Of a stretch of DNA of 64,000 nucleotides, positions 1 through 64,000 are shown one piece after another. The stretch's first letter is position 1, and every line of letters begins with the position of its first letter. A program made the translations under genes and the position numbers. This DNA comes from Vagococcus luciliae (GTDB taxonomy: Bacteria > Bacillota > Bacilli > Lactobacillales > Vagococcaceae), in NCBI RefSeq assembly GCF_024637875.1, contig NZ_CP102451.1:1801001-1865000 (forward strand). Reading direction: 5' to 3'. Under the pieces are notes generated by a model. That model was given only the letters and a program-made list of their open reading frames with translations. It was not told where the DNA came from and did not search any database.

Positions 1-369
1 TGATGCTATTAATTGAACACCTTTAATAGCGGAATCTAATGGTGTTGGCAATCCATCTATACTTGCTTTTAACGCATCCATAGTGTTAGATGTTTCTTTA
101 GCACTAAAACCCATGTTTTCAAATACCCTTTGAGAGTTATTCAGAGTATCTACGCGATCTATCGCACTACCCAATGAACTAGTAACCATATTTACTGCTC
201 CGTCAACTAACTTGAATACACCGACACCTTTCATAATATCGCCAATTGATACACTCGCTTTTTTAGAGTTATCGTCCAGTCCACCAAGAGAATTATTAGC
301 GTCTTTCATTGCTTTGGTAAAACCTTTATCCGTTGCGGATAGTATGGCTTCTACCGTATATGACTCCAT
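1..369 (-). CDS. Phage tail tape-measure protein, N-terminal part (runs off window)
   Basis: The first 123 codons of a larger protein; the gene continues past base 1. The start MESYTVEAILSATDKGF, followed by an Asn/Ser/Lys-rich segment and an alternating Ala/Gly/Val helical stretch, is the usual opening of siphophage tape-measure proteins, which set tail length and form the DNA-ejection channel. The ATG at 369 is preceded by AAAGGAGTGAG. It is unusual that the gene lies only a few small genes downstream of the replication module and just beyond a bidirectional terminator, with no head or packaging genes between. Family call is by recognition of the N-terminus only. Confidence 0.7.
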   Translation of the reverse strand, partial: MESYTVEAILSATDKGFTKAMKDANNSLGGLDDNSKKASVSIGDIMKGVGVFKLVDGAVNMVTSSLGSAIDRVDTLNNSQRVFENMGFSAKETSNTMDALKASIDGLPTPLDSAIKGVQLIAS

Positions 370-408
370 CTTCTCACTCCTTTTTCTATAATTTTTTGAA
401 AATAAAAA

Positions 409-446
409 GAGAGCAATACCAATCAATTAAGATTGATACTGCTCTC
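409..446. terminator. Bidirectional terminator upstream of tape-measure gene
   Basis: Inverted repeat GAGAGCAATACCAATC / GATTGATACTGCTCTC (with G-T pairs), flanked by a T-run on both strands. It should stop leftward transcription from the replication operon before the tape-measure gene, which would then need its own promoter or antitermination. Confidence 0.7.
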
Positions 447-466
447 AGATTTTTTCTGCCAAGCTA

Positions 467-601
467 TTATGCTATTTCTAAAATTACAGTCAGTGTAAAT
501 AATGCAATTGCTAACCAACTATAAACCTTTTCACCCTCTTTAGTGCTAAACGTTGCGAGATAAGCTATCATTGCCAGGACAAATAATATTGCCTTTATCA
601 T
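467..601 (-). CDS. Small two-helix membrane protein of the mobile element (44 aa)
   Basis: 44-residue ORF starting MIKAILFVLAMIAYLATF, with two hydrophobic segments (about residues 3-17 and 29-43) split by a charged turn (STKEGEK). A good ribosome site (GAGGGGGT, 9 nt spacing) precedes the ATG at 601. It overlaps the 3' end of the upstream gene by 56 nt, as compact phage genes do. Two short helices and its position before a tail gene are compatible with a holin-like or membrane accessory role, but no family is recognised. Confidence 0.6.
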   Translation of the reverse strand: MIKAILFVLAMIAYLATFSTKEGEKVYSWLAIALFTLTVILEIA

Positions 602-893
602 CAACTTGTACCCCCTCTATAATTATTTGACGATCAAAACGCTCTTTATAAATCAACGCTGCTAAACTCATATGATAAAAACTCAATTTTTCTTTTGTTC
701 TAATCGTATCTTGTTCTAATTTTTTGACTTGTTGTTTTAAGTCTGTTTGAGGCATTTGATAATAGCCTTTAGTTAGTGCTTCCACTTGATTGCCAAACTC
801 TCGTATCATTAATTCAATTGTTCCTGTAATGTCGTTACTTTTTCTTTTCTTTTTACCGACAACGTTGACACCTTTTTTCTTTTTCTTACTCAT
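546..893 (-). CDS. Hypothetical basic/coiled-coil protein of mobile element
   Basis: 115 aa. A lysine-rich N-terminus (MSKKKKKG, then GKKKRK) precedes a predicted helical region (about residues 25-95, with heptad-like KQQVKKLEQD) and an acidic tail. ATG at 893 overlaps the TGA of the gene upstream (ATGA), so translation is probably coupled. The basic head suggests nucleic-acid contact, but this is inference; no family recognised. Confidence 0.6.
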   Translation of the reverse strand: MSKKKKKGVNVVGKKKRKSNDITGTIELMIREFGNQVEALTKGYYQMPQTDLKQQVKKLEQDTIRTKEKLSFYHMSLAALIYKERFDRQIIIEGVQVDDKGNIICPGNDSLSRNV

Positions 894-1042
894 TTTTGAC
901 TTCCTTTCGGCTTAATGTTTTCTAATCTCTTGACAAGGACCAATTCACCATTTTGAACTTTAAGAGATAACTCACAAAAATCATATACCTCAATCACTTG
1001 TTTTTGTCCTTTTGCATTTTCAAATGTTACTGTATTTTTCAT
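890..1042 (-). CDS. Small hypothetical protein of mobile element (50 aa)
   Basis: 50-residue ORF, MKNTVTFENAKGQKQVIEVYDF..., with alternating hydrophobic residues suggesting a small beta-rich fold. The ATG at 1042 has the site AGGAGCGGAT just upstream. It is coupled to the next gene through an ATGA overlap at 890-893. Function unknown; its place in the leftward element operon is clear. Confidence 0.65.
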   Translation of the reverse strand: MKNTVTFENAKGQKQVIEVYDFCELSLKVQNGELVLVKRLENIKPKGSQK

Positions 1043-1065
1043 AATATCCGCTCCTATTCTTTTCT

Positions 1066-1665
1066 TTATAAATAATCTAACTCACTATCTACTGCTTCAC
1101 GTATAAAGCCATATCCCTCTAATCGCTCTACTCCTTTTTTTATGACCTCGTTCGTCATGTCAAACACTTGCTTATCGTCACACGCTACGCCATGCGTTAA
1201 TACAATATCGCTAACGGTGACATAATAATCTGAATAAGCAACTGCCTGTATATCAACAGACTTGATATATAGGAAATGGTTGATTTTTAAATAAATCTTT
1301 TCTTCACTTTTTATTATCAGCTTGCCGACTTCTAACATATGTTTTTCAAGTTCAAACTCTGCCATCTGCCGTTGTTTTCGATAATCAGATAATTCAAGAT
1401 TTAATTGATCTGCTCTCACTTGGTCATTAATTGGAATACGACTATTATATATTCCACGATTAGAATCATAACTACTGACATTCTCACTATCATAGTATTT
1501 TTCTTTCAGTATCTTCAATTCATCTTTTGATAACTTCGGTAAACTATTAAATAATAATTTACCCTGCTCAATTTCGTATGGGCGTAACTTATCCCGATTT
1601 TCTTCTAAACACCGCCAATGTCTCAAATAATACTGTACACGTATATCTCTGTAATCTCTGCCCAC
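1066..1665 (-). CDS. Hypothetical helical protein of mobile element (199 aa)
   Basis: 199 aa from a GTG at 1665 preceded by a G-rich site (AGGGGGGT). The N-terminal half is helical and charged and contains LPKLSKDELKILKEKYYD (about residues 42-59). That pattern resembles the segment before the helix-turn-helix in phage ArpU/RinA/DUF1492-type regulators, but no clear HTH follows. The C-terminal half (from about residue 115) looks alpha/beta. Located 11 nt downstream of a neighbour with a similar motif. Role unknown; a late-gene regulator is one possibility. Confidence 0.6.
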   Translation of the reverse strand: MGRDYRDIRVQYYLRHWRCLEENRDKLRPYEIEQGKLLFNSLPKLSKDELKILKEKYYDSENVSSYDSNRGIYNSRIPINDQVRADQLNLELSDYRKQRQMAEFELEKHMLEVGKLIIKSEEKIYLKINHFLYIKSVDIQAVAYSDYYVTVSDIVLTHGVACDDKQVFDMTNEVIKKGVERLEGYGFIREAVDSELDYL

Positions 1666-1676
1666 TTTATACCCCC

Positions 1677-2168
1677 CTATATCGCAAATAGTTCGCTTAA
1701 AGTATCTAAGTTATCATCAAAGTCTTGCGTCAATTCCACTTGTGGTAATTTATCGGGTATCTCTATCCCTGCACGTAAACAAATCGCTCGTTCAATCTCG
1801 TCTATTTCATCCGTCAACTCATACTCTAGTTGTGGACTTAGTTCTACTGGCTTATTCTCAATAAACCTTTGATACAAGCTCTTATAATCTTCCTGGGATA
1901 AGTTGTTTAAGTATTGGATAAAATACCTCTGCCGTATCTCGTAACGCTTAATGCGTTCATCAATCAACTCTAACGCCTTGATGTGTTCTAAGACTTCTTT
2001 TTCAACTTTAAACGCTCGTGTATAAACACCTAATTCACTAAACTCTGTTCGAGTTGCCATGTTTTGAAGATAAAACGCATGCTCGACTTGATTTTTATAA
2101 ATCATCAGCCTATTTATTTCTTCGGACAATCTAAAATACTTTTCCACTAATGACCAATCATCAAACAT
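1677..2168 (-). CDS. Hypothetical coiled-coil protein of mobile element (163 aa)
   Basis: 163 aa, ATG at 2168, 15 nt downstream of the helicase-loader gene. Strongly helical with heptad-like spacing (LSEEINRLMIYKNQVEHAF; KVEKEVLEHIKALELIDERI). The stretch LNNLSQEDYKSLYQRFIE (about residues 82-99) recalls the pre-HTH helix of DUF1492/ArpU-type phage regulators and matches a similar stretch in the next gene. The acidic C-terminus (QDFDDNLDTLSELFAI) lacks a basic recognition helix. Family not assigned. Confidence 0.6.
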   Translation of the reverse strand: MFDDWSLVEKYFRLSEEINRLMIYKNQVEHAFYLQNMATRTEFSELGVYTRAFKVEKEVLEHIKALELIDERIKRYEIRQRYFIQYLNNLSQEDYKSLYQRFIENKPVELSPQLEYELTDEIDEIERAICLRAGIEIPDKLPQVELTQDFDDNLDTLSELFAI

Positions 2169-2183
2169 GCGCTTTTCTCTCCT

Positions 2184-3020
2184 TTAACTTTTTAACGTAC
2201 TGACAATTTCTCGTTTATCTGATACTTTTCCAAAATCAATATACACCACATTTGTTTTAATTCTTGAAATAACTCGTTCATCTAAAATCAAGCCTAATTG
2301 CTCGATAGAGTGATTACTTGTCACAATGGTAGATTTACCCTCTCTAGCATTTAAAATGCTGTACAAGATACGTGTGACGAAATCAGACGCTTGTTTATTC
2401 GTATTCATGCTAAGTTCTGCCCCAATATCATCTAATACCAAAACATCTGCTTTATTTAGTCGTGTGAGATAATCATCTTCGGTCAGCGTATCAACATATT
2501 GGCTATTGTATGATTTGCGTATCAATTCATATAACTTAGGTACTGATACAAACAAACATCGTCTTTCATTACTAATCGCATTTATATTTGTTAATATCCC
2601 CATAGCAACATGAGACTTTCCTGTACCTGCAGGACCAAATAAAAAGACATTGCGTTGATTCTCAATTATTTTTCTTGTGACTTCTGACGCTTGTTTCTTT
2701 ATGTCACTTTCTGCACTGGTTCTATTAATATAATCTTTTAGTCCTTTATCTAAGGTTGATTTACTGTGAACGATACTAAACCGTTTCAAGTAATCCTTTT
2801 TATCTTTTGTTGAGTTTAACAAGTGTTTTTCCATTTGTTCCACTTGTATTTGTTTATCTTTATTCTCTACCCAACATTTAGGACAAATCACTTCATTGTT
2901 TAGCAACATCATTGAAAATTTTTCATGTCCTGGTTTATCACAATGTTCATCTAATTCAATATAGCCAGTTTTTTCAATAATACTTGGTGGTACTTCGATA
3001 CTACCCATTTTTAAAGCCAT
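2184..3020 (-). CDS. DnaC-type AAA+ replicative helicase loader
   Basis: 278 aa. Phage/satellite homologue of DnaC/DnaI that loads the host replicative helicase at the element's origin. Visible: a zinc-binding N-terminal region (C27, H32, C46-PK-C49), Walker A GPAGTGKS (residues 129-136), Walker B LVLDD ending at D197-D198, and a sensor-like TSNHS later. ATG at 3020. It follows the replication-initiator gene by 10 nt in the same operon, the standard initiator-loader pair. Length fits the family. Confidence 0.9.
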   Translation of the reverse strand: MALKMGSIEVPPSIIEKTGYIELDEHCDKPGHEKFSMMLLNNEVICPKCWVENKDKQIQVEQMEKHLLNSTKDKKDYLKRFSIVHSKSTLDKGLKDYINRTSAESDIKKQASEVTRKIIENQRNVFLFGPAGTGKSHVAMGILTNINAISNERRCLFVSVPKLYELIRKSYNSQYVDTLTEDDYLTRLNKADVLVLDDIGAELSMNTNKQASDFVTRILYSILNAREGKSTIVTSNHSIEQLGLILDERVISRIKTNVVYIDFGKVSDKREIVSTLKS

Positions 3021-3030
3021 TTAATCCCTC

Positions 3031-3927
3031 CTAATAAGGTAAATCATCCATAAAACTCTCAATATCTTTTGACAAGTCAATTTTGCCCGCTCGTTCATAA
3101 TGTTCTTGCCATTCTTTTTCTATTTTTTTCGCAGGTACTTGTTTATTGTTCTTACCTGTCACAAATTCATCTAAGTAATTACGTTGATTAAAGAATGTGC
3201 TACCTTGCTTGATATACTGTGTATCAGTTCGTTGTAGCTCGATTTGTTTCTTGTAGTCATTTATACCTTTGATGATTTGTTCATCCGTCACACCGTCTTT
3301 AATAGCTCTCTTGTATGATTCAAATGCTTTTGTTTTCCCCTGCTTCTTTGGATAGAGTTCCCATATTGATTCAAACCGATTTTTCAAACTCACTTTATCA
3401 GCTTCTTTAGAAGATGATTGATCTATATTTTTATTATCTATCTTTATATCTTCTTTATATATACTCTTAGTTACATGGGTGTTACTTTGTAACGCACTAT
3501 CGTTACATTGTTCATTCATCACATCATTTTGTAACAATTTCTTTTGTCTATACCGACGAACTCTTTCAGCACTATAACTTTCTGAACCAATCATTTCAGG
3601 TACTCGATTTAAAAAATATTCATCTTGTTCTTCTATTTCAATTAATCCTTTAGCCTGTAAAAACTTCAATGTAATAGAAACATTTTCCGTATCTTCATCA
3701 ATAAGTAACGCAATTTCTTCGGCAAAATCATCGCCTATGGCTTCAAAATATAATCGTCCCTCATCTTTCAAACTAGCTAATAACATTTTTAAATAGATAA
3801 TTGTGTAGGTGTCTCCTCCTGCAATCTTTCTTAATAGCTTAATTTCTTTTTGATCAAAGAAATCTGTTTTTAGTTGTAACCAATAATATCTTTTATTATT
3901 AGGATTATTCTTATATTTATTACTCAA
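3031..3927 (-). CDS. Phage replisome organiser (DnaD-like replication initiator)
   Basis: 298 aa. The N-terminal region (about 1-125: YYWLQLKTDFFDQKEIKLLRK..., then VRRYRQKK) matches the winged-helix start of phage replisome-organiser proteins. A low-complexity linker follows (about 130-175), then a C-terminal helical region with YPKKQGKTKAFESYKRAI and a basic end. It would bind the element origin and recruit the downstream DnaC-type loader. Start is TTG at 3927 behind AGGATGGTGAG. The linker-coding DNA holds inverted GTTAC repeats beside an AT-rich tract, a likely origin. Confidence 0.85.
   Translation of the reverse strand: MSNKYKNNPNNKRYYWLQLKTDFFDQKEIKLLRKIAGGDTYTIIYLKMLLASLKDEGRLYFEAIGDDFAEEIALLIDEDTENVSITLKFLQAKGLIEIEEQDEYFLNRVPEMIGSESYSAERVRRYRQKKLLQNDVMNEQCNDSALQSNTHVTKSIYKEDIKIDNKNIDQSSSKEADKVSLKNRFESIWELYPKKQGKTKAFESYKRAIKDGVTDEQIIKGINDYKKQIELQRTDTQYIKQGSTFFNQRNYLDEFVTGKNNKQVPAKKIEKEWQEHYERAGKIDLSKDIESFMDDLPY
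3421..3535. other. Putative replication origin of the mobile element
   Basis: Inside the initiator gene, five GTTAC/GTAAC boxes in alternating orientation (at about 3470, 3481, 3489, 3502, 3531), the middle pair forming the palindrome GTTACTTTGTAAC (3481-3493). An almost pure A/T stretch lies beside them (about 3421-3468). Iterons plus an AT-rich unwinding region within the initiator gene is the arrangement of lambda-like and lactococcal phage origins. Origin function is inferred. Confidence 0.5.
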
Positions 3928-3965
3928 AAACTCACCATCCTAATCTTCAAACTGATTATTTTCCA

Positions 3966-4250
3966 TTACTTCACGCCCTCCACTTGTTCATCGGGACAAA
4001 TACTATTAGATACAGTTTCTAGTCGCTTAGATACGTCCTCTAGTGATAGCTCTAGTCTTTCAAGTCCGCCGCTTTGAATGAAATATTTGAAACTAAAATC
4101 ATCACCATTAGCAAAAATACTATTTAACATGTCAATTAAATCTCGACTAGAATCAAGTGTATTTTTTATTCCGATTAGTTCATCAGCTTTCTTAAATAAA
4201 TAATCAAACGTTACCTTATTACCATTGATTGTTAATTTTTTTTCATTCAT
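3966..4250 (-). CDS. Hypothetical protein of mobile element (94 aa)
   Basis: 94 aa, acidic and mainly helical, MNEKKLTINGNKVTFDYLF..., ATG at 4250 with AAAGGGG upstream. No domain recognised. It begins just downstream of the small-RNA candidate encoded on the opposite strand (4274-4379), so its mRNA leader would be complementary to part of that RNA if transcription is continuous. Confidence 0.6.
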   Translation of the reverse strand: MNEKKLTINGNKVTFDYLFKKADELIGIKNTLDSSRDLIDMLNSIFANGDDFSFKYFIQSGGLERLELSLEDVSKRLETVSNSICPDEQVEGVK

Positions 4251-4273
4251 GTTTATATCCCCTTTATTTTCAA

Positions 4274-4379
4274 TTGATTGTAAAGTGAAAATACTTTATA
4301 ATAGGGATAAATAGGGTTATGAAATCTATTTATCCCATGCATGCTTAAAAGATTGCCGTCTTTTATAGCATGCTTTTTT
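4274..4379 (+). ncRNA. Candidate small RNA with own promoter, dyad and terminator
   Basis: Oriented against the surrounding operon. Promoter: -35 TTGATT (4274-4279), exactly 17 nt, -10 TATAAT (4297-4302). An 11-bp perfect dyad GGGATAAATAG / CTATTTATCCC (4304-4314 / 4326-4336) straddles the expected start near 4309, so it may be an operator. A strong hairpin GCATGCT-TAAAAGA / TCTTTTA-TAGCATGC (4339-4373) with a T6 tail follows. The predicted product is about 70 nt and overlaps the 3' end of the gene ending at 4363. No coding potential. RNA function (for example antisense control of the downstream replication genes) is inference. Confidence 0.55.
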
Positions 4380-4647
4380 GTTCATTTAACAAATCTTCTG
4401 CTTTCTCAATTAATTCAGCTTCATTTCTGAGTGCTGTTAATTCCTTGATAACTTCGTTTAATTTTTCGCTTGTTTTATATGCGGTCACGTTGTTATCTTC
4501 ATCAATTAAAATACTTCCCTCATCCGTAACACTAGATAAAATAGTGATTTGTCCGTTTACTAATTCTTGTAGATTAGCCATATCATCAAACAACTTATTT
4601 TCTAGTTCCTCATAGTTTGCTTTTTTTAGATCAATTAATTTTCCCAT
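4363..4647 (-). CDS. Hypothetical helical protein of mobile element (94 aa)
   Basis: 94 aa, MGKLIDLKKANYEELENKLFDDMANLQEL..., amphipathic and acidic, with a central beta-like patch (GSILIDEDNNVTAY) and a C-terminal coiled coil. ATG at 4647 overlaps the 3' end of the membrane-protein gene upstream by 17 nt. Its last codons lie inside the hairpin of the opposite-strand RNA candidate. No family recognised. Confidence 0.6.
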   Translation of the reverse strand: MGKLIDLKKANYEELENKLFDDMANLQELVNGQITILSSVTDEGSILIDEDNNVTAYKTSEKLNEVIKELTALRNEAELIEKAEDLLNEQKSML

Positions 4648-4825
4648 TCTTATATCCTCTTTTCGTTTTTATAGTTCGTTGATAGCTTTTTTCATCCCAT
4701 AGCATTAATACAAATAGAATGATTGGTGTAATAATAATTAGTAACAGTTCTATACTAATTGAATAAGTAAACGCTCCTAATAGATATATCGCTAATAGTA
4801 GCCACAATCTTCTTACTCGATACAT
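4631..4825 (-). CDS. Small membrane protein of mobile element (64 aa)
   Basis: 64 aa starting MYRVRRLWLLLAIYLLGAF. Two transmembrane segments (about residues 7-24 and 27-43) and a basic cytoplasmic tail (RTIKTKRGYKNGK). The ATG at 4825 is chosen because AAAGGAGGTGAGC lies right before it; a longer reading would translate the ribosome site itself. Function unknown. Confidence 0.65.
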   Translation of the reverse strand: MYRVRRLWLLLAIYLLGAFTYSISIELLLIIITPIILFVLMLWDEKSYQRTIKTKRGYKNGKIN

Positions 4826-4839
4826 ATGCTCACCTCCTT

Positions 4840-5016
4840 TCAATTCAAATAGATATCTTCTAATCCAAATGAATCAATTAAATCAATAATTTTTTCTTTA
4901 TAGAGTTCTTGCACATCTTCAATATTTGCTGGTTTGCCATCCACTTTAAAATTTGTTGATTCTGACAAATCGTATAAATCTGTTAATTTTTCTTTTAAAC
5001 TGTTTAGTTCAATCAT
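4840..5016 (-). CDS. Small hypothetical acidic protein of mobile element (58 aa)
   Basis: 58 aa, MIELNSLKEKLTDLYDLSE..., ATG at 5016 with TAGGAG upstream at good spacing. Acidic and helical; no recognised domain. Its stop overlaps the ribosome site of the following membrane-protein gene, which supports an operonic, coupled arrangement. Confidence 0.65.
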   Translation of the reverse strand: MIELNSLKEKLTDLYDLSESTNFKVDGKPANIEDVQELYKEKIIDLIDSFGLEDIYLN

Positions 5017-5040
5017 TGTTTATTCTCCTAGCTTTCTCTT

Positions 5041-5052
5041 ACCTACTCGCCC
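5041..5052. repeat. 12-bp repeat ACCTACTCGCCC, copy 1
   Basis: Identical to bases 6353-6364. This copy lies between the AlpA/MerR-like gene and the small gene downstream of it; the other lies in the leader of the integrase gene. Possibly a binding site for an element-encoded regulator; role unproven. Confidence 0.4.
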
Positions 5053-5063
5053 AAGTGGTATTT

Positions 5064-5354
5064 TTAATCAATTTGTTGTGTTGTTATCCATTTCTTACAT
5101 TCTTTAAGATCGTAAAACTTTCTTTTTTTGATGTTACCAAATGGTAATCCCATTTTTTCATATTGTCTTAATGTTGTTGGTGAGATTCCTAGTGCTTTAC
5201 TAATTTGTGTCGTATTTAATACTTTTGAGTTCATCCCAGCCAATTCGATAGCCTTATCTAATTCTTCTGTAAAAACTGAAGATAAATAATTTCTAAGCGA
5301 GTCTTCGTTAGCTAAAACTACTTGTAATTGTGGTTGAAGTGGTTTATCAGTCAT
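5064..5354 (-). CDS. AlpA/MerR-like helix-turn-helix protein (excisionase or activator candidate)
   Basis: 96 aa. The C-terminal half carries a MerR/AlpA-type winged HTH: LNTTQISKALGISPTTLRQYEKMGLP, then a basic wing (IKKRKFYDLKECKKWI). The N-terminal half is helical. ATG at 5354 follows AGGAGGTGAATAAT; the upstream GTG at 5363 would lie within the ribosome site. It sits right after the Cro-like gene at the head of the leftward operon, the usual place for a satellite alpA or phage excisionase/activator gene. Confidence 0.75.
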   Translation of the reverse strand: MTDKPLQPQLQVVLANEDSLRNYLSSVFTEELDKAIELAGMNSKVLNTTQISKALGISPTTLRQYEKMGLPFGNIKKRKFYDLKECKKWITTQQID

Positions 5355-5355
5355 A

Positions 5356-5550
5356 TTATTCACCTCCTAAAAAATCTAAAATAGATACATCTAAAAAATT
5401 ACAAATCATTAATAGTGTAGATACTTTCATATCTTTAGATCTTTTAAAATATATGTTGGCTAAAGTTGTTTTACTAATTCCTGTGCCTTTATGTACATCA
5501 GATATTTTTAACAACCTTTCACCTAATATTTTAGAAAAATTATTCTCCAT
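5356..5550 (-). CDS. Cro-like XRE-family DNA-binding protein
   Basis: 64 aa, essentially a single XRE helix-turn-helix (ISDVHKGTGISKTTLANIYFKRSKDMKVSTLLMICN). Start ATG at 5550 with AGGAGG 7 nt upstream; the TTG at 5556 is less likely. First gene of the leftward operon, transcribed divergently from the repressor gene, with the shared operators between them. By analogy with lambda it would be the Cro partner that shuts down the repressor promoter. Confidence 0.8.
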   Translation of the reverse strand: MENNFSKILGERLLKISDVHKGTGISKTTLANIYFKRSKDMKVSTLLMICNFLDVSILDFLGGE

Positions 5551-5570
5551 ATTCAAACCTCCTTTGGTTT

Positions 5571-5672
5571 TTTACAAGTTATCTTGTATAAATACAATTA
5601 TACAGGAAAGTTTAAATTTTACAAGTATTCTTGTAAAAATACTTATTTACTGATAAAATTTAGATAATGGAG
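5571..5672. promoter_or_regulatory. Divergent repressor/Cro switch region with two operators
   Basis: Two copies of the perfect dyad ACAAG-N4-CTTGT lie at 5574-5587 and 5621-5634, centres 47 bp apart. The rightward promoter reads TTGTAA (5632) - 17 nt - TAAAAT; its -35 overlaps the second operator. The leftward promoter reads TTGTAA - 16 nt - TATAAT on the minus strand, with the first operator near its start site. This is the layout of a temperate-phage CI/Cro switch. Confidence 0.7.
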
Positions 5673-5680
5673 GTATAGAC

Positions 5681-6331
5681 ATGATCAGAAATAACTTATC
5701 AATTTTATTATCAGAAAGAGGTATGAAGAACACTGCTTTATCAATAAAAACAGGAATTTCCAAAAATACAATTTCTTCATTAACTCAAAATGACGGAAAA
5801 ATGATTCAACTAGAGACAATTAACAAAATATGCCAGGTTTTAGATATAGATCCCGGTGACTTTTTTTCATACATCCCATTTGATTTTGAAATAATTTTTT
5901 CATTTAACAATTTCGATGCTGGTTGTATTATCAATGAATCATTTAATATCTCAGAATTTTGGATTAACGATTCAGAATTTGATTTGTTTATACGAGTTTT
6001 AAAAGGTAATGAAGAGATAGACTTTTTTGAGTTTGAATCTATTGTTGAATTTAATCAAAATAACTTGCTAATCAATGATAATAGACTAAATATTTTAACC
6101 AATAAAGTAATCAACGAAGATAAATTTAATGAAATGTGGGAAAAAATCCCTATTTCTTTTCGGATAGACATTGTGGATAAAGTAGAAGAATGTTTCTTTC
6201 AAGAGCTAACTAATCAGTTGGAACAATACTTTAAAAATAGAAATACGGATAACCTTATAGAAGATTCTGAGTGGAAATTAATAGTTCAGAATATAAAAAA
6301 AATGGTGTCTTACGATTTCGATTTTCATTAG
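5681..6331 (+). CDS. XRE-family lysogeny repressor (CI-like)
   Basis: 216 aa. N-terminal XRE HTH (about residues 5-58, ILLSERGMKNTALSIKTGISKNTISSL...). The acidic C-terminal region (about 65-216) is not recognised and lacks an obvious LexA/CI Ser-Lys peptidase signature, so induction may rely on an antirepressor, as in SaPI Stl, rather than RecA-driven cleavage (inference). ATG at 5681 with AATGGAGG upstream. Diverges from the Cro-like gene and precedes the integrase. Confidence 0.75.
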   Translation: MIRNNLSILLSERGMKNTALSIKTGISKNTISSLTQNDGKMIQLETINKICQVLDIDPGDFFSYIPFDFEIIFSFNNFDAGCIINESFNISEFWINDSEFDLFIRVLKGNEEIDFFEFESIVEFNQNNLLINDNRLNILTNKVINEDKFNEMWEKIPISFRIDIVDKVEECFFQELTNQLEQYFKNRNTDNLIEDSEWKLIVQNIKKMVSYDFDFH

Positions 6332-6352
6332 AATATAAAAAATCTCCAACCT

Positions 6353-6364
6353 ACCTACTCGCCC
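6353..6364. repeat. 12-bp repeat ACCTACTCGCCC, copy 2
   Basis: Second copy of the sequence at 5041-5052, here in the integrase leader. It is part of a loose dyad (CTCCAACCTA... / ...GGTTAGATAGGAG) that contains the integrase ribosome site, so it could affect integrase translation. Confidence 0.4.
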
Positions 6365-6388
6365 GTGGTTAGATAGGAGAATGGAACA

Positions 6389-7561
6389 ATGGCTATATTT
6401 AAACAATACACAAAAAAAGATGGCTCTAAGGCTTGGCTATTGCAAGCATATTTAGGAGTTGATGAAGTAACTGGCAAAGAGGTTAGAACGACCAGGAGAG
6501 GTTTTAAATCAAAGAAAGAAGCACAATTAAAACTAAATGAGTTAGTATTGGAGTTTGAAAGTAAAGGACTAGAAAAACAGTCTAAAACAACTTTTAAAGA
6601 CGTTTATAAACTTTGGTTTGATAACTATAAGAATACTGTAAAAGAATCAACTAGCATGACAACAGAACGTTTTTTCAATCAAGTGATTCTACCAGTATTC
6701 AAAGATATTTATATGGATAAAATAGATGTGAAGTTTTGTCAAAAAGTGGTTAATAAGTGGGCAGAAGAATATAGCTCATATCGTTTACTCATCGGCTATA
6801 CTAAAAAAGTCTTTCAATATGCTACACATATCAATGTAATTAGTGATAGCCCATTCGATAAGATTATTCGACCAACAAAAAAAGAGAAAAAGAAGAAAGA
6901 TAAAATTAAGTTCTATGATACTGATCAACTAAAAATATTTTTAGAGTACCTAGAACAAAAAGTTTTAAATGCCAAAGATAAAACGCTGATACAAGAATAT
7001 TACGCAGAATTAGACTTGGCTCTATTTCGCTTACTTGCTTTCAGCGGTATGCGTGTTGGCGAAGCATTAGCGTTGAATTATTCGGATATTAATTTTGAAG
7101 ATAATACAATCACTATTAATAAAAACTTATCTCAAACTAAGCAAGGTTATGAAGTCTCTACAACTAAAACTAAGAACTCTAACCGTATTATATCCATGGA
7201 TAAAAAAACCCTTGTAACACTTAAAAAATGGCATTTAACACAGCGTAAGCTATTACTTAAAAATGGTTACAACAATAATAAAAAGCTATTTGTTAATGTA
7301 AAGGCTCAATACATGACGAGAAACGAAATATATCAACGTTCTAATAGAATCGCAGACGCTTGTAACCTGCATAGAATTGGCTGTCATGGTTTCAGACATA
7401 CTCATGCGTCTATATTACTTGAAAGTGGCGAAAGTTTTAAGGGAATTCAAGAGAGATTAGGGCATTCGGATATTTCTCTTACCCTAAACGTATACTCACA
7501 TCTAACTAACAAATCAAAAGAAAAAACGGCTCAAAGATTTGCTAATTACGTTAATTTTTAA
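6389..7561 (+). CDS. int: Site-specific tyrosine recombinase (integrase)
   Basis: 390 aa, full length for phage/ICE integrases of Gram-positives. N-terminal AP2-like arm-binding domain (residues 1-55, FKQYTKKDGSKAWLLQAYLG), SAM-like core-binding domain (about 65-160), and a catalytic domain with R222 (GMRVGE), H333-x-x-R336, H359 (LGHS) and the nucleophile Y369. It should integrate and, with an excisionase, excise the element. Reads toward the element/chromosome junction; rpmG lies convergently about 100 bp beyond. ATG at 6389 with TAGGAG upstream. Confidence 0.95.
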   Translation: MAIFKQYTKKDGSKAWLLQAYLGVDEVTGKEVRTTRRGFKSKKEAQLKLNELVLEFESKGLEKQSKTTFKDVYKLWFDNYKNTVKESTSMTTERFFNQVILPVFKDIYMDKIDVKFCQKVVNKWAEEYSSYRLLIGYTKKVFQYATHINVISDSPFDKIIRPTKKEKKKKDKIKFYDTDQLKIFLEYLEQKVLNAKDKTLIQEYYAELDLALFRLLAFSGMRVGEALALNYSDINFEDNTITINKNLSQTKQGYEVSTTKTKNSNRIISMDKKTLVTLKKWHLTQRKLLLKNGYNNNKKLFVNVKAQYMTRNEIYQRSNRIADACNLHRIGCHGFRHTHASILLESGESFKGIQERLGHSDISLTLNVYSHLTNKSKEKTAQRFANYVNF

Positions 7562-7562
7562 C

Positions 7563-7586
7563 AAACCGTATTCAAAACCGTATTCA
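7563..7586. repeat. Perfect tandem 12-mer after int (putative arm or att site)
   Basis: AAACCGTATTCA occurs twice head to tail (7563-7574, 7575-7586) two bases after the integrase stop. Short tandem direct repeats at this place are typical of integrase arm-type binding sites beside attP. The att core itself cannot be fixed without the left end of the element. Confidence 0.5.
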
Positions 7587-7603
7587 CTCGATAAAATTAA
7601 GCA

Positions 7604-7646
7604 TAAAAAAATAGCTAGAACCCTTACTACACAAGGTTTCTAGCTT
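7604..7646 (-). terminator. Terminator of rpmG
   Basis: Stem AAGCTAGAAACC / GGGTTCTAGCTA on the minus strand followed by a run of T. Lies in the integrase-rpmG gap; it may also form part of the attachment site. Confidence 0.7.
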
Positions 7647-7659
7647 ATCATTATTAAAA

Positions 7660-7809
7660 TTATTTTGTTTCACGGTGTAAAGTAACTTTACGTTCACGTG
7701 GACAATATTTTTTAACTTCTAAACGTTCAGGATTGTTACGTTTATTTTTGTTTGAAAGGTAATTTCTTTCTTTACATTCTGTACATTCTAAAGTAATATT
7801 TACGCGCAT
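7660..7809 (-). CDS. rpmG: 50S ribosomal protein L33
   Basis: 49 aa, [17 protein letters not shown]..., ending YTLHRETK-like (VTLHRETK). A CxxC pair (C9, C12) and a later Cys (KKYCPRE) resemble the RpmGA-type of Bacillus. Structural protein of the large ribosomal subunit. ATG at 7809 with GGAGGG upstream. The neighbouring class B penicillin-binding protein gene is a common neighbour in enterococci. The mobile element lies immediately past its 3' end. Confidence 0.95.
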
Positions 7810-7833
7810 TATTTTTCCCTCCGAAATAAATTA

Positions 7834-7867
7834 GATATTCAAGTATCACACTTGACACTTGAATATC
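7834..7867. promoter_or_regulatory. Perfect 11-bp dyad upstream of rpmG
   Basis: GATATTCAAGT (7834-7844) and ACTTGAATATC (7857-7867) flank a 12-nt loop in the rpmG leader. No T-run follows, so it is not a standard terminator; it could be an mRNA hairpin or an operator. TATGAT just upstream on the minus strand may be the -10. Confidence 0.45.
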
Positions 7868-7952
7868 ATATCATGTTTTATTTAAAATTTCTAGTCTTTT
7901 TCACAAATTTGTTAAGGAGTTCTCCTTTACAACTTTAAAAACAATATCTATA

Positions 7953-10070
7953 TTATTGTTTATTATATTCTTCATTATAGGCATTTATCACTTCTTTTAA
8001 TATCAAGCGATTAGTCGCCATATTATCATCACTAATTTGGGGAATCATCACACTAACCGCCACTTTTGGATCATTATAAGGTGCGTAACCCACAATCGTA
8101 CTATTTATAACAGATACTGCTTGATTTGTTTTTGGATCAACTGCAAACGTTTCAGCTGTCCCTGTCTTTGCTGCAATTGGGAGACTCGCTCCTTGTAATT
8201 CATTTCCAGTTCCCATTGAACCATTGACAACTTGATACATTCCTTCTTGAATAATATCAAATTCATCTTCTCTGCCTTCAATTTTACTCATTACTTTTGG
8301 TTGAATCAATTCTTTCTCTTTTCCCAATTCACCATTCTCACTATTACCATAAATTCCTTTTACTACATGAGGCGCGTATCGTGTTCCACCATTAGCCACT
8401 GTTGACACATATTGTGCCAATTGAATAGGCGTATATGCTTCATAGTTACCAAAAGATAAATCCAATGCACTGGCCATAATACCAGGAATATAATTACCAT
8501 CTTTATCTTTATAATTTGTATTCAACACACCCACAGATTCTTGTGGAATATCGATTCCTGTTTTTGTCCCTAAGCCAAATTCTTCGTAGGTTTTTCGTAA
8601 TTTATCAAAAATACTAGTATCCACAGGTAAAGACATCCCCGGAACGTACTCAGCTCCCATCATACCTAATGCAATTTTCATCATGTAGACATTCGAAGAA
8701 ACTTCAAGTGCTTGTTGTGTTGTTAACGCAATAGATGAATATTGATTGAAAAGAGAAGCTTTTCTCGATCCATCACTAAAAACTAATGGCTCATCAATAA
8801 AGGTTTGATTGCCTTTAATGACCCCATTTTCATAACCAGCCATTACAGTGGCCGCTTTGATAGAAGAACCCGGCACAAAAGCTTTATTAATTGTTCCTAA
8901 TGTATCATCTACCAATTCCCCAGTGTCTGGATCTTTACTAAGACCTACCATTGATAAAACTTCACCATTATTTGGATTAGTAACTACCACATATACTCCG
9001 GGAGAATACTGAGTTTTTCCTGCTTGTTGAAGTGATTCAAAGTGACGCTTAGCAATTTCTTCTACCTTATGTTGAAAATCAAGGTTAATTGTCAGCATTA
9101 AATTATCGCCTTTTTCACTTGCTTTCACTTCTTTTTTCGACACAATTTTTTGATCTTTATCAGTCACAACTTCGGCTTGCCCTTTCTTACCTTTTAATGT
9201 GTCTTCATATGATTTTTCAAGATAACTTAACCCTACACGATCATTTCGTTGATACCCTTTTTTCAAATATTCATCAATCTCATCTTCAGGTAACCCTTGT
9301 TTCTCAGTTGACACCGTTCCAAGAATAGAACGAATTTGATCTTTTTCAGGATAGTCTCTCTCCCAATCTGTTCCAGCAGATAGTCCAGAAATAGCCGCTG
9401 TATTTTCCCCAACTTTTGCAATTTCTTCAGGTGTCACATTATCATTTTTTATTGTGACAGGTTGCAAGGCTGCTGCACCATTTATTCGTTTGAAAATAGA
9501 GGCTTCTTTCAGTTCTTCTTGATTAAACTTAATCTCACTATCTTTCACCTTCTCAACGGTTTTCGTATATAAATCACTATTAGACAACTCTTGTCCATTC
9601 GCATTTACTTTGTCAGAAACCGTCAATCGTTTCTGTGCCTCTGCTAGATTATCTGGGTTAGATAACCAATAATCTTTTTTATCTCTATCCGTTAACTTAT
9701 CTGGTTCAATATCAATTAATTTGACAATATCCTGACTTACTTTACGAATGTCATTTGCATTCATTCCCGCTGATCGAGTAAATAGAATTGCTTGTGTGGC
9801 TTTATTTCCAACCAAAACATTTCCTTTTGAATCATATATATATCCTCTAGGTGCTTTTTCTTCAATAATTTTCTTTTGACCACTCGAGACAATTGTTTTA
9901 TATTTTTCTTGATTTTTAATTTGCAAATCAGATAATTTCACAATTAACATAGTAAATAATATAAACACAATAAAAAACAAAATATCTAGTCTGATTGGGA
10001 CATGAGATTTCGTTTTTTTTCCTTGTTTGATTTTACTGAATAAAAATTTCCCTTTATTTCTCTGGCTCAT
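7953..10070 (-). CDS. Class B penicillin-binding protein (transpeptidase, PBP2-like)
   Basis: 705 aa. Membrane-anchored D,D-transpeptidase that cross-links peptidoglycan, of the elongation-type PBP2 group by overall layout. One N-terminal transmembrane helix (about 28-47), a dimerisation/pedestal region (about 70-330), and the transpeptidase domain with the SxxK nucleophile motif S402-S-I-K405, SxN S458-S-N460, and K635-T-G637. A lysine-rich cytoplasmic head precedes the helix. Sits upstream of rpmG, the order seen around pbpA and rpmGA in other Firmicutes. Exact orthology to PBP2A or PBP2b not certain. Confidence 0.9.
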   Translation of the reverse strand: MSQRNKGKFLFSKIKQGKKTKSHVPIRLDILFFIVFILFTMLIVKLSDLQIKNQEKYKTIVSSGQKKIIEEKAPRGYIYDSKGNVLVGNKATQAILFTRSAGMNANDIRKVSQDIVKLIDIEPDKLTDRDKKDYWLSNPDNLAEAQKRLTVSDKVNANGQELSNSDLYTKTVEKVKDSEIKFNQEELKEASIFKRINGAAALQPVTIKNDNVTPEEIAKVGENTAAISGLSAGTDWERDYPEKDQIRSILGTVSTEKQGLPEDEIDEYLKKGYQRNDRVGLSYLEKSYEDTLKGKKGQAEVVTDKDQKIVSKKEVKASEKGDNLMLTINLDFQHKVEEIAKRHFESLQQAGKTQYSPGVYVVVTNPNNGEVLSMVGLSKDPDTGELVDDTLGTINKAFVPGSSIKAATVMAGYENGVIKGNQTFIDEPLVFSDGSRKASLFNQYSSIALTTQQALEVSSNVYMMKIALGMMGAEYVPGMSLPVDTSIFDKLRKTYEEFGLGTKTGIDIPQESVGVLNTNYKDKDGNYIPGIMASALDLSFGNYEAYTPIQLAQYVSTVANGGTRYAPHVVKGIYGNSENGELGKEKELIQPKVMSKIEGREDEFDIIQEGMYQVVNGSMGTGNELQGASLPIAAKTGTAETFAVDPKTNQAVSVINSTIVGYAPYNDPKVAVSVMIPQISDDNMATNRLILKEVINAYNEEYNKQ

Positions 10071-10208
10071 TGATTAATTCTCCTCATTAATGGTCGCGTA
10101 AAATACCCCCATTATTATACTGTCAAAATAAAGTATCTCACTGTTAATTATTTTTTTCAATGAAAAAAAGACGCTTTGTAAAATTTTTAATATTTCTTCT
10201 TTTATTCT

Positions 10209-10250
10209 AAAGAAAAAGACTGGTGAACAAGATCATTCATCAGTCTTTTT
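10209..10250 (-). terminator. Terminator after the thyA-folA pair
   Basis: Stem AAAAAGACTGATGAA / TTCACCAGTCTTTTT on the minus strand with T-rich tail, just past the dihydrofolate reductase stop. Confidence 0.75.
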
Positions 10251-10257
10251 GGTAGTG

Positions 10258-10752
10258 TTACGATTGATGGCGTTGGTATGTCTCAAAATCATGTGGATAT
10301 GGATTATCATCGTTAACAGAGCCTTCGCTGGTACTAACAATATTCCACTCTCCCCAATCAATATAAGGAAAATAAGTATCTCCTTCAAATGTTGATTGAA
10401 TCAACGTACGATATAATACATCAGTGTGAGGCAAGAATGTTTTATAAATCTCACCACCACCAGTGATAAAAGTAATCCCATCAAATTCTTCGGCATATTT
10501 CAATACATCATCTACCGAATGCATGACAATCGCACCATTTCCATCATAAGATTGGTCTGATGTTAACACGATGGTTTGACGGTTAGGCAATAGATTTTTA
10601 CCCATCCCTTCAAACGTTTTTCTTCCCATCACAATCGTATTATTTTCCGTCATTTGTTTGAAAAATTGTAAGTCATCTGGTAAATACCACGGTAATTTAT
10701 CATCTTTCCCAATTAATCCATTTTCATCTTGAGCCCATATAGCTGCTATCAT
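10258..10752 (-). CDS. folA: Dihydrofolate reductase
   Basis: 164 aa, the family's usual length. Reduces dihydrofolate to tetrahydrofolate with NADPH, regenerating the cofactor oxidised by the thymidylate synthase encoded just upstream. Motifs: MIAAIWAQDENGLIGKDDKLPWYLP at the start (folate site), IVMGRKTFE, and the NADPH-binding ITGGGEIY. ATG at 10752 with GGAGGAAATAAAG before it, 27 nt after thyA, so co-transcribed. Confidence 0.97.
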   Translation of the reverse strand: MIAAIWAQDENGLIGKDDKLPWYLPDDLQFFKQMTENNTIVMGRKTFEGMGKNLLPNRQTIVLTSDQSYDGNGAIVMHSVDDVLKYAEEFDGITFITGGGEIYKTFLPHTDVLYRTLIQSTFEGDTYFPYIDWGEWNIVSTSEGSVNDDNPYPHDFETYQRHQS

Positions 10753-10779
10753 ATTTCTTTATTTCCTCCCAAATTTCCC

Positions 10780-11727
10780 CTACACCGCAATTGGTGCCTT
10801 AATACTCGGATGTGGCTGGTATCCTTCAATTTTTATATCATCCATTTCAAAATCAAATACAGATACTTTTTCTTTATTTAACCATAGCGTTGGCAACTCT
10901 CGTGTTTCTCGTGACAGTTGTTCGTTCATCTGTTCTATGTGATTGTTATACAAATGAGCATCCCCTAATGTATGAACAAATTCACCTACTTCTAAATTTG
11001 TTTCATGTGCAATTAAATGGGTTAATAAAGCATAACTTGCAATATTAAACGGAACACCTAAAAAGACGTCTGCACTACGTTGATATAATTGACAACTTAA
11101 TTTTCCATCTGCTACATAAAATTGGAATAATGTGTGACATGGTGGTAAAGCCATTGATGGCACATCTTCTGGATTCCATGCTGACACGATTAATCGTCTA
11201 GAGTCCGGAGTGTGTCGAATCATGTCAATCACATCTTGTAATTGATCGATAGTGTCTCCTGTTGACGTTTTCCAACGACGCCACTGAGAACCATAAATAT
11301 TTCCTAATTCGCCATATTTCTCAGCAAATTCATCATCCTTTAACATTTTTTCTCTAAAAGAAGCCATCTCTTTTTGGTACGCTTGATTGAATTCTTCATC
11401 TACTAAACATCGACGACCAAAATCTGTCATGTCAGGTCCAGTGTATTCCTCGCTTTTAACATAGCGTTCAAACGCCCACTCGTCCCAAATATGATTGTTA
11501 TTTTCTAACAAATATTTAATATTTGTATCACCTTTAAGAAACCATAACAATTCACTCTTCACTAAAGAAAATGGAATACGTTTGGTTGTCAACAGAGGAA
11601 ATCCTTGACTTAAATCAAAACGCATTTGGTAACCAAAAAGACTTTTTGTCCCAGTACCTGTACGATCAGTCTTTTCATGACCTTTATTTAATATCTCTCG
11701 GCCTAATTCTAAATATGCTTCTTCCAT
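10780..11727 (-). CDS. thyA: Thymidylate synthase (ThyA)
   Basis: 315 aa. Converts dUMP to dTMP using methylene-tetrahydrofolate. Catalytic C197 in [10 protein letters not shown]; phosphate-binding Arg near residue 22 (DRTGTGT) and RR at about 177. Longer than the E. coli enzyme because of an insert (about residues 90-140), as in Lactobacillus casei ThyA. Starts 24 nt after the ABC-F gene and precedes folA, a standard pairing. Confidence 0.97.
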
Positions 11728-11751
11728 AATTACCCCTCAAACAATTATTTA

Positions 11752-13641
11752 TTAATCAGCAAATTCACTAAGATATTCCCATCTCTCAAGTTTTTCTTCA
11801 AGAGTTTGTTCGGTAGTTGTTAGTGTCGCTTGCAAATCTTGTAATTTTATAGCATCACTACTATTGTCTAACATTTGTTCGTTCAACGACTCAATATTTT
11901 CTTCTAATTGGGCAATATCTTCTTCAATTGTGTCCCATTCAATTTTTTCTTTATAAGTCAATTTCTTTTTTTTACCATCATTAGATACTACTTTATCAAC
12001 TTTTTTAGTTAGAGTTGATTTAGTTTTCTCAACTGACTCTTGCTCATCTGTCTGCTCAACATAATCACTCATTGAGCCATAAAAAGTAGTCATGTTACCT
12101 TGGCCTTTAAAAATGAGTAACTTATCCATTGTCTTATCTAAAAAATAACGATCATGACTGACAGCAATGACTGCGCCTGGAAAATCAGACAAATAATCTT
12201 CCAAAATAGTCAATGTTTCAACATCTAGATCATTCGTTGGCTCATCTAATAATAACACATTTGGTTGTTGGATTAAAATGCTAAGTAAGTACAGACGGCG
12301 TTTCTCGCCACCTGACAATTTACTAATCAATGTCCCATGCACATTTCTTGGAAATAAAAATCGCTCTAACATCTCTGTGACACTAATCACTGTACCATCT
12401 TGTTGTTTTACTTCTTCAGCAATTTCTTGTAAATAAGAAATAATGCGTTTGCTTTCATCTAATGTATCATTGGTTTGGGTATAATACCCAATGTTGACCG
12501 TTTCTCCTAACTCAATCACACCACTATCCAACGTTAAATTCCCAGCAATAAGATTTAGCAAGGTTGATTTTCCAGAACCATTTGCTCCTGTAATGCCCAA
12601 TCGTTCATTAGCTTGGACTAACAGTTCAAAGTCTTTTAAAATAACTTGATTAGCTATTTTAAAATTAGCGTGTTCTATTTCAATGACTTTTTTACCTAAT
12701 CGTTTTGTACCAGCTGAAAATTCTAAGGTTCCTTTATCACTTGAACCACTTACTTTATCTTTCAAATCATTAAAACGATTAATTCTAGCTTGTTGTTTCG
12801 TTCCACGAGCTTTTACGCCAGCTCGCATCCAAGCAAGTTCTTGCTTAAATAGTTGTTTATTTTTGTGTAGGCTTTTCTTTTCTTGTTCTTCACGTTCTGC
12901 TCGTTGCAATAAATAAGCTTGATAATTTCCTGTGTATTCGTGTAATGTTCCATCAGCTAATTCAAATATTCGATTCGTCACACGATCTAAAAAGTAGCGA
13001 TCATGTGTGATCACGATGAGTGACCCTTGATAATGATTCAGATAGTCTTCTAGCCATTGAATCGTTTCATAATCTAAATGGTTGGTTGGTTCATCTAACA
13101 GAAGTAAATCAGGTGATTGAATTAAGACTTGTGCCAATCCTAGTCGTTTTTGTTGTCCACCAGAGAGCTCTGATACTTTTTTATCTAAAAATAAGATGCC
13201 TAATTTATTTAAAATGGTTTTAGCACTTGTCTCAGCTAACCAAGCATCTTCTTTATTCATTGCTTCTTCAGCTTTTTCGTAAGCTTTTTGTACTGCTGGA
13301 TTTTCTCCATCTTGTGCCAAATCAACCAATGCTTTCTCATATGAACGAATGGCCTTCATAACAGGTGTATCATCATCAAAAACAGCATCTAATACTGAAA
13401 TATCTTCAGAAAAGATGGTATCTTGAGAGAGGTAACCAATTTTATAATCATTTGGGTAATCAATCGATCCTTTTTCTGCATGATCTTTTCCTGATAAAAT
13501 CTTAATCAACGTTGATTTACCTGTTCCATTAATTCCGATTAATCCAATACGATCTTTTTCTCTTATTAAAAAAGAAACATCATCTAATAATTGTTTTGTT
13601 CCGTAATTTTTATCTAAATTATCTGCTCGTAACAGCTTCAT
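11752..13641 (-). CDS. ABC-F family ATPase (Uup/YfmR type)
   Basis: 629 aa with two ABC domains and no membrane segments, hence a soluble ribosome-associated ABC-F protein rather than a transporter. First Walker A GINGTGKS (36-43), signature LSGGQQKR; second domain with GANGSGKS and LSGGEKRR. The interdomain linker is basic (about 240-300) and the C-terminus is a charged coiled coil (about 560-625), which fits Uup/YfmR, whose members help stalled ribosomes. Specific orthology is inference. Confidence 0.9.
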   Translation of the reverse strand: MKLLRADNLDKNYGTKQLLDDVSFLIREKDRIGLIGINGTGKSTLIKILSGKDHAEKGSIDYPNDYKIGYLSQDTIFSEDISVLDAVFDDDTPVMKAIRSYEKALVDLAQDGENPAVQKAYEKAEEAMNKEDAWLAETSAKTILNKLGILFLDKKVSELSGGQQKRLGLAQVLIQSPDLLLLDEPTNHLDYETIQWLEDYLNHYQGSLIVITHDRYFLDRVTNRIFELADGTLHEYTGNYQAYLLQRAEREEQEKKSLHKNKQLFKQELAWMRAGVKARGTKQQARINRFNDLKDKVSGSSDKGTLEFSAGTKRLGKKVIEIEHANFKIANQVILKDFELLVQANERLGITGANGSGKSTLLNLIAGNLTLDSGVIELGETVNIGYYTQTNDTLDESKRIISYLQEIAEEVKQQDGTVISVTEMLERFLFPRNVHGTLISKLSGGEKRRLYLLSILIQQPNVLLLDEPTNDLDVETLTILEDYLSDFPGAVIAVSHDRYFLDKTMDKLLIFKGQGNMTTFYGSMSDYVEQTDEQESVEKTKSTLTKKVDKVVSNDGKKKKLTYKEKIEWDTIEEDIAQLEENIESLNEQMLDNSSDAIKLQDLQATLTTTEQTLEEKLERWEYLSEFAD

Positions 13642-13736
13642 TTGATCACCCGTCTCTATTTAATCCTAATCAGTTTATCAGATTTATCTTCCCTTCACAA
13701 GTTGATATCGTATGTGGTACTTGGTAATATAAATGA

Positions 13737-13786
13737 TAAAAACACTTCACAGAAAGTCTTTTATGACTTTCTGCGAAGTGTTTTTA
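13737..13786 (-). terminator. Terminator of hpf
   Basis: Long stem ACACTTCGCAGAAAGTC / GACTTTCTGTGAAGTGT on the minus strand followed by TTTTT. Confidence 0.85.
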
Positions 13787-13790
13787 TTTA

Positions 13791-14345
13791 TTAATTTGTT
13801 TCAATTAAACCATATTTGCCATCTTTACGTTTGTAAACAATGCTTGTTCCATTTGTTTCTGCATCTTCAAAAATAAAGAAGTTATGACCTAACATGTTCA
13901 TTTGTAATACTGCTTCTTCGCTATCCATAGGTTTTAATGATAAACGTTTTGTTCGAACAATTTCTAAATCTGGTTCGTCATTTTGTTCTGTAGAATCACT
14001 TGGAGCAAATACCATTTCTTTGGTTACATCTAAGGCAGTCTCTCTTGATTTACGGTTAATTTTTGTTTTGTATTTTCTAATTTGTCGCTCCAATTTGTCG
14101 ACCACTAAATCAATACTTCCGTATAAATCTGGAGAAGTTTCTTCAGCTCTAAGTACTAAGTATGGTAATGGAATAGTTACTTCCACTTTAGCATTTTTAT
14201 CAGAATAAACTTTTAAATTAACATGTGCTGTTGATTCAGGCACATTTGTAAAATATTTTTCTAATTTGCCAATTTTTTTCTCTACATATTCTCTTATGGC
14301 TTGAGTAACTTCAATGTTCTCGCCTCTTACATTGTATCTAAACAT
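13791..14345 (-). CDS. hpf: Ribosome hibernation promoting factor, long form
   Basis: 184 aa, the length of the long HPF of Firmicutes. N-terminal RaiA/HPF domain (about 1-100, MFRYNVRGENIEVTQAIREYVEKKIGKLE) binds the 30S decoding region; the C-terminal domain (about 125-180, IVRTKRLSLKPMDSEEAVLQMNMLGH) dimerises to form 100S ribosomes in stationary phase. ATG at 14345 is chosen because AAAGGGG lies in front; the upstream ATG would overlap that site. Follows the comF genes, as in many Firmicutes. Confidence 0.95.
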   Translation of the reverse strand: MFRYNVRGENIEVTQAIREYVEKKIGKLEKYFTNVPESTAHVNLKVYSDKNAKVEVTIPLPYLVLRAEETSPDLYGSIDLVVDKLERQIRKYKTKINRKSRETALDVTKEMVFAPSDSTEQNDEPDLEIVRTKRLSLKPMDSEEAVLQMNMLGHNFFIFEDAETNGTSIVYKRKDGKYGLIETN

Positions 14346-14489
14346 AACTATTACCCCTTTCATCTATCACTAAAACTAAAAAGATAAGAACATTTAGGTC
14401 TTGATTAACTACTCTTATCTTTCTTAACCTTATTATATCGAACTTATCATAAAATGACAAACACTTTGATAGAAAACGCTTCATTATTT

Positions 14490-15176
14490 TCACCTTGCTA
14501 AGGAAAACGTTATGACTTTTTTGGCATGTTTACTCAAAAGATAACGTTTTGCCTGTAATATCGTACTTCCTGTTGTGTAAACATCATCAACTAAAATAAT
14601 CGTTTTTTGATGGATAATATCTTGGTCAGATTGATTTATGTAAAACGAATGAATCGTTTTAAGACGTTCTTCTTTTGTTTTGCCTGATTGTTTCCTCGTG
14701 TGTCTTCTTTTTTTTAATATCGGATCATAATCAACACGTGCATCCTCTAACAGTTTTTCTACTTGATGAAACCCACGATCAGCTAATCGTTTTTTAGATA
14801 AAGGAATGGGGATAACCATATCATAAGTCAACCGTTTAAACACCTGATTAATATCAGAACTAAAAGCTTTTGCTAGTGTACGATTTCCTTGAAATTTATA
14901 ACTGGTCATAAATTCACTCATAGCCTCATTGTACTCATATAACACATAATGTGACTCCAACACCATTTCGTTGGTTTTCCAGTATTGACAATCCTCGCAT
15001 ATCATTTCTTTTGATATTTTTTTACAATAAACACATCTCTGTTCAATCGACGAATCAATTAACTTAAATTGATTAAGACATGTTTCACAACAATGATTCT
15101 TAACTTGACTTCCTAATAATAATTCTCGAAATGCTAATTGGTTCTTTAACAGACTCTGACACAACACACATTTCAT
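14490..15176 (-). CDS. comFC: Competence protein ComFC (phosphoribosyltransferase-like)
   Basis: 228 aa. N-terminal zinc-ribbon cysteines (CVLCQSLL, CCETC, CVYC, CEDC) and a C-terminal type I phosphoribosyltransferase fold with the PRPP loop VDDVYTTGST (about 197-206). Works with ComFA in uptake of single-stranded DNA. ATG overlaps the TGA of comFA (ATGA), so the two are translationally coupled. Confidence 0.93.
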   Translation of the reverse strand: MKCVLCQSLLKNQLAFRELLLGSQVKNHCCETCLNQFKLIDSSIEQRCVYCKKISKEMICEDCQYWKTNEMVLESHYVLYEYNEAMSEFMTSYKFQGNRTLAKAFSSDINQVFKRLTYDMVIPIPLSKKRLADRGFHQVEKLLEDARVDYDPILKKRRHTRKQSGKTKEERLKTIHSFYINQSDQDIIHQKTIILVDDVYTTGSTILQAKRYLLSKHAKKVITFSLAR

Positions 15177-16477
15177 CTTTTAGCCTCTTTGTTCATGTGT
15201 TTAATTTCTTTTATAGCCGACATAATGGTTTGATTTTTTCCTTCATGTAAAAAGATGACGTTTCCACTTGGATAATCAATACTTCGACCCACACGCCCTG
15301 AAATTTGCACTAAACTCGCACGGTTAAATACTCGGTGATCAGCACAAACTACCATGACAGAAATATTTTTAAACGTTACCCCTCGTTCTAAAATCGTTGT
15401 ACTTAATAATAAATCAATCTCTCCTTCTCTCATTTGTTTCACTACTTTTTCTCTATCACGCGATGATGCATGTACCATTGCAACCTGTTTTTCCTGCCAT
15501 GTTTTCTTGATAATAGGATAAACCATAGACATTAAAGCAATATCCGGAAAGAAAAGAATATAAGATTGATCACTTGCTTCTATTTCTATCCTCATTTTTT
15601 GAGGTAATTTTCCTTTCCGTAAATTTGTGGCTAAATTCCGACAATAGATTGTTTTAGGAACAGGCAAGTCTTGTCCATGAAACCGTTTAGCCAAAATACT
15701 TTTTTCCGTATTAGAATAATTCTCTAGTCTTGGATTACTCGTAGCAGTTAGAAAAACAAAACATCCCTTTTTTTCTAATGACTGTTTTGCTACATACTGT
15801 AATTCATCAGAATGAACATAAGGAAACGCATCTGCTTCATCTATAACCAACACATCAAAATAACGATAAAAACGCATAAGTTGATGTGTCGTACAAATAA
15901 TGAAAGATGCGCCATTATATGTTTGAGACGAGTGGCCATATAACAAATTTATTTCCGTATCTTGAAATGCCTCTTTCATTCTAGGATACAATTCTAAACA
16001 CACATCAATGCGTGGTGTTGCTATTCCAATAACTTTTCCATCTGTCAACACTTGCTCTATTAAAGGAAATAGCATCTCTGTTTTACCAGCTCCTGTCACA
16101 GCATGAACAAAATGATGTCGTTTACGACGGTAAGAATCCAGTATTTCTTGAGAGATGCATGCTTGCTGTTTAGTTAGTTCCCCTTGCCAAAAGCAATGCG
16201 TTTTTTGTGACTTTTTTTGAGGGATTTTTGGGATACGATATAAATAATTTTCACTTGTAATCCTTCCCATATTAAGACAATAATCACAATAAAAGCCACC
16301 ATTTATCTGACAAGAATCTTGATCATTGACATGCCCACAACGACGACAGATAATATTTTTTTTATCATACGTCATCGCTTTAACTTTTTTTATGCTATTA
16401 TCCTTTTTTAAGTATTTTCTTAATGGATGAGGTATTTCTTGTTTTAATAACTGACGTCCCTGCAATGTTTTATACAA
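15173..16477 (-). CDS. comFA: Competence helicase ComFA
   Basis: 434 aa DEAD-type ATPase that helps pull transforming DNA across the membrane. Four-cysteine zinc site (C44, C47, C64, C67), Walker A AVTGAGKT (126-133), DEAD box D213-E-A-D216, and C-terminal helicase motifs (LSTTILERGVTF; QISGRVGR). Coupled to comFC. No clear ComX or ComK box was seen upstream; the gap to the divergent hydrolase gene has TATAAT-like -10s and a short palindrome GTGACTCAC (16516-16524). Confidence 0.95.
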   Translation of the reverse strand: MYKTLQGRQLLKQEIPHPLRKYLKKDNSIKKVKAMTYDKKNIICRRCGHVNDQDSCQINGGFYCDYCLNMGRITSENYLYRIPKIPQKKSQKTHCFWQGELTKQQACISQEILDSYRRKRHHFVHAVTGAGKTEMLFPLIEQVLTDGKVIGIATPRIDVCLELYPRMKEAFQDTEINLLYGHSSQTYNGASFIICTTHQLMRFYRYFDVLVIDEADAFPYVHSDELQYVAKQSLEKKGCFVFLTATSNPRLENYSNTEKSILAKRFHGQDLPVPKTIYCRNLATNLRKGKLPQKMRIEIEASDQSYILFFPDIALMSMVYPIIKKTWQEKQVAMVHASSRDREKVVKQMREGEIDLLLSTTILERGVTFKNISVMVVCADHRVFNRASLVQISGRVGRSIDYPSGNVIFLHEGKNQTIMSAIKEIKHMNKEAKR

Positions 16478-16575
16478 TATTATCTCCTCCTATAAATAAT
16501 CTACGCATTATACTAGTGACTCACTTTTAAATAGACTATAATAAGGATAAATTTGATTATAGAAAGGGTATAATT

Positions 16576-17499
16576 ATGAAGAAAAAATTTGTTATTGAAT
16601 CTTTAGATGGTAATACAGATTTAAATGGTGTTATCTGGCATACTTCTACTAAAAAACCAAAAGCAATCTTACAAGTCGTACATGGAATGGCAGAGTACAT
16701 CGAACGATATGAACCATTAGCTCACTATTTATCTGCTCATGACATACTAGTCATTGGACATGATCACCTAGGTCATGGTGAATCAGTTGATATGGATAAT
16801 CCTCTACATGGTTTTTTCTGTGAAGGTGACAGTGCCTCTATTGTAGTGGAGGATACTTTTCAAATTACTCAATATGCAAAAAGTCGTTATCCAGATACTC
16901 CTTTGTTTATTTTAGGTCATAGTATGGGATCATTTGTGGTGAGAAACTATTTAAAAAAATACTCACATCTTGTTAAAGGCGCTATTTTAATGGGTACGAC
17001 TAACCGACGTAAAGAGATAAGTTTGGGGGTTAAAATGGCAAAAGGATTGAATACAGTCTCTCCTAAGACAAAAAATCCTGCTATGGATAAATTATTGTTT
17101 GGCTCATTTAATCAAGGGTTTAAACCAGCTCATTCTCCTTTTAGTTGGTTATCTAAAAACCCTGATAACGTTGAATCTTACGAACAAGATGAACAGTGTG
17201 GGTTTATTTTTACAAATAATGGGTACTATACACTTCTTTCTCTTATGGATGACGCCACAAAAAAACATTGGTTTATAACCATCCAACGTGATTTGCCCGT
17301 GTTAATCATTAGCGGCGAAAAAGATCCTGTTGGAAACTATGGAAAAGGCCCTAGAAAATTAGCTCTAGAATTGAGTGACAATTACTTTAAGGATGTCACA
17401 CTTCGTTTGTATAATGATTTAAGACATGAAATACTGAACGAGAAAGAATCGCTAGATGTCACATTAGATATTTATGATTGGATGTGTCACCGACTATAG
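16576..17499 (+). CDS. Alpha/beta hydrolase (monoacylglycerol lipase/lysophospholipase type)
   Basis: 307 aa serine hydrolase. Nucleophile elbow GHSMGS (about residues 114-119), an HG-type oxyanion sequence QVVHGMAEY near residue 33, late acid Asp in ISGEKDPVG, and His in LRHEILNE. No signal peptide, so probably cytoplasmic; likely substrates are monoacylglycerols or lysophospholipids by family. Divergent from comFA; ATG at 16576 with AAAGGG upstream and TATAAT at about 16538. Confidence 0.88.
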   Translation: MKKKFVIESLDGNTDLNGVIWHTSTKKPKAILQVVHGMAEYIERYEPLAHYLSAHDILVIGHDHLGHGESVDMDNPLHGFFCEGDSASIVVEDTFQITQYAKSRYPDTPLFILGHSMGSFVVRNYLKKYSHLVKGAILMGTTNRRKEISLGVKMAKGLNTVSPKTKNPAMDKLLFGSFNQGFKPAHSPFSWLSKNPDNVESYEQDEQCGFIFTNNGYYTLLSLMDDATKKHWFITIQRDLPVLIISGEKDPVGNYGKGPRKLALELSDNYFKDVTLRLYNDLRHEILNEKESLDVTLDIYDWMCHRL

Positions 17500-17501
17500 A
17501 A

Positions 17502-17544
17502 AAAAGCATGACTTTTCTATTATTGAAATGTCATGCTTTTATTT
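17502..17544. terminator. Bidirectional terminator, hydrolase/lipoprotein genes
   Basis: Perfect stem AAAAGCATGAC / GTCATGCTTTT between two convergent genes, with T-runs on both strands. Confidence 0.85.
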
Positions 17545-18116
17545 TATTCTTTTTCTTTAAAGGTTGATAAAATATCATCTAGTCCTTGAATAGTCACTTC
17601 TTTTGGATTTTCTTCACTTGTCCATGCACCAAGATTGATAAAATAATCAGGTGTTTCTATCAAATAAATTCGATAGGTTAAGACACGATTTTTATTATCT
17701 TTCATTTCAACACCAAGATAATAGGCATCCCACCCATTTAGTTCTTTTTTTTCTGGTTCAATCACAACAGTCGCGTTAGCATCACTTAATTTTTTTAAAT
17801 AGTCTGTTTTATAGTCCTCTAACGTCTTATTTCCTTTTTCTTCAAATCCCGCAGACATAAATGACTTAGAATCTTTGTTTCCCAATAAAAAAGCAATGGA
17901 CTTATCACTGTTTGGAAATTTACGCCAACCATCAAGCATGTTAAACTGATATTGATGATGATCATACTCTAAGGTATAAACAAGTTTATCTTTTTTATTA
18001 ATGTCACTTGTCATATCTGTACTTGAGTTATGTGTGGTGTCATTCTTTGTAGATGTACAGGCACTTAAGACGAATACCATCACTAACACTAACAATCCTA
18101 TTCGTTTTTTTTGCAT
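17544..18116 (-). CDS. Lipoprotein of unknown function
   Basis: 190 aa. Lipoprotein signal peptide MQKKRIGLLVLVMVFVLSAC with the acylated C20, then a Ser/Thr/Asn/Asp linker and a globular domain (about 45-190) containing YQFNMLDGWRKFPNSDKSIAFLLG, like PsbP/DUF-type 'surface-exposed lipoproteins'. ATG at 18116 (7 nt after AGGAG) preferred over 18122. Anchored to the outer face of the membrane; role unknown. Confidence 0.8.
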   Translation of the reverse strand: MQKKRIGLLVLVMVFVLSACTSTKNDTTHNSSTDMTSDINKKDKLVYTLEYDHHQYQFNMLDGWRKFPNSDKSIAFLLGNKDSKSFMSAGFEEKGNKTLEDYKTDYLKKLSDANATVVIEPEKKELNGWDAYYLGVEMKDNKNRVLTYRIYLIETPDYFINLGAWTSEENPKEVTIQGLDDILSTFKEKE

Positions 18117-18170
18117 AATCATTCTCCTTTTAAAACATTTTATTAAATTAATTTTTTGGGGGTTACCTAT

Positions 18171-18815
18171 ATGCTATTAAATTACTATACCATAAAACAA
18201 GATGGCGATTATGAAATCGTCATAAAGAAATCGTCTTTTATCTGCCACTTAAGGCGAATAGAAACAGAAGATGAAGCAAAAGAAATCATTCAACAAATAA
18301 AAAAAGAACATTGGAAAGCTAATCATAATTGTGTCGCTTATGTTCTTGGAGATAAACAAGAAATCCAACGTTCTAGTGATGACGGTGAACCAAGTGGAAC
18401 AGCAGGTGTACCGATGCTGGAAGTGTTAAAGGTAAAAGAACTACGAAATGTTTTGGCTGTTGTTACAAGATACTTTGGTGGTACAAAACTTGGTGCTGGT
18501 GGCTTGATTCGTGCTTATAGTTCATCTGTTTCTGAAGCCATTGAGCACATCGGGTTAGTCGAAGGAAAATTGCAACAAGAGATGATTGTGACAGTGGACT
18601 ATTCCATCCATGGTAAGTTAGAACATTTTCTAACTAATCACCCCGAATACATCCTTAGCGACACCGAATTTAGCGATACAGTTACCTTACATATTATGGT
18701 AGATGAAGTCAGTGTGACAACTTTTGAAGAAAGTATTACAAACCTACTGAATGCTCAATTTTCATTAAAAAAAGGGGAGTTAGACTACTGTGAGGTTCCA
18801 ATAAATAAATCCTAG
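18171..18815 (+). CDS. YigZ/IMPACT family protein
   Basis: 214 aa. N-terminal UPF0029 (Impact) domain with HNCVAYVLG, SDDGEPSGTAG and RYFGGTKLGAGGL (about 50-115), and a C-terminal DUF1949 domain. The family is linked to translation/stress regulation, but its biochemical role is not settled. ATG at 18171 behind TTGGGGGT; the upstream TTG would include the ribosome site. Confidence 0.92.
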   Translation: MLLNYYTIKQDGDYEIVIKKSSFICHLRRIETEDEAKEIIQQIKKEHWKANHNCVAYVLGDKQEIQRSSDDGEPSGTAGVPMLEVLKVKELRNVLAVVTRYFGGTKLGAGGLIRAYSSSVSEAIEHIGLVEGKLQQEMIVTVDYSIHGKLEHFLTNHPEYILSDTEFSDTVTLHIMVDEVSVTTFEESITNLLNAQFSLKKGELDYCEVPINKS

Positions 18816-18840
18816 AGCATTATTGCTCCAGGATTTATTT
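18804..18840. terminator. Terminator shared by yigZ-like and GntR genes
   Basis: Stem AAATCCTAGAGCA / TGCTCCAGGATTT overlapping the yigZ-like stop codon, followed by T-run on + and A-rich on the left for the - strand. Confidence 0.75.
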
Positions 18841-19542
18841 TTCTAAGTAAAATTCAAAACGCTCACCTGCGTATTGACTTCTAACGTATTCAAATGGTGT
18901 ACCATTATCAAAATAAGATACTTGTCGTAAACGTAAGACTGCATCACCTTTTTTCAATTCTAAATAATGCGCGATTTTTTCAGATGCATTTAGCGCAGAT
19001 ATCGTTTGAGAAGATTTTCCAATCACTCCATGTCCTTGACTAGCCATTACGTTATATAAAGAACGTGTGATTTCCTCTTTACTAAAATCTTCAATCAAAT
19101 GATGAGGAATGCTTGCTACTTCAAAACAAATCGGTATATCATCTGAATAACGTATTCGTTCCATTTTTAAAATCTTTTGATCTTTGGTCAATCGTAGTTT
19201 TTCCATTTCACTGGAGCTTGGTGCAGTCACAAAGTAAGACAGTGTTTTACTAGAAGGTTGGCTTCCCTGAGAACGAATAATATCTGAAAAACTAGTCGTT
19301 CCTATCATCGTCTCTTGTACTTTTTGCCTTGCAATATAAGTACCGGAACCAATTTTTCTCTCCAGTATTCCCTCGTCTGCTAACGTTTGAATAGCCTGTC
19401 TTAGTGTCATACGACTCACACCAAATACTTCAGACAATTCCCTTTCAGAAGGTAACCTGTCACCAATCTTCCAGATACCATCTTCTATTTCTTGTTTTAT
19501 CTTATCATGTATCTGAATATAAACAGGTAACTTTGGAGTCAT
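18835..19542 (-). CDS. GntR-family transcriptional regulator (HutC/UTRA type)
   Basis: 235 aa. N-terminal winged helix (about 8-72, DRLPSERELSEVFGVSRMTLRQAIQ... GSGTYI) and a C-terminal UTRA effector domain (about 90-230). UTRA regulators often sense sugar phosphates, e.g. GlcNAc-6-P in NagR/YvoA; the effector here is unknown because no metabolic operon adjoins it. Confidence 0.88.
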   Translation of the reverse strand: MTPKLPVYIQIHDKIKQEIEDGIWKIGDRLPSERELSEVFGVSRMTLRQAIQTLADEGILERKIGSGTYIARQKVQETMIGTTSFSDIIRSQGSQPSSKTLSYFVTAPSSSEMEKLRLTKDQKILKMERIRYSDDIPICFEVASIPHHLIEDFSKEEITRSLYNVMASQGHGVIGKSSQTISALNASEKIAHYLELKKGDAVLRLRQVSYFDNGTPFEYVRSQYAGERFEFYLEK

Positions 19543-19628
19543 TTATTCACGTCCTTTTAAATGTCATTATCTATATTATAGCTATTTTTATAATCAATGA
19601 CAACATTATATATCATAACGAAATAAAA

Positions 19629-19656
19629 TAAAAAAAGGAGTAGTTTCCTACTCCCA
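19629..19656 (-). terminator. Terminator between small gene and GntR gene
   Basis: GGGAGTAGG-AAA-CTACTCC then T8 on the minus strand. Confidence 0.8.
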
Positions 19657-19672
19657 ATAACTTAATGACTAA

Positions 19673-19864
19673 TTAATAATGACTTTTTGCACGCCATTTA
19701 CGTTGATTTTGCTTCAATTTTTCATTTTTAGTTGGTGCATCGTATTCTTTTGTTGGAAATACCATTTGAGCTTTGTCTTTGATAGTTTCCATTACTTCAT
19801 TACTTGATAAAATGTCACGATATTCTAGAATTTGAGATACTAATTTTTCAGATAATTCGCCCAT
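19673..19864 (-). CDS. Hypothetical small basic-tailed protein (63 aa)
   Basis: 63 aa, MGELSEKLVSQILEYRDILSSNEVMETIKDKAQ..., helical N-terminal half and a basic tail (KNEKLKQNQRKWRAKSHY). ATG at 19864 behind AAAGGAG, and its own terminator follows, so it is a real single gene. No family recognised. Confidence 0.7.
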   Translation of the reverse strand: MGELSEKLVSQILEYRDILSSNEVMETIKDKAQMVFPTKEYDAPTKNEKLKQNQRKWRAKSHY

Positions 19865-19925
19865 GTGATTAAATCTCCTTTATAGTTAAGTTAATATACC
19901 TTTATCATACCACAAAAGAAAATAA

Positions 19926-19953
19926 AAAAAAATCCAACACCGATTTCAGTGCT
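19926..19953 (-). terminator. Terminator after tRNA pair
   Basis: Stem AGCACT / GGTGTT with G-T pairs followed by GGA and T9 on the minus strand, 10 nt past tRNA-Gln. Confidence 0.55.
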
Positions 19954-19962
19954 AGATAATAC

Positions 19963-20033
19963 TGGGCTAGCTGGATTCGAACCAACGAGTGACGGAGTCA
20001 AAGTCCGTTGCCTTACCGCTTGGCTATAGCCCA
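19963..20033 (-). tRNA. tRNA-Gln (anticodon TTG)
   Basis: 71 nt cloverleaf: acceptor TGGGCTA / TAGCCCA, anticodon loop ACTTTGACT with TTG, T-loop GTTCGAATC. CCA is not encoded. Confidence 0.95.
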
Positions 20034-20043
20034 TTAATAAAAA

Positions 20044-20124
20044 TGGAGGGGGGCAGATTCGAACTGCCGAACCCGAAGGAGCGGATTTACAGTCCGCCGC
20101 GTTTAGCCACTTCGCTACCCCTCC
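20044..20124 (-). tRNA. tRNA-Tyr (anticodon GTA)
   Basis: 81 nt with a long variable arm, acceptor GGAGGGG / CCCCTCC, anticodon loop CTGTAAAT with GTA, T-loop GTTCGAATC. Lies 10 nt upstream of tRNA-Gln and is co-transcribed with it. Confidence 0.95.
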
Positions 20125-20156
20125 GTATCAATCAAGTTTACCAACCCGACTTCCAT

Positions 20157-20185
20157 ATAATAACGAATTTCAAAAAAAAAATCAA
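20157..20185 (-). promoter_or_regulatory. Promoter of the tRNA-Tyr/tRNA-Gln unit
   Basis: Minus strand: -35 TTGATT (20185-20180), 17 nt including T8, -10 TATTAT (20162-20157). Confidence 0.7.
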
Positions 20186-20203
20186 GTACTTTTTTAATTT
20201 TTT

Positions 20204-20410
20204 TTAATTATTTAAATTCCAATATTTTAATGCTTCCTCGTAGGCATCGTCTTGTGTTTTGTATACCCCTAAAATACCATCTGTCGTTTCAACTTCAAAT
20301 TTTTTATCTGACAATTTTGTTACTTTTCCAATTACTTTTTTTCCAATTAACAATTCATCATGAGTTGTTAATTCTTTGATTTCAACTTCAACTGGTTTAT
20401 TTTTTTTCAT
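20204..20410 (-). CDS. DUF2969-like small protein
   Basis: 68 aa from the ATG at 20410, MKKNKPVEVEIKELTTHDELLIGKKVIGKV..., a small beta-rich domain seen in lactic acid bacteria as DUF2969 (family call by memory of its pattern). The reading frame is open upstream to 20458, but a good promoter (-35 TTAACA at 20477-20472, 17 nt, -10 TATTCT at 20454-20449) lies inside that extension, so the shorter form is preferred. An intermediate ATG at 20437 remains possible. Confidence 0.7.
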   Translation of the reverse strand: MKKNKPVEVEIKELTTHDELLIGKKVIGKVTKLSDKKFEVETTDGILGVYKTQDDAYEEALKYWNLNN

Positions 20411-20478
20411 CTGTAATATTTCAGTCCTTTCATGCATCGAACTCATATAGAATACCATATATTTTTGCCTTTGTTAAG

Positions 20479-20502
20479 AGAAAAAGAAGCTTTTCAGCTT
20501 CT
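20479..20502 (-). terminator. Terminator of the liv operon
   Basis: Stem AAGAAGCT / AGCTTCTT on the minus strand then TTTCT, overlapping the 3' end of the CBS-ACT gene. Confidence 0.7.
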
Positions 20503-21144
20503 TTCAGTCTCTAAACACATAATAACGTCATACTGATTGTCAATCAGTGATTTTTCTAATTTAGTGGCATTTTTTTCGACAACTTGTATCACGACAATAA
20601 CATTCTTTTCTTGACGATACACAACAATCTGAACGATATTAAACTTATCTTGAGCTAATACTTTTGTTAAATCAGCTAATACACCTGGATGATCGTCTTT
20701 AATTGAAATCGCAACACGTGTCCCATTCTCTCCATAACCAGTAATAGCTAAAAAAGCATCAAATGCATCTGTACTAGTGATAATACCTTGAATAGTCCTG
20801 TTGACATCCACAACAGGCAACACACCAATATTATACTCACGCATAATTTTAATCGCTTCTTCAATAAATTCATCGGCTTTGATAGTATGAACGTCTTTGA
20901 TCATCACATCAGCCACTGTCATTTTATTTAATAAATAATTGACTTCATACACACTTAAACTTGTTGCTTTTGAGGGCATGGCTTCTTGAATCGTTCCTTC
21001 AGTTACTAAGCCTACTAATTGATTATTTTTTATGACTGGTAAACGATGAATATTTTTTTGTTTCATTAAATCCATCGCTTCAAACACAGGTGTCTCAGGG
21101 GAAATCGTAATCACTTCTGTTGACATATAGTCTCTTACTAACAT
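20494..21144 (-). CDS. CBS-ACT domain protein (AcuB-like)
   Basis: 216 aa: two CBS domains (about 7-60 and 75-130) that bind adenosyl nucleotides, then an ACT domain (about 140-210, VAISIKDDHPGVLADLTKVL) that binds amino acids. Last gene of the branched-chain amino-acid importer operon, 4 nt after livF; this position is conserved in streptococci and enterococci and suggests it senses energy state and amino-acid level for the transporter. Regulation role is inference. Confidence 0.88.
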   Translation of the reverse strand: MLVRDYMSTEVITISPETPVFEAMDLMKQKNIHRLPVIKNNQLVGLVTEGTIQEAMPSKATSLSVYEVNYLLNKMTVADVMIKDVHTIKADEFIEEAIKIMREYNIGVLPVVDVNRTIQGIITSTDAFDAFLAITGYGENGTRVAISIKDDHPGVLADLTKVLAQDKFNIVQIVVYRQEKNVIVVIQVVEKNATKLEKSLIDNQYDVIMCLETERS

Positions 21145-21148
21145 AACT

Positions 21149-21853
21149 CTATCCTCCTAAATATGCTTTCTGTACTTCTTCACTTTCTAACAGCTCTTTA
21201 CCGCTTCCTTTAAGCACTACTTGACCCGTTTCTAATACATATCCTCTATCAGAAAGTTTCAAAGCCATGTTGGCATTTTGTTCGATTAAAAGAATGGTTG
21301 TTCCTTGTTTGTTAATCCGTTCGATAATATGAAAAATCTCACGAATAAAGATAGGTGCTAATCCCATTGATGGTTCGTCAAGTAAAAGTAAATCAGGTTT
21401 CGTCATCAACGCTCGCCCCATAGCAAGCATTTGTTGTTCTCCACCTGAAAGTGTTGCGGCATCTTGTTTTAATCTTTCTTTCAATACAGGGAATGTCTCA
21501 AAAATATAATCTAAAATTTCTTTTTTCTCATCATGATTATTATGAATAAAGCCACCAAGCTCCAAGTTTTCCATAACCGTCATCCCAGCAAAAATATGAC
21601 GTCCTTCTGGAACTTGGACTAAACCACTTTTCACAATAGCCGGAGCTGATTTTTTCGTTAGATCTTCATTATTAAATGTCATCGAACCACCTGAAGGTTT
21701 TACTAAACCCGATAAACTTTTTAGAATGGTCGTTTTTCCAGCACCATTAGCCCCAATTAAACTAACGATTTCACCCTTATTTACTTCAAAGGACACATCT
21801 TTTACTGCTTGAATCATGCCATAATGTACCGATAAATTTTCAACTTTTAACAT
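21149..21853 (-). CDS. livF: Branched-chain amino-acid ABC transporter ATPase LivF
   Basis: 234 aa ATP-binding subunit. Walker A GANGAGKT (33-40), signature LSGGEQQ, Walker B LLLLDEPS. One of two ATPases that power the LivHM permease pair. Start overlaps the last base of the livG stop, so tightly coupled. Confidence 0.95.
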   Translation of the reverse strand: MLKVENLSVHYGMIQAVKDVSFEVNKGEIVSLIGANGAGKTTILKSLSGLVKPSGGSMTFNNEDLTKKSAPAIVKSGLVQVPEGRHIFAGMTVMENLELGGFIHNNHDEKKEILDYIFETFPVLKERLKQDAATLSGGEQQMLAMGRALMTKPDLLLLDEPSMGLAPIFIREIFHIIERINKQGTTILLIEQNANMALKLSDRGYVLETGQVVLKGSGKELLESEEVQKAYLGG

Positions 21854-22629
21854 TACTCTTCACCACCTAAATACGCCTGAATAACGCGTTTGTCTTGCTT
21901 AATTTCTTCTGGTGTTCCAGAAGCAATTAACGCCCCATACTCTAATACATATAGTCTCTCACAGACTTCCATAACTAATGACATATCATGTTCAATCAAT
22001 ACAATTGTCAACCTAAATTCTTTTTGAATTCGTTTAATTAATTGCGTCAATTCTTCCGTTTCTTGTGGGTTCATTCCAGCGGCTGGCTCATCTAAAAATA
22101 AAATGCTCGGTTTTGTGGCTAACGCTCGGACGATTTCCAAGCGACGTTGTTCTCCATAAGGTAAATTTTTTGCTAAATTATCTTTCTTGTCTTCTAATTC
22201 AAACAAACCTAATAATTTTGTTGCTTCTTCTATCATTTTATCTTCTTTTTTATAAAAAGAAGGCAAACGTAACATACCAGATAGTACACTTTCTTTAGCA
22301 TTAGCTGTCATAGCAATTAATACATTATCAAGAACTGTTAGATCTTTAAACAAGCGAATATTTTGAAACGTTCGACTAATACCTAATTGTGCAATTTTAA
22401 ATGGGGAAATACCATTTAACGTCATTGTCTTACTGTCATGTGTTAATTCAATACTTCCAGAACTCGGCTCATATACGCCTGTTATCAGGTTAAAAAGTGT
22501 TGTCTTACCAGCACCATTAGGTCCGATTAAACCAATCAACTCATTATCACCAAAATGTAAATTTAAATCTTGAATGGCAGCTAATCCACCAAAATTCTTT
22601 GTCAAATGACTAATGTTTAACTCAGACAT
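21853..22629 (-). CDS. livG: Branched-chain amino-acid ABC transporter ATPase LivG
   Basis: 258 aa. Walker A GPNGAGKT (about 36-43), the LivG-specific extended region with GISRTFQNIRLF, PYGEQRRLE in place of the standard signature, and Walker B ILFLDEPAAGMNP. Overlaps livM by 8 nt. Pairs with LivF. Confidence 0.95.
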   Translation of the reverse strand: MSELNISHLTKNFGGLAAIQDLNLHFGDNELIGLIGPNGAGKTTLFNLITGVYEPSSGSIELTHDSKTMTLNGISPFKIAQLGISRTFQNIRLFKDLTVLDNVLIAMTANAKESVLSGMLRLPSFYKKEDKMIEEATKLLGLFELEDKKDNLAKNLPYGEQRRLEIVRALATKPSILFLDEPAAGMNPQETEELTQLIKRIQKEFRLTIVLIEHDMSLVMEVCERLYVLEYGALIASGTPEEIKQDKRVIQAYLGGEE

Positions 22630-23575
22630 GTTGTTTACCTCCTTTACTCAATAATTTTTTCACTGAAAATTCTTTTGTTCCTAATAAGCCTGAAGGTTTA
22701 AAAATCATGATGATAACTAAAGCAAAGGCATAGATAATCATACGGATTGCACCAAAATCTTGTAGGTACATATTCAACATACCAAGTAAAACGGCCGCTA
22801 CAACAGTCCCTGTCATACTTCCAACTCCACCAAATACTACAATGATTAGAATATCAATTGATTTCATAAAATCAAAGTTCCCTGGCACAATCGTTTGAAC
22901 ATAACTTGAATACATACCACCAGCAACAGCTGCGGTCATGGCACCAATCACAAAGGCAACCACTTTATACTTCGTAACATTGACACCCATAGACTCTGCT
23001 GCGATTAGATTTTCACGAACAGATAAGGTTGCTCTACCTGCTGCGCTATGAATATAATTTGTAATCAAAATCAATGTGATACAAACAAATAAATAAACCA
23101 TTGACCATGTAACAAAAGGAGGAATACCAAATAATCCGGCGGGACCATTAGTGATTTGATCCATATTCATAATCAATGAGCGAATAATTTCAGATACACC
23201 TAATGTTGCAATGGCTAAGTAGTCACCAGAAAGACGCAGAGTTGGAATACCAACGAGTAATGCGACAATTCCTGAAAGAATACAGCCTAAAACTAATCCA
23301 ATTAAAAACCCAACAATTGACGGCATCTTTATTGTCATAATTGCCGTTGTATAGGCTCCAATCGCCATAAATCCTGCATGTCCCAAAGAAAATTGACCAG
23401 AAATACCAATAACTAAGTTAAGTCCTGCCGCTAGAATAATGTTGATACCAATCATTACTAGTGTTGTTTCGACAACAGGTGACATCAATCCAGTTGAGTA
23501 AGTTATTGCCAGAATGGCAAAAATAACAACCATTATTGCTAACCAAATACCATTTATTTTCAATCGTTCTTTCAT
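22622..23575 (-). CDS. livM: Branched-chain amino-acid ABC permease LivM
   Basis: 317 aa integral membrane permease with 8-10 hydrophobic segments; GISGQFSLGHAGFMAIGAY and the EAA-type loop VRENLIAAESMGVNVTKYKV are family hallmarks. ATG at 23575 preferred (AGGTGATAAC upstream) over the GTG at 23584. Follows livH directly. Confidence 0.93.
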   Translation of the reverse strand: MKERLKINGIWLAIMVVIFAILAITYSTGLMSPVVETTLVMIGINIILAAGLNLVIGISGQFSLGHAGFMAIGAYTTAIMTIKMPSIVGFLIGLVLGCILSGIVALLVGIPTLRLSGDYLAIATLGVSEIIRSLIMNMDQITNGPAGLFGIPPFVTWSMVYLFVCITLILITNYIHSAAGRATLSVRENLIAAESMGVNVTKYKVVAFVIGAMTAAVAGGMYSSYVQTIVPGNFDFMKSIDILIIVVFGGVGSMTGTVVAAVLLGMLNMYLQDFGAIRMIIYAFALVIIMIFKPSGLLGTKEFSVKKLLSKGGKQHV

Positions 23576-23584
23576 TGTTATCAC

Positions 23585-24460
23585 CTACACTTTTTCCTTA
23601 ATATTTTTACCTAGTAATCCAGACGGTTTAACGAGTAACACAATAATTAAAATCAAGTAAACGACTGCATCTCGATAAGCAGTAAACCCTAAAGCACTGA
23701 CCACTGTTTCAATAATTCCAATGGCAAATCCTCCTAATGCCGCTCCTGGAATAATACCGATTCCTCCAAATACAGCCGCAATAAAAGCTTTAAGTCCCGG
23801 AGCAACACCCATCATTGGATCAATACTATTATAGTAAAGTCCAATTAGCACACCACCTGCTGCTGCTAGTGAGGAGCCAAGTGCAAAAGTAAACGAAATG
23901 GTATAATTTACATTTATACCCATTAATTGAGCTGCTTCAGGATCGACACTTGCCGCACGCATTGCACGCCCCATTTTTGTTTGTTGAACAATAAATTGTA
24001 ATAAAAGCATTAAAAATAGTGATGTCACGATAATGACAATTTGAATTTTACTAATTTGAAAAATTCCTAAATCATAGGTTATATTTTTCATTAATTGTGG
24101 ATAAGGTCTTGTATCTGCTCCCACAAAGTAAATCATTAATGATTGCAGTAAGAATGATACCCCTATCGCTGTAATAAGCGCTGCAATACGTGTTGAATTT
24201 CTAAGCGGACGATATGCTAAAAATTCAATCAACATCCCTAAAATCGCACAGATAATCATAGATGTTAAAAGTGTTAAAACTAAGCCAAAACCAAAGTTAT
24301 TAGCCACATAGTACCCAATAAAGGCACCAAGCATATATATTTCACCATGAGCAAAATTAATTAATTTTATAATGCCATACACCATTGTATACCCTAGAGC
24401 TAATAGTGCGTAAATACTTCCTAATGAGAGTCCATTGACTAATTGTTGAAGGACATTCAT
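23585..24460 (-). CDS. livH: Branched-chain amino-acid ABC permease LivH
   Basis: 291 aa permease; starts LQQLVNGLSLGSIYALLALGYTMVYGI with the motif INFAHGEIYMLGA, and has the loop AASVDPEAAQLMGINV for ATPase contact. Forms the membrane channel with LivM. Separated from livJ by a terminator hairpin, so it is expressed by read-through. Confidence 0.95.
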   Translation of the reverse strand: MNVLQQLVNGLSLGSIYALLALGYTMVYGIIKLINFAHGEIYMLGAFIGYYVANNFGFGLVLTLLTSMIICAILGMLIEFLAYRPLRNSTRIAALITAIGVSFLLQSLMIYFVGADTRPYPQLMKNITYDLGIFQISKIQIVIIVTSLFLMLLLQFIVQQTKMGRAMRAASVDPEAAQLMGINVNYTISFTFALGSSLAAAGGVLIGLYYNSIDPMMGVAPGLKAFIAAVFGGIGIIPGAALGGFAIGIIETVVSALGFTAYRDAVVYLILIIVLLVKPSGLLGKNIKEKV

Positions 24461-24474
24461 TGTTTCCCCTCCTT

Positions 24475-24511
24475 TTGAAAAACCAAGGAACCAAAAACAG
24501 TTCCTTGGTTA
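24475..24511 (-). terminator. Attenuating terminator between livJ and livH
   Basis: Perfect stem AACCAAGGAAC / GTTCCTTGGTT and T-rich tail on the minus strand, inside the operon. It would make the binding protein more abundant than the permease and ATPases. Confidence 0.75.
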
Positions 24512-24521
24512 TCATGTTTTC

Positions 24522-25691
24522 TTACGGATTAACAACATCAGCAGATGTTTCTTTACCATTTTCAAGACCAATAACAACAGCTGGTTTTTTAGGATTATGA
24601 TTTTTATCCATTGTCATGGTACCTGTCACACCTTCAAAGTCTGTTAGTGTTGCTAAACCTTTTGTTAAAGCTTCACTTGTGTTTTCTTTTTCAGCTTCTA
24701 AAGCGGCTTTAACCATGTAAACAGAATCATATGCTAACGCATTAAATGAGCTTGGTGTTTTACCATACTCTTTTTTAAATGTCTCAATAAATGTTTTTAC
24801 TTTATTTGAAGCAGGTGCTTTTTCAGAAAAATGAGCAGTATAGTAGATATTACTCATATTTTCGGCACCAGCAATATCAATTAATTTAGAATCAGAGAAT
24901 CCATCAGCCCCAATAATTGGTTGTTCAATTCCCATTTCACGTGCCTGTTTGATGATTAACCCAGCTTCTTCGTAATAGCCTGGTAAGTAAATAAAATCAA
25001 AATCTTTGTCTTTAATTTTTGTTAAAATGGCTTTAAAATCTTTATCTTTTGCATTAAATTTCTCATCTGCTACAATTTCGCCTTTAAATGTATCTTTAAA
25101 TGATTTAGTTAATCCTTTTGCATAATCACTTGATACATCTCCAATGATCACTGCTTTTTTCGCTTTCAAGTTATCAGTCGCATAGTTAGCTAAGATAACC
25201 CCCTGGAATGAATCTTGGAAACATGTTCTAAAAATATATTCTTGCACTTTATCATTTACTACAGTGATGGAATCATCTGTTGCTGATGGCGTGATAATTG
25301 GTACTTGAGCTTTTGTTGCGTTTGGACTAGCTGCTTTGCTCGCACCTGATGTTGCAGGACCTATCATTCCAATGACATTGTCACTTGTTGTTAAACTTGT
25401 TGCGATTGTTGCTGCTTCGGCAGTATCACTTTTATTATCTTTTACAACTAAATCAATTTTCTTACCGTTAATCCCACCGGCATCATTGATTTCTTTCACT
25501 GCAAGTTCTGCACCTTCTTTTTCTTGGTTACCATAACCAGCTACAGCCCCTGATAATTCCATATTTAAACCAATTTTGACTGTATCAGCATCTTTTTGTG
25601 ACTTCGTATTTTGAGCAGTTCCTCCACCCGGTGTTCCACAAGCAGATAACAATAATGTTGCACCCATAAGCATTCCTATAATTTTTTTCAT
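24522..25691 (-). CDS. livJ: Branched-chain amino-acid binding lipoprotein LivJ
   Basis: 389 aa periplasmic-binding-type lipoprotein; lipobox LLLSAC with C18, then VKIGLNMELSGAVAGYGNQEKEGAELAVKEIN, the typical start of a Leu/Ile/Val-binding domain. Held on the outer membrane face, it delivers branched-chain amino acids to LivHMGF. First gene of the operon, behind a CodY-like box. Confidence 0.95.
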   Translation of the reverse strand: MKKIIGMLMGATLLLSACGTPGGGTAQNTKSQKDADTVKIGLNMELSGAVAGYGNQEKEGAELAVKEINDAGGINGKKIDLVVKDNKSDTAEAATIATSLTTSDNVIGMIGPATSGASKAASPNATKAQVPIITPSATDDSITVVNDKVQEYIFRTCFQDSFQGVILANYATDNLKAKKAVIIGDVSSDYAKGLTKSFKDTFKGEIVADEKFNAKDKDFKAILTKIKDKDFDFIYLPGYYEEAGLIIKQAREMGIEQPIIGADGFSDSKLIDIAGAENMSNIYYTAHFSEKAPASNKVKTFIETFKKEYGKTPSSFNALAYDSVYMVKAALEAEKENTSEALTKGLATLTDFEGVTGTMTMDKNHNPKKPAVVIGLENGKETSADVVNP

Positions 25692-25741
25692 TTTACTTTC
25701 CTCACTTCTTTATTAGAATTAAATAAGTTATTTATTAATAT

Positions 25742-25783
25742 AAATTAATATTAGATATAAGTCAACAGAATTTTCAGACAATT
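25742..25783 (-). promoter_or_regulatory. liv operon promoter with CodY-like box
   Basis: CodY-type site AATTGTCTGAAAATT on the minus strand (25783-25769; one mismatch to AATTTTCWGAAAATT) immediately upstream of -35 TTGACT (25765-25760), 17 nt spacer, -10 TATATT. CodY, charged with branched-chain amino acids and GTP, would repress uptake when these are plentiful; known for the family, inferred here. Confidence 0.65.
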
Positions 25784-25790
25784 CTAAAAT

Positions 25791-25821
25791 AAAAAAATAG
25801 ACCGTTAATAAACAAGGTCTA
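25791..25821 (-). terminator. Terminator of yidD
   Basis: TAGACC / GGTCTA stem with T7 on the minus strand. Confidence 0.7.
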
Positions 25822-25835
25822 CGGTAGCTTTTAAG

Positions 25836-26114
25836 TCATTTATTTTTTTTCCTTTTATACGGTCCACGATATGTTTCATCTGGATTTTTTCTGATACTAA
25901 ATTTTGGCGGTACATAATCAATACCACCTTTGACAAAAGGATGACACCTTAAAATACGAGCTGTCCCCATGATAAACCCTTTAATCGCTCCATGATAATT
26001 TACCGCATCAATCATATACTGAGAACACGTTGGATGATAACGACAACTTTTAGGAAACAAAGGAGAAATAAATTTTTGATAAAAACGAACAGGTAAAATG
26101 ATAATTTTTTTCAT
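25836..26114 (-). CDS. yidD: Membrane protein insertion efficiency factor YidD
   Basis: 92 aa. Family motifs [24 protein letters not shown] (given here in part: [19 protein letters not shown]) and [20 protein letters not shown]. Small amphipathic protein at the inner membrane face that assists YidC insertion. Last gene of the murA-epuA-yidD stretch; basic C-terminus. Confidence 0.95.
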
Positions 26115-26171
26115 AATATCTTCCTAACAATTTAAAAAATAACCACCAACATAAGAGTTGATGGTCATTAG

Positions 26172-26351
26172 TTATTTTACAAAATCTAGTATATGGTGCC
26201 ATGTCGATGGATTCAATGCATCACTCGATTGCCCTTTTCCAACATAGACATACCCTATAAAAATACCTAGGAAAAATAATCCAATCAATAATAGAATCAC
26301 AAAAATAACTAGCATCAATTGTATGACTACTCTTTTAGTTATTGAACTCAA
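26172..26351 (-). CDS. epuA: EpuA-like small membrane protein (annotated as RNA polymerase beta-associated DUF)
   Basis: 59 aa from a TTG at 26351 with AAGGAGG 8 nt upstream. Short N-terminus, one transmembrane helix (about 12-36), then GYVYVGKGQSSDALNPSTWHHILDFV, the C-terminal pattern of EpuA/'DNA-directed RNA polymerase subunit beta' proteins (GYxVIGGG...NPxTWQHI). The position right after murA is that of epuA in streptococci and enterococci. Role unclear; in pneumococci linked to envelope and competence-region genes. Confidence 0.8.
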   Translation of the reverse strand: MSSITKRVVIQLMLVIFVILLLIGLFFLGIFIGYVYVGKGQSSDALNPSTWHHILDFVK

Positions 26352-26377
26352 TTAAATTTCCTCCTTAATTACAGAGC

Positions 26378-27676
26378 TTAACTTACTACTTCTACCACTG
26401 ACTCTTTAGCAACATCTTCATCAATTCTTTCGATTGTTGCACCTAGGTTGGCTAATTTTTCATGGAATTTATAGTATCCACGGTCTAAATGCTCTAATCT
26501 GGTCACTCGTGTTTCATCTGTTGCAACTAATCCAGCAATAATCAGAGCTGCTGCTGCTCGTAAATCTGTTGCACTAACTTGTGCTCCTTGAAGCTTTGGA
26601 ACACCACTAATATAAGCCACACTATTGGAAATACGGTATTTAGCACCCATACGTTGTAATTCGTCTAAATGTTGGAATCTATTTTCAAAAACAGTTTCTG
26701 TTAACACACTATCCCCTGAAGCCAATACCATCAAGACACTCATTTGAGCTTGCATATCTGTTGGAAATCCAGGATGTGGTAATGTTTTTATATCCGTTGG
26801 TTTCAAATATTTTGGTCCAATGACACGGATCCCATTTTGTTCATTAATAATATCTACACCCATTTCCACTAATTTAGAAATTAGAGGGCTATTATGTTCT
26901 GCCACAGCATCTTCAATAAAAACATTTCCTTGAGTTACAGCTGCTGCTACCATAAAGGTTCCGGCTTCAATACGATCTTGCACCACGCTATGCTCTGTTC
27001 CGTATAAGTCAGTTACCCCTTCAATACGAATCGTTTCTGTCCCAGCACCAACGATTTTAGCACCCATTTTATTTAAATAAATTGCTAAATCGACAATTTC
27101 AGGTTCTCTTGCAACATTTTCAATCACTGTTATCCCTTTTGCACGGACAGCAGCCATCATAATATTCTGAGTTGCTCCAACACTTGGAAAGTCTAAATAA
27201 ATTCTTGCACCAACTAATTCATCAGCAACAGCTTCAATGTATCCATTTTGTTGCGTAATTTTAGCTCCTAATGCTTGAAACCCTTTCAAATGTAAATCAA
27301 TCGGTCTTGTACCAATAGCGCACCCACCAGGCATCGCAACTTTAGCTCGACCAGTACGAGCTAAAAGTGGTCCCATCACAACAATAGAGGCTCTCATTTG
27401 GCTAACATATTCAAATGGAGCTTCTGTTTCTAATTCTTTTGTTGCATCGATTTTAATCGTATTTTCTTCTTCAATAAATTCGATATCTGTATTTAAGTAC
27501 TTAATAACATTATTCATTGTAAACACATCAGACAAAATTGGAGCATTGGTAATAGTTGTTTGTCCTTTATTAGCAAGTAATGCTCCGGCTAAAATAGGCA
27601 ATACGGCATTTTTTGCTCCTTCGATTTTAACGCTTCCTTCTAGGCGATTTCCACCGCGAACTGCTATATATTCCAT
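26378..27676 (-). CDS. murA: UDP-GlcNAc 1-carboxyvinyltransferase (MurA)
   Basis: 432 aa. First committed step of peptidoglycan synthesis: transfers enolpyruvate from PEP to UDP-GlcNAc. K22 in EGAKNA and the fosfomycin-target C119 in PGGCAIG are present. Lies downstream of the atp operon and DUF1146 gene, the conserved enterococcal/lactobacillar order. Confidence 0.96.
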
Positions 27677-27779
27677 TAATTTTTCCCTCCATAAATATAA
27701 GGAACTTATTACAAATCCTAATCAGTATACCATGATTTTATGGAAAAAGAAATTCATTCATATTTTCCTAATAATTTTC

Positions 27780-28022
27780 TTAGAGAACAATTCCTTCAAA
27801 AAAATTTCGCACTAGAAAAATTACCTCTAAAAAGAAGTTACTCACTTGAAACCCAATTGCTACAGATAAAAAAACATAAGCTAAACGGATTTGTCTATCA
27901 TACTGTATTCCTTTTTTAAATAAAACATCAAGTCGCAACGAATTTAATGTCCAAAAGGTTAAGTAAATAAAAATAAAATGGCTCAAGATCCTAACTAACG
28001 CATCAATTCCAAAAACTGACAT
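27780..28022 (-). CDS. DUF1146 membrane protein (YwzB-like)
   Basis: 80 aa from ATG at 28022 behind GGAGGTGAGG. Two membrane helices (about 12-30 and 50-72), with the conserved basic segment RLDVLFKKGIQYDRQIRLAY between. Family found next to the atp and murA genes in Firmicutes; function unknown. Confidence 0.88.
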   Translation of the reverse strand: MSVFGIDALVRILSHFIFIYLTFWTLNSLRLDVLFKKGIQYDRQIRLAYVFLSVAIGFQVSNFFLEVIFLVRNFFEGIVL

Positions 28023-28078
28023 ATCCTCACCTCCACTTCCATTATAAAAGAGAAGAAGGTAAAGAAACAAATGTTTCT

Positions 28079-28498
28079 TTACCTTCTTTTATTCGCCACA
28101 TTAAGCCGATTTAACGCTCGATAGAGTGCTATTTCAGCCCTAGCCATATCAATCGATTGATTTTGCTCGTTTTTAGCAGCTTCAATTTTTTGTTCTGCAC
28201 GCTTCTTAGCTTGTTCAGCTCGTGAGATATCAATATTTTCTTCTGTTTCAGCACTGTTAGCAACAATTGAAACCACGTTGTCACGCACTTCAATAACGCC
28301 ACCATTTACTGCAACCCAGTCGTTAACATTTTCTTCTCTATCAATCCGTACAGCATCAATTTTTAAAGGGGCAATCAACGGGCAATGTTTGGGCAAAATA
28401 CCAAGCGAACCTGCTTGAGTATTTGCAACCAAAAATTTTGCTTCGTGCTCGTAAATCAATCCATCTGGCGTAACAATATTAACCATAAAGGTACTCAT
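28079..28498 (-). CDS. atpC: ATP synthase F1 subunit epsilon
   Basis: 139 aa: N-terminal beta-sandwich (about 1-85, VNIVTPDGLIYEHEAKFL...GILPKHCPLIAPL) and a C-terminal helical hairpin (EQAKKRAEQKIEAAKNEQ). Part of the rotor and inhibits ATP hydrolysis. Last gene of atpBEFHAGDC. Confidence 0.96.
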   Translation of the reverse strand: MSTFMVNIVTPDGLIYEHEAKFLVANTQAGSLGILPKHCPLIAPLKIDAVRIDREENVNDWVAVNGGVIEVRDNVVSIVANSAETEENIDISRAEQAKKRAEQKIEAAKNEQNQSIDMARAEIALYRALNRLNVANKRR

Positions 28499-28516
28499 AA
28501 TGACTTTCCCTCCTTG

Positions 28517-29938
<1,422 letters not shown>

Positions 29939-29941
29939 TCA

Positions 29942-30856
29942 TTATTCTAAAGCAGCTGCTCCACCAACAATTTCTGTGATTTCTTCTGTAATGGCTGCTT
30001 GACGTGCTCGGTTATAAGAAATGGTCAAATCATCAATGATATTTGTCGCATTTTCTGTGGCACTCTTCATAGCAGTCATACGGGCAGCGTGCTCTGCAGT
30101 TTTAGAATCTAAAACTGCTCCATATATTAAACTTTCAGCGTAAAGGGGCAGTAACGTATTTAAAATAGCGTCTGCTGAAGGTTCAAGAGTATACTCTTGT
30201 TCGTACGTTTCAGCTTCTTTAGCATCTAAGTCAACAATTGGTAAGATTTTTTCTGCTCTAAATGATGAGGATAGTGTATTAACATGATGGTTATAACATA
30301 CATACAATTCATCAAACATCTCACTATTATACATTTGTAAAGCAGAGTTTACGATACGTCTTACCTCACTATAACTTGGGTAGTCGCTCAATCCTCTTAA
30401 TTCATAAGCTACTGGTAAATCACGATGCTTGAAGAAATCTGAACCTGTTCCTCCAATAGCCATTAACACCACATTCATGCCGTCTTCTTCGTCTTTTTTG
30501 ATGATTTCTAACATGTTTTTTAAAATTGAACTGTTATAACCACCTGCTAAACCTTTATCAGAAGTTACTACAATATATCCAACTGTTTTAACTGGTCGAG
30601 CAATAAGCATTTGCTGATACATTTCCATCTCTTGCTCAAAACCAGAGAAATCAGAATTATCTATCGCAGTTAACTGTGAAGAAGCCAAATGAGTTGTCAT
30701 ACTTCTTACTTTAGAAGCATACTCTTGAAAGCGTCTTGATGATTGTTCAGATTTCGTCAATTTAGAAGCTGCGACCATTTGCATGGCACTTGTAATTTGA
30801 CTGGTCTTTTTTGTTGAAGCTATTCTCTTCTTAATATCAATAAGTGAGCCGCCCAT
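29942..30856 (-). CDS. atpG: ATP synthase F1 subunit gamma
   Basis: 304 aa central stalk. [22 protein letters not shown] at the start and the C-terminal [26 protein letters not shown] helix are diagnostic. ATG at 30856 fits the family start; a TTG at 30862 is not needed. Long coiled-coil ends rotate within the alpha/beta ring. Confidence 0.96.
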
Positions 30857-30872
30857 GTTCAATCACCACTTT

Positions 30873-32423
<1,551 letters not shown>

Positions 32424-32447
32424 TCACCTTGTCGTTAAACATAAACA

Positions 32448-32987
32448 TCAAGCCAATAATTTAGCATGAATATTATTTAATTCTGTTCTCACACTTTGAT
32501 CAATGATTCGATGTTCTGATTCGACAATCATTCCACCCATTATGCTTGGGTCTAATTTTGGTCGTAAAACAACTTTATTTGCATGAAATTGTTTTGCCAA
32601 ACGTTTTTCTAAGTCATGTCTTTGTTCAAGTGATAATGCAACAGCTGTGGTTACATTTACTACAATGATACCAAATTGATCATAATAAAGATGCTCATAC
32701 TCATCAATAATATCAAGCATTTCATTCATACGACCATAATCATAAACAGTATGGATAAATTTGGCCAATGTATCACTAAAACTATTTTCTAAATCTTTTA
32801 CAATATTAACTTTTTCAAAAATTGATAAACGATCATCTGATAGTATATCGCCTAAATCTGGTACTTCATGATAAACTTCTCTAAGTTGTAATAACTCTTG
32901 GTAGATTTCATTTATCATATTTAGTTGAGTTGCTTCGGTAAATAATGCTTTACCATAAGTTCTTGCGACACTAAATTTCTTATTCAT
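32448..32987 (-). CDS. atpH: ATP synthase subunit delta
   Basis: 179 aa, helical N-terminal domain (FSVARTYGKALF...) and a C-terminal region ending GGMIVESEHRIIDQSVRTELNNI, the family signature. Links F1 alpha to the b-subunit stator. ATG at 32987 (9 nt after GGAG) overlaps the end of atpF. Confidence 0.95.
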   Translation of the reverse strand: MNKKFSVARTYGKALFTEATQLNMINEIYQELLQLREVYHEVPDLGDILSDDRLSIFEKVNIVKDLENSFSDTLAKFIHTVYDYGRMNEMLDIIDEYEHLYYDQFGIIVVNVTTAVALSLEQRHDLEKRLAKQFHANKVVLRPKLDPSIMGGMIVESEHRIIDQSVRTELNNIHAKLLA

Positions 32988-33501
32988 TGTCATCAACTCC
33001 TAGCTTATCAATACTTGATTGAACCAACTCTTGATGAGCACTAGCTGACAATTCCTTTTTAAGTATTTTAGAAGCAATTTCAACAGATAAGTCTGCGACT
33101 TCTTTTTTAGCATCCGCCAATAAACGTTCTCTTTCAAGACGTAAATCTTCTTGGGCTTGTTTTTTCATTCTTGTTGCATGTTCTTGAGCTTCTACAATAA
33201 TCGCATGAGCATTATTCTCAGCAACATCTTTTGCTTGAGCGATAATACTTTGTGCTTCAGTACGAGCTTCTTTTAATTCCACTTCTCTTTGTTTGGCTAA
33301 ATTAGCAGCGTCTATTTTTGATTGTTCTGCACTATCAATATCGCCAGCTATTTTGTTTTCTCGTTCGTCTAACATCTTTGTTAGAGGTCCCCAGGCAAAT
33401 TTCTTTAACGCTAATAACAATACAAGAAATGAAACAGAGACAAATAAAATGGTACTAAACGTTGTTTGTCCAGAACTTGCAATCACTAATTGATTCATCA
33501 T
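32980..33501 (-). CDS. atpF: ATP synthase Fo subunit b
   Basis: 173 aa. One N-terminal membrane helix (about 12-34, TTFSTILFVSVSFLVLLLAL) then the long stator coiled coil (about 40-160). Start set at the ATGATG pair at 33501-33496, giving MMNQLVIAS; an upstream ATG at 33516 sits too close to its ribosome site. Dimerises and holds the alpha/beta ring. Confidence 0.93.
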   Translation of the reverse strand: MMNQLVIASSGQTTFSTILFVSVSFLVLLLALKKFAWGPLTKMLDERENKIAGDIDSAEQSKIDAANLAKQREVELKEARTEAQSIIAQAKDVAENNAHAIIVEAQEHATRMKKQAQEDLRLERERLLADAKKEVADLSVEIASKILKKELSASAHQELVQSSIDKLGVDDNE

Positions 33502-33567
33502 GTGATTACGACACATCCTTCCCTGACTTTCATTTAATTACAACTTTTTAACCCTTGCTTGTATATG

Positions 33568-33813
<246 letters not shown>

Positions 33814-33817
33814 TTAC

Positions 33818-34543
33818 TTATACTTCTTCTACTTCTACTTTATGTGAGATATAAACCATCAATAAAGTAGCGAAAATAAATGCTTGAATTCCACCAATGA
33901 AAAGCGAAAAGGCTTGCCATATCACTTCAAGTGGCAGAGCCAAAATAAATTTCGTTGGACTACTTGATCCTAACCCTGCAATTAACGATAGTAACACTTC
34001 ACCTGCAAAAATATTACCGTAAAGACGTAAACCAAGCGTTAATACATTAGTAAATTCTTCTATTAACTTGATTGGTAATAAAAAGCCGACTGGTTTCATA
34101 TAACTATTAACAAAGTAACCTTTAACACCTTGTTTTTTGACCCCATAATAATTAGCCAAAATAATCGCAATAAATGCGAGTGTTAATGTTACGGTTGGAT
34201 CAGCGGTTGGGCTCTTCCATAATGATATATCACTTGGGAATAAAGTCACTTTTGTAATGAGTCCTAAAGTATTTGATACTAGTACAAACATGAAAAAAGT
34301 AAATGCCAATAAATGGTACTCTTTTACTTCATTCTTCTCAACGTTATCACCTACGATACCACGAACAAAGTCAACGAGTGCTTCCATGACATTTTGTTTA
34401 CCAGTAGGTTTAAGCTTTAAGTTTCGTGTACAAAAATACACTAATCCAAAGACAATCAAACAAGTTAATATAGTCATACTTACGACCGTTCCATCAAATG
34501 TTAAACCTCCAATGGTAAACAACCAGGATTTTTCTTCCACCAC
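33818..34543 (-). CDS. atpB: ATP synthase Fo subunit a
   Basis: 241 aa with 5-6 membrane helices and the proton-channel Arg in LGLRLYGNIFAGE. First gene of the operon; GTG start at 34543 (GTG-GTG) with AAAAGGGGTG upstream. No atpI gene lies before it. Confidence 0.96.
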   Translation of the reverse strand: MVEEKSWLFTIGGLTFDGTVVSMTILTCLIVFGLVYFCTRNLKLKPTGKQNVMEALVDFVRGIVGDNVEKNEVKEYHLLAFTFFMFVLVSNTLGLITKVTLFPSDISLWKSPTADPTVTLTLAFIAIILANYYGVKKQGVKGYFVNSYMKPVGFLLPIKLIEEFTNVLTLGLRLYGNIFAGEVLLSLIAGLGSSSPTKFILALPLEVIWQAFSLFIGGIQAFIFATLLMVYISHKVEVEEV

Positions 34544-34709
34544 ATTTCACCCCTTTTCTTCTAAATATTGAAACAAATTCAGAAGTTTTTTAGCTTCTGT
34601 AACAGTGTATGAAAAAATGTTTTTTGATGCATACATTTTTCCACATAGGAATACCTTGATAGACTGTTACTATCGAAACTATAATACCACCAAATGATAA
34701 ATAACACAA
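34544..34709 (-). promoter_or_regulatory. atp operon promoter and structured leader
   Basis: Minus strand: -35 TTGTGT (34709-34704), 17 nt, -10 TATTAT (34686-34681), start near 34674. The ~130-nt leader has a closing stem GTAACAGT-type (34663-34670 with 34599-34606), an inner hairpin GAAAAATGT / ACATTTTTTC, and a last hairpin CAGAAG / CTTCTG before the ribosome site. Could tune atpB translation or stability; not a recognised riboswitch. Confidence 0.55.
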
Positions 34710-34863
34710 AGTAAATCGGTAGAATTCTCACAACTTTCATACAAAAAAATTGACAAATGAAAACTCGGTTAAAACATACTCAGAATAATGAAATTTAACC
34801 TCTTTTTTAACCTAGTTGTTTTTAAAAAGCCTTACTTTTTATCCCCTAATTAGTCACCTCCAT

Positions 34864-35003
34864 AAAAAAAGCATAAAGACACCTACCAAAATGATTATCT
34901 TTACACAAAGAATTAAACTTTGGTCGTTTGATAATTCACTTTAGCAAGTGTCATCAGCTCAGAAATTCCGAGCATTTATAAGGAACAACATCCTTATCTA
35001 CAC
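34864..35003 (-). ncRNA. Candidate structured RNA of ~140 nt between smpB and atpB
   Basis: Minus-strand unit with an extended -10 promoter (TTGTCT, 17 nt, TG-T-TAGCAT at 35013-35008) and a T7 tail at 34870-34864. Three hairpins in order: ATAAGGA / TCCTTAT (34978-34997), GCTCGGA / TCTGAGC (34957-34973), and a long arm with a 12-pair base (34941-34952 with 34878-34889, several G-T pairs) that continues inward through GAATTATC / GATAATC. No open reading frame. Not tmRNA, 6S, SRP or RNase P RNA as far as I can tell. Could be a leader or an independent small RNA. Confidence 0.5.
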
Positions 35004-35024
35004 CCCTATGCTAACATGCTTGGC

Positions 35025-35064
35025 AAAAAAAGACAAACAACGACTAAAATGTACGTTGTTTGTC
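35025..35064 (-). terminator. Terminator of the secG-rnr-smpB operon
   Basis: Perfect 11-bp stem GACAAACAACG / CGTTGTTTGTC then T7 on the minus strand, overlapping the last smpB codons. Confidence 0.9.
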
Positions 35065-35514
35065 TCTCAAAGCTCGGTTAATTTCGCGGTTCATATCTTT
35101 TCGTTTTAAATCTTCTCGTTTATCATATTGCTTTTTCCCTTTTGCTAATCCTAGTAACACTTTAGCAAAACCATCTTTAATGTATAGCTTTAATGGAATC
35201 AACGTCACGCCAGGATTTTTCATTTCTGTTTCAATTTTGATGATTTGTTTCTTATGAAGCAATAATTTTCGCGTTCTTAATGGGTCGTGATTAAAAATAT
35301 TTCCTTGTTCATAAGGGCTGATATGAACATTCATTAGATAGGCTTCTCCATTACGAACTCTAGCAAAACCATCTTTTAAGTTAACACGACGTTGTCTAAT
35401 GGATTTTATTTCGGTTCCTTGAAGCACAATACCTGCCTCAAAAGTCTCAAATACTGTATAATCATGACGAGCCTTACGATTTTGAGCAATTAAATTTCCT
35501 TCACCTTTAGGCAT
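35044..35514 (-). CDS. smpB: SsrA-binding protein SmpB
   Basis: 156 aa. Binds tmRNA and delivers it to stalled ribosomes. Family start [11 protein letters not shown] and [14 protein letters not shown]-terminal basic tail [16 protein letters not shown]. Follows rnr by 10 nt; RNase R and SmpB act together in trans-translation. The tmRNA gene itself is not seen nearby. Confidence 0.97.
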
Positions 35515-35524
35515 GAGTCATCCC

Positions 35525-37870
35525 TCACTTTTTCTTTTTCTTCGGTTTTTTATTTACAGATTTATAAAAAGGTTTTTTACCATTCTTGCCTTTTTTTCCC
35601 TTTTTAGAATCATCTGATTTGCCAAATGATTTTTTTTGATCTTTGCGTCGATTTGATGAAGATGACTTTTTATTTTTTTTCGGTAATTCAATTTTTTCGG
35701 TCAATGGTTCCGCTGATAACAAGTCAAAATCGATTTCTCGTGTGTCAACATCCGCTTTAGTTAATTTCACACGAACTTTTTGACCGATTTTATATACTTT
35801 ACCTGTTCGCTCACCAACAAACGCCATATGAGTTTCAATAAAGTGATAATAATCATCTTTCAACTGATTAACATGAACTAACCCTTCTATTGTATTAGGT
35901 AATTCTATGAACATACCAAACTTAGTAATGGATGTGATAATACCATCAAATTCTTCATCAACTTTATCTTGCATAAATTCTGTTTTCTTCAGTTTATCGG
36001 TTTCACGCTCAGCTTCAACTGCTCGTCGCTCCATTTTAGAACTATGATCAGCAATCTCTGGAATTAACTCGTCCCATTTTTGCTTGATTTTATCTGTTAC
36101 TTTTTCTTTTTCATATGACTTGATTAATCGATGAACAATTAAATCAGGGTAACGTCTAATTGGTGAAGTAAAATGGGTATAGTCATCTGCGGCTAATCCG
36201 TAATGACCCACCGGATCTTCAGAATATTTTGCTTGTTGCATACTGCGAAGTAACATCATACTCACAACCGGTTCTTCTGGTCGTCCATTCACTTGGTCTA
36301 ACACTCGTTGCAACTCTTTTGGTGATACCGCATCTTTTTTCCCTTTTACCATGATACCAAAATTTGTCATAAATTCTAAGAAACGCTGAACTTTTTCTTC
36401 TTTTGGATGCTCATGAATACGATAAATAAATGGCAATTGTTTATCCATATAAGTTTTCGCGACTGTTTCATTTGCAGCTAACATAAAGGACTCAATTAGT
36501 CTTTCAGCTGCTTTTCTTGTACGTAATTTTATATCTATCGGATGACCTTCTGCATCTACCACAATATAGGCTTCTCTATCTTCAAACGAGATTGCCCCAC
36601 GATTTGCTCGCTTGCTCTCTAGAATTTCGTGTAACTCATTCATCAAATGAAACATTGGAACAAGTTCACTATATTGTTTGATTGTGTCATCATTCGTTCC
36701 TTCAATAATATCATTCACTTCATCATAGGTCATTCTAGCCGTTGAATGAATCACTGTTTCAAAAATATCATGTGAGACAACATCCCCCTCACCATTTATT
36801 TCCATTTCACATGCCATGGCTAAGCGATCTACATTTGGATTAAGTGAACAAATACCATTTGATAATTTTCTAGGTAACATCGGAATGACGCGGTCAGTCA
36901 AATACACACTCGTTGCGCGATCACTTGCCTCAGCATCTAACGGGCTATTTTCTGTCACATAATGTGACACGTCTGCAATATACACACCTAAAAAGTAATT
37001 GCCATTGTCTAATTTTTCAACCCGAACGGCATCATCTAAATCTTTTGCTTCCGCTCCATCAATTGTGACAACCACTTCTTTTCTTAAATCCACCCGATGC
37101 AGTAATTCACTTTCTAATACTTCATCTGGTAATTCTTCTGCTTGTTTTAATGTGGCTTCATCAAAATCAGTTGGAATTCCTAGTTGTAACACAATTGATA
37201 AAATATCCATCCCTGGATCATTTTTGTGACCAATAACTTGTTTCACTAATCCTTCAAAGCTATTAGTATAGCCGACTTCAGGATAATGCGTTATCTCAAC
37301 AGAAACAACACTACCATCTTCTGGTAATAAACCTTCTGATGCAATGAAGACTTTATAGCGACTTAGCTTTTTATCTTTTGGCGTTACCACACCATAAAGA
37401 CCGGTCTCTTGCTGCTCGCTTTCAGTAAAGAGCGTAAAAATCCCAACAACTTGACTCATGCCACGTTCGATTATTTTAACTACTTTTCCTTCTGGCGCTT
37501 GATCTTCTAATGGATTACCAGGTTTTAAAACTTCTATCTCAACCTTATCCCCTTCCAGAGCATAAAACGTATCATCTCGACTGACAAACACATCCGATTC
37601 TTCACCTTCGACCGTTACGAAGCCGAACCCACGCTCATTTGAACGAAACACACCTTCTAAAACAGTGTCTTTTGTCACTATTTTTATTTTTCCTTTTTGA
37701 TTAAACGTCACAAGTTGCTCTCTTTCCATCTGAGCGATAGCTTGAACTAATTCTTTAAAATCATTGCTTTTTTGTAAATCTAGCATTTCTGCTAATTGTT
37801 CGACTGAAAATGATTTTTTTTTACTAGAGGTCATTGTCTCTAAAATTGTTTCTTTTAATGTTTTTCTCAT
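35525..37870 (-). CDS. rnr: Ribonuclease R
   Basis: 781 aa processive 3'-5' exoribonuclease. N-terminal winged helix (about 1-65), cold-shock domains (about 70-220), RNB catalytic domain with DGAEAKDLDDAV (Asp cluster, about 275-285), S1 domain (about 620-705), and a Lys-rich tail. ATG at 37870 preferred, right after AGGAGGAAGT. Degrades structured and tmRNA-tagged mRNAs with SmpB. Confidence 0.97.
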   Translation of the reverse strand: MRKTLKETILETMTSSKKKSFSVEQLAEMLDLQKSNDFKELVQAIAQMEREQLVTFNQKGKIKIVTKDTVLEGVFRSNERGFGFVTVEGEESDVFVSRDDTFYALEGDKVEIEVLKPGNPLEDQAPEGKVVKIIERGMSQVVGIFTLFTESEQQETGLYGVVTPKDKKLSRYKVFIASEGLLPEDGSVVSVEITHYPEVGYTNSFEGLVKQVIGHKNDPGMDILSIVLQLGIPTDFDEATLKQAEELPDEVLESELLHRVDLRKEVVVTIDGAEAKDLDDAVRVEKLDNGNYFLGVYIADVSHYVTENSPLDAEASDRATSVYLTDRVIPMLPRKLSNGICSLNPNVDRLAMACEMEINGEGDVVSHDIFETVIHSTARMTYDEVNDIIEGTNDDTIKQYSELVPMFHLMNELHEILESKRANRGAISFEDREAYIVVDAEGHPIDIKLRTRKAAERLIESFMLAANETVAKTYMDKQLPFIYRIHEHPKEEKVQRFLEFMTNFGIMVKGKKDAVSPKELQRVLDQVNGRPEEPVVSMMLLRSMQQAKYSEDPVGHYGLAADDYTHFTSPIRRYPDLIVHRLIKSYEKEKVTDKIKQKWDELIPEIADHSSKMERRAVEAERETDKLKKTEFMQDKVDEEFDGIITSITKFGMFIELPNTIEGLVHVNQLKDDYYHFIETHMAFVGERTGKVYKIGQKVRVKLTKADVDTREIDFDLLSAEPLTEKIELPKKNKKSSSSNRRKDQKKSFGKSDDSKKGKKGKNGKKPFYKSVNKKPKKKKK

Positions 37871-37878
37871 ACTTCCTC

Positions 37879-38622
37879 CTATTCCCATGATAGTTTCTGA
37901 ATAAATTGAACCACATCTTGTTCAAATTGAATTTTATCATGGCTCACTGTGATGACATGAGTGCTATTTGGATACCAGTGTACTTCAACAAACGCCTTTT
38001 TCATATCTCTTGCCGCATCATAAACCCCTTCTGCACGTACCATTTCGTCCTTGGCTGATTGTGCAAGAAAAATTGGTTTTTCTACATTAGGTAATCCGGC
38101 ATAAACGGTTTGGACTGTTCCACTAATATCCTTTAGTTGAGTATCTAAAGGTTCTTTTATTGTATCAATTTTTTGTGTTTTTTCTTCTATTGAAAGATTT
38201 AATTGATCATAACGGTATTCACAATATTTCAAAAAATTAGGATAAATATTGGTTGCATCCGTTGGGTCAAGTGGAGAAGAAAATGCTCCTCCGCCAACAA
38301 ATAAATCAGGATAAGTTTCAAGCAACTTCATTGCAAATAATCCACCCATTGATAAACCAAATACAGCAAATTGTGTATGCCCTTCTTCTTTTAAAAAGTC
38401 TACCGCACGCTTAGCATCTTGCCACCATACATCAGACGTTTGTTCTAAAATATCCATTGGATCGTTTGTCCCATGACCTGTAAACATTGGAGCATAAACA
38501 GAATAACCTGCTCTTTCAACTCTTCTAGCTAATGCTCTGACATCATTTGAACTTCCTGTATAAGCATGCAATAATAACACAGCTTTATTGCTTACTTTTG
38601 AATAAAATGGTTCTATTTTCAT
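37879..38622 (-). CDS. Carboxylesterase (Est30-like alpha/beta hydrolase)
   Basis: 247 aa. Nucleophile motif GLSMGG (about 93-98), early HAYTGSS oxyanion loop, acid Asp in SAKDEMV, His in STHVITV. Cytoplasmic, short-chain ester hydrolase by family. Conserved between secG and rnr in Firmicutes; 8 nt ahead of rnr. Confidence 0.92.
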   Translation of the reverse strand: MKIEPFYSKVSNKAVLLLHAYTGSSNDVRALARRVERAGYSVYAPMFTGHGTNDPMDILEQTSDVWWQDAKRAVDFLKEEGHTQFAVFGLSMGGLFAMKLLETYPDLFVGGGAFSSPLDPTDATNIYPNFLKYCEYRYDQLNLSIEEKTQKIDTIKEPLDTQLKDISGTVQTVYAGLPNVEKPIFLAQSAKDEMVRAEGVYDAARDMKKAFVEVHWYPNSTHVITVSHDKIQFEQDVVQFIQKLSWE

Positions 38623-38666
38623 TTATTTAACTCCTTCCAAACATATCTGCTAAATCATTATAACAA

Positions 38667-38695
38667 TAAAAAAATCTCCTGTCATAACAGGAGAT
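38667..38695 (-). terminator. Terminator after secG
   Basis: Perfect stem ATCTCCTGT / ACAGGAGAT then T7 on the minus strand. It lies within the secG-est-rnr-smpB series, so the later genes depend on read-through or another promoter. Confidence 0.85.
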
Positions 38696-38704
38696 ACATT
38701 AACA

Positions 38705-38941
38705 TTATTTTGATGACAAATACGCAAGCGCAATAGCCACTGCAACCCATGCAATACCCATAACCGTTGTTGCACGTTTCATAAATGCTTCAAACCCACG
38801 AGCTTTTGTTTTACCAAATAATTCAGTTGCACCACCTGAAAACGCACTAGCAGCACTATTTTGCTTACTTGGTTGCATCATCACAGCAATAATAATTAAA
38901 ATGGATAAAACTAACATTAGGGTTAATAGAAATTGATACAT
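38705..38941 (-). CDS. secG: Preprotein translocase subunit SecG
   Basis: 78 aa with two membrane helices (about 3-21 and 56-75) and the family loop MQPSKQNSAASAFSGGATELFGKTKARG. Accessory subunit of SecYEG. Heads the conserved secG-est-rnr-smpB cluster. Confidence 0.96.
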   Translation of the reverse strand: MYQFLLTLMLVLSILIIIAVMMQPSKQNSAASAFSGGATELFGKTKARGFEAFMKRATTVMGIAWVAVAIALAYLSSK

Positions 38942-39027
38942 ATTAACTCTCCTTATCTTGATCTCTAATCATCTGCTCAATTTTATCATACCTTTTTCAA
39001 TAATACCAGTACGAAACAAACGGAAGA

Positions 39028-39204
39028 TTATTTCATCTTACCGCCTACCGCATAGTTTCCTTTTGCCATATCAGAAATAACAATATGTACATTTTCAGTT
39101 TTTGCTCCAGTATTTTTAACAATGGCTTCTGTCACGTCTTTTACTAATGCTTCTTTTTGTTCTGGTGATCTTCCTTCTAATAATTCAATATGGACAAGTG
39201 GCAT
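39028..39204 (-). CDS. 4-oxalocrotonate tautomerase family protein
   Basis: 58 aa after Met; catalytic N-terminal Pro (MPLVHIELLEGRSPEQKEALVKDVT). Small tautomerase that forms a hexamer; physiological substrate unknown. ATG at 39204 with AAAGGAGTGT upstream. Too short to be obvious by ORF length, but the family pattern is clear. Confidence 0.93.
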   Translation of the reverse strand: MPLVHIELLEGRSPEQKEALVKDVTEAIVKNTGAKTENVHIVISDMAKGNYAVGGKMK

Positions 39205-39411
39205 ATTAAAACACTCCTTTTATTCTTTTATCTTATTATAACAAATTCCCTTATAATAAGTCTAAAATTTTAAAAGGACAATATTGTTTCTATTTTCGCC
39301 CTATTAACCTTATTTTTGACTAAAAGTAGGGATAGTAAGCCAAACAAATAGATTTTAACATAAACTCTCACTATACTCATACATGCATTAAACATCAAAA
39401 GGAGAGACACC

Positions 39412-40236
39412 ATGAAAAAAACATTACTTATTCTATCTGCATCTTTATTATTTATTTTAGGTGGTTGTACAAGTGAAAAGAACGCAACTGAATCAAGCAA
39501 GAAACAATCGGATGAATTAGTTGTTGCCACATCTGGTACACTGTTTCCAAGTTCTTACTATAATGATAAAAACGAACTCACAGGTTATGATATAGAAGTA
39601 ACAAAAGAAATTGGAAAACGACTAAATAAAAAAGTAACCTTTAAAGAGTTTAACGTTGATGGAATGTTATCTGCTGTTCAAACCAATAAAGCTGACGTGG
39701 CAGCAAATGATTTTTCAATCAATAAAAAACGTGAACAAAAATTTAGCTTATCAGAACCTATCAAGTATTCATTTGGTAGCATGGTTGTTAGAAAAGAAGA
39801 TAATTCAGGTATTGCCTCTTTAGACGATATAAAAGGAAAAAAAGCAGCTGGAGAAGCCTCTACAACTTATATGAAAATAGCCGAGTCTTTAGGTGCTACA
39901 TTAGTGAATTACGACAACGCAACAAATGATCAATACATGACCGACTTAGTTAAAGGACGTACAGATGTCATCTTAAATGACTACTATTTACAAAAAATAG
40001 CTGTTGCTGCCCTACCTGATATGCCTGTAAAAATATTAGAAGATGTTTATTTTAACCCTTCATCTTCAGGACTTGTTATAAACAAAGACAATACAGCGTT
40101 AAAAAAAGATATTGATTCAGCGATTTCTGATATGAAAAAAGATGGAACTTTAGCAAAAATTGCCACATCATTTTATGGCGAGGATATTTCTAAAAAGCCA
40201 TCTGTCACCATTTCAAAAACAATTGAGGTTGAATAG
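39412..40236 (+). CDS. Amino-acid ABC transporter substrate-binding lipoprotein
   Basis: 274 aa; lipobox FILGGC with C19, then a family 3 solute-binding domain (ELVVATSGTLFPSSYYNDKNELTGYDIEVTKEIGKRL). Such proteins bind polar amino acids or cystine. The gene is 2 nt ahead of its permease. No ATPase gene accompanies them. Confidence 0.92.
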   Translation: MKKTLLILSASLLFILGGCTSEKNATESSKKQSDELVVATSGTLFPSSYYNDKNELTGYDIEVTKEIGKRLNKKVTFKEFNVDGMLSAVQTNKADVAANDFSINKKREQKFSLSEPIKYSFGSMVVRKEDNSGIASLDDIKGKKAAGEASTTYMKIAESLGATLVNYDNATNDQYMTDLVKGRTDVILNDYYLQKIAVAALPDMPVKILEDVYFNPSSSGLVINKDNTALKKDIDSAISDMKKDGTLAKIATSFYGEDISKKPSVTISKTIEVE

Positions 40237-40238
40237 CC

Positions 40239-40886
40239 ATGATAATTGATACAAAATTACTGGTTGAGTCTATCCCCTTTGTATTAAAAGGATTACCTTA
40301 TACTTTATTAATCAGTATCGCATCATTTTTTCTAGGGAATATTCTAGCGAGTTTGATTTATTTATTACGATTACTCAATCATAAAGTAATCAACCAATTT
40401 CTAATTATTTACTCGTCATTTTTTAGGGGTATTCCTGCTATTGTCTTACTTTTTGCCTTATATTTTGGTTTACCTATGCAACTAAATCCTATTGTAGCGA
40501 GTATTCTGTGTTTTGGTTTGACTAGTAGCGCTTTTTTATCTGAAATTTTTCGTAGTGCCATGAGTAGTGTCAACCAAGGGCAGTGGGAGGCTTCCAAGGC
40601 TCTAGGTATGCCAAAATTGTTAATCATCCGAGAAATCATTATGCCTCAGGCCATCCGAATTGCCATCGGTCCTATGAGCAATGTCGCGATTGATTTAGTA
40701 AAAGGCTCTTCTCTAGCAGCAATGATTACGGTATCTGAAATTTTTCAGCAAGCAAAAATTATTGGTGGAAGAGAATTTAATTTCTTATCCATGTACTTTT
40801 TAGTCGCTTGTATTTACTGGGGACTTTGTATAATCATTGAAAAAATTCAATATGCTTTAGAAAAAAGATTTCCTATATTATCGTAG
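40239..40886 (+). CDS. Amino-acid ABC transporter permease (His/Glu/Gln/Arg type)
   Basis: 215 aa with about 5 membrane helices and the EAA loop GQWEASKALGMPKLLIIREIIMPQA for ATPase docking. Forms the membrane part of a polar amino-acid importer with the lipoprotein just upstream. The cognate ATPase must be encoded elsewhere or shared. Confidence 0.92.
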   Translation: MIIDTKLLVESIPFVLKGLPYTLLISIASFFLGNILASLIYLLRLLNHKVINQFLIIYSSFFRGIPAIVLLFALYFGLPMQLNPIVASILCFGLTSSAFLSEIFRSAMSSVNQGQWEASKALGMPKLLIIREIIMPQAIRIAIGPMSNVAIDLVKGSSLAAMITVSEIFQQAKIIGGREFNFLSMYFLVACIYWGLCIIIEKIQYALEKRFPILS

Positions 40887-40904
40887 CTTTCTAATTAAAA
40901 TAAC

Positions 40905-40938
40905 AGCATTCCCTAAAAAAATAGGGCATGCTTTTTTT
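40905..40938 (+). terminator. Terminator of the amino-acid importer pair
   Basis: GCATTCCCTA / TAGGGCATGC stem followed by T7. Confidence 0.8.
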
Positions 40939-41066
40939 GTCTGAATTAATTAGTCCTACTATCGACAATATCCTTTTTTCTCACGACCCCATTTTGTCTA
41001 CCTAAATTATATTGTGAAAAAACACATCAGATACCTAAAATAAACCATCAAAATAACCCTTCCTAT

Positions 41067-41116
41067 GTAAAAACTCTTGTTATTAGGCCAACTTATCAGG
41101 CCCAATAACAAGAGTT
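41067..41116 (-). terminator. Terminator of scrA
   Basis: Perfect 14-bp stem AAACTCTTGTTATT / AATAACAAGAGTTT with T5 tail on the minus strand. Confidence 0.85.
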
Positions 41117-41123
41117 TCTCAAA

Positions 41124-43088
41124 TTATTCAGTTGGTTGTGTCACAACTAACAAATCTTCTTTAGCTGCTACTTCTTTTTTATTTAATGCTTCAACATTAC
41201 TAAAAGCATTGGTATTAGTAACAATCATCATAACAGTAGAATCATAGCCTTTTTCTTTTAATAATTCTAAATCAACGGTTCCTAATAAATCACCTTTTTT
41301 AACTATGTCACCACTTGTTTTTTCAGTTGTAAATCCTTCACCATTTAATTGCACTGTATCAATCCCAATATGGATTAATACCTCTGCCTTTTTATCTGTC
41401 ATAATACCGTACGCATGTTTTGAATCATATACAATAGTTAACTCACCATCAGCAGGGGCATACACGTTGCCATCATTTGGAGAAATCGCAATCCCTTTTC
41501 CCATCATTTCCTGAGAGAATACAGGGTCGTTAACATCTTTCAATTGAACGACTTCACCAGCAATTGGTGATTCTAACACATCATCTTGAACAGATTCAAT
41601 ACTTTCTTCAGGATCTTCATTTATTTCTACTGCTGTATTATTAGTGTCACTAGATACAGTGGCATCTGAAAATAGATGGCCATTTTTCTTACCATATAAA
41701 TAAGTTGTGATAAAAGCAACTACAATACTGATAATAATCCCAATCATATAATAAGGAATAGATTTTGGTGCAATTGAGATAAAACCAATTACACTAGCTG
41801 GCCCCATTGCAACAGCTAAAACATGAAAGAATCCAATAAATGTTGTTGCAACGGCTGAAGCTATCATTGCACAGATAAATGGAAACTTAAGTTTTAAGTT
41901 AACCCCAAAAATGGCTGGTTCTGTAATACCAAGTAAGGCTGAAATACTTGCTGAAGTTGCTAAGCTTTTTTGTTTTTCATTTTTTGTTAAAAACATCACG
42001 GCTAAAGCTGCCCCACCTTGTGCCACATTTGCCATAGAAGCGACTGGGAAGATGAATGAACCGCCAGTTTTAGCTACTTCAGCTAAAAGAGTCGTTTCAA
42101 TGGCTGGAAAACTTTGGTGTAAACCAGTAATCACAATCGGTGAATAAAATAAACCAAATACTCCTAACCCAATTGCTCCTGTTGTATCATATAACCATAC
42201 TAAGCCATCAGTTAATCCATCAGACACACCACGCATGACAGGTCCTACAAACATAAAAGTCAAGAACCCTGTGATAATCAATGCTAGCATCGGTGTAAAT
42301 GTAAAATCAAAAGCATTTGAAATACGTTTATGGAAAAATTTTTCTAAAGTAGCTAAAATCCATGATACTGCTAAAACTGGTAAAACAGATCCTTGGTAGC
42401 CAGCTTGTGCAACATCCATACCAAAAATATGCCAATAATTCATTGTACCATCTGCGATAGCATTCGCTACACCATACCCATTTACTAAATCTGGCATAAC
42501 CATCGCCATACCCATGGCCGCTCCTAGATATGGATTACCACCAAAACGTTTGGTTGCAGAAAACCCAACTAGTATTGGTAAAAATGCAAACGGTGCTGAA
42601 GCTAATAAATTAATAATTCCTGCATAATCTTGTAATACCGGATACATTTGAACAACTGATTGAGGGCCAAATAAATGTTCAGCTGTTAAGACATTGTTTA
42701 ACGCCATCAACAAACCACCAGCAACTAACGCTGGAACAATTGGAACAAAAATATCAGATAATACTTTAATAAAGTCCATGATTGGATTTTGTTTTTTTCC
42801 AGTCGCTGCCTCTTCTTTAACTTCTGAAGTTGATACTTCTTTAACATTGGTTAAAGCAACTAATTCTTTATAGACTTTATTCACCTCACCTGCCCCAATA
42901 ATAATCTGAAATTGACCATTTACTTCAAACGTTCCTTTAACTGCATCAATATTATCTAAAGCAGCTTGATTCACTTTACCAGAATCTTTTAACACTAACC
43001 TTAAACGGGTTGCACAATGAGCGGCTGCTTGTAAGTTATCTTGCCCTAAAGCATCGTTTATCTCTTGTGCGACTTTTTTGTAATCCAT
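41124..43088 (-). CDS. scrA: Sucrose-specific PTS enzyme IIBCA
   Basis: 654 aa fused PTS permease: EIIB (1-85) with phospho-Cys C25 (HCATRLRL), EIIC (about 105-470, ten or so membrane helices), EIIA (about 510-654) with H573 (VLIHIGIDT). Imports and phosphorylates sucrose; the assignment rests on the divergent scrB-scrR genes. Beta-glucoside or trehalose PTS enzymes look similar. A cre-like site lies near its start. Confidence 0.92.
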
Positions 43089-43116
43089 TGTTTCTCCTCC
43101 TACAAAATGTTTATGA

Positions 43117-43299
43117 TGTAATCGCTTTTCTTGATTTAGATTATGTCATCTTTTTTTGTAAATGTCAAACGTTTATCAAAAATATTCATGATATATTTTT
43201 TTAGTAATATTTACTTAGAAACAAAGTACCTTTTAAATTGCTATACGTTTGACAAAAAAGAGCAAATACCTTACTATTTATGTATCGAATACGCTTACT
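43117..43299. promoter_or_regulatory. Divergent scrA/scrB promoters with ScrR and cre-like sites
   Basis: Both promoters share a near-mirror core. scrA (-): -35 TTGACA (43168-43163), 17 nt, -10 CATAAT (43145-43140). scrB (+): TTGACA (43249-43254), 17 nt, TACTAT (43272-43277). Each -35 sits inside ACGTTTGACA, part of a LacI-type operator (AAACGTTT palindrome at 43167). Cre-like sites: TGTAATCGCTTTTC (43117-43130) and CGAATACGCTTACT (43286-43299). ScrR and CcpA control is inferred. Confidence 0.65.
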
Positions 43300-43311
43300 A
43301 GGAGGAACATT

Positions 43312-44796
43312 ATGGTTTTAAAAAAAGAATGGACAACACCTGATAGATACAAAAAATATAATGATTGGGACACTGACTATATAGAAGAATTGATTACAAC
43401 TGTCACTCGTTCGCCCTGGCGATTAGGTTATCATATCCAACCTAAAACAGGTTTATTAAATGACCCAAATGGTTTTTCTTTCTTCAACGGAAAATGGCAA
43501 CTATTTTATCAAGCCTATCCAATCGGACCTGTTCATGGTGTTAAATCGTGGGCTCATTTAACCTCTGATAACTTAATCGATTGGAAGTATGAAGGTTTGG
43601 CATTAGAACCTGATACGCTTTTTGATAGTCACGGGGTTTATTCAGGATCAGCCTTACCAGTTAATGATAAATTATTACTAGCTTACACTGGAAATGTGCG
43701 TGATGATAATTGGCAACGTCGTTCTTACCAACTCGGTGCATGGATGGATACAACTAATCACATTACAAAAATCGATGAACCCTTAATTGATCACCCGCCT
43801 GTTGGTTTTTCTCATGATTTTAGAGACCCGCAAATCATTCCATTTAACGATGGCTATCTATTGATTATCGGTGCTCAGACAACTGATAATAAAGGAAAAG
43901 CACTAACTTATACTAGTAAGGACTTACAACATTGGACTTTAAATGGTGAGTTAAATTTTACTGACGAACCAATGGGATATATGGTTGAATGCCCAAACCT
44001 TGTTTTTTCTAATGACAAAGCGTTGCTTATTTTCTGTCCACAAGGTTTAGATAAATCCATTTGTCATTATGATAATATCTATCCAAATATGTATATTATT
44101 GGCGATAATTATGATTTAGAAACTAACGCCATTACTAATCCAACAGAATTAAAAAATTTAGATGAAGGGTTTGACGTATATGCCACACAAGCATTTAATA
44201 GTCCTGATGGTCGTGTCTTAGCAGTAAGTTGGATTGGTTTACCTGAAGTGAATTATCCGACAGATGATTATGGTTGGGCTCATTGCTTAAGCATTATTAA
44301 AGAGCTAATTATTAAAGATGATAAACTATATCAACTACCCGCAAAAGAAACAGAAGCTTTGCGTCTAAATAGCATAAAATTACCTGAAAGCCAAACAACA
44401 CATTACGATGCAAAAACAAATTGTTATGAATTAGAGATTGATTGCCATGACTCTGAAAAGGGTCAAATTAAATTAATGACTCAAGAAAATGGAGAAAACG
44501 GATTAAGTATCTCCTTTGATACAACTTGTGGTAAAATGATTATCGATCGTAGTCATATAGGGAATGGTTTTGCAAGAGAATACGGAGAAACAAGAGAGTT
44601 TTCTATTAGCCAAAAACCTTTAACTCTCCAAATATTTGTAGATGAATCATTAGTGGAAGTCTTTATTAATGATGGTGAACAAGTAGCAACTGCTCGTGTC
44701 TTTCCAGAAGCTGAAGCAAATCATACACATGTTACTATTAATACCGATGTTCCTTCTTCTATCACTTATTACGAACTACGACAAACAAATAGATAA
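43312..44796 (+). CDS. scrB: Sucrose-6-phosphate hydrolase
   Basis: 494 aa GH32 enzyme; splits sucrose-6-phosphate from ScrA into glucose-6-phosphate and fructose. Nucleophile D51 in LLNDPNG, transition-state D172 in FRDP, acid/base E226 in VECP; C-terminal beta-sandwich. ATG at 43312 preceded by TAGGAGGAAC; the open frame upstream crosses the promoter. Confidence 0.96.
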   Translation: MVLKKEWTTPDRYKKYNDWDTDYIEELITTVTRSPWRLGYHIQPKTGLLNDPNGFSFFNGKWQLFYQAYPIGPVHGVKSWAHLTSDNLIDWKYEGLALEPDTLFDSHGVYSGSALPVNDKLLLAYTGNVRDDNWQRRSYQLGAWMDTTNHITKIDEPLIDHPPVGFSHDFRDPQIIPFNDGYLLIIGAQTTDNKGKALTYTSKDLQHWTLNGELNFTDEPMGYMVECPNLVFSNDKALLIFCPQGLDKSICHYDNIYPNMYIIGDNYDLETNAITNPTELKNLDEGFDVYATQAFNSPDGRVLAVSWIGLPEVNYPTDDYGWAHCLSIIKELIIKDDKLYQLPAKETEALRLNSIKLPESQTTHYDAKTNCYELEIDCHDSEKGQIKLMTQENGENGLSISFDTTCGKMIIDRSHIGNGFAREYGETREFSISQKPLTLQIFVDESLVEVFINDGEQVATARVFPEAEANHTHVTINTDVPSSITYYELRQTNR

Positions 44797-44812
44797 AGGA
44801 AGATAAGCATCA

Positions 44813-45796
44813 ATGGCAATTAAATTAACAGATGTTGCAAAAAAAGCTGGCGTATCGCCAACAACTGTATCACGTGTCATTAACAACTATGGCTCTCTAA
44901 GCCAAAAAACAATTAATAAAGTCAATCAAGCGATGAAGGAGTTAAACTATCAACCAAATAGTTTAGCCAGATCCCTTCAAGGTAAACAAACACAATTAAT
45001 TGGATTAATTTTTCCAACTGTTTCTAATCCTTTTTATGGTGAATTAATTGATAAAATTGAAACGCGATTATTCGAGAAAGGTTACAAATGTATTATTTGC
45101 GATAGTGCTAATAATAAAGAAAAAGAAAGAAACTACATCAATATGTTAGCAGCAAATAAAGTAGATGGGATTATCGCTGGAGCTCACAATCTTGGTATCA
45201 AAGAATACGAAAACATTGATTTACCCATCGTCTCATTTGATCGACAGTTAGCAGATGGGATTCCAATTGTTGGTAGCGACAATTTTCAAGGAGGATATTT
45301 AGCAACAGAAGCTTTATTTATGAAAGGCGCTAGAAATATTGCCATGTTAACAGGATCACAAAAATCAAATTCACCAACAAATCGTCGTTTAAATGGCTAC
45401 CTAGAATTTATGGAAAAACATCAACTGCCCTCTAAGATTTTTAAATTTCAACAAACGTATCAATCTGTTGCTCTTAAAAATATCGAGATTAGACGAATCC
45501 TAGAAAACGAAACAATTGATGGATTATTTTGCACCGATGATTTGACTGCTTTACTCGTTTACAATCAATGTCAAGAATTAGGTGTAGCAGTACCTGATGA
45601 TTTAAAATTAATTGGCTACGATGGGACAATGTTTATTCAACAATATTTTCCTCAATTAACTACTATGGCTCAACCAATGGATGATTTTGCTGATATTTTA
45701 ATCGATTTATTAATGAAACGAATTGAAAATCCTGAAAAATTATTTGATCCTTATTATTTTTTACCTGTCTCGTTTATTCAAGGAAAAACTATTTAA
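44813..45796 (+). CDS. scrR: Sucrose operon repressor ScrR (LacI family)
   Basis: 327 aa. N-terminal LacI HTH (KLTDVAKKAGVSPTTVSRVINNYGSLSQKT) and a periplasmic-binding-like effector domain. Located 16 nt after scrB, so self-regulated with it. Expected to bind the paired operators in the scrA-scrB gap and to be released by a fructose or sucrose phosphate. Confidence 0.93.
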   Translation: MAIKLTDVAKKAGVSPTTVSRVINNYGSLSQKTINKVNQAMKELNYQPNSLARSLQGKQTQLIGLIFPTVSNPFYGELIDKIETRLFEKGYKCIICDSANNKEKERNYINMLAANKVDGIIAGAHNLGIKEYENIDLPIVSFDRQLADGIPIVGSDNFQGGYLATEALFMKGARNIAMLTGSQKSNSPTNRRLNGYLEFMEKHQLPSKIFKFQQTYQSVALKNIEIRRILENETIDGLFCTDDLTALLVYNQCQELGVAVPDDLKLIGYDGTMFIQQYFPQLTTMAQPMDDFADILIDLLMKRIENPEKLFDPYYFLPVSFIQGKTI

Positions 45797-45830
45797 AAAA
45801 GCATGTAGAATGAATTCTACATGCTTTTTG
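45795..45830. terminator. Bidirectional terminator, scrR/lutC
   Basis: GCATGTAGAA / TTCTACATGC stem between convergent genes; T-runs on both strands. Confidence 0.85.
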
Positions 45831-45831
45831 T

Positions 45832-46542
45832 TTATAAATCATTCAATACGACATAGTACATTTTTAAAGGACCATGAAGTCCAACCACTAATTGCATCTC
45901 TATGTCACCAGAGTTTGATGGACCTGAAATAAAATGAATAGCTGAGCCGACAGACTCTCCTTTTTCAATTTTTTCAGCAAAATAATCGGCTGCTTGTGTC
46001 GAGCGAGCCACAATGCTACTTTTTTTAATCAGTGAAATATAGTGTGTTGGTAAAAAGTGTAGTGAACGGCCTTGACCAGGTGCTGTTTCCACTACAATTG
46101 ATCCGGATTCCGCCAACATAAAATCAGCATTAGCAATCACAACATTGGCTTCTTCTGCTTTTTTTATATTACTATCACGAAATTCTTCTCCTTCATCCCA
46201 ATAAGAAATAGCAGAACTATATTCTGTTTCAAGAAAATCTAATAATTCTTTAGAAAAGCGATCATCTCTCGGTAACAAAATATTGCCATTTCCTGATCGT
46301 TCAATCAATTTTTTCAATGTACTATGTAAATCATTTGATGGAATATCTAACAACTCGGTATGAATATCTTTGACTTTTTCTTTACAAATGCCAAGCAGTT
46401 CATCTACATCCTTATCTGCTAGATGTGTTTGAGGCAAATCATTCACAGGAATATAAGGATGTTCTGCAACATTTAAAGGCGTTGTCCCTAGTTTTTCATG
46501 TAAGTTAGCTAAAAATTTATCACGATTATGAATATTAGTCAT
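45832..46542 (-). CDS. lutC: Lactate utilisation protein LutC (LUD domain)
   Basis: 236 aa LUD-domain protein, with the family segment DFMLAESGSIVVETAPGQGRSLHFLPTHYI (cited in part: ADFMLAESGSIVVE). With LutA and LutB forms the iron-sulfur complex oxidising L-lactate to pyruvate. ATG at 46542 (8 nt overlap with lutB) with GGCAGGTGCGG upstream. Confidence 0.94.
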   Translation of the reverse strand: MTNIHNRDKFLANLHEKLGTTPLNVAEHPYIPVNDLPQTHLADKDVDELLGICKEKVKDIHTELLDIPSNDLHSTLKKLIERSGNGNILLPRDDRFSKELLDFLETEYSSAISYWDEGEEFRDSNIKKAEEANVVIANADFMLAESGSIVVETAPGQGRSLHFLPTHYISLIKKSSIVARSTQAADYFAEKIEKGESVGSAIHFISGPSNSGDIEMQLVVGLHGPLKMYYVVLNDL

Positions 46543-48007
46543 TGTCCGCACCTGCCTTATGATCTTTAAACCATTTTCTAAAGCTATCTTTGTATTTAGG
46601 TGGTCTTGGTAAATCTCTCACATCTGTCCAACCTTTTACAAGTCCAGGACCTTTATTGATAAAGCCACCAAACTGGTACATATTTGTAACGGAGGTTGGT
46701 GATTTTTTGCTTAATACACCCATTCCACCATGTGCCATATGAATGGCTGAATTGAATAAAAATGGTGAGGCAGTTCCACTACCAATGACTTTCATTTGGA
46801 AATCTTCAAATCCATGTTTCATTTTCAAATCATCTGTCATCACTTTACGATGTTCAATTAATAATTCATGTAACGGAATTTTAACAGGACAAGTTTCTGT
46901 ACAAGCACCACACAAACTTGATGCGTAAGGTAATTCACCAAACTGTTTGTATCCACCCAATACTGGAGATAAGACAGCACCAATTGGACCTGGATAAATA
47001 GACCCATAACCATGTCCACCAATATGACGATAAACAGGACACACATTCAAACATGAGCCACAACGGATACATTGTAGGACTGGTTGAAAAGCTGTTCCTA
47101 ACGCATTCGAACGACCATTATCCACAATAATCACATGGAAGTCTTCTGGTCCATCTGATTCATCTGCTCGTTTTTGTCCAGCAAACGTCACATAAGTGGT
47201 TAAACTTTGACCAACCGCACTTCGAGCCAACAAGTTATCCAACACTTCTGCTTCTTTCATCGTTGGGACAATTCGTTCCATTCCCATTAAGACAATTTGT
47301 GTTTTAGGAATACTAATCGTCAAATCAGCATTTCCTTCATTTGTATCCAAATTAATCATACCACTATCAGCAATTGCAAAGTTACAACCTGTAATCCCAA
47401 CTTCTGCTTCAAGGAAAAATTTTCTCATAACTTCACGAGCACATCTAGCTAAATTTACTGGATCATTATCCCCTTTGTAGCCAAGTTTTTTCTCAAAGAC
47501 CGCACGAATTTGTTCTCTATTTTTATGAATACTTGGAAACACAATATGTGATGGTTCATCCCAATCATCCATTTGCAAAATAAATTCTGCTAAGTCAGTT
47601 TCCATGACACTCACGCCATCAAGTGTTAACAGCATAGGATCAACATCGACTTCTGTTGTGACCATTGATTTTGATTTAACAATTTTTTTTGCTTTTTTAT
47701 CTAAGACGATTTGTTTAACGTACTCATTAGCTTCTTCTGCTGTTTGAGCAAAATAAACGTGCCCACCTTGTTTGGCAACATTGTCACTAAATTGCTCCAA
47801 ATAATCTGGCAAATAAGCGATTGTGTGTTGTCTGATGCTCTCACCTAACTCACGCCACTCTTGCCAATTACCTAATTTGTCACGAGCACCTTCACGTTTT
47901 ACCCATTGAGTATCTTGTGCTTTAGCGACAGCTTGTTGCATAAACACATCTTTTTTACTATCTTCTAATCGCTCTTTAAATGGTTTTGTACTTGTTGTTA
48001 ATCCCAT
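46535..48007 (-). CDS. lutB: Lactate utilisation iron-sulfur protein LutB
   Basis: 490 aa. N-terminal LUD-like region, two 4Fe-4S sites (CIRCGSCLNVCPVY and CGACTETCPVKIP, about 315-375), and a C-terminal DUF3390 tail. Central redox subunit of LutABC. Its start overlaps the lutA stop by one base. Confidence 0.95.
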   Translation of the reverse strand: MGLTTSTKPFKERLEDSKKDVFMQQAVAKAQDTQWVKREGARDKLGNWQEWRELGESIRQHTIAYLPDYLEQFSDNVAKQGGHVYFAQTAEEANEYVKQIVLDKKAKKIVKSKSMVTTEVDVDPMLLTLDGVSVMETDLAEFILQMDDWDEPSHIVFPSIHKNREQIRAVFEKKLGYKGDNDPVNLARCAREVMRKFFLEAEVGITGCNFAIADSGMINLDTNEGNADLTISIPKTQIVLMGMERIVPTMKEAEVLDNLLARSAVGQSLTTYVTFAGQKRADESDGPEDFHVIIVDNGRSNALGTAFQPVLQCIRCGSCLNVCPVYRHIGGHGYGSIYPGPIGAVLSPVLGGYKQFGELPYASSLCGACTETCPVKIPLHELLIEHRKVMTDDLKMKHGFEDFQMKVIGSGTASPFLFNSAIHMAHGGMGVLSKKSPTSVTNMYQFGGFINKGPGLVKGWTDVRDLPRPPKYKDSFRKWFKDHKAGADND

Positions 48008-48765
48008 TAGTTTGCCACCTCGCTAGATAATTGAATTCGACTAGTATCGACATTTGAATTTAATATTTCTGCGATGTGCATGATTTTAATCGGATTACCA
48101 TCTCGATTAAACTTACCACCGATATTCATCAAGCACCCCATATCAGCACTAATTAAAGTATCAGCTCCTGTGTTAATGACATCATTCATTTTTTCTGTCA
48201 CCATTTGCTCAGATATTTCTGGCATTTTCACTGAGAAAGTTCCACCAAAACCACAACAATTTTCAATATGGCCTAATGGAATCATTTCTAAGCCTTCAAC
48301 ATTATCCAATAATACAAATGGTGCGTCTCTTTCTCCTAACAGACGTGTCATGTGACAAGAACGATGATAGGTTGCTTTGCCTTCATAACACGCACCCACA
48401 TCTGTTAGTCCTAATACTCGGTAAATAAACTGACTAAATTCGTATGTTTTCTCTGCTAATTCAACTGCTTTAGGATAATACACATCATCGTCCTTCAACA
48501 ATTCAGGATACTCACGTAACATACCAACGCAAGAACCCGCTCCACCTACAACATAGTCTGATTTTTCAAAAGCTTCTAATTGATTGATTAGTGTTGCTTT
48601 GCTCTTCTTTTCATAACCACTATTAAACGTTGGTTGACCACAGCAAATTTGTTTTTCTGGAAAATCTACCTCACATCCCAATCGTTCTAGTACCTCGACC
48701 ATGGCAATTCCAACATTTGGAAACATTAAATCGACGACACAGCTAGTAAATATGCTTACCCTCAT
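48007..48765 (-). CDS. lutA: Lactate utilisation protein LutA (CCG domains)
   Basis: 252 aa with two cysteine-rich CCG domains: CCGQPTFNSGY (about 41) and CCGFGGTFS (about 178), which bind FeS clusters. ATG at 48765 follows TTGGAGGAATC; the frame upstream is not needed. First of the lutABC trio, about 110 nt after the permease gene. Confidence 0.94.
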   Translation of the reverse strand: MRVSIFTSCVVDLMFPNVGIAMVEVLERLGCEVDFPEKQICCGQPTFNSGYEKKSKATLINQLEAFEKSDYVVGGAGSCVGMLREYPELLKDDDVYYPKAVELAEKTYEFSQFIYRVLGLTDVGACYEGKATYHRSCHMTRLLGERDAPFVLLDNVEGLEMIPLGHIENCCGFGGTFSVKMPEISEQMVTEKMNDVINTGADTLISADMGCLMNIGGKFNRDGNPIKIMHIAEILNSNVDTSRIQLSSEVAN

Positions 48766-48875
48766 TCTGATTCCTCCAAGCAACAACTTGTTTTTTTTAA
48801 TACAACCTTATTTTACCACTTTCAGACAAATTCAAACACTTTCACAAACAATTTTTTACTGTTTTTATACTATTT

Positions 48876-50402
48876 TTATAAGTAATTCATCATTTTCCCT
48901 ACACCAACAACAACGAGGCATAAAACGATTGTATATAAAAGACAATAAAACATCGCTTTTTTAAGAATAATTCCTTCTTCACCATCTAAACCTGTTGCCC
49001 CGGTCGCGATAGCAATACTTTGTGGCGAAATCATTTTACCAGCAGTTGCACCAGCCATGTTTGCAGCTGCTAACCAGTATGGATTAATTTTCAACGTATT
49101 AGCTGCTTGTACTTGTAAGTCACCAAACAACACATTTGATGACGTATCACTACCAGTGATAAACGTTCCTAACACCCCGATAATTGGTGAAATAACTGGA
49201 TAAAATGGACCAGTTAAAGCAACTAACGTTACAGCAATGGTATCAATCATGCCACTGTATCCCATGACTTTAGATAACCCAACGATTGAGCAAACTGTAA
49301 TAATTGTTTTTCCTAATTGCTTGATAGTATCCCATAAAATAGCAACCATTTTCCCAAATGATAGTCCTTGGATAGCTCCACCTAAAAAGCTTGCTAAAAA
49401 GATGAGCGTACCAGGGGAAGATAACCAGTCAATATCAAGTGGTTTAGCATTTGGACCATTATAAATATGTAAACTTGTTTTTACACTTGCCAATGCACTA
49501 TTAATTGATGGGAATAATGATGAGCTAAAAATAATTAAAAAGAATACAAAAATAAATGGTAACCATGCTTTAACCTTTGTGCTAGTTGATGATTCCACTT
49601 CATTTTCAGCACCATTTTTTTGAATTTTTGTGATAATTACTAACGTTAAAAGACATACTAATGAGCCAACAATTGATGGCAATTCTGGTCCCATATATTT
49701 AGTAATAAAAATTTGAGGTACAGCAAATGTTAACCCAGCTAGAAGAGTTGCAGGTAATACACCGCCTCCTTTAAAAGCTTTCATCCCACGGCCATCAGTA
49801 ATGTACACTAGAACAAACGGAATCAACATAATCAAAACAAATAATTGAACAGCAACAAAATAAGATACCTGCACCACATCAAGTCCTGTTACTTTTGCTA
49901 ATGTAGTCACTGGTAACCCTACTGCTCCAAAGGCTGTTGGAGAAGTATTGGCAATTAAACAAACTACCGCAGCTTTTATCGGTTCCATACCTAGCATTAC
50001 TAAAATACTTGCTGGAATCGCTACTGCTGTACCAAATCCTGCAACAGCTTCTAAAAAGCCACCTAACCCCCATGCTAATAATAAAACCAAGATTCTCATG
50101 TCTTTTGTTAAAGATGTCAACATAGACATGATGGTATCCATACCACCAGATTCTTTACTAATATTATAAATAAAGACTGCAGATACAATAACATAAATAA
50201 TTGGCCAAAAAGCCATCATAACGCCTTCCAGACCAGCTGTGATACTATGCACAAAAGAGAATCCAAAACCAACTATACTCAAAATAATCGTGCCGACAAA
50301 TCCAATCATACAAGCTAAATCTCCTCGTATATGAAAAACACCCAATGATAAAATTAGCCATACTATCGGAATAATTGCGACAAAAGTTTTCAATAAATCC
50401 AT
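48876..50402 (-). CDS. lutP: L-lactate permease (LutP/LctP)
   Basis: 508 aa, about 12-13 membrane helices, with the family motifs GFLEAVAGFGTAVAIPASIL and TGSDTSSNVLFGDLQ and a C-terminal AANMAGATAGKMISPQSIAIA. Imports lactate for the LutABC complex encoded downstream. A cre-like site lies upstream, so catabolite repression is likely. Confidence 0.95.
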   Translation of the reverse strand: MDLLKTFVAIIPIVWLILSLGVFHIRGDLACMIGFVGTIILSIVGFGFSFVHSITAGLEGVMMAFWPIIYVIVSAVFIYNISKESGGMDTIMSMLTSLTKDMRILVLLLAWGLGGFLEAVAGFGTAVAIPASILVMLGMEPIKAAVVCLIANTSPTAFGAVGLPVTTLAKVTGLDVVQVSYFVAVQLFVLIMLIPFVLVYITDGRGMKAFKGGGVLPATLLAGLTFAVPQIFITKYMGPELPSIVGSLVCLLTLVIITKIQKNGAENEVESSTSTKVKAWLPFIFVFFLIIFSSSLFPSINSALASVKTSLHIYNGPNAKPLDIDWLSSPGTLIFLASFLGGAIQGLSFGKMVAILWDTIKQLGKTIITVCSIVGLSKVMGYSGMIDTIAVTLVALTGPFYPVISPIIGVLGTFITGSDTSSNVLFGDLQVQAANTLKINPYWLAAANMAGATAGKMISPQSIAIATGATGLDGEEGIILKKAMFYCLLYTIVLCLVVVGVGKMMNYL

Positions 50403-50748
50403 GTTATACCCTCCATTTTAAATTTAGAATACACAAAAACTAAATCAAAGACACCTCCTATCCTAATACTAGGTATAAAAGAATAAAAATAACCTAATAA
50501 ATAAGATAACAAATAAATAATATAACTATATACACTTTAACATATTAAAAAGTAAAATAACCATATTTTTTTTATTTTTATAAATGTAAACGTTAAATTA
50601 TTAAATTTAACTAATTAATATATAATTATATAAAACACTTTAACGTCTATATGATAGTTAAAAACTTAATCACGATATAACCAAAAAGAGTATATTATTG
50701 ACAAATCTTTCCAAAAATAAGACAATATCATAATAGAAATGGGGAATA
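50403..50748. promoter_or_regulatory. lutP / alcohol dehydrogenase divergent intergenic region
   Basis: 346 bp, very AT-rich, no gene. A cre-like sequence TGTAAACGTTAAAT sits at 50585-50598 (12/14 to the CcpA consensus). I could not fix -10/-35 elements because the whole region is A/T. Confidence 0.45.
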
Positions 50749-51936
50749 ATGATGAATAATTTTGATTTTCACGCACCAACCAACATTTTATTTGGAAAAA
50801 ATCAAATTAACCAATTACCAAATGTATTAAAGCAATATGGAAAAACTGTATTATTGACTTACGGTGGTGGTAGTATTAAGCGAAGTGGATTATACGATGA
50901 TATTTATCGCTTAATTGGAACAGACACTAAAATCATTGAATTAGGTGGCATCGAGCCAAATCCTAGACTTAGTACTGTTATAAAAGGTGTTGACCTTTGT
51001 AAAGAAAATAATGTTGATGTCATTTTATCTGTTGGAGGAGGTTCGACAATTGATTGCTCCAAAGCAATTGCTGCAGGTGTATTCTACGACGGAAACCCTT
51101 GGGACTTCGTTGTTAACGACGGGATTAAGTTAACAAAAGCTTTACCTATTGTGACAATATTAACGATTGCCGCAACAGGTTCAGAAATGAACTGGGGATC
51201 AGTTATTACAAATGAAGAAACAAAAGAAAAACTAAGTTTCCATACACGTCTGGTCACACCCAAAGTATCAATTTTAGATCCAACTTACACATTCTCTGTT
51301 CCAACCTATCAAACAATGGCTGGTTCAGCAGATATTTTTAGTCATTTAATTGAAAATTATTTTAATCAAACACCAGATACCATGGTTCAAGACGGTATTG
51401 CTGAAGGTTTAATGAGAACAGTGTTACATTACACGCCAACAGCTTTAACAGAGCCAACAAACTATGAAGCTCGCGCTAATTTAATGTGGGCAAGCTCTTT
51501 AGCACTTAATGGATTGACTGGAAATGGAAAAAATGGCGTTTGGTCATGTCACCCAATGGAACATGAGTTAAGTGCTTACTATGATATCACTCATGGTATT
51601 GGTTTAGCTATCTTAACACCAAGATGGATGGAACACGTCTTAAACGATGACACAGTCGAACGTTTCGCTTTATATGGACACCGTGTGTTTGATCTAGAGC
51701 TAAATGAAGACCTATACATCACAGCAAAAGAAGCCATTAAACAAACTTATGATACTTTTGTTAAATGGGGCGTTCCAATGACTCTACCAGAAGTCGGTAT
51801 AGATGACTCACTCTTAAATGAAATGGCTGAACAATCAGTGAAGCATTCAAATATCAGCACAAAAGCCTATGTGCCACTTAGTGCTGATGATGTATTAACT
51901 ATTTACACAAACTCGTTAGTACCTATGACATTTTAA
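50749..51936 (+). CDS. Iron-containing alcohol dehydrogenase (BDH/YqhD group)
   Basis: 395 aa. NADP(H)-type signature YGGGSIKR (about 40-47), SVGGGSTIDCSKAI (about 95), and metal ligands Asp/His in AGSADIFSHLIE, HPMEHELS and DITHGIGLA. Reduces aldehydes to alcohols or the reverse; exact substrate unknown. ATG at 50749 with GGGGAATAATG context. Divergent from lutP. Confidence 0.92.
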   Translation: MMNNFDFHAPTNILFGKNQINQLPNVLKQYGKTVLLTYGGGSIKRSGLYDDIYRLIGTDTKIIELGGIEPNPRLSTVIKGVDLCKENNVDVILSVGGGSTIDCSKAIAAGVFYDGNPWDFVVNDGIKLTKALPIVTILTIAATGSEMNWGSVITNEETKEKLSFHTRLVTPKVSILDPTYTFSVPTYQTMAGSADIFSHLIENYFNQTPDTMVQDGIAEGLMRTVLHYTPTALTEPTNYEARANLMWASSLALNGLTGNGKNGVWSCHPMEHELSAYYDITHGIGLAILTPRWMEHVLNDDTVERFALYGHRVFDLELNEDLYITAKEAIKQTYDTFVKWGVPMTLPEVGIDDSLLNEMAEQSVKHSNISTKAYVPLSADDVLTIYTNSLVPMTF

Positions 51937-51943
51937 AGCAAAA

Positions 51944-51978
51944 AAGCATTTCTCTTTTTTCTTGAGAAATGCTTTTTA
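51944..51978. terminator. Bidirectional terminator, alcohol dehydrogenase/queH
   Basis: AAGCATTTCTC / GAGAAATGCTT stem with T-runs on both strands. Confidence 0.85.
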
Positions 51979-52695
51979 TTATTCAATTTCTTTTAAATAG
52001 TGTTTTGCTTCTTTATTGATTGTTTTTAAATCAATACCTTGCTTTTTAGCAGCAAATACACACCCACAATAACATTGACGATAGATATCATAATCTTTGC
52101 ACATAGATATTGATCGCTGGTAACCACCTCTTTTTTTGAAGTCACTTGGTAAATAGGCCACATCATATATCTTTTGAACATCCAAACCAATTGTATTAAT
52201 CAGCTGAGCATCTTTTTTCGGTGAAATCGTTAAGGCGCTCCCAAAGTAATCAAATCCTCCATTATGTGCTGCTTCTGCTACTAAGTCTAATCTCATTTGA
52301 AAACAACTTGTACAACGTGCACCACCCTCAGGCTCATTTGCTAATCCATTTTTAGTCATCATCTGAATAAAAACATTCGGCTCATACTCGGCTTCTATAA
52401 ACTCGACCTGTTTATCATTCTTGTCATTAAATTGTTCAATAAATTCTTTTTGAACGTGGGCTCGTCTCTTATACTCACTTTCAGGATATATATTGGAATT
52501 TGCAAAATAAATCGTGACATCAGCATAATCTGTTAAAAATTCTAATGTATAAGTGCTACAAGGTGCACAACAACTATGGAGTAAAATCTTCGGGCGAAAC
52601 GATTCCTCTTGCCATTTTTTTATTAATTTAAGTAACACACTGTCATAATTAATCGTTTGATTTTTTAGACTGTTGATAATCTCCAATGAGTCCAT
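51979..52695 (-). CDS. queH: Epoxyqueuosine reductase QueH
   Basis: 238 aa DUF208 protein. Fe-S ligands and metal site in LLHSCCAPCSTY (about 41-52), RCTSCFQMRL and CYCGCVFA. Reduces epoxyqueuosine to queuosine in tRNA. No other queuosine genes adjoin it. ATG at 52695. Confidence 0.93.
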   Translation of the reverse strand: MDSLEIINSLKNQTINYDSVLLKLIKKWQEESFRPKILLHSCCAPCSTYTLEFLTDYADVTIYFANSNIYPESEYKRRAHVQKEFIEQFNDKNDKQVEFIEAEYEPNVFIQMMTKNGLANEPEGGARCTSCFQMRLDLVAEAAHNGGFDYFGSALTISPKKDAQLINTIGLDVQKIYDVAYLPSDFKKRGGYQRSISMCKDYDIYRQCYCGCVFAAKKQGIDLKTINKEAKHYLKEIE

Positions 52696-53176
52696 TGTTA
52701 ATGCTCCTTTATTACATCTGTTTTATTTTATTATAACAAAATGACACGTTCTGTTGCTATATGAGTGATGTGTGGAAAGTCATATCCATTCTTGTTGTCA
52801 GAAAGAACTCTTTTCAGCATTTCACTATCTCGACAAAAAAAATCGCCGTTTGATAAGAGAGTTGATTCCTAGAGGTAATATATAGAAATATCCCGTTTAA
52901 TTCATACAAAATAAAGCTAAACGAAAATGTAATTTTATGGTTAAATGGACAGGCTATCCCACGTAAAACGAAGCGAATAAGTAACTCGATGTCAGAAAAT
53001 ATGGGTAAATTTCATATTCAAAATAAAAATTAATCATATAATAAATCACATATTATACAAAAATACGACTACTTTTCTCCCATTGGTTATTGAAAAAAAG
53101 TAATCGCATATTGAATTTTATTATTGTCTCATTTTAATAGGTCAGCTTCAAAACGGTATAAAAGTTTTTATTTAGC
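52696..53176. other. Gene-poor intergenic region
   Basis: 481 bp between queH and the LysM protein gene. No open frame of note, no tRNA, no strong hairpin with T-run, and no recognised gene remnant on either strand. Moderately AT-rich. It must contain the queH promoter at its left edge and the LysM gene end at the right. Confidence 0.5.
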
Positions 53177-55120
53177 TTATGCCCAATGTCCTGGGATGAC
53201 TTGTTCTGGAACGTCAACAACCCAAACTGGATTGTCTGGGTCTGGAACATTTTCATAATGTCCATGGTCCTCAGTGTGAGTTACTGCTGGATGTGTGATT
53301 GTATCAGTAATGTCTTGTGTTGAATAGTTATTTGGTAAACCTTGTTCATCTAACCAGTCTGAATGGTCTAATACTTCTTCATATTGAGCTTGACCTTCTG
53401 GCGTATCAATATGAGCTGTAAGTTTGAATTGTTTACCGTCAGCAGCGAATGTGATTAAAGTGTAAGTCATTGTTTCAGTGTAAGCTGGTTTGTCAACAAT
53501 TGTGACAATGTTTGGAACCCAAACTTCTTTCACACCATCTTCCCAGTGACCTTCTTCTGGAATGACTTGTTCTGGAACCCAAACTGGATTTTCTGTGTTT
53601 CCACCAGTTTCGCCACCTGTACCAGGTTGTTCTGGATTTTCAGTTTCTCCACCAGTTTCTCCACCTGTACCAGGTTGTTCTGGGTTTTCAGTTTCTCCAC
53701 CAGTTTCGCCACCTGTACCAGGTTGTTCTGGGTTTTCTGGTTTTTCAGTCTCGCTACCGTCACCAGGTTGGTCTGACCAATGTCCAGGAATAACTTGTTC
53801 TGGTTTGTCTACTACCCAAACTGGATTGTCTGGGTCTGGAACATTTTCATAATGTCCATGGTCCTCAGTGTGAGTTACTGCTGGATGTGTTACTTCTTCT
53901 GTTACATCTCTAGTTGTGTAACTTCCAAAGAACCCTTGGTCCATTAACATTTCTTGATGTGCATCAACTAAGTCCGCTTGAGCTTGCCCTTCTGGTGTGC
54001 TAATATGAGCTGTGATTTTGAATTCAGCACCATCATCATTAAATCTGATTAAAGTGTAAGTCATTGTTTCAGTGTAAGCTGGTTTGTCAACAATGGTTAC
54101 AATGTTTGGAACCCAAACTTCTTTCACACCATCTTCCCAGTGACCTTCTTCTGGAATGACTTGTTCTGGAACCCAAACTGGATTTTCTGTGTTTCCACCA
54201 GTTTCACCACCTGTACCAGGTTGTTCTGGTTTTTCAGTTTCTCCACTAGTTTCGCCACCTGTACCAGGTTGTTCTGGTTTCTCAGTTTCTCCACCAGTTT
54301 CACCACCTGTACCAGGTTGTTCTGGTTTCTCAGTTTCTCCACCAGTTTCTCCACCTGTACCAGGTTGTTCTGGTTTTTCAATTTCTCCACCAGTTTCGCC
54401 ACCTGTACCAGGTTGTTCTGGTTTCTCAGTTTCTCCACCAGTTTCACCACCTGCACCAGGTACTTCTGGTAATTCTGGTGTTACTGGTAATTCAGGTTTT
54501 TCTGGTTGTTCAGGTGTTTCAGGTACAACTGGATTTACAGGTAATACTGGAACAACAGGTTTTTCAGTGTCGTTACCAACTCCAGAATTTCCTGGTTTAG
54601 ATGGTGTTACACTTTGTTCTACACCAGTATCTTGTGCTGGTTTTTGGTCTGTTGTTTGATTTGTGTTACCTTGTGTTGCTTGTTGGTTAACAGCTTGATT
54701 TACTGTTTCTTTTTCTTGAGTTTGAACATTTGATGCTTGAGTTTGTGCTTTTACTTCGGCACGACCAGCTTTTGATTCTTCTGATAATGTAAAGCTATTA
54801 CCGTTTGTATCTGTTACTGTACCATTCGCATGGAATATCAATGTATTTCCAGCATAAATTAAATCACGATTTGCAATGTTGTTCCATGCTACTAAGTCGT
54901 CTATTGTTATACCTGAAGCTTCTGAAATAGCAGACAAAGTATCTCCCTTAATTATTGTATAAACATCGATATTTTGTTTTATACTTTCTTTTATTTCTTC
55001 TACTGAACGAGCTCTCCATTCTTCGTTAGTTGAAGCATTTACTGTTTTTGCGTTACCAGCTATTAAAACACTTGTTAAAACAGTTGAACTGAATAGTATT
55101 TTTTTCAAAGTTTTATTCAT
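53177..55120 (-). CDS. Secreted LysM protein with tandem Pro/Glu/Gly repeats
   Basis: 647 aa. Signal peptide (1-30, ends VNAS), LysM domain (53-97, YTIIKGDTLSAISEASG), Gln/Thr-rich linker (120-185), Pro/Glu region, then repeats of EKPEQPGTGGETGG (six and three copies), each array followed by a ~150-residue unit (VWVPEQVIPEEGHWEDG ... PVWVVDKPEQVIPGHW). The unit occurs twice because of a 594-bp duplication; the protein ends right after the second. No LPxTG anchor, so cell-wall contact is through LysM. Adhesin or wall-associated role is inference. Confidence 0.85.
   Translation of the reverse strand: MNKTLKKILFSSTVLTSVLIAGNAKTVNASTNEEWRARSVEEIKESIKQNIDVYTIIKGDTLSAISEASGITIDDLVAWNNIANRDLIYAGNTLIFHANGTVTDTNGNSFTLSEESKAGRAEVKAQTQASNVQTQEKETVNQAVNQQATQGNTNQTTDQKPAQDTGVEQSVTPSKPGNSGVGNDTEKPVVPVLPVNPVVPETPEQPEKPELPVTPELPEVPGAGGETGGETEKPEQPGTGGETGGEIEKPEQPGTGGETGGETEKPEQPGTGGETGGETEKPEQPGTGGETSGETEKPEQPGTGGETGGNTENPVWVPEQVIPEEGHWEDGVKEVWVPNIVTIVDKPAYTETMTYTLIRFNDDGAEFKITAHISTPEGQAQADLVDAHQEMLMDQGFFGSYTTRDVTEEVTHPAVTHTEDHGHYENVPDPDNPVWVVDKPEQVIPGHWSDQPGDGSETEKPENPEQPGTGGETGGETENPEQPGTGGETGGETENPEQPGTGGETGGNTENPVWVPEQVIPEEGHWEDGVKEVWVPNIVTIVDKPAYTETMTYTLITFAADGKQFKLTAHIDTPEGQAQYEEVLDHSDWLDEQGLPNNYSTQDITDTITHPAVTHTEDHGHYENVPDPDNPVWVVDVPEQVIPGHWA
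53603..53740. repeat. 42-bp tandem repeat, short array
   Basis: About three copies of the 42-bp unit that encodes EKPEQPGTGGETGG (here with NPEQ variants), inside the LysM gene. Being a multiple of three, copy changes keep the frame. Confidence 0.8.
54205..54460. repeat. 42-bp tandem repeat, long array
   Basis: About six copies of the same unit. Together with the flanking 594-bp duplicate (for example CTTCTTTCACACC at 53524 and 54118) it offers substrates for slippage and recombination. Confidence 0.8.
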
Positions 55121-55164
55121 TTCATTTCTCCTTTTTGGTTTTTAGTTAGACATAAGACGTTAAT

Positions 55165-55193
55165 ATTTTAACATATTTAAAAAATGTGTGCAA
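55165..55193 (-). promoter_or_regulatory. Promoter of the LysM gene
   Basis: Minus strand: -35 TTGCAC (55193-55188), 17 nt, -10 TAAAAT (55170-55165). The rest of 55121-55576 holds no gene that I can see; it is AT-rich with no clear WalR box. Confidence 0.6.
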
Positions 55194-55576
55194 TTACACT
55201 TAGTAATTGACTTTAAATTGAAATAAAAAACGTCATCTAAATTTAGACTAATAAAAACACGCTGACACCTTTTTAATTGTACCCAATCAGGTTATAAGTA
55301 TTAATCAGCACGGTTAAAAAGGGAGAAAGCCAAACTGTTTGGAATCACATCATCCTCAAATCGTTTAAGTATGTTACGTATATTTTTTAAAATAAAAAAG
55401 AGAAAGTCAGGGAAATATGAAATTAAATTTGTCTAGAAAATCTAAATTTTTTCGTTTAATAATACAATAAAATTGTTTATAATTAAGCATAAAAAAAATA
55501 ACATTAAGTTATTTATGTTCTTTTACTATTAAATGCGTTAATGTAGATAAAAATATAATGGAATGAAGGTTATTAT

Positions 55577-55938
55577 ATGAAATCAGAATATTCTCAAATT
55601 ATTTTTTTAACAATACTCTATAATCTAATTTGGTTATCTTCTTTAATATTTGCTACTGGTCATATAGTGGGATTAAATATCGATGACAATCAGCTTCTAG
55701 CTTATATTTTGGTATTTATCACATTTCTTACCTCGTTTATTTCTTTTAAGATTAAAGAGATAACAAAAAGAAGATTGATGGTTAAATAATTGGGCTGTTG
55801 ATTAGCTTATACTTAATTTTATTTTTCTCAGGTATTGTTGGTACAAATGAAGCTATGTTTTACTTTGTAATACCTATTTTTGGAATGCCTGTATTCATTT
55901 TTATGTTTATACTTCATTATTTGACTTTCAATAAATAA
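55577..55938 (+). pseudogene. Split small membrane protein gene
   Basis: A 70-aa frame (55577-55789, two membrane helices, MKSEYSQIIFLTILYNLIW..., ATG behind GAAGG) ends at TAA. A second hydrophobic frame begins at once in another phase (55792-55938, GLLISLYLILFFSGIVG...FILHYLTFNK). Joined, they would give a four-helix protein of about 120 aa, so a frameshift near 55785 is likely. Alternatively the 70-aa protein is functional alone. Its end overlaps the VanZ-like gene on the other strand. Family unknown. Confidence 0.5.
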
Positions 55939-56196
55939 TTTCTTTATAAAGAGATTAATTCCTAATAATCCACCAAAAGGCATGAAAATAATGACATTGT
56001 TAATGATTTCTGATAAATCTGTTCTTTGGTTAACTATGGCTGATTCTTTAAAAGGAATCAAGTTAATACTTCGTGACTGATTATTAAATTGAACAATCAA
56101 GTCATCAAATGATAACGAAAACTTAAATAATAATATCCAAATTAAACTAACAATATATCCTATAAATAAAACTTTTTCCTTTTTACTATCTCTCAT
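55828..56196 (-). pseudogene. Truncated VanZ-like protein gene
   Basis: 122 aa from ATG at 56196 (AGGAGTGG upstream). The N-terminal helix and the VanZ pattern NLIPFKES...SEIINNVIIFMPFGGLLGINLF are clear, but after FIKKLFIES the normal later helices are replaced by a basic unrelated tail (KYKHKNEYRHSKNRYYKVKHSF). The tail overlaps the opposite-strand membrane frame, so a deletion probably fused two sequences. VanZ relatives are linked to glycopeptide resistance; this copy is probably inactive. Confidence 0.6.
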
Positions 56197-56293
56197 ATTT
56201 CCACTCCTAATCATCTATCTAAACTTATTATAAAGGTTGTTAATAGAAAGTGAATCATTCCAAAGTCTTAATTAATGTTAACTGATAAACATG

Positions 56294-56320
56294 AAAAAAG
56301 ACCTTCACGAAGAAGGCCTT
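56294..56320 (-). terminator. Terminator of the ribose operon
   Basis: AAGGCCTTC / GAAGGTCTT stem with T6 on the minus strand, just past rbsU. Confidence 0.75.
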
Positions 56321-56328
56321 AAAACTAA

Positions 56329-57207
56329 TTATACAATAACTGTTAATGTTGCCGCTAATAAAATGAGGATAAGCCCAACAATTGTTATTTTCATCTCTTT
56401 TGATGTTTTCTTTTGTCCTAAGAACCAAATACCTGTTAAAGTCGCTAATACAACAGATGTTTGGGATAATATGAATCCTGTTGCTAATCCATTCATATTA
56501 GGCTGAGCTGATATTAAATATGTTAAAGCTGCAAAAGCAAAGAAAAATCCTGAAATAATTTGTTTATAAGATACTACCTGAGTCAATGCATTTTCTTTTT
56601 CTTTTATAGCTACCATAATACTATAAAGAATAGCGACAAGGACCATACCTATAGCTTGAGGTAAGAAAGCATTCATTCCTGTGATACTTGTTTCTTGTGG
56701 TGCTGCTGAGTATAACCAATAACCAATTTCACCAACTGCTAAAATAATCACAGCTTTCTTAATGTTATTAGAATTAGCACTGTCTTTTTTTTCAGACCAC
56801 ACTGTAAACCTTGCACCAATGATAATTAATACAAGAGCTAAAGCACCTATCAATTTATCCGTTATTGTTGGCCAGTTTCCTAAATGGACCACTCCCCATA
56901 AAGAAGCGACAATTAATTGAAATGCTGTTGTGATAGGCATAGCTCTTGATGAACCAACTAATTCAAATGACTTAAATGTTAAAATTTGTGCACTTGCCCA
57001 ACCAATACCTGATACGATACCTAATGTCAAATCCATGCCAGTTGGCAGTGTTAAATCATTAGCAAAAAATAAAATGATGGCAAAAATTAATGTTCCAAGT
57101 GTTGACCCAACAATTTGATTAACTGGTTTGCCACCAATTTTTGAGGCAATAGTTGGGTATAATCCCCAACCTAGTAATGGTCCTAACCCTATTAGTAAAG
57201 CTGTCAT
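56329..57207 (-). CDS. rbsU: Ribose uptake protein RbsU (GRP/DMT family)
   Basis: 292 aa with about ten membrane helices. Family start LLIGLGPLLGWGLYPTIASKIGGKP and paired DMT repeats. Imports ribose (non-phosphorylating), later phosphorylated by RbsK. Last gene of rbsK-rbsD-rbsU; glucose-uptake GlcU is the main alternative, but the operon supports ribose. Confidence 0.9.
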   Translation of the reverse strand: MTALLIGLGPLLGWGLYPTIASKIGGKPVNQIVGSTLGTLIFAIILFFANDLTLPTGMDLTLGIVSGIGWASAQILTFKSFELVGSSRAMPITTAFQLIVASLWGVVHLGNWPTITDKLIGALALVLIIIGARFTVWSEKKDSANSNNIKKAVIILAVGEIGYWLYSAAPQETSITGMNAFLPQAIGMVLVAILYSIMVAIKEKENALTQVVSYKQIISGFFFAFAALTYLISAQPNMNGLATGFILSQTSVVLATLTGIWFLGQKKTSKEMKITIVGLILILLAATLTVIV

Positions 57208-57238
57208 ATTTACAAAATCCTCCTGATAAAATTTCTAA

Positions 57239-57634
57239 TTAAAATGTTACGCCACTTTCAAGTAAGATATTCGCATAAGGTGTCATTTCACCAGTTCGAA
57301 TAAACGCATGTGTCTCGTTCAATTTTTGTTTCATGTTACTATGTGGGATAAATTCAATCGGCGTATCAGTAAAACGTTCTTCAATACGTTTTAAAATAGC
57401 TGGATTAGCCTCTTTTATCTCCTCTGCCAAATAAATCTTTTGAACTTCCAATTCTTCTAATACATTATCCAAAACGTCAAGAAAACTAGGGATGCCATTT
57501 GTAACGGCTAAATCAATCTTTTCTGTTCCAAATGGGACTGGCATACCAGCATCTCCAATACTTAATAAATCGAAATGACCCATTTTCGAAATAACTCTTG
57601 ATATATCACTATTAATAACCGCTGACTTTTTCAT
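57239..57634 (-). CDS. rbsD: D-ribose pyranase
   Basis: 131 aa. Interconverts the pyranose and furanose forms of ribose before RbsK. Typical [34 protein letters not shown] (start quoted in part: [19 protein letters not shown]), with the active His in GHFD. Starts one base before the rbsK stop ends. Confidence 0.95.
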
Positions 57635-58548
57635 TATTTTATCTCCTTTATTTCATTTTCAAAAGGTATTGATGGCTGTGCTCCATAGCGTTGCACGGTT
57701 AGGGATGATGCTTTATTTCCATAATCAATTGCTTCTTCGATATTAGAAAAATCTTTTTCTAATCGACTAGCAAATGCTCCTATAAAAGTATCCCCTGCTG
57801 CTGTTGTATCAACTGCTTTTACCTTATAAGCTGACACAAAACCTGATTGATCGCCAAAATTATAGTAGGCACCACGACTTCCTAACGTGATAATTACTAA
57901 CTCAACACCTAGTTCTTGTAATTTTTTTGCAGCTAATTCAATTGATTGGTCATCATCTAAAGAGATTCCAGTAATTAATTCTGTTTCTGTTTCATTTGGA
58001 ACAATGATATCTGTCAACTTAAGAAGTTCATCAGAAATATGTTTGACTGCTGGTGCTGGATTTAAAATCGTTTTAACTCCTGCTTCTTTTGCCAGTTGAA
58101 AAGCTCTGAGCGTCCCGCTGATAGCACTTTCAAACTGTGCAATTAAAAAATCGCTGCTCTCAATTACTTGTTTGTAATCTTCCACTAAATTTTCAGTAAC
58201 ATGATTATTTGCACCTGCATAAATCATAATACTATTTTCTCCAGATTCGTCAACCGTTATAAATGCTTGACCTGTTGATTCATTATCAATTGTTTTAATA
58301 CCTGATACATTTATTTCCTCACCTTCAAGCAATTCAAACATGACTTTGCCTGCTGCATCATTACCAATAGCACCAATAAAACTAGTGTTAGCTCCAGATC
58401 GTTTACTGGCTACTCCTTGATTGGCTCCTTTACCACCACCTGCAGTAAAATGTTCAATCGCATGAATGGTTTCACCAGGTTTAGGCATTTCTTTAACTCT
58501 TAACGTTGTATCTAGATTAATACTTCCAATAACAGTAACATGATTCAT
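57634..58548 (-). CDS. rbsK: Ribokinase
   Basis: 304 aa PfkB family. GGKGANQG (about 37-44) binds ribose; [13 protein letters not shown] (about 248-260) carries the catalytic Asp. Makes ribose-5-phosphate with ATP. Located after rbsR behind two LacI-type palindromes. Confidence 0.96.
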
Positions 58549-58573
58549 TATACGTTCCTCCTATTTTTTCTTA

Positions 58574-58645
58574 TTAAAACGTTTTAGTAAAACGTTTTAA
58601 TTTTACCTTCGAAAAAAATATAGCACACTTTGAAACAGTTTTCAA
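58574..58645 (-). promoter_or_regulatory. rbsK promoter with tandem RbsR operators
   Basis: Two palindromes TTAAAACGTTTTA (58574-58586) and TAAAACGTTTTAA (58588-58600), 13-14 bp apart. On the minus strand -35 TTGAAA (58645-58640), 17 nt, -10 TATATT (58622-58617) puts the start just before them, so bound RbsR would block elongation. Cre resemblance of the palindromes allows CcpA as well. Confidence 0.6.
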
Positions 58646-58653
58646 GTGTGTGC
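58612..58653 (-). terminator. Terminator at the end of rbsR
   Basis: TAGCACACTTGAAAA / TTTCAAAGTGTGCTA stem with TTTTTTT tail on the minus strand, overlapping the rbsR stop and the rbsK promoter. Confidence 0.75.
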
Positions 58654-59634
58654 TACCGATAATCTTTGAATTAATTGAACGGGTAAAACTATTTCAGTCT
58701 CATCCATTTCAGGATGCTCTATGCGTTGAATTAATGTGTTAGCTGTCTTTTGACCGAGTTCAAAAATAGGCTGTGATACAGTTGTCAATGGCGGATAAAT
58801 GTATGAACTCATTTCTATATCATCGTAACCTACTACGCTGTAATCTTCTGGTATTTTTTTGCCACAATCACTTAACCCTGCATAGACACCAAAGGCTATT
58901 TCGTCATTTGCCGCAAAAATAGCCGTTGCCTCCGTGAGTAAAATATCTGATACTCGTTTTTTTCCACTTGATTTTGTTAAATCCGTCGCAAAATAAATAA
59001 CATCGCCCAAAAAATTAGCTGAAAATCCTTCTAATCGTTTTAAAATATTTTGGCTAGATGATTCTGGAAATAGTACAGCAACAATATGGTGCTCCAAATT
59101 ATTTAAAAGATTAGCTACCAATTTCCCACCTAAATAATCATCTGTCTTTATAGAGTCTTTTATCTGACTCGTTGATTGCCTATCTAGCTCAATAACTGGG
59201 ATATTCTTTAAAGCTTCTTGTTTAACTAGTTCACCCATAGATACCCCAGAACTTGCGACAATTAGACCATCTACTCCTCGGTGATTTAACGCTTCCAATG
59301 CTTTAATGCCCTTCTCATCATCTGTATCAACATTACATAGAATACTCATAAAATCAGATTTAAATAACACCTCTTCTATTCCTTTTACTAAAGTAGCGAA
59401 AAAAGGATTGGTGATATCTGGTACAATAATTCCAATTGTCTGGCTTTTTTTCATCACCATTCGTCTAGCAAAGTAATCTGGAGCATACCCCAGATCATCT
59501 CTTGCTTTAAAAACTTTTTTCACCGTATCAGGATGAAATTGACGATACTTTCCATTTAAAATTTGAGACACTGTCGTGATGGATACTCCTGATTGTTTTG
59601 CTACATCTTTTATTGTAATCTTCTTTTTGGTCAT
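58642..59634 (-). CDS. rbsR: Ribose operon repressor RbsR (LacI family)
   Basis: 330 aa. LacI HTH at residues 4-50 (ITIKDVAKQSGVSITTVSQILNGK) followed by a sugar-binding-type domain. Lies just upstream of rbsKDU in the same direction and presumably represses it through the tandem palindromes. ATG at 59634. Confidence 0.92.
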   Translation of the reverse strand: MTKKKITIKDVAKQSGVSITTVSQILNGKYRQFHPDTVKKVFKARDDLGYAPDYFARRMVMKKSQTIGIIVPDITNPFFATLVKGIEEVLFKSDFMSILCNVDTDDEKGIKALEALNHRGVDGLIVASSGVSMGELVKQEALKNIPVIELDRQSTSQIKDSIKTDDYLGGKLVANLLNNLEHHIVAVLFPESSSQNILKRLEGFSANFLGDVIYFATDLTKSSGKKRVSDILLTEATAIFAANDEIAFGVYAGLSDCGKKIPEDYSVVGYDDIEMSSYIYPPLTTVSQPIFELGQKTANTLIQRIEHPEMDETEIVLPVQLIQRLSVAHT

Positions 59635-59735
59635 GCTATTCTTCCTTTATCTTTAAGCTAATTAATCAATATAATTGTTATTATACCTTAAAATATGATA
59701 CCCTTTATAGTATATAAATTTAAGGAGATTTTTTA

Positions 59736-59933
59736 ATGGGATGTCATTGTAAAAAAAGTTTGCCATCAAAAATATTAATTGCTACTTCACTAATCATTAT
59801 GACATTATTTAATGATACGTCATACAGTCAAATGGCTTTTAAAATCGGTGGTATGATCCAAATCATTGGTATCATATGGTTTCTTATTGTGTATATTTTA
59901 AATAGAACAACTACATGTAAAGTTAAACAGTAG
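59736..59933 (+). CDS. Small membrane protein (65 aa)
   Basis: 65 aa, MGCHCKKSLPSKILIATSLI..., with two hydrophobic segments (about 13-27 and 38-57) and a basic C-terminus. ATG behind TTAAGGAG and a tight terminator downstream show a real single gene. Its CxC near the start is notable but unexplained. Function unknown. Confidence 0.7.
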   Translation: MGCHCKKSLPSKILIATSLIIMTLFNDTSYSQMAFKIGGMIQIIGIIWFLIVYILNRTTTCKVKQ

Positions 59934-59939
59934 ATAGTA

Positions 59940-59968
59940 GCATTTACTCATTAGTAAATGCTTTTTTT
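59940..59968 (+). terminator. Terminator of the 65-aa membrane protein gene
   Basis: Perfect GCATTTACT / AGTAAATGC stem with T7. Confidence 0.9.
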
Positions 59969-59974
59969 GTCAAA

Positions 59975-60547
59975 TTATTTTTTAGGATAACTCATGTTAA
60001 TGTATTCTTCATACGTCATCCCGTATTTTACAATCTCCACTAAAGGTTCTTCTTTAAAATTAAAATAATAATCTTTGCCCCAAGGTTTCATTCCAATTTT
60101 TTTGCATAACTTTCCCTGAGCTAATATTATCCTTATGATTTGTAGCATAAACAACTTTTAACTTCAAATCTTCAAAGGCTAGTTGCATCATACTTTGAGC
60201 AACTTCAGGCATAATACCTTTTCCCCAATACTCTTTTGACAATGCATAGCCTAGTGTAGCTGAATCTTTATTTATCGTTAGCTAATCAATTGTTCCTATT
60301 AATTTTTTTGTTTGTTTTAATTCTATTCCCCATTTAGTTAGTCTCTCAGGAATAAAACTATTAGCAATGACTTCCCTTGTCTCTTCTTTTGACTTATGCG
60401 TTGTAAACCTTGTATATTTTGTCACGGATTCATCTGAACGATAATCATACATATCCTCTATATCTAATAGTGTAATTTTTCTTAATAGACATCTTTTAGT
60501 TTCCATTATAGTGTGTTCAATTAAAATTAAATTTTGTGATTTTTCCA
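59975..60547 (-). pseudogene. GNAT acetyltransferase pseudogene
   Basis: From ATG at 60547 (GGGAGTG upstream), a RimJ/RimL-type GNAT reads ETKRCLLRKITLLDIEDMYDYRSDESVTKY... to LIGTID, then an in-frame TAG (about 60282). The frame resumes LTINKDSATLGYALSKEYWGKGIMPEVAQ, then at an A7 run (about 60100) shifts by one base; the other frame completes KIGMKPWGKDYYFNFKEEP...YINMSYPKK to TAA at 59975. So one nonsense and one frameshift mutation, both needed to lose ~half of the protein. Confidence 0.85.
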
Positions 60548-60638
60548 TATACTTCACTCCCATCACACTTTTAGCAAGATTGGTCAAATTTTTTCATTTA
60601 CCTATGATACATTTTTACTAGAAAAGGAGGTCATATTA

Positions 60639-60940
60639 ATGACTTACTCCCACTACATCAAACGAGCGATTTCCTATATTCAACAACACTTAAATAAAGA
60701 CTTAACACTTACTATAATTTCTGACTACATTGGGTACTCAAGTTATCATTTTTATCGGTTATTTAAAAAAAGAAACAAGGCTATCTCTGTATGACTATAT
60801 CCAACAACAACGTTTAATACAAGCTTCTATGCTCTTAAAATATACCAATCTACCTATCAATCATATTTTTCCTATAACAACTTTTTCACTTCATGAATAA
60901 CTTGATTAGTTTTTCTCGTAGATTATTTCATGGATTATAA
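60639..60940 (+). pseudogene. AraC-type regulator pseudogene
   Basis: ATG at 60639 behind AAAAGGAGG reads MTYSHYIKRAISYIQQHLNKDLT...YIGYSSYHFYRLFKK, the first AraC HTH, then shifts at an A7 run and stops at 60794. Other frames continue TRLSLYDYIQQQRLIQASMLLKYTNLPIN (part) and FMNNLISFSRRLFHGL to TAA at 60940. At least two frameshifts. Lies head-to-head with the broken GNAT gene. Confidence 0.8.
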
Positions 60941-61031
60941 TTTCCTTTAGCTACTTAATATAAATATATCATATTTTATAAATAGTAAGTATTTTTTACA
61001 GAGGCTGTATATACGGAGGTTCAGTTAAATA

Positions 61032-61069
61032 AAAATTGTGAGGTGATTTTGATCACCTCACAATTTTTA
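61032..61069. terminator. Terminator after threonine aldolase gene
   Basis: Near-perfect 16-17 bp inverted repeat AAAAATTGTGAGGTGA / TCACCTCACAATTTTT; works on both strands. Confidence 0.9.
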
Positions 61070-61070
61070 T

Positions 61071-62096
61071 TTATAAGTAACTTATTAACTCATCTACATT
61101 TTTTTCTAATGTGCCCCAACTTGTTGCAAATCTAACAACCATACGATCATTATCATATTTTTCCCATATTGCAAAAGACACATGCTGTTTTAATTTGTCT
61201 ACTTGATCATTTGTCATAATAATAAATTGTTGATTCGTAGGAGAATCAAAAAATAACTCGTAACCTCTGTCTAAAAAAGCCTGCTTTATTTTTAAAGACA
61301 TAGCAACGGCATGTTGACTAATATCAAAATATAAATTATTTGTAAATAGCTCCAAAAACTGAACCCCTAATAATCGTCCTTTTGCAAGCAGTGCACCATG
61401 TTGTTTTACAGTAGAAATAAAGTGTTTTGGTTCATTATTTTTAGTAAACACAACTGCTTCGCCACATAACGCACCAATTTTTGTTCCACCGATATAAAAC
61501 ACATCCGAGAATCGAGCGATATCTTGAATTGTTACCTCTGATTTTTCACTAACCAAACCATATCCTAGTCGTGCCCCATCAATAAATAATGGCAACTGAT
61601 TGTCATGGCAAACTCTTGATAAATCTTCTAACTCTTCATATGTATAAAGAGTCCCATATTCTGTTGGAAAAGAAATATAGACCATACCAGGTAAAACCAT
61701 ATGTTCTTTAGTCTCATCTGCATTAAAGACTTCTAGATACTCTTTAACAGAATGAGCAGATATCTTTCCATTTACTGATGGTAACGTCAATACCTTATGA
61801 CCACTATATTCAATGGCACCAGCTTCTCTTACATTAATATGACCAGTCTCAGGTGCTAAAACACCTTCAAACTTATTCAACAATGCATCAATCACTATTT
61901 GATTTGTTTGTGTTCCACCTACTAAAAAACGAACGGAGGCATCTTGACACTCTATCACTTCTTTTATATTTTCGATTGCTTGTTTTGTGAAGGAATCAGA
62001 GCCATAACCATGTTCCTGTTCCATATTTGTTTCTATTAAACGTTGTAATACTTTTTCATGAGCTCCCTCAAGATAATCATTCGCAAATGATATCAT
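61071..62096 (-). CDS. ltaE: Low-specificity L-threonine aldolase
   Basis: 341 aa PLP enzyme; cleaves threonine to glycine and acetaldehyde. PLP lysine in IGGTKIGALCGE (about residue 204), PLP-contact Asp in FIDGARLGYG, substrate Arg in VVRFATSW. Single gene with strong terminator; ATG at 62096. Confidence 0.93.
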   Translation of the reverse strand: MISFANDYLEGAHEKVLQRLIETNMEQEHGYGSDSFTKQAIENIKEVIECQDASVRFLVGGTQTNQIVIDALLNKFEGVLAPETGHINVREAGAIEYSGHKVLTLPSVNGKISAHSVKEYLEVFNADETKEHMVLPGMVYISFPTEYGTLYTYEELEDLSRVCHDNQLPLFIDGARLGYGLVSEKSEVTIQDIARFSDVFYIGGTKIGALCGEAVVFTKNNEPKHFISTVKQHGALLAKGRLLGVQFLELFTNNLYFDISQHAVAMSLKIKQAFLDRGYELFFDSPTNQQFIIMTNDQVDKLKQHVSFAIWEKYDNDRMVVRFATSWGTLEKNVDELISYL

Positions 62097-62489
62097 CCAA
62101 ATACCTCCAGTCGTTTTTTATCAAACTTTTTTATTTTTATATTTAATAATATACGGTTTTTTTATCTATTTTTTATCAAAATAATTATTTTCTTATTTTT
62201 TTATTTTAAAAAAACAAACATAAAAAAATTCTGATAAATATTAATAGTATATTAAGTTATTTAACACATTAAGTCAAATAATTTTCTAAAACAATACTAA
62301 AAAAAGGATGATAAATATTAGATATAGATACATTATACTATCTTTTTTTATAAAAAATTGTTTTTTGTTGATTTTAAACAACTTTTTTGTATTTACAACG
62401 CCAACAATATGTGGTAAACAAATATATAGTTCATTATATGTTTATTATTATGTTATATAATATAATGACATAAAAAAGGAGAATTGAAA
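62097..62489. other. AT-rich divergent intergenic region
   Basis: 393 bp, extremely AT-rich, separating ltaE from the ECF S-component gene. Likely holds both promoters (for + strand, TATAAT-like sequence near 62455-62462). I see no recognised riboswitch fold, gene or repeat array. Confidence 0.5.
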
Positions 62490-63062
62490 ATGATTAACAC
62501 ACGACGTTCAACAAAACAAATAGCCTACTTAGCAACAGCAATTGCTACAAATACGGTATTAGGTTCTATTATCACTTTTTCTGGGGTTCCTTTTTTATTT
62601 CTAGATTCCATTGGAACAATTTTTATTTCATCACATTTCAAATTAAAATACGGTCTACTCACAGCTATTGGCACTCATTGTTTATTATCTGTCATCCATG
62701 GACCACTTGCCTTACCTTTTATGTTAGTTAGCTTATCCATTGCAATCGTTTCACACTTTTTCAAATCATTTATTCATTCTTATAAAAAAGCTATCCTAGC
62801 CGGAATTACCATCGCTATTGTGGGTGCTTTTTTTAGCACGCCTATTCGAATTCTTTTGTATGGTGGATTTAAAGGAATGCAAAAATCTGTTAGTGATTTA
62901 TTTTTTATCATGTTTAATCACTCAGGTTTTACTTATTTTTCATCTGTGTACTTTAGTACTTTTATTGATTTAGTTGGTGATAAAGTCATTTCATGTTTAC
63001 TCATTACATATTTAGTCAACCTAGCTCCGTTAAAAAAATATATAAGAAAAATTAACTGGTGA
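62490..63062 (+). CDS. ECF transporter S component (CD3073-like)
   Basis: 190 aa with 5-6 membrane helices; IAYLATAIATNTVLGSIITF and FLDSIGTIFIS resemble the putative ECF substrate-specificity subunits annotated as CD3073 family. Would pair with a shared EcfAAT module elsewhere; the vitamin or other substrate is unknown. ATG at 62490 behind AAAAAGGAG; TTG at 62484 is less likely. Confidence 0.75.
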   Translation: MINTRRSTKQIAYLATAIATNTVLGSIITFSGVPFLFLDSIGTIFISSHFKLKYGLLTAIGTHCLLSVIHGPLALPFMLVSLSIAIVSHFFKSFIHSYKKAILAGITIAIVGAFFSTPIRILLYGGFKGMQKSVSDLFFIMFNHSGFTYFSSVYFSTFIDLVGDKVISCLLITYLVNLAPLKKYIRKINW

Positions 63063-63075
63063 GGTGAAGAGTTAT

Positions 63076-64000
63076 ATGTCTAGTCAGGAAAGAATCTTAA
63101 TAATTTTTATTCGACTCCTACAAGGAAATAGGCTATCTAAAGCTGATTTAATGGCAGAATTTCAAAAAAATGGTAGCACTATTCAACGAGATATGGCAAT
63201 CATAGATGAGCTGTTACATAAAATAAATGCCAGTTTACCAGCATCGAAATTTTCACCTTTTAGACAAATTGGAGAATTAGATCGCAAAAAACGTGGCTTC
63301 TATCAACTAACTGCTTTTAAAGAGAACTCTTATATGACTGATCAAGAACTGTTTATGATTTTTAAAGTATTATTTGCTAGCCGGGGTTTTCACGAAAATG
63401 ACTTAAAAACGATCTACTATAAATTATTTGATAACGTTGAAAATAAGCACACCATGGATAAATTATTGGCTAATGAACGATTTTATTATGAAGGCGTTCC
63501 AGAATCAACTATTTATCCATCCCTAACCTTATTATTAAAAGCCATGTTAAATCAACAAAAAGTCGAATTTTCTTATACTAAAAATGGTGAAACAAAAATT
63601 TTCACACGAGTGCCTCTAGATATTTACTTTTCTGATCTTTATTTTTTCATGGTTTCTGCTAAACATACCGCCAAAGATGATACTGATTTTGAAGCATTAA
63701 ATAAATTTCGTATTAATAATATGAAACAAATAAAAATTTTAAATGAACATCAACCAGTTGAATACACCAATCGATTTCAAGGAGGTATTTTAAGAAATCA
63801 AACAGCTCTTCCTTTTTTTGGTGATCCTATTACGTTAATTATCGACTTTTATTACGAACCTGCTTATGTTCTAGATAGATTCCCTCATTCTGTCATAAAA
63901 CAAGTCAATAAAGATGGGAGTCTCCGCATTGAAATCCCTGCTAATAATGGCTATGGTGTAAAAATGTGGTTATTAGAACAAGGTGCTCATGTTAAAGTAA
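63076..64000 (+). CDS. WYL-domain transcriptional regulator (partial, runs off window)
   Basis: At least 308 codons; the gene leaves the window. N-terminal winged HTH (QERILIIFIRLLQGNRLSKADLMAEFQ...STIQRDMAIIDELL), a middle region, then a WYL-type domain (VEFSYTKNGETKIFTRVPLDIYFSDLYFFMVS). Such regulators often sense ligands or DNA damage products. ATG at 63076 with GAGGTG upstream, 13 nt after the ECF S gene, so it may control it. Confidence 0.85.
   Translation, partial: MSSQERILIIFIRLLQGNRLSKADLMAEFQKNGSTIQRDMAIIDELLHKINASLPASKFSPFRQIGELDRKKRGFYQLTAFKENSYMTDQELFMIFKVLFASRGFHENDLKTIYYKLFDNVENKHTMDKLLANERFYYEGVPESTIYPSLTLLLKAMLNQQKVEFSYTKNGETKIFTRVPLDIYFSDLYFFMVSAKHTAKDDTDFEALNKFRINNMKQIKILNEHQPVEYTNRFQGGILRNQTALPFFGDPITLIIDFYYEPAYVLDRFPHSVIKQVNKDGSLRIEIPANNGYGVKMWLLEQGAHVKV

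Follow-up and report, generated by a model that had tools for sequence, protein, structure and literature searches.

The left end of the window (the whole 64,000-nt stretch of Vagococcus luciliae DNA that was analysed) holds part of a 12,586-bp element which, judged from its genes and its relatives, is an intact PICI-type phage satellite and not a prophage remnant, because its gene order is unlike that of phages and because the same backbone occurs in an element of the same genus that lacks both a tape-measure protein (TMP) and a major capsid protein (MCP). At a probability of roughly 0.6, we favour the reading, drawn from sequence, that with a helper phage the element would make chimeric virions, in which its own capsid shell, small terminase (TerS) and TMP are used and the TMP is placed in a helper tail.

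Boundaries and class of the element

The insertion at rpmG is complete, with a 104-nt direct repeat (102/104) at both ends (Table 1), and relatives with an empty site (G012 and G004) carry a lone att copy beside the same left-flank genes. The rpmG gene is present in 14/14 genomes of the genus; a phage structural marker was found at the site in 0/5 of the rpmG loci of G003, G004, G005, G009 and G012, and a phage marker in neither of two "phage" records that contain rpmG.

The window cuts the element and holds its integrase-proximal 60% (of 12.6 kb), so that a satellite-type TerS, a scaffold gene, the MCP gene and attL all lie to the left of base 1. The earlier note on this DNA had reported that terminase, portal, capsid and tail-chaperone genes were missing; this stands for portal, TerL and a recognised tail-assembly chaperone (TAC), but not for TerS, scaffold and MCP, which were invisible to its reader because the window cuts them off. 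Neck, tail-tube, baseplate and lysis genes were likewise not found in the element. Extended leftward to the second attachment site, as that note had proposed, the element ends cleanly at the att repeat, which lies 5 kb to the left of base 1. Neither complete head and lysis modules nor a sudden stop behind a tape-measure fragment, the outcomes that the note had named as contrary to a satellite, was found.

A temperate prophage from which portal, TerL, tail and lysis genes have disappeared, a version of which (a deleted head region) had been offered in the same note as the plain alternative, would be in keeping with an integrase, switch and DnaD/DnaC genes that look like phage early genes, but it is very improbable in view of the clean att ends, the empty site, the satellite kind of TerS and the gene order TMP-TerS-scaffold-MCP, which differs from phage order and is not one deletion away from the TerL-portal-scaffold-MCP-TMP of phage NF5. 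The order is rearranged, and no tail or lysis remnants were seen. In addition, an element in G004, of the same genus, has the same backbone (DnaC 96%, p163 93%, p199 89% and TerS 73% identical) without TMP, MCP or scaffold. The same features bear out the note's preferred suggestion of a satellite with its own tape-measure gene.

The PICI criteria used here were taken from an excerpt of PMC6092414. The element has an integrase, a master regulator and a replication module in conserved order; its 12,586 bp are bounded by att sites, for which about 12-15 kb is the criterion; and it carries genes common to PICIs rather than to phages, as indicated by the matches of TerS and by p199, for which the phage collection gave no match at E 1e-3. 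It departs from the canonical PICI in that scaffold, MCP and TMP are present, and a lysis gene was not seen. Since the same excerpt accepts PmCI172 and SaPIbov5, which have an MCP homologue, as PICIs, the element is classed as a PICI-type variant, not as a canonical PICI.

Table 1. Features of the element (window positions, except where a contig position is given)
Feature	Position	Strand	Remark
attL	G000:C1:1795989-1796092		12,586 bp from attR; ~5 kb left of window base 1
Tail tape-measure gene (TMP)	1..369 (5' part; runs on to G000:C1:1799048, window -1952)	-	773 codons
T1, strong terminator-like hairpin	409..446	-	~40 nt upstream of tape-measure start codon
45-aa hydrophobic ORF	467..604	-	between p115 and T1
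p115, small protein	546..893	-	homologue directly upstream of TMP in PICI locus L069
p50, conserved backbone protein	890..1042	-	84% in same-genus element L060
p199, PICI backbone protein	1066..1665	-	anchor for locus search
p163, PICI backbone protein	1677..2168	-
DnaC-like helicase loader	2184..3020	-	PHROG 1e-51
Replisome organiser / DnaD-like initiator	3031..3927	-	Phage_rep_org_N, Pfam 3e-26
p94b, small backbone protein	3966..4250	-
p94a, small protein	4363..4647	-
p70, small hydrophobic protein	4631..4843	-
p58, small protein	4840..5016	-	phrog_8594
AlpA/MerR-type small HTH DNA-binding protein (excisionase/regulator)	5064..5363	-
Cro-like regulator	5356..5556	-
CI-like repressor	5681..6331	+
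Tyrosine integrase	6389..7561	+
Repeat resembling integrase arm site (putative)	7561..7586	+	second copy (23/26) near element's opposite end
attR, 104-nt repeat	7575..7678	.	overlaps rpmG 3' end; attL copy 102/104 identical

Early region and small genes

The analysis confirms the early region described in the earlier note (integrase, CI/Cro switch, AlpA-like, DnaD-like and DnaC-like proteins), as well as the tape-measure gene that it had placed after small genes downstream of the DnaC-like loader (TMP_3, Pfam 1e-28; phrog_58, 6e-95), whose frame is intact over 773 aa. The small protein p115 is at most a weak candidate for a TAC: its position suits the role, but neither BLAST nor hhalign relates it to TAC1/TAC2, it has no match among phages, and its single-sequence structure model is poor (pLDDT 61). 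The element contains 9 terminator-like sites, where shuffles gave 5.0 (sd 2.6), and for this reason notice is taken of the long stems T1 and T2 alone.

Capsid-side genes and tape-measure protein

The three genes that follow the TMP to the left of base 1 are identified as a small terminase (phrog_2538, 4e-6), a scaffold (DUF4355, 7e-9; phrog_2932, 4e-43) and a major head protein (phrog_840, 1e-92). TerS matches 55 records of the phage collection, 53 of them named Streptococcus, and the 20 matches listed of the 55 are all named "Streptococcus satellite phage". A search of genome contigs gave one relative of the MCP, encoded by Enterococcus sp. ZJ1622 within a prophage cluster, and searches of viral contigs with TMP and MCP as queries gave no matches.

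The TMP is 62% identical over its full length to that of an NF5-type phage in the same-genus genome G012 (773 versus 767 aa), and the identity is highest at the ends: 81% in residues 1-75, with dN/dS ~0.13, and 84% in residues 376-773, with dN/dS ~0.11. The earlier note had called for a comparison of length and N-terminus with phages of the same host; with this phage of the same genus, both agree closely. The middle differs in origin from the ends, making the TMP a mosaic of two phage lineages, and the DNA homology of the gene extends from 14 nt before the start codon to 10 nt after the stop codon. At 773 aa the TMP falls between those of NF5 (674 aa) and phage 98102 (874 aa) and so cannot be called shortened. 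A satellite-specific clade of short TMPs, which at first seemed to exist at 750-799 aa, was rejected: six of the closest TMP loci (L109-L114, 48-78% identical) sit among prophage structural genes that include MCP and Tal, and in L110 TerL and portal were confirmed by Pfam. Most satellite TMPs have 765-793 aa, and those of the 750-799 aa group accordingly match their phage relatives in length.

The G012 phage, with its 81-84% identical TMP ends, is a testable candidate helper. By BLAST, however, the MCP of the element does not match that of this phage, and therefore no helper was found that fits the element in both head and tail. In the element's own genome neither the SPP1-type portal nor Terminase_3 was found, by Pfam models that recognise the portal and TerL of the G012 phage, and Phage_capsid gave two matches only, in two other satellites. 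For these reasons no resident helper was found, a negative that covers the SPP1-portal, Terminase_3 and Phage_capsid types, so that phages of other types could remain.

Recurrence among PICI loci

The element was compared with 33 relatives, selected by matches to p199 and TerS in 395 sampled genomes, giving 34 loci; weak TerS places (G047, G377, G350:C1:8859 and G038:C1:2454372, E ~1e-4 to 1e-3) were left out. L095, which showed no marker on re-scan, is still counted, L089 is decayed, and an integrase was not found in the available stretch of L063, L065, L071, L091, L093 and L095. About a quarter of these Lactobacillales loci (9/34) have a TMP, 3/34 have an MCP and 2/34, of different families, have both. 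The second of these is L064, whose MCP and TMP belong to other families than those of the element; the MCP of L094 was picked up by a single prophage marker, and both PHROGs and Pfam bear it out. Att-like repeats enclose the TMP in the element itself and in L064, L069, L070 and L073. Should these TMPs be built into virions, the choice of tail ruler would be a recurrent satellite strategy.

Portal, TerL, tail-tube, Dit and Tal markers matched in 0/34 loci, the element included, at E 1e-5 or 1e-3. As to the sensitivity of the markers, at least one further phage marker matched in 19/20 loci of the TMP set that includes L109-L114 (L119 matched TMP alone); in L109-L114, L124 and L125 the first marker set matched only MCP and/or Tal, and the scan of the 34 loci therefore also used HK97-type markers for portal and TerL, taken from L110 and L124. 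The genome of the element also contains, at another place (C1:64.2-78.8 kb), a likely cf-PICI, in which the added markers match.

These comparisons also bear on whether the structural genes are passengers, acquired by recombination with a phage and not (yet) used. The mosaic TMP, the closest same-genus element without a TMP, and the truncation of the L073 TMP to 369 aa compared with 793 aa in its relative L070 would all agree with this view. It is nevertheless quite unlikely, because the element retains 773 open codons with low dN/dS at the ends, although much of that constraint may stem from the phage lineage, and because the TMP recurs across the nine loci in several families, 8/9 having a long uninterrupted frame (765 to 1054 codons).

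Proposed mechanism

In the favoured reading, that of chimeric virions, a helper siphophage of the NF5/P335 type would derepress the element, which would then excise and replicate; satellite MCP and scaffold would form a capsid sized for ~12.6 kb on the helper portal; satellite TerS would steer the helper TerL to satellite DNA; and satellite TMP would be threaded into helper tails, with release of a chimeric particle. Since the TMP ends match a phage of the same genus and the length is kept, satellite and helper tails should be of about equal length. Satellite particles probably gain from preferential or protected assembly of their tails, not from a shorter tail.

Alternatively, MCP, scaffold and TMP could be interference factors, made late, that poison or divert helper assembly (as a decoy ruler or a Ccm-like shell switch) and need not enter satellite particles. 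Precedents exist, in that the capsid-protein homologue Ccm of SaPIbov5 redirects helper capsids (excerpt of PMC8569155) and tail-assembly interference systems are described on satellites in an excerpt of PMC11364771. We consider such a role unlikely, given that a poison could be short whereas this full-length TMP keeps both conserved ends as well as its length, and given that scaffold and MCP are paired and accompanied by a TerS.

An extension of the chimeric-virion reading is tentative and on balance doubtful: a swappable "particle geometry kit" (TerS, MCP with scaffold, TMP) may be frequent in Lactobacillales PICIs, and its TMP would be a ruler with a swapped core, its ends matched to local phages and its middle exchanged, so that satellite tails might evade exclusion or defence systems that act on tails and stop the helper TMP.

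Comparison with known systems

Streptococcus satellite phages of the Javan collection share with the element an integrase, regulators and a homologous TerS, but neither a capsid gene nor a TMP gene is annotated in the three records examined (Javan328, 293 and 89). EfCIV583 of Enterococcus faecalis is similar in size (~12 kb), in belonging to Lactobacillales and in its dependence on a siphophage helper (predicted here), and differs, according to an excerpt of PMC3675006, in having no head or tail morphogenesis genes; in the same excerpt its tails are similar in length to those of its helper P1, so a satellite need not have a TMP. PICIs of the SaPIbov5 and PmCI172 type likewise encode a capsid-protein homologue (Ccm), whereas here the MCP is accompanied by its own scaffold, TerS and TMP.

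Like cf-PICIs, the element has its own capsid protein and TerS and would use a helper tail. The cf-PICI set, as quoted in an excerpt of PMC10690885, consists of MCP, protease, portal, connectors, TerS, TerL and HNH; the element has only MCP and TerS of this set and lacks the defining portal, TerL, protease and connectors. Some cf-PICIs have predicted tmp genes (legend of Extended Data Fig. 10 in PMC12987554).

The closest parallel in tail assembly is with the Vibrio cholerae PLE, for which hybrid satellite/helper tails were first shown, in 2026; the following statements on the PLE come from excerpts of PMC12987554. Its TMP is incorporated in PLE virions, and deletion of the TMP lowers transduction. 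Both PLE and the present element encode a TMP near helper length, and the helper provides the tube and baseplate parts of the PLE tail, as would be expected here from the genes. PLE differs in having a myovirus helper, a TAC and BhuB alongside the TMP, and a remodelled helper capsid, while the present element has MCP and scaffold, belongs to a Lactobacillales PICI lineage and gave no TAC or baseplate-hub match by PHROGs or phmmer (siphophage TAC, Dit and Tal markers as queries). In the literature, no Gram-positive PICI was found described as making such chimeric virions. If the proposal of a swapped-core TMP kit is true, the chimeric tails of PLE would have an independently evolved counterpart in Gram-positive bacteria.

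Boundaries and integration site

The rpmG element, a PICI-type satellite of Vagococcus luciliae, is bounded by a 104-nt direct repeat (102/104 identical) whose copies are spaced 12,586 bp apart, the right one overlapping the 3' end of rpmG; the left copy is the second attachment site that the earlier note proposed to find by extension left of base 1. The window covers G000:C1:1801001-1865000, and the left part of the element lies outside it. A second, shorter repeat near both element ends resembles an integrase arm site. The rpmG gene is present in 14/14 genomes of the genus; a second copy of the att segment (98% identical) was found only in the V. luciliae genome. In G012 and G004, two genomes of the genus, the same left-flank genes adjoin rpmG with one att copy, so that the site is empty there. 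Because att repeats lie at both ends and the site is empty in relatives, the element is complete; the decayed remnant ending abruptly after a tape-measure fragment, which had been envisaged as an alternative, is not borne out, as the repeats flank the whole 12,586 bp.

Since three large genes (423, 380 and 898 aa) separate the left-flank genes from rpmG in another genome, G009, this may be a more general hotspot of insertion. None of the tested phage markers is present in two unverified wastewater "phage" records (OR846615.1 and OR846782.1; L158, L159), which contain rpmG and look like host contigs.

Coordinates of the element's features and of related loci
Feature	Position	Description
Left att copy	C1:1795989-1796092	104-nt repeat
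Right att copy	C1:1808575-1808678	104-nt repeat
Hairpin before TMP	window 409-446	strong terminator type
Hairpin before orfB76-TerS	L002:8916-8958	strong terminator type
orfA69 and orfB76	L002:8472-8923	
Second satellite	G000:C1:64218-78764 (L162, L128)	32-nt end repeat; TerL 568 aa, portal 406 aa (Pfam)
Third satellite-like element	G000:C1:500801-509006 (L129)	8.2 kb; 27-nt end repeat
Genes at rpmG site, G009	L157:1918-7047	
TMP gene, G038	L119:9403-11661	752 aa (TMP_3, 4e-28)
ORF, G306	L115:9316-10530	404 aa

Gene content and order

Leftward from the integrase-proximal end, the integrase and a CI-like repressor (both on the + strand) are followed by a Cro-like protein, an AlpA/MerR-type protein, four small proteins, a Phage_rep_org_N initiator, a DnaC-like loader, the proteins p163, p199, p50 and p115, a 45-aa hydrophobic ORF and the tape-measure protein (TMP), and at the left end by orfB76 and orfA69, the small terminase (TerS), a scaffold and the major capsid protein (MCP). 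The earlier note's early region with a TMP gene after small genes thus stands, as does its lack of a portal, but not the supposed lack of terminase and capsid genes, because TerS, scaffold and MCP lie left of base 1. The listed TMP ORF begins with TTG; an ATG 19 codons downstream, with a good Shine-Dalgarno sequence, is the likely start of a 773-aa protein.

The genes orfA69 and orfB76, with 75% identity over 59 nt at their starts, look like tandem paralogues, and small proteins with similar "RLKxLE" N-termini occur close to TerS in other PICIs. The two hairpins each lie immediately 5' of a Shine-Dalgarno sequence, with no clear space left for a promoter. Judged by eye, similar hairpins precede late genes in 13/33 PICI loci scanned and in 1/9 phages or prophages (11 stretches, not all covering the matching junction); they may gate late expression via read-through.

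Satellite identity and missing phage parts

TerS matches 55 phage-collection records, 53 of them named Streptococcus, and the best 20 of the 55 all bear the name "Streptococcus satellite phage". The same collection gave no match to p199. Across 395 genomes of the order, p199 matches occur in 17 and TerS matches in 27, V. luciliae included in both. The G004 element shares the backbone (DnaC 96%, p163 93%, p199 89%, p50 84%, TerS 73% identical) and is without TMP, MCP or scaffold. A DNA block of ~2.9 kb (limits from BLAST coordinates) comprising p115, the hydrophobic ORF, the terminator-like hairpin T1 and TMP, located between p50 and a conserved stretch with a second hairpin, T2, is missing in G004. 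Phage NF5 has the order TerL-portal-scaffold-MCP-...-TAC-TMP, while TMP lies ahead of TerS, scaffold and MCP in the rpmG element. Together the search results for TerS and p199, the G004 backbone and the gene order unlike NF5 indicate, at the level of sequence, that the element is a satellite.

Markers for portal, large terminase (TerL), neck, tail-tube, chaperone, Dit and Tal, drawn from eight phages or prophages, match 0/34 PICI-anchored loci (the element and 33 relatives) at E 1e-5 or 1e-3. The only non-TMP structural matches are the element's scaffold and MCP and the MCPs of loci L064 and L094. As controls, 19/20 fetched TMP loci match at least one further phage marker, and added HK97-type portal and TerL markers match the likely cf-PICI (capsid-forming PICI) of the same genome.

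Recurrence of tape-measure genes

The 33 relatives were fetched for p199 or TerS, not for TMP, and TMP is nevertheless found in 9/34 loci (the rpmG element, L064, L068, L069, L070, L073, where it is truncated, L091, L092 and L093), or in 7 of the 28 whose fetched stretch includes an integrase; PHROGs confirmed 8/10 TMP candidates submitted. Among the seven loci examined for att-like repeats, these enclose TMP in the rpmG element, L064 (19/19), L069 (73/75), and L070 and L073 (17/17), and none were found around it in L068 and L092. By best PHROG the TMPs belong to different families: phrog_58 or phrog_1686 in the rpmG element, L068 and L069, phrog_991 in L064, L070, L073, L091 and L092, and phrog_1204 in L093. 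Because L064, of the same genus, pairs TMP with an HK97-type MCP (phrog_10, 2e-39), the combination seems to have had at least two origins, in different phage families. In L094, MCP occurs without TMP.

Two further loci were observed. The G038 TMP, with no other phage marker within the 20 kb read, could belong to a further satellite or be a lone gene. The first 240 residues of the G306 ORF are 73% identical to the satellite TMP of L091, and its end has the peptidoglycan-hydrolase domains ZoocinA_TRD and Amidase_5; this putative TMP-lysin fusion, 4.4 kb from an integrase resembling that of the rpmG element, might be a remnant or serve as an antibacterial protein.

Origin of the tape measure

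The closest TMP match among the 395 genomes is in G012, whose contig C2 (78,932 bp) contains two copies of an NF5/P335-type phage, 99.8% identical over the 17.5 kb compared and offset by ~39.5 kb, half the contig. The contig appears to consist of one 39.5-kb phage repeated head to tail, which could be a phage-plasmid, virion DNA or an assembly dimer; one copy has a broken TMP (L107, L108, L132). In 75-residue blocks, identity between the element's TMP and that of the G012 phage is 81, 39, 33, 31, 16, 63, 85, 87, 85, 91 and 100%. The comparison of length and N-terminus that the earlier note suggested, made here with a phage of the genus, finds the length kept and the first block conserved. Residues 76-375 are closest to a G286 prophage TMP (64%), then NF5 (56%). 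For the C-terminal segment the nearest relative is G012 (84%), and identity to each of the 18 further TMPs in the comparison is no more than 36%. The dN/dS values against G012, ~0.13 (residues 1-75) and ~0.11 (376-773), are rough, the synonymous distance being near 1. BLASTN homology to G012 spans 14 nt 5' of the start codon to 10 nt 3' of the stop codon. By these segment identities and homology limits at the gene ends, the whole gene was swapped in one piece with phages of a common tail type, its length being kept. As in tape measures generally, the conserved ends of this TMP would be the parts that touch other tail components.

Helper phage and resident satellites

The V. luciliae genome has no SPP1 portal, no Terminase_3 and no second homologue of the element's TMP or MCP, for which reason the helper is probably an infecting phage. 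The element's MCP shares 47% identity with the MCP of Lactococcus phage 98102 and 68% with one from a prophage in G117; BLAST finds no similarity between it and the MCP of the G012 phage. Since the L018 prophage has both a portal matched by that of the G012 phage (7e-164) and an MCP of the element's family (50%), this family does occur with a G012-type portal in nature.

The genome's two Phage_capsid matches each lie inside a further satellite. The second satellite, a likely cf-PICI, has a 499-aa prohead protease-capsid fusion (Pfam) and has p94b (1.6e-55) and p70 in common with the rpmG element; the gene adjoining its integrase resembles rplT. In the third element the sole structural gene seen encodes a 632-aa head maturation protease-major head protein fusion. 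The genome thus has three elements with a capsid protein, each in a layout of its own.

Proposed mechanism and comparison with known systems

Gene content, boundaries, intactness and recurrence are established by these comparisons; from them a life cycle can be proposed in which a helper would derepress the element, which would replicate with its own initiator and loader, form a capsid shell from its MCP and scaffold on the helper portal, package its DNA through its TerS with the helper TerL, and have the helper tail assembled around its own TMP. Precedents elsewhere are shell redirection by Ccm (PMC8569155), small terminase genes on some SaPIs (PMC10690885) and TMP in the chimeric tails of PLE, where tmp deletion reduces transduction by 96-99% in PLE1 and PLE4 (PMC12987554). 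Among the matches listed in a search of titles and abstract beginnings, with subscription papers and bioRxiv preprints outside its scope, none describes a TMP on a Gram-positive PICI. On its predicted genes the rpmG element is classed here as a satellite of PICI type whose kit is partial, consisting of TerS, scaffold, MCP and TMP: it is not a PLE, it differs from canonical PICIs by having structural genes, and it differs from cf-PICIs in having neither portal nor TerL.
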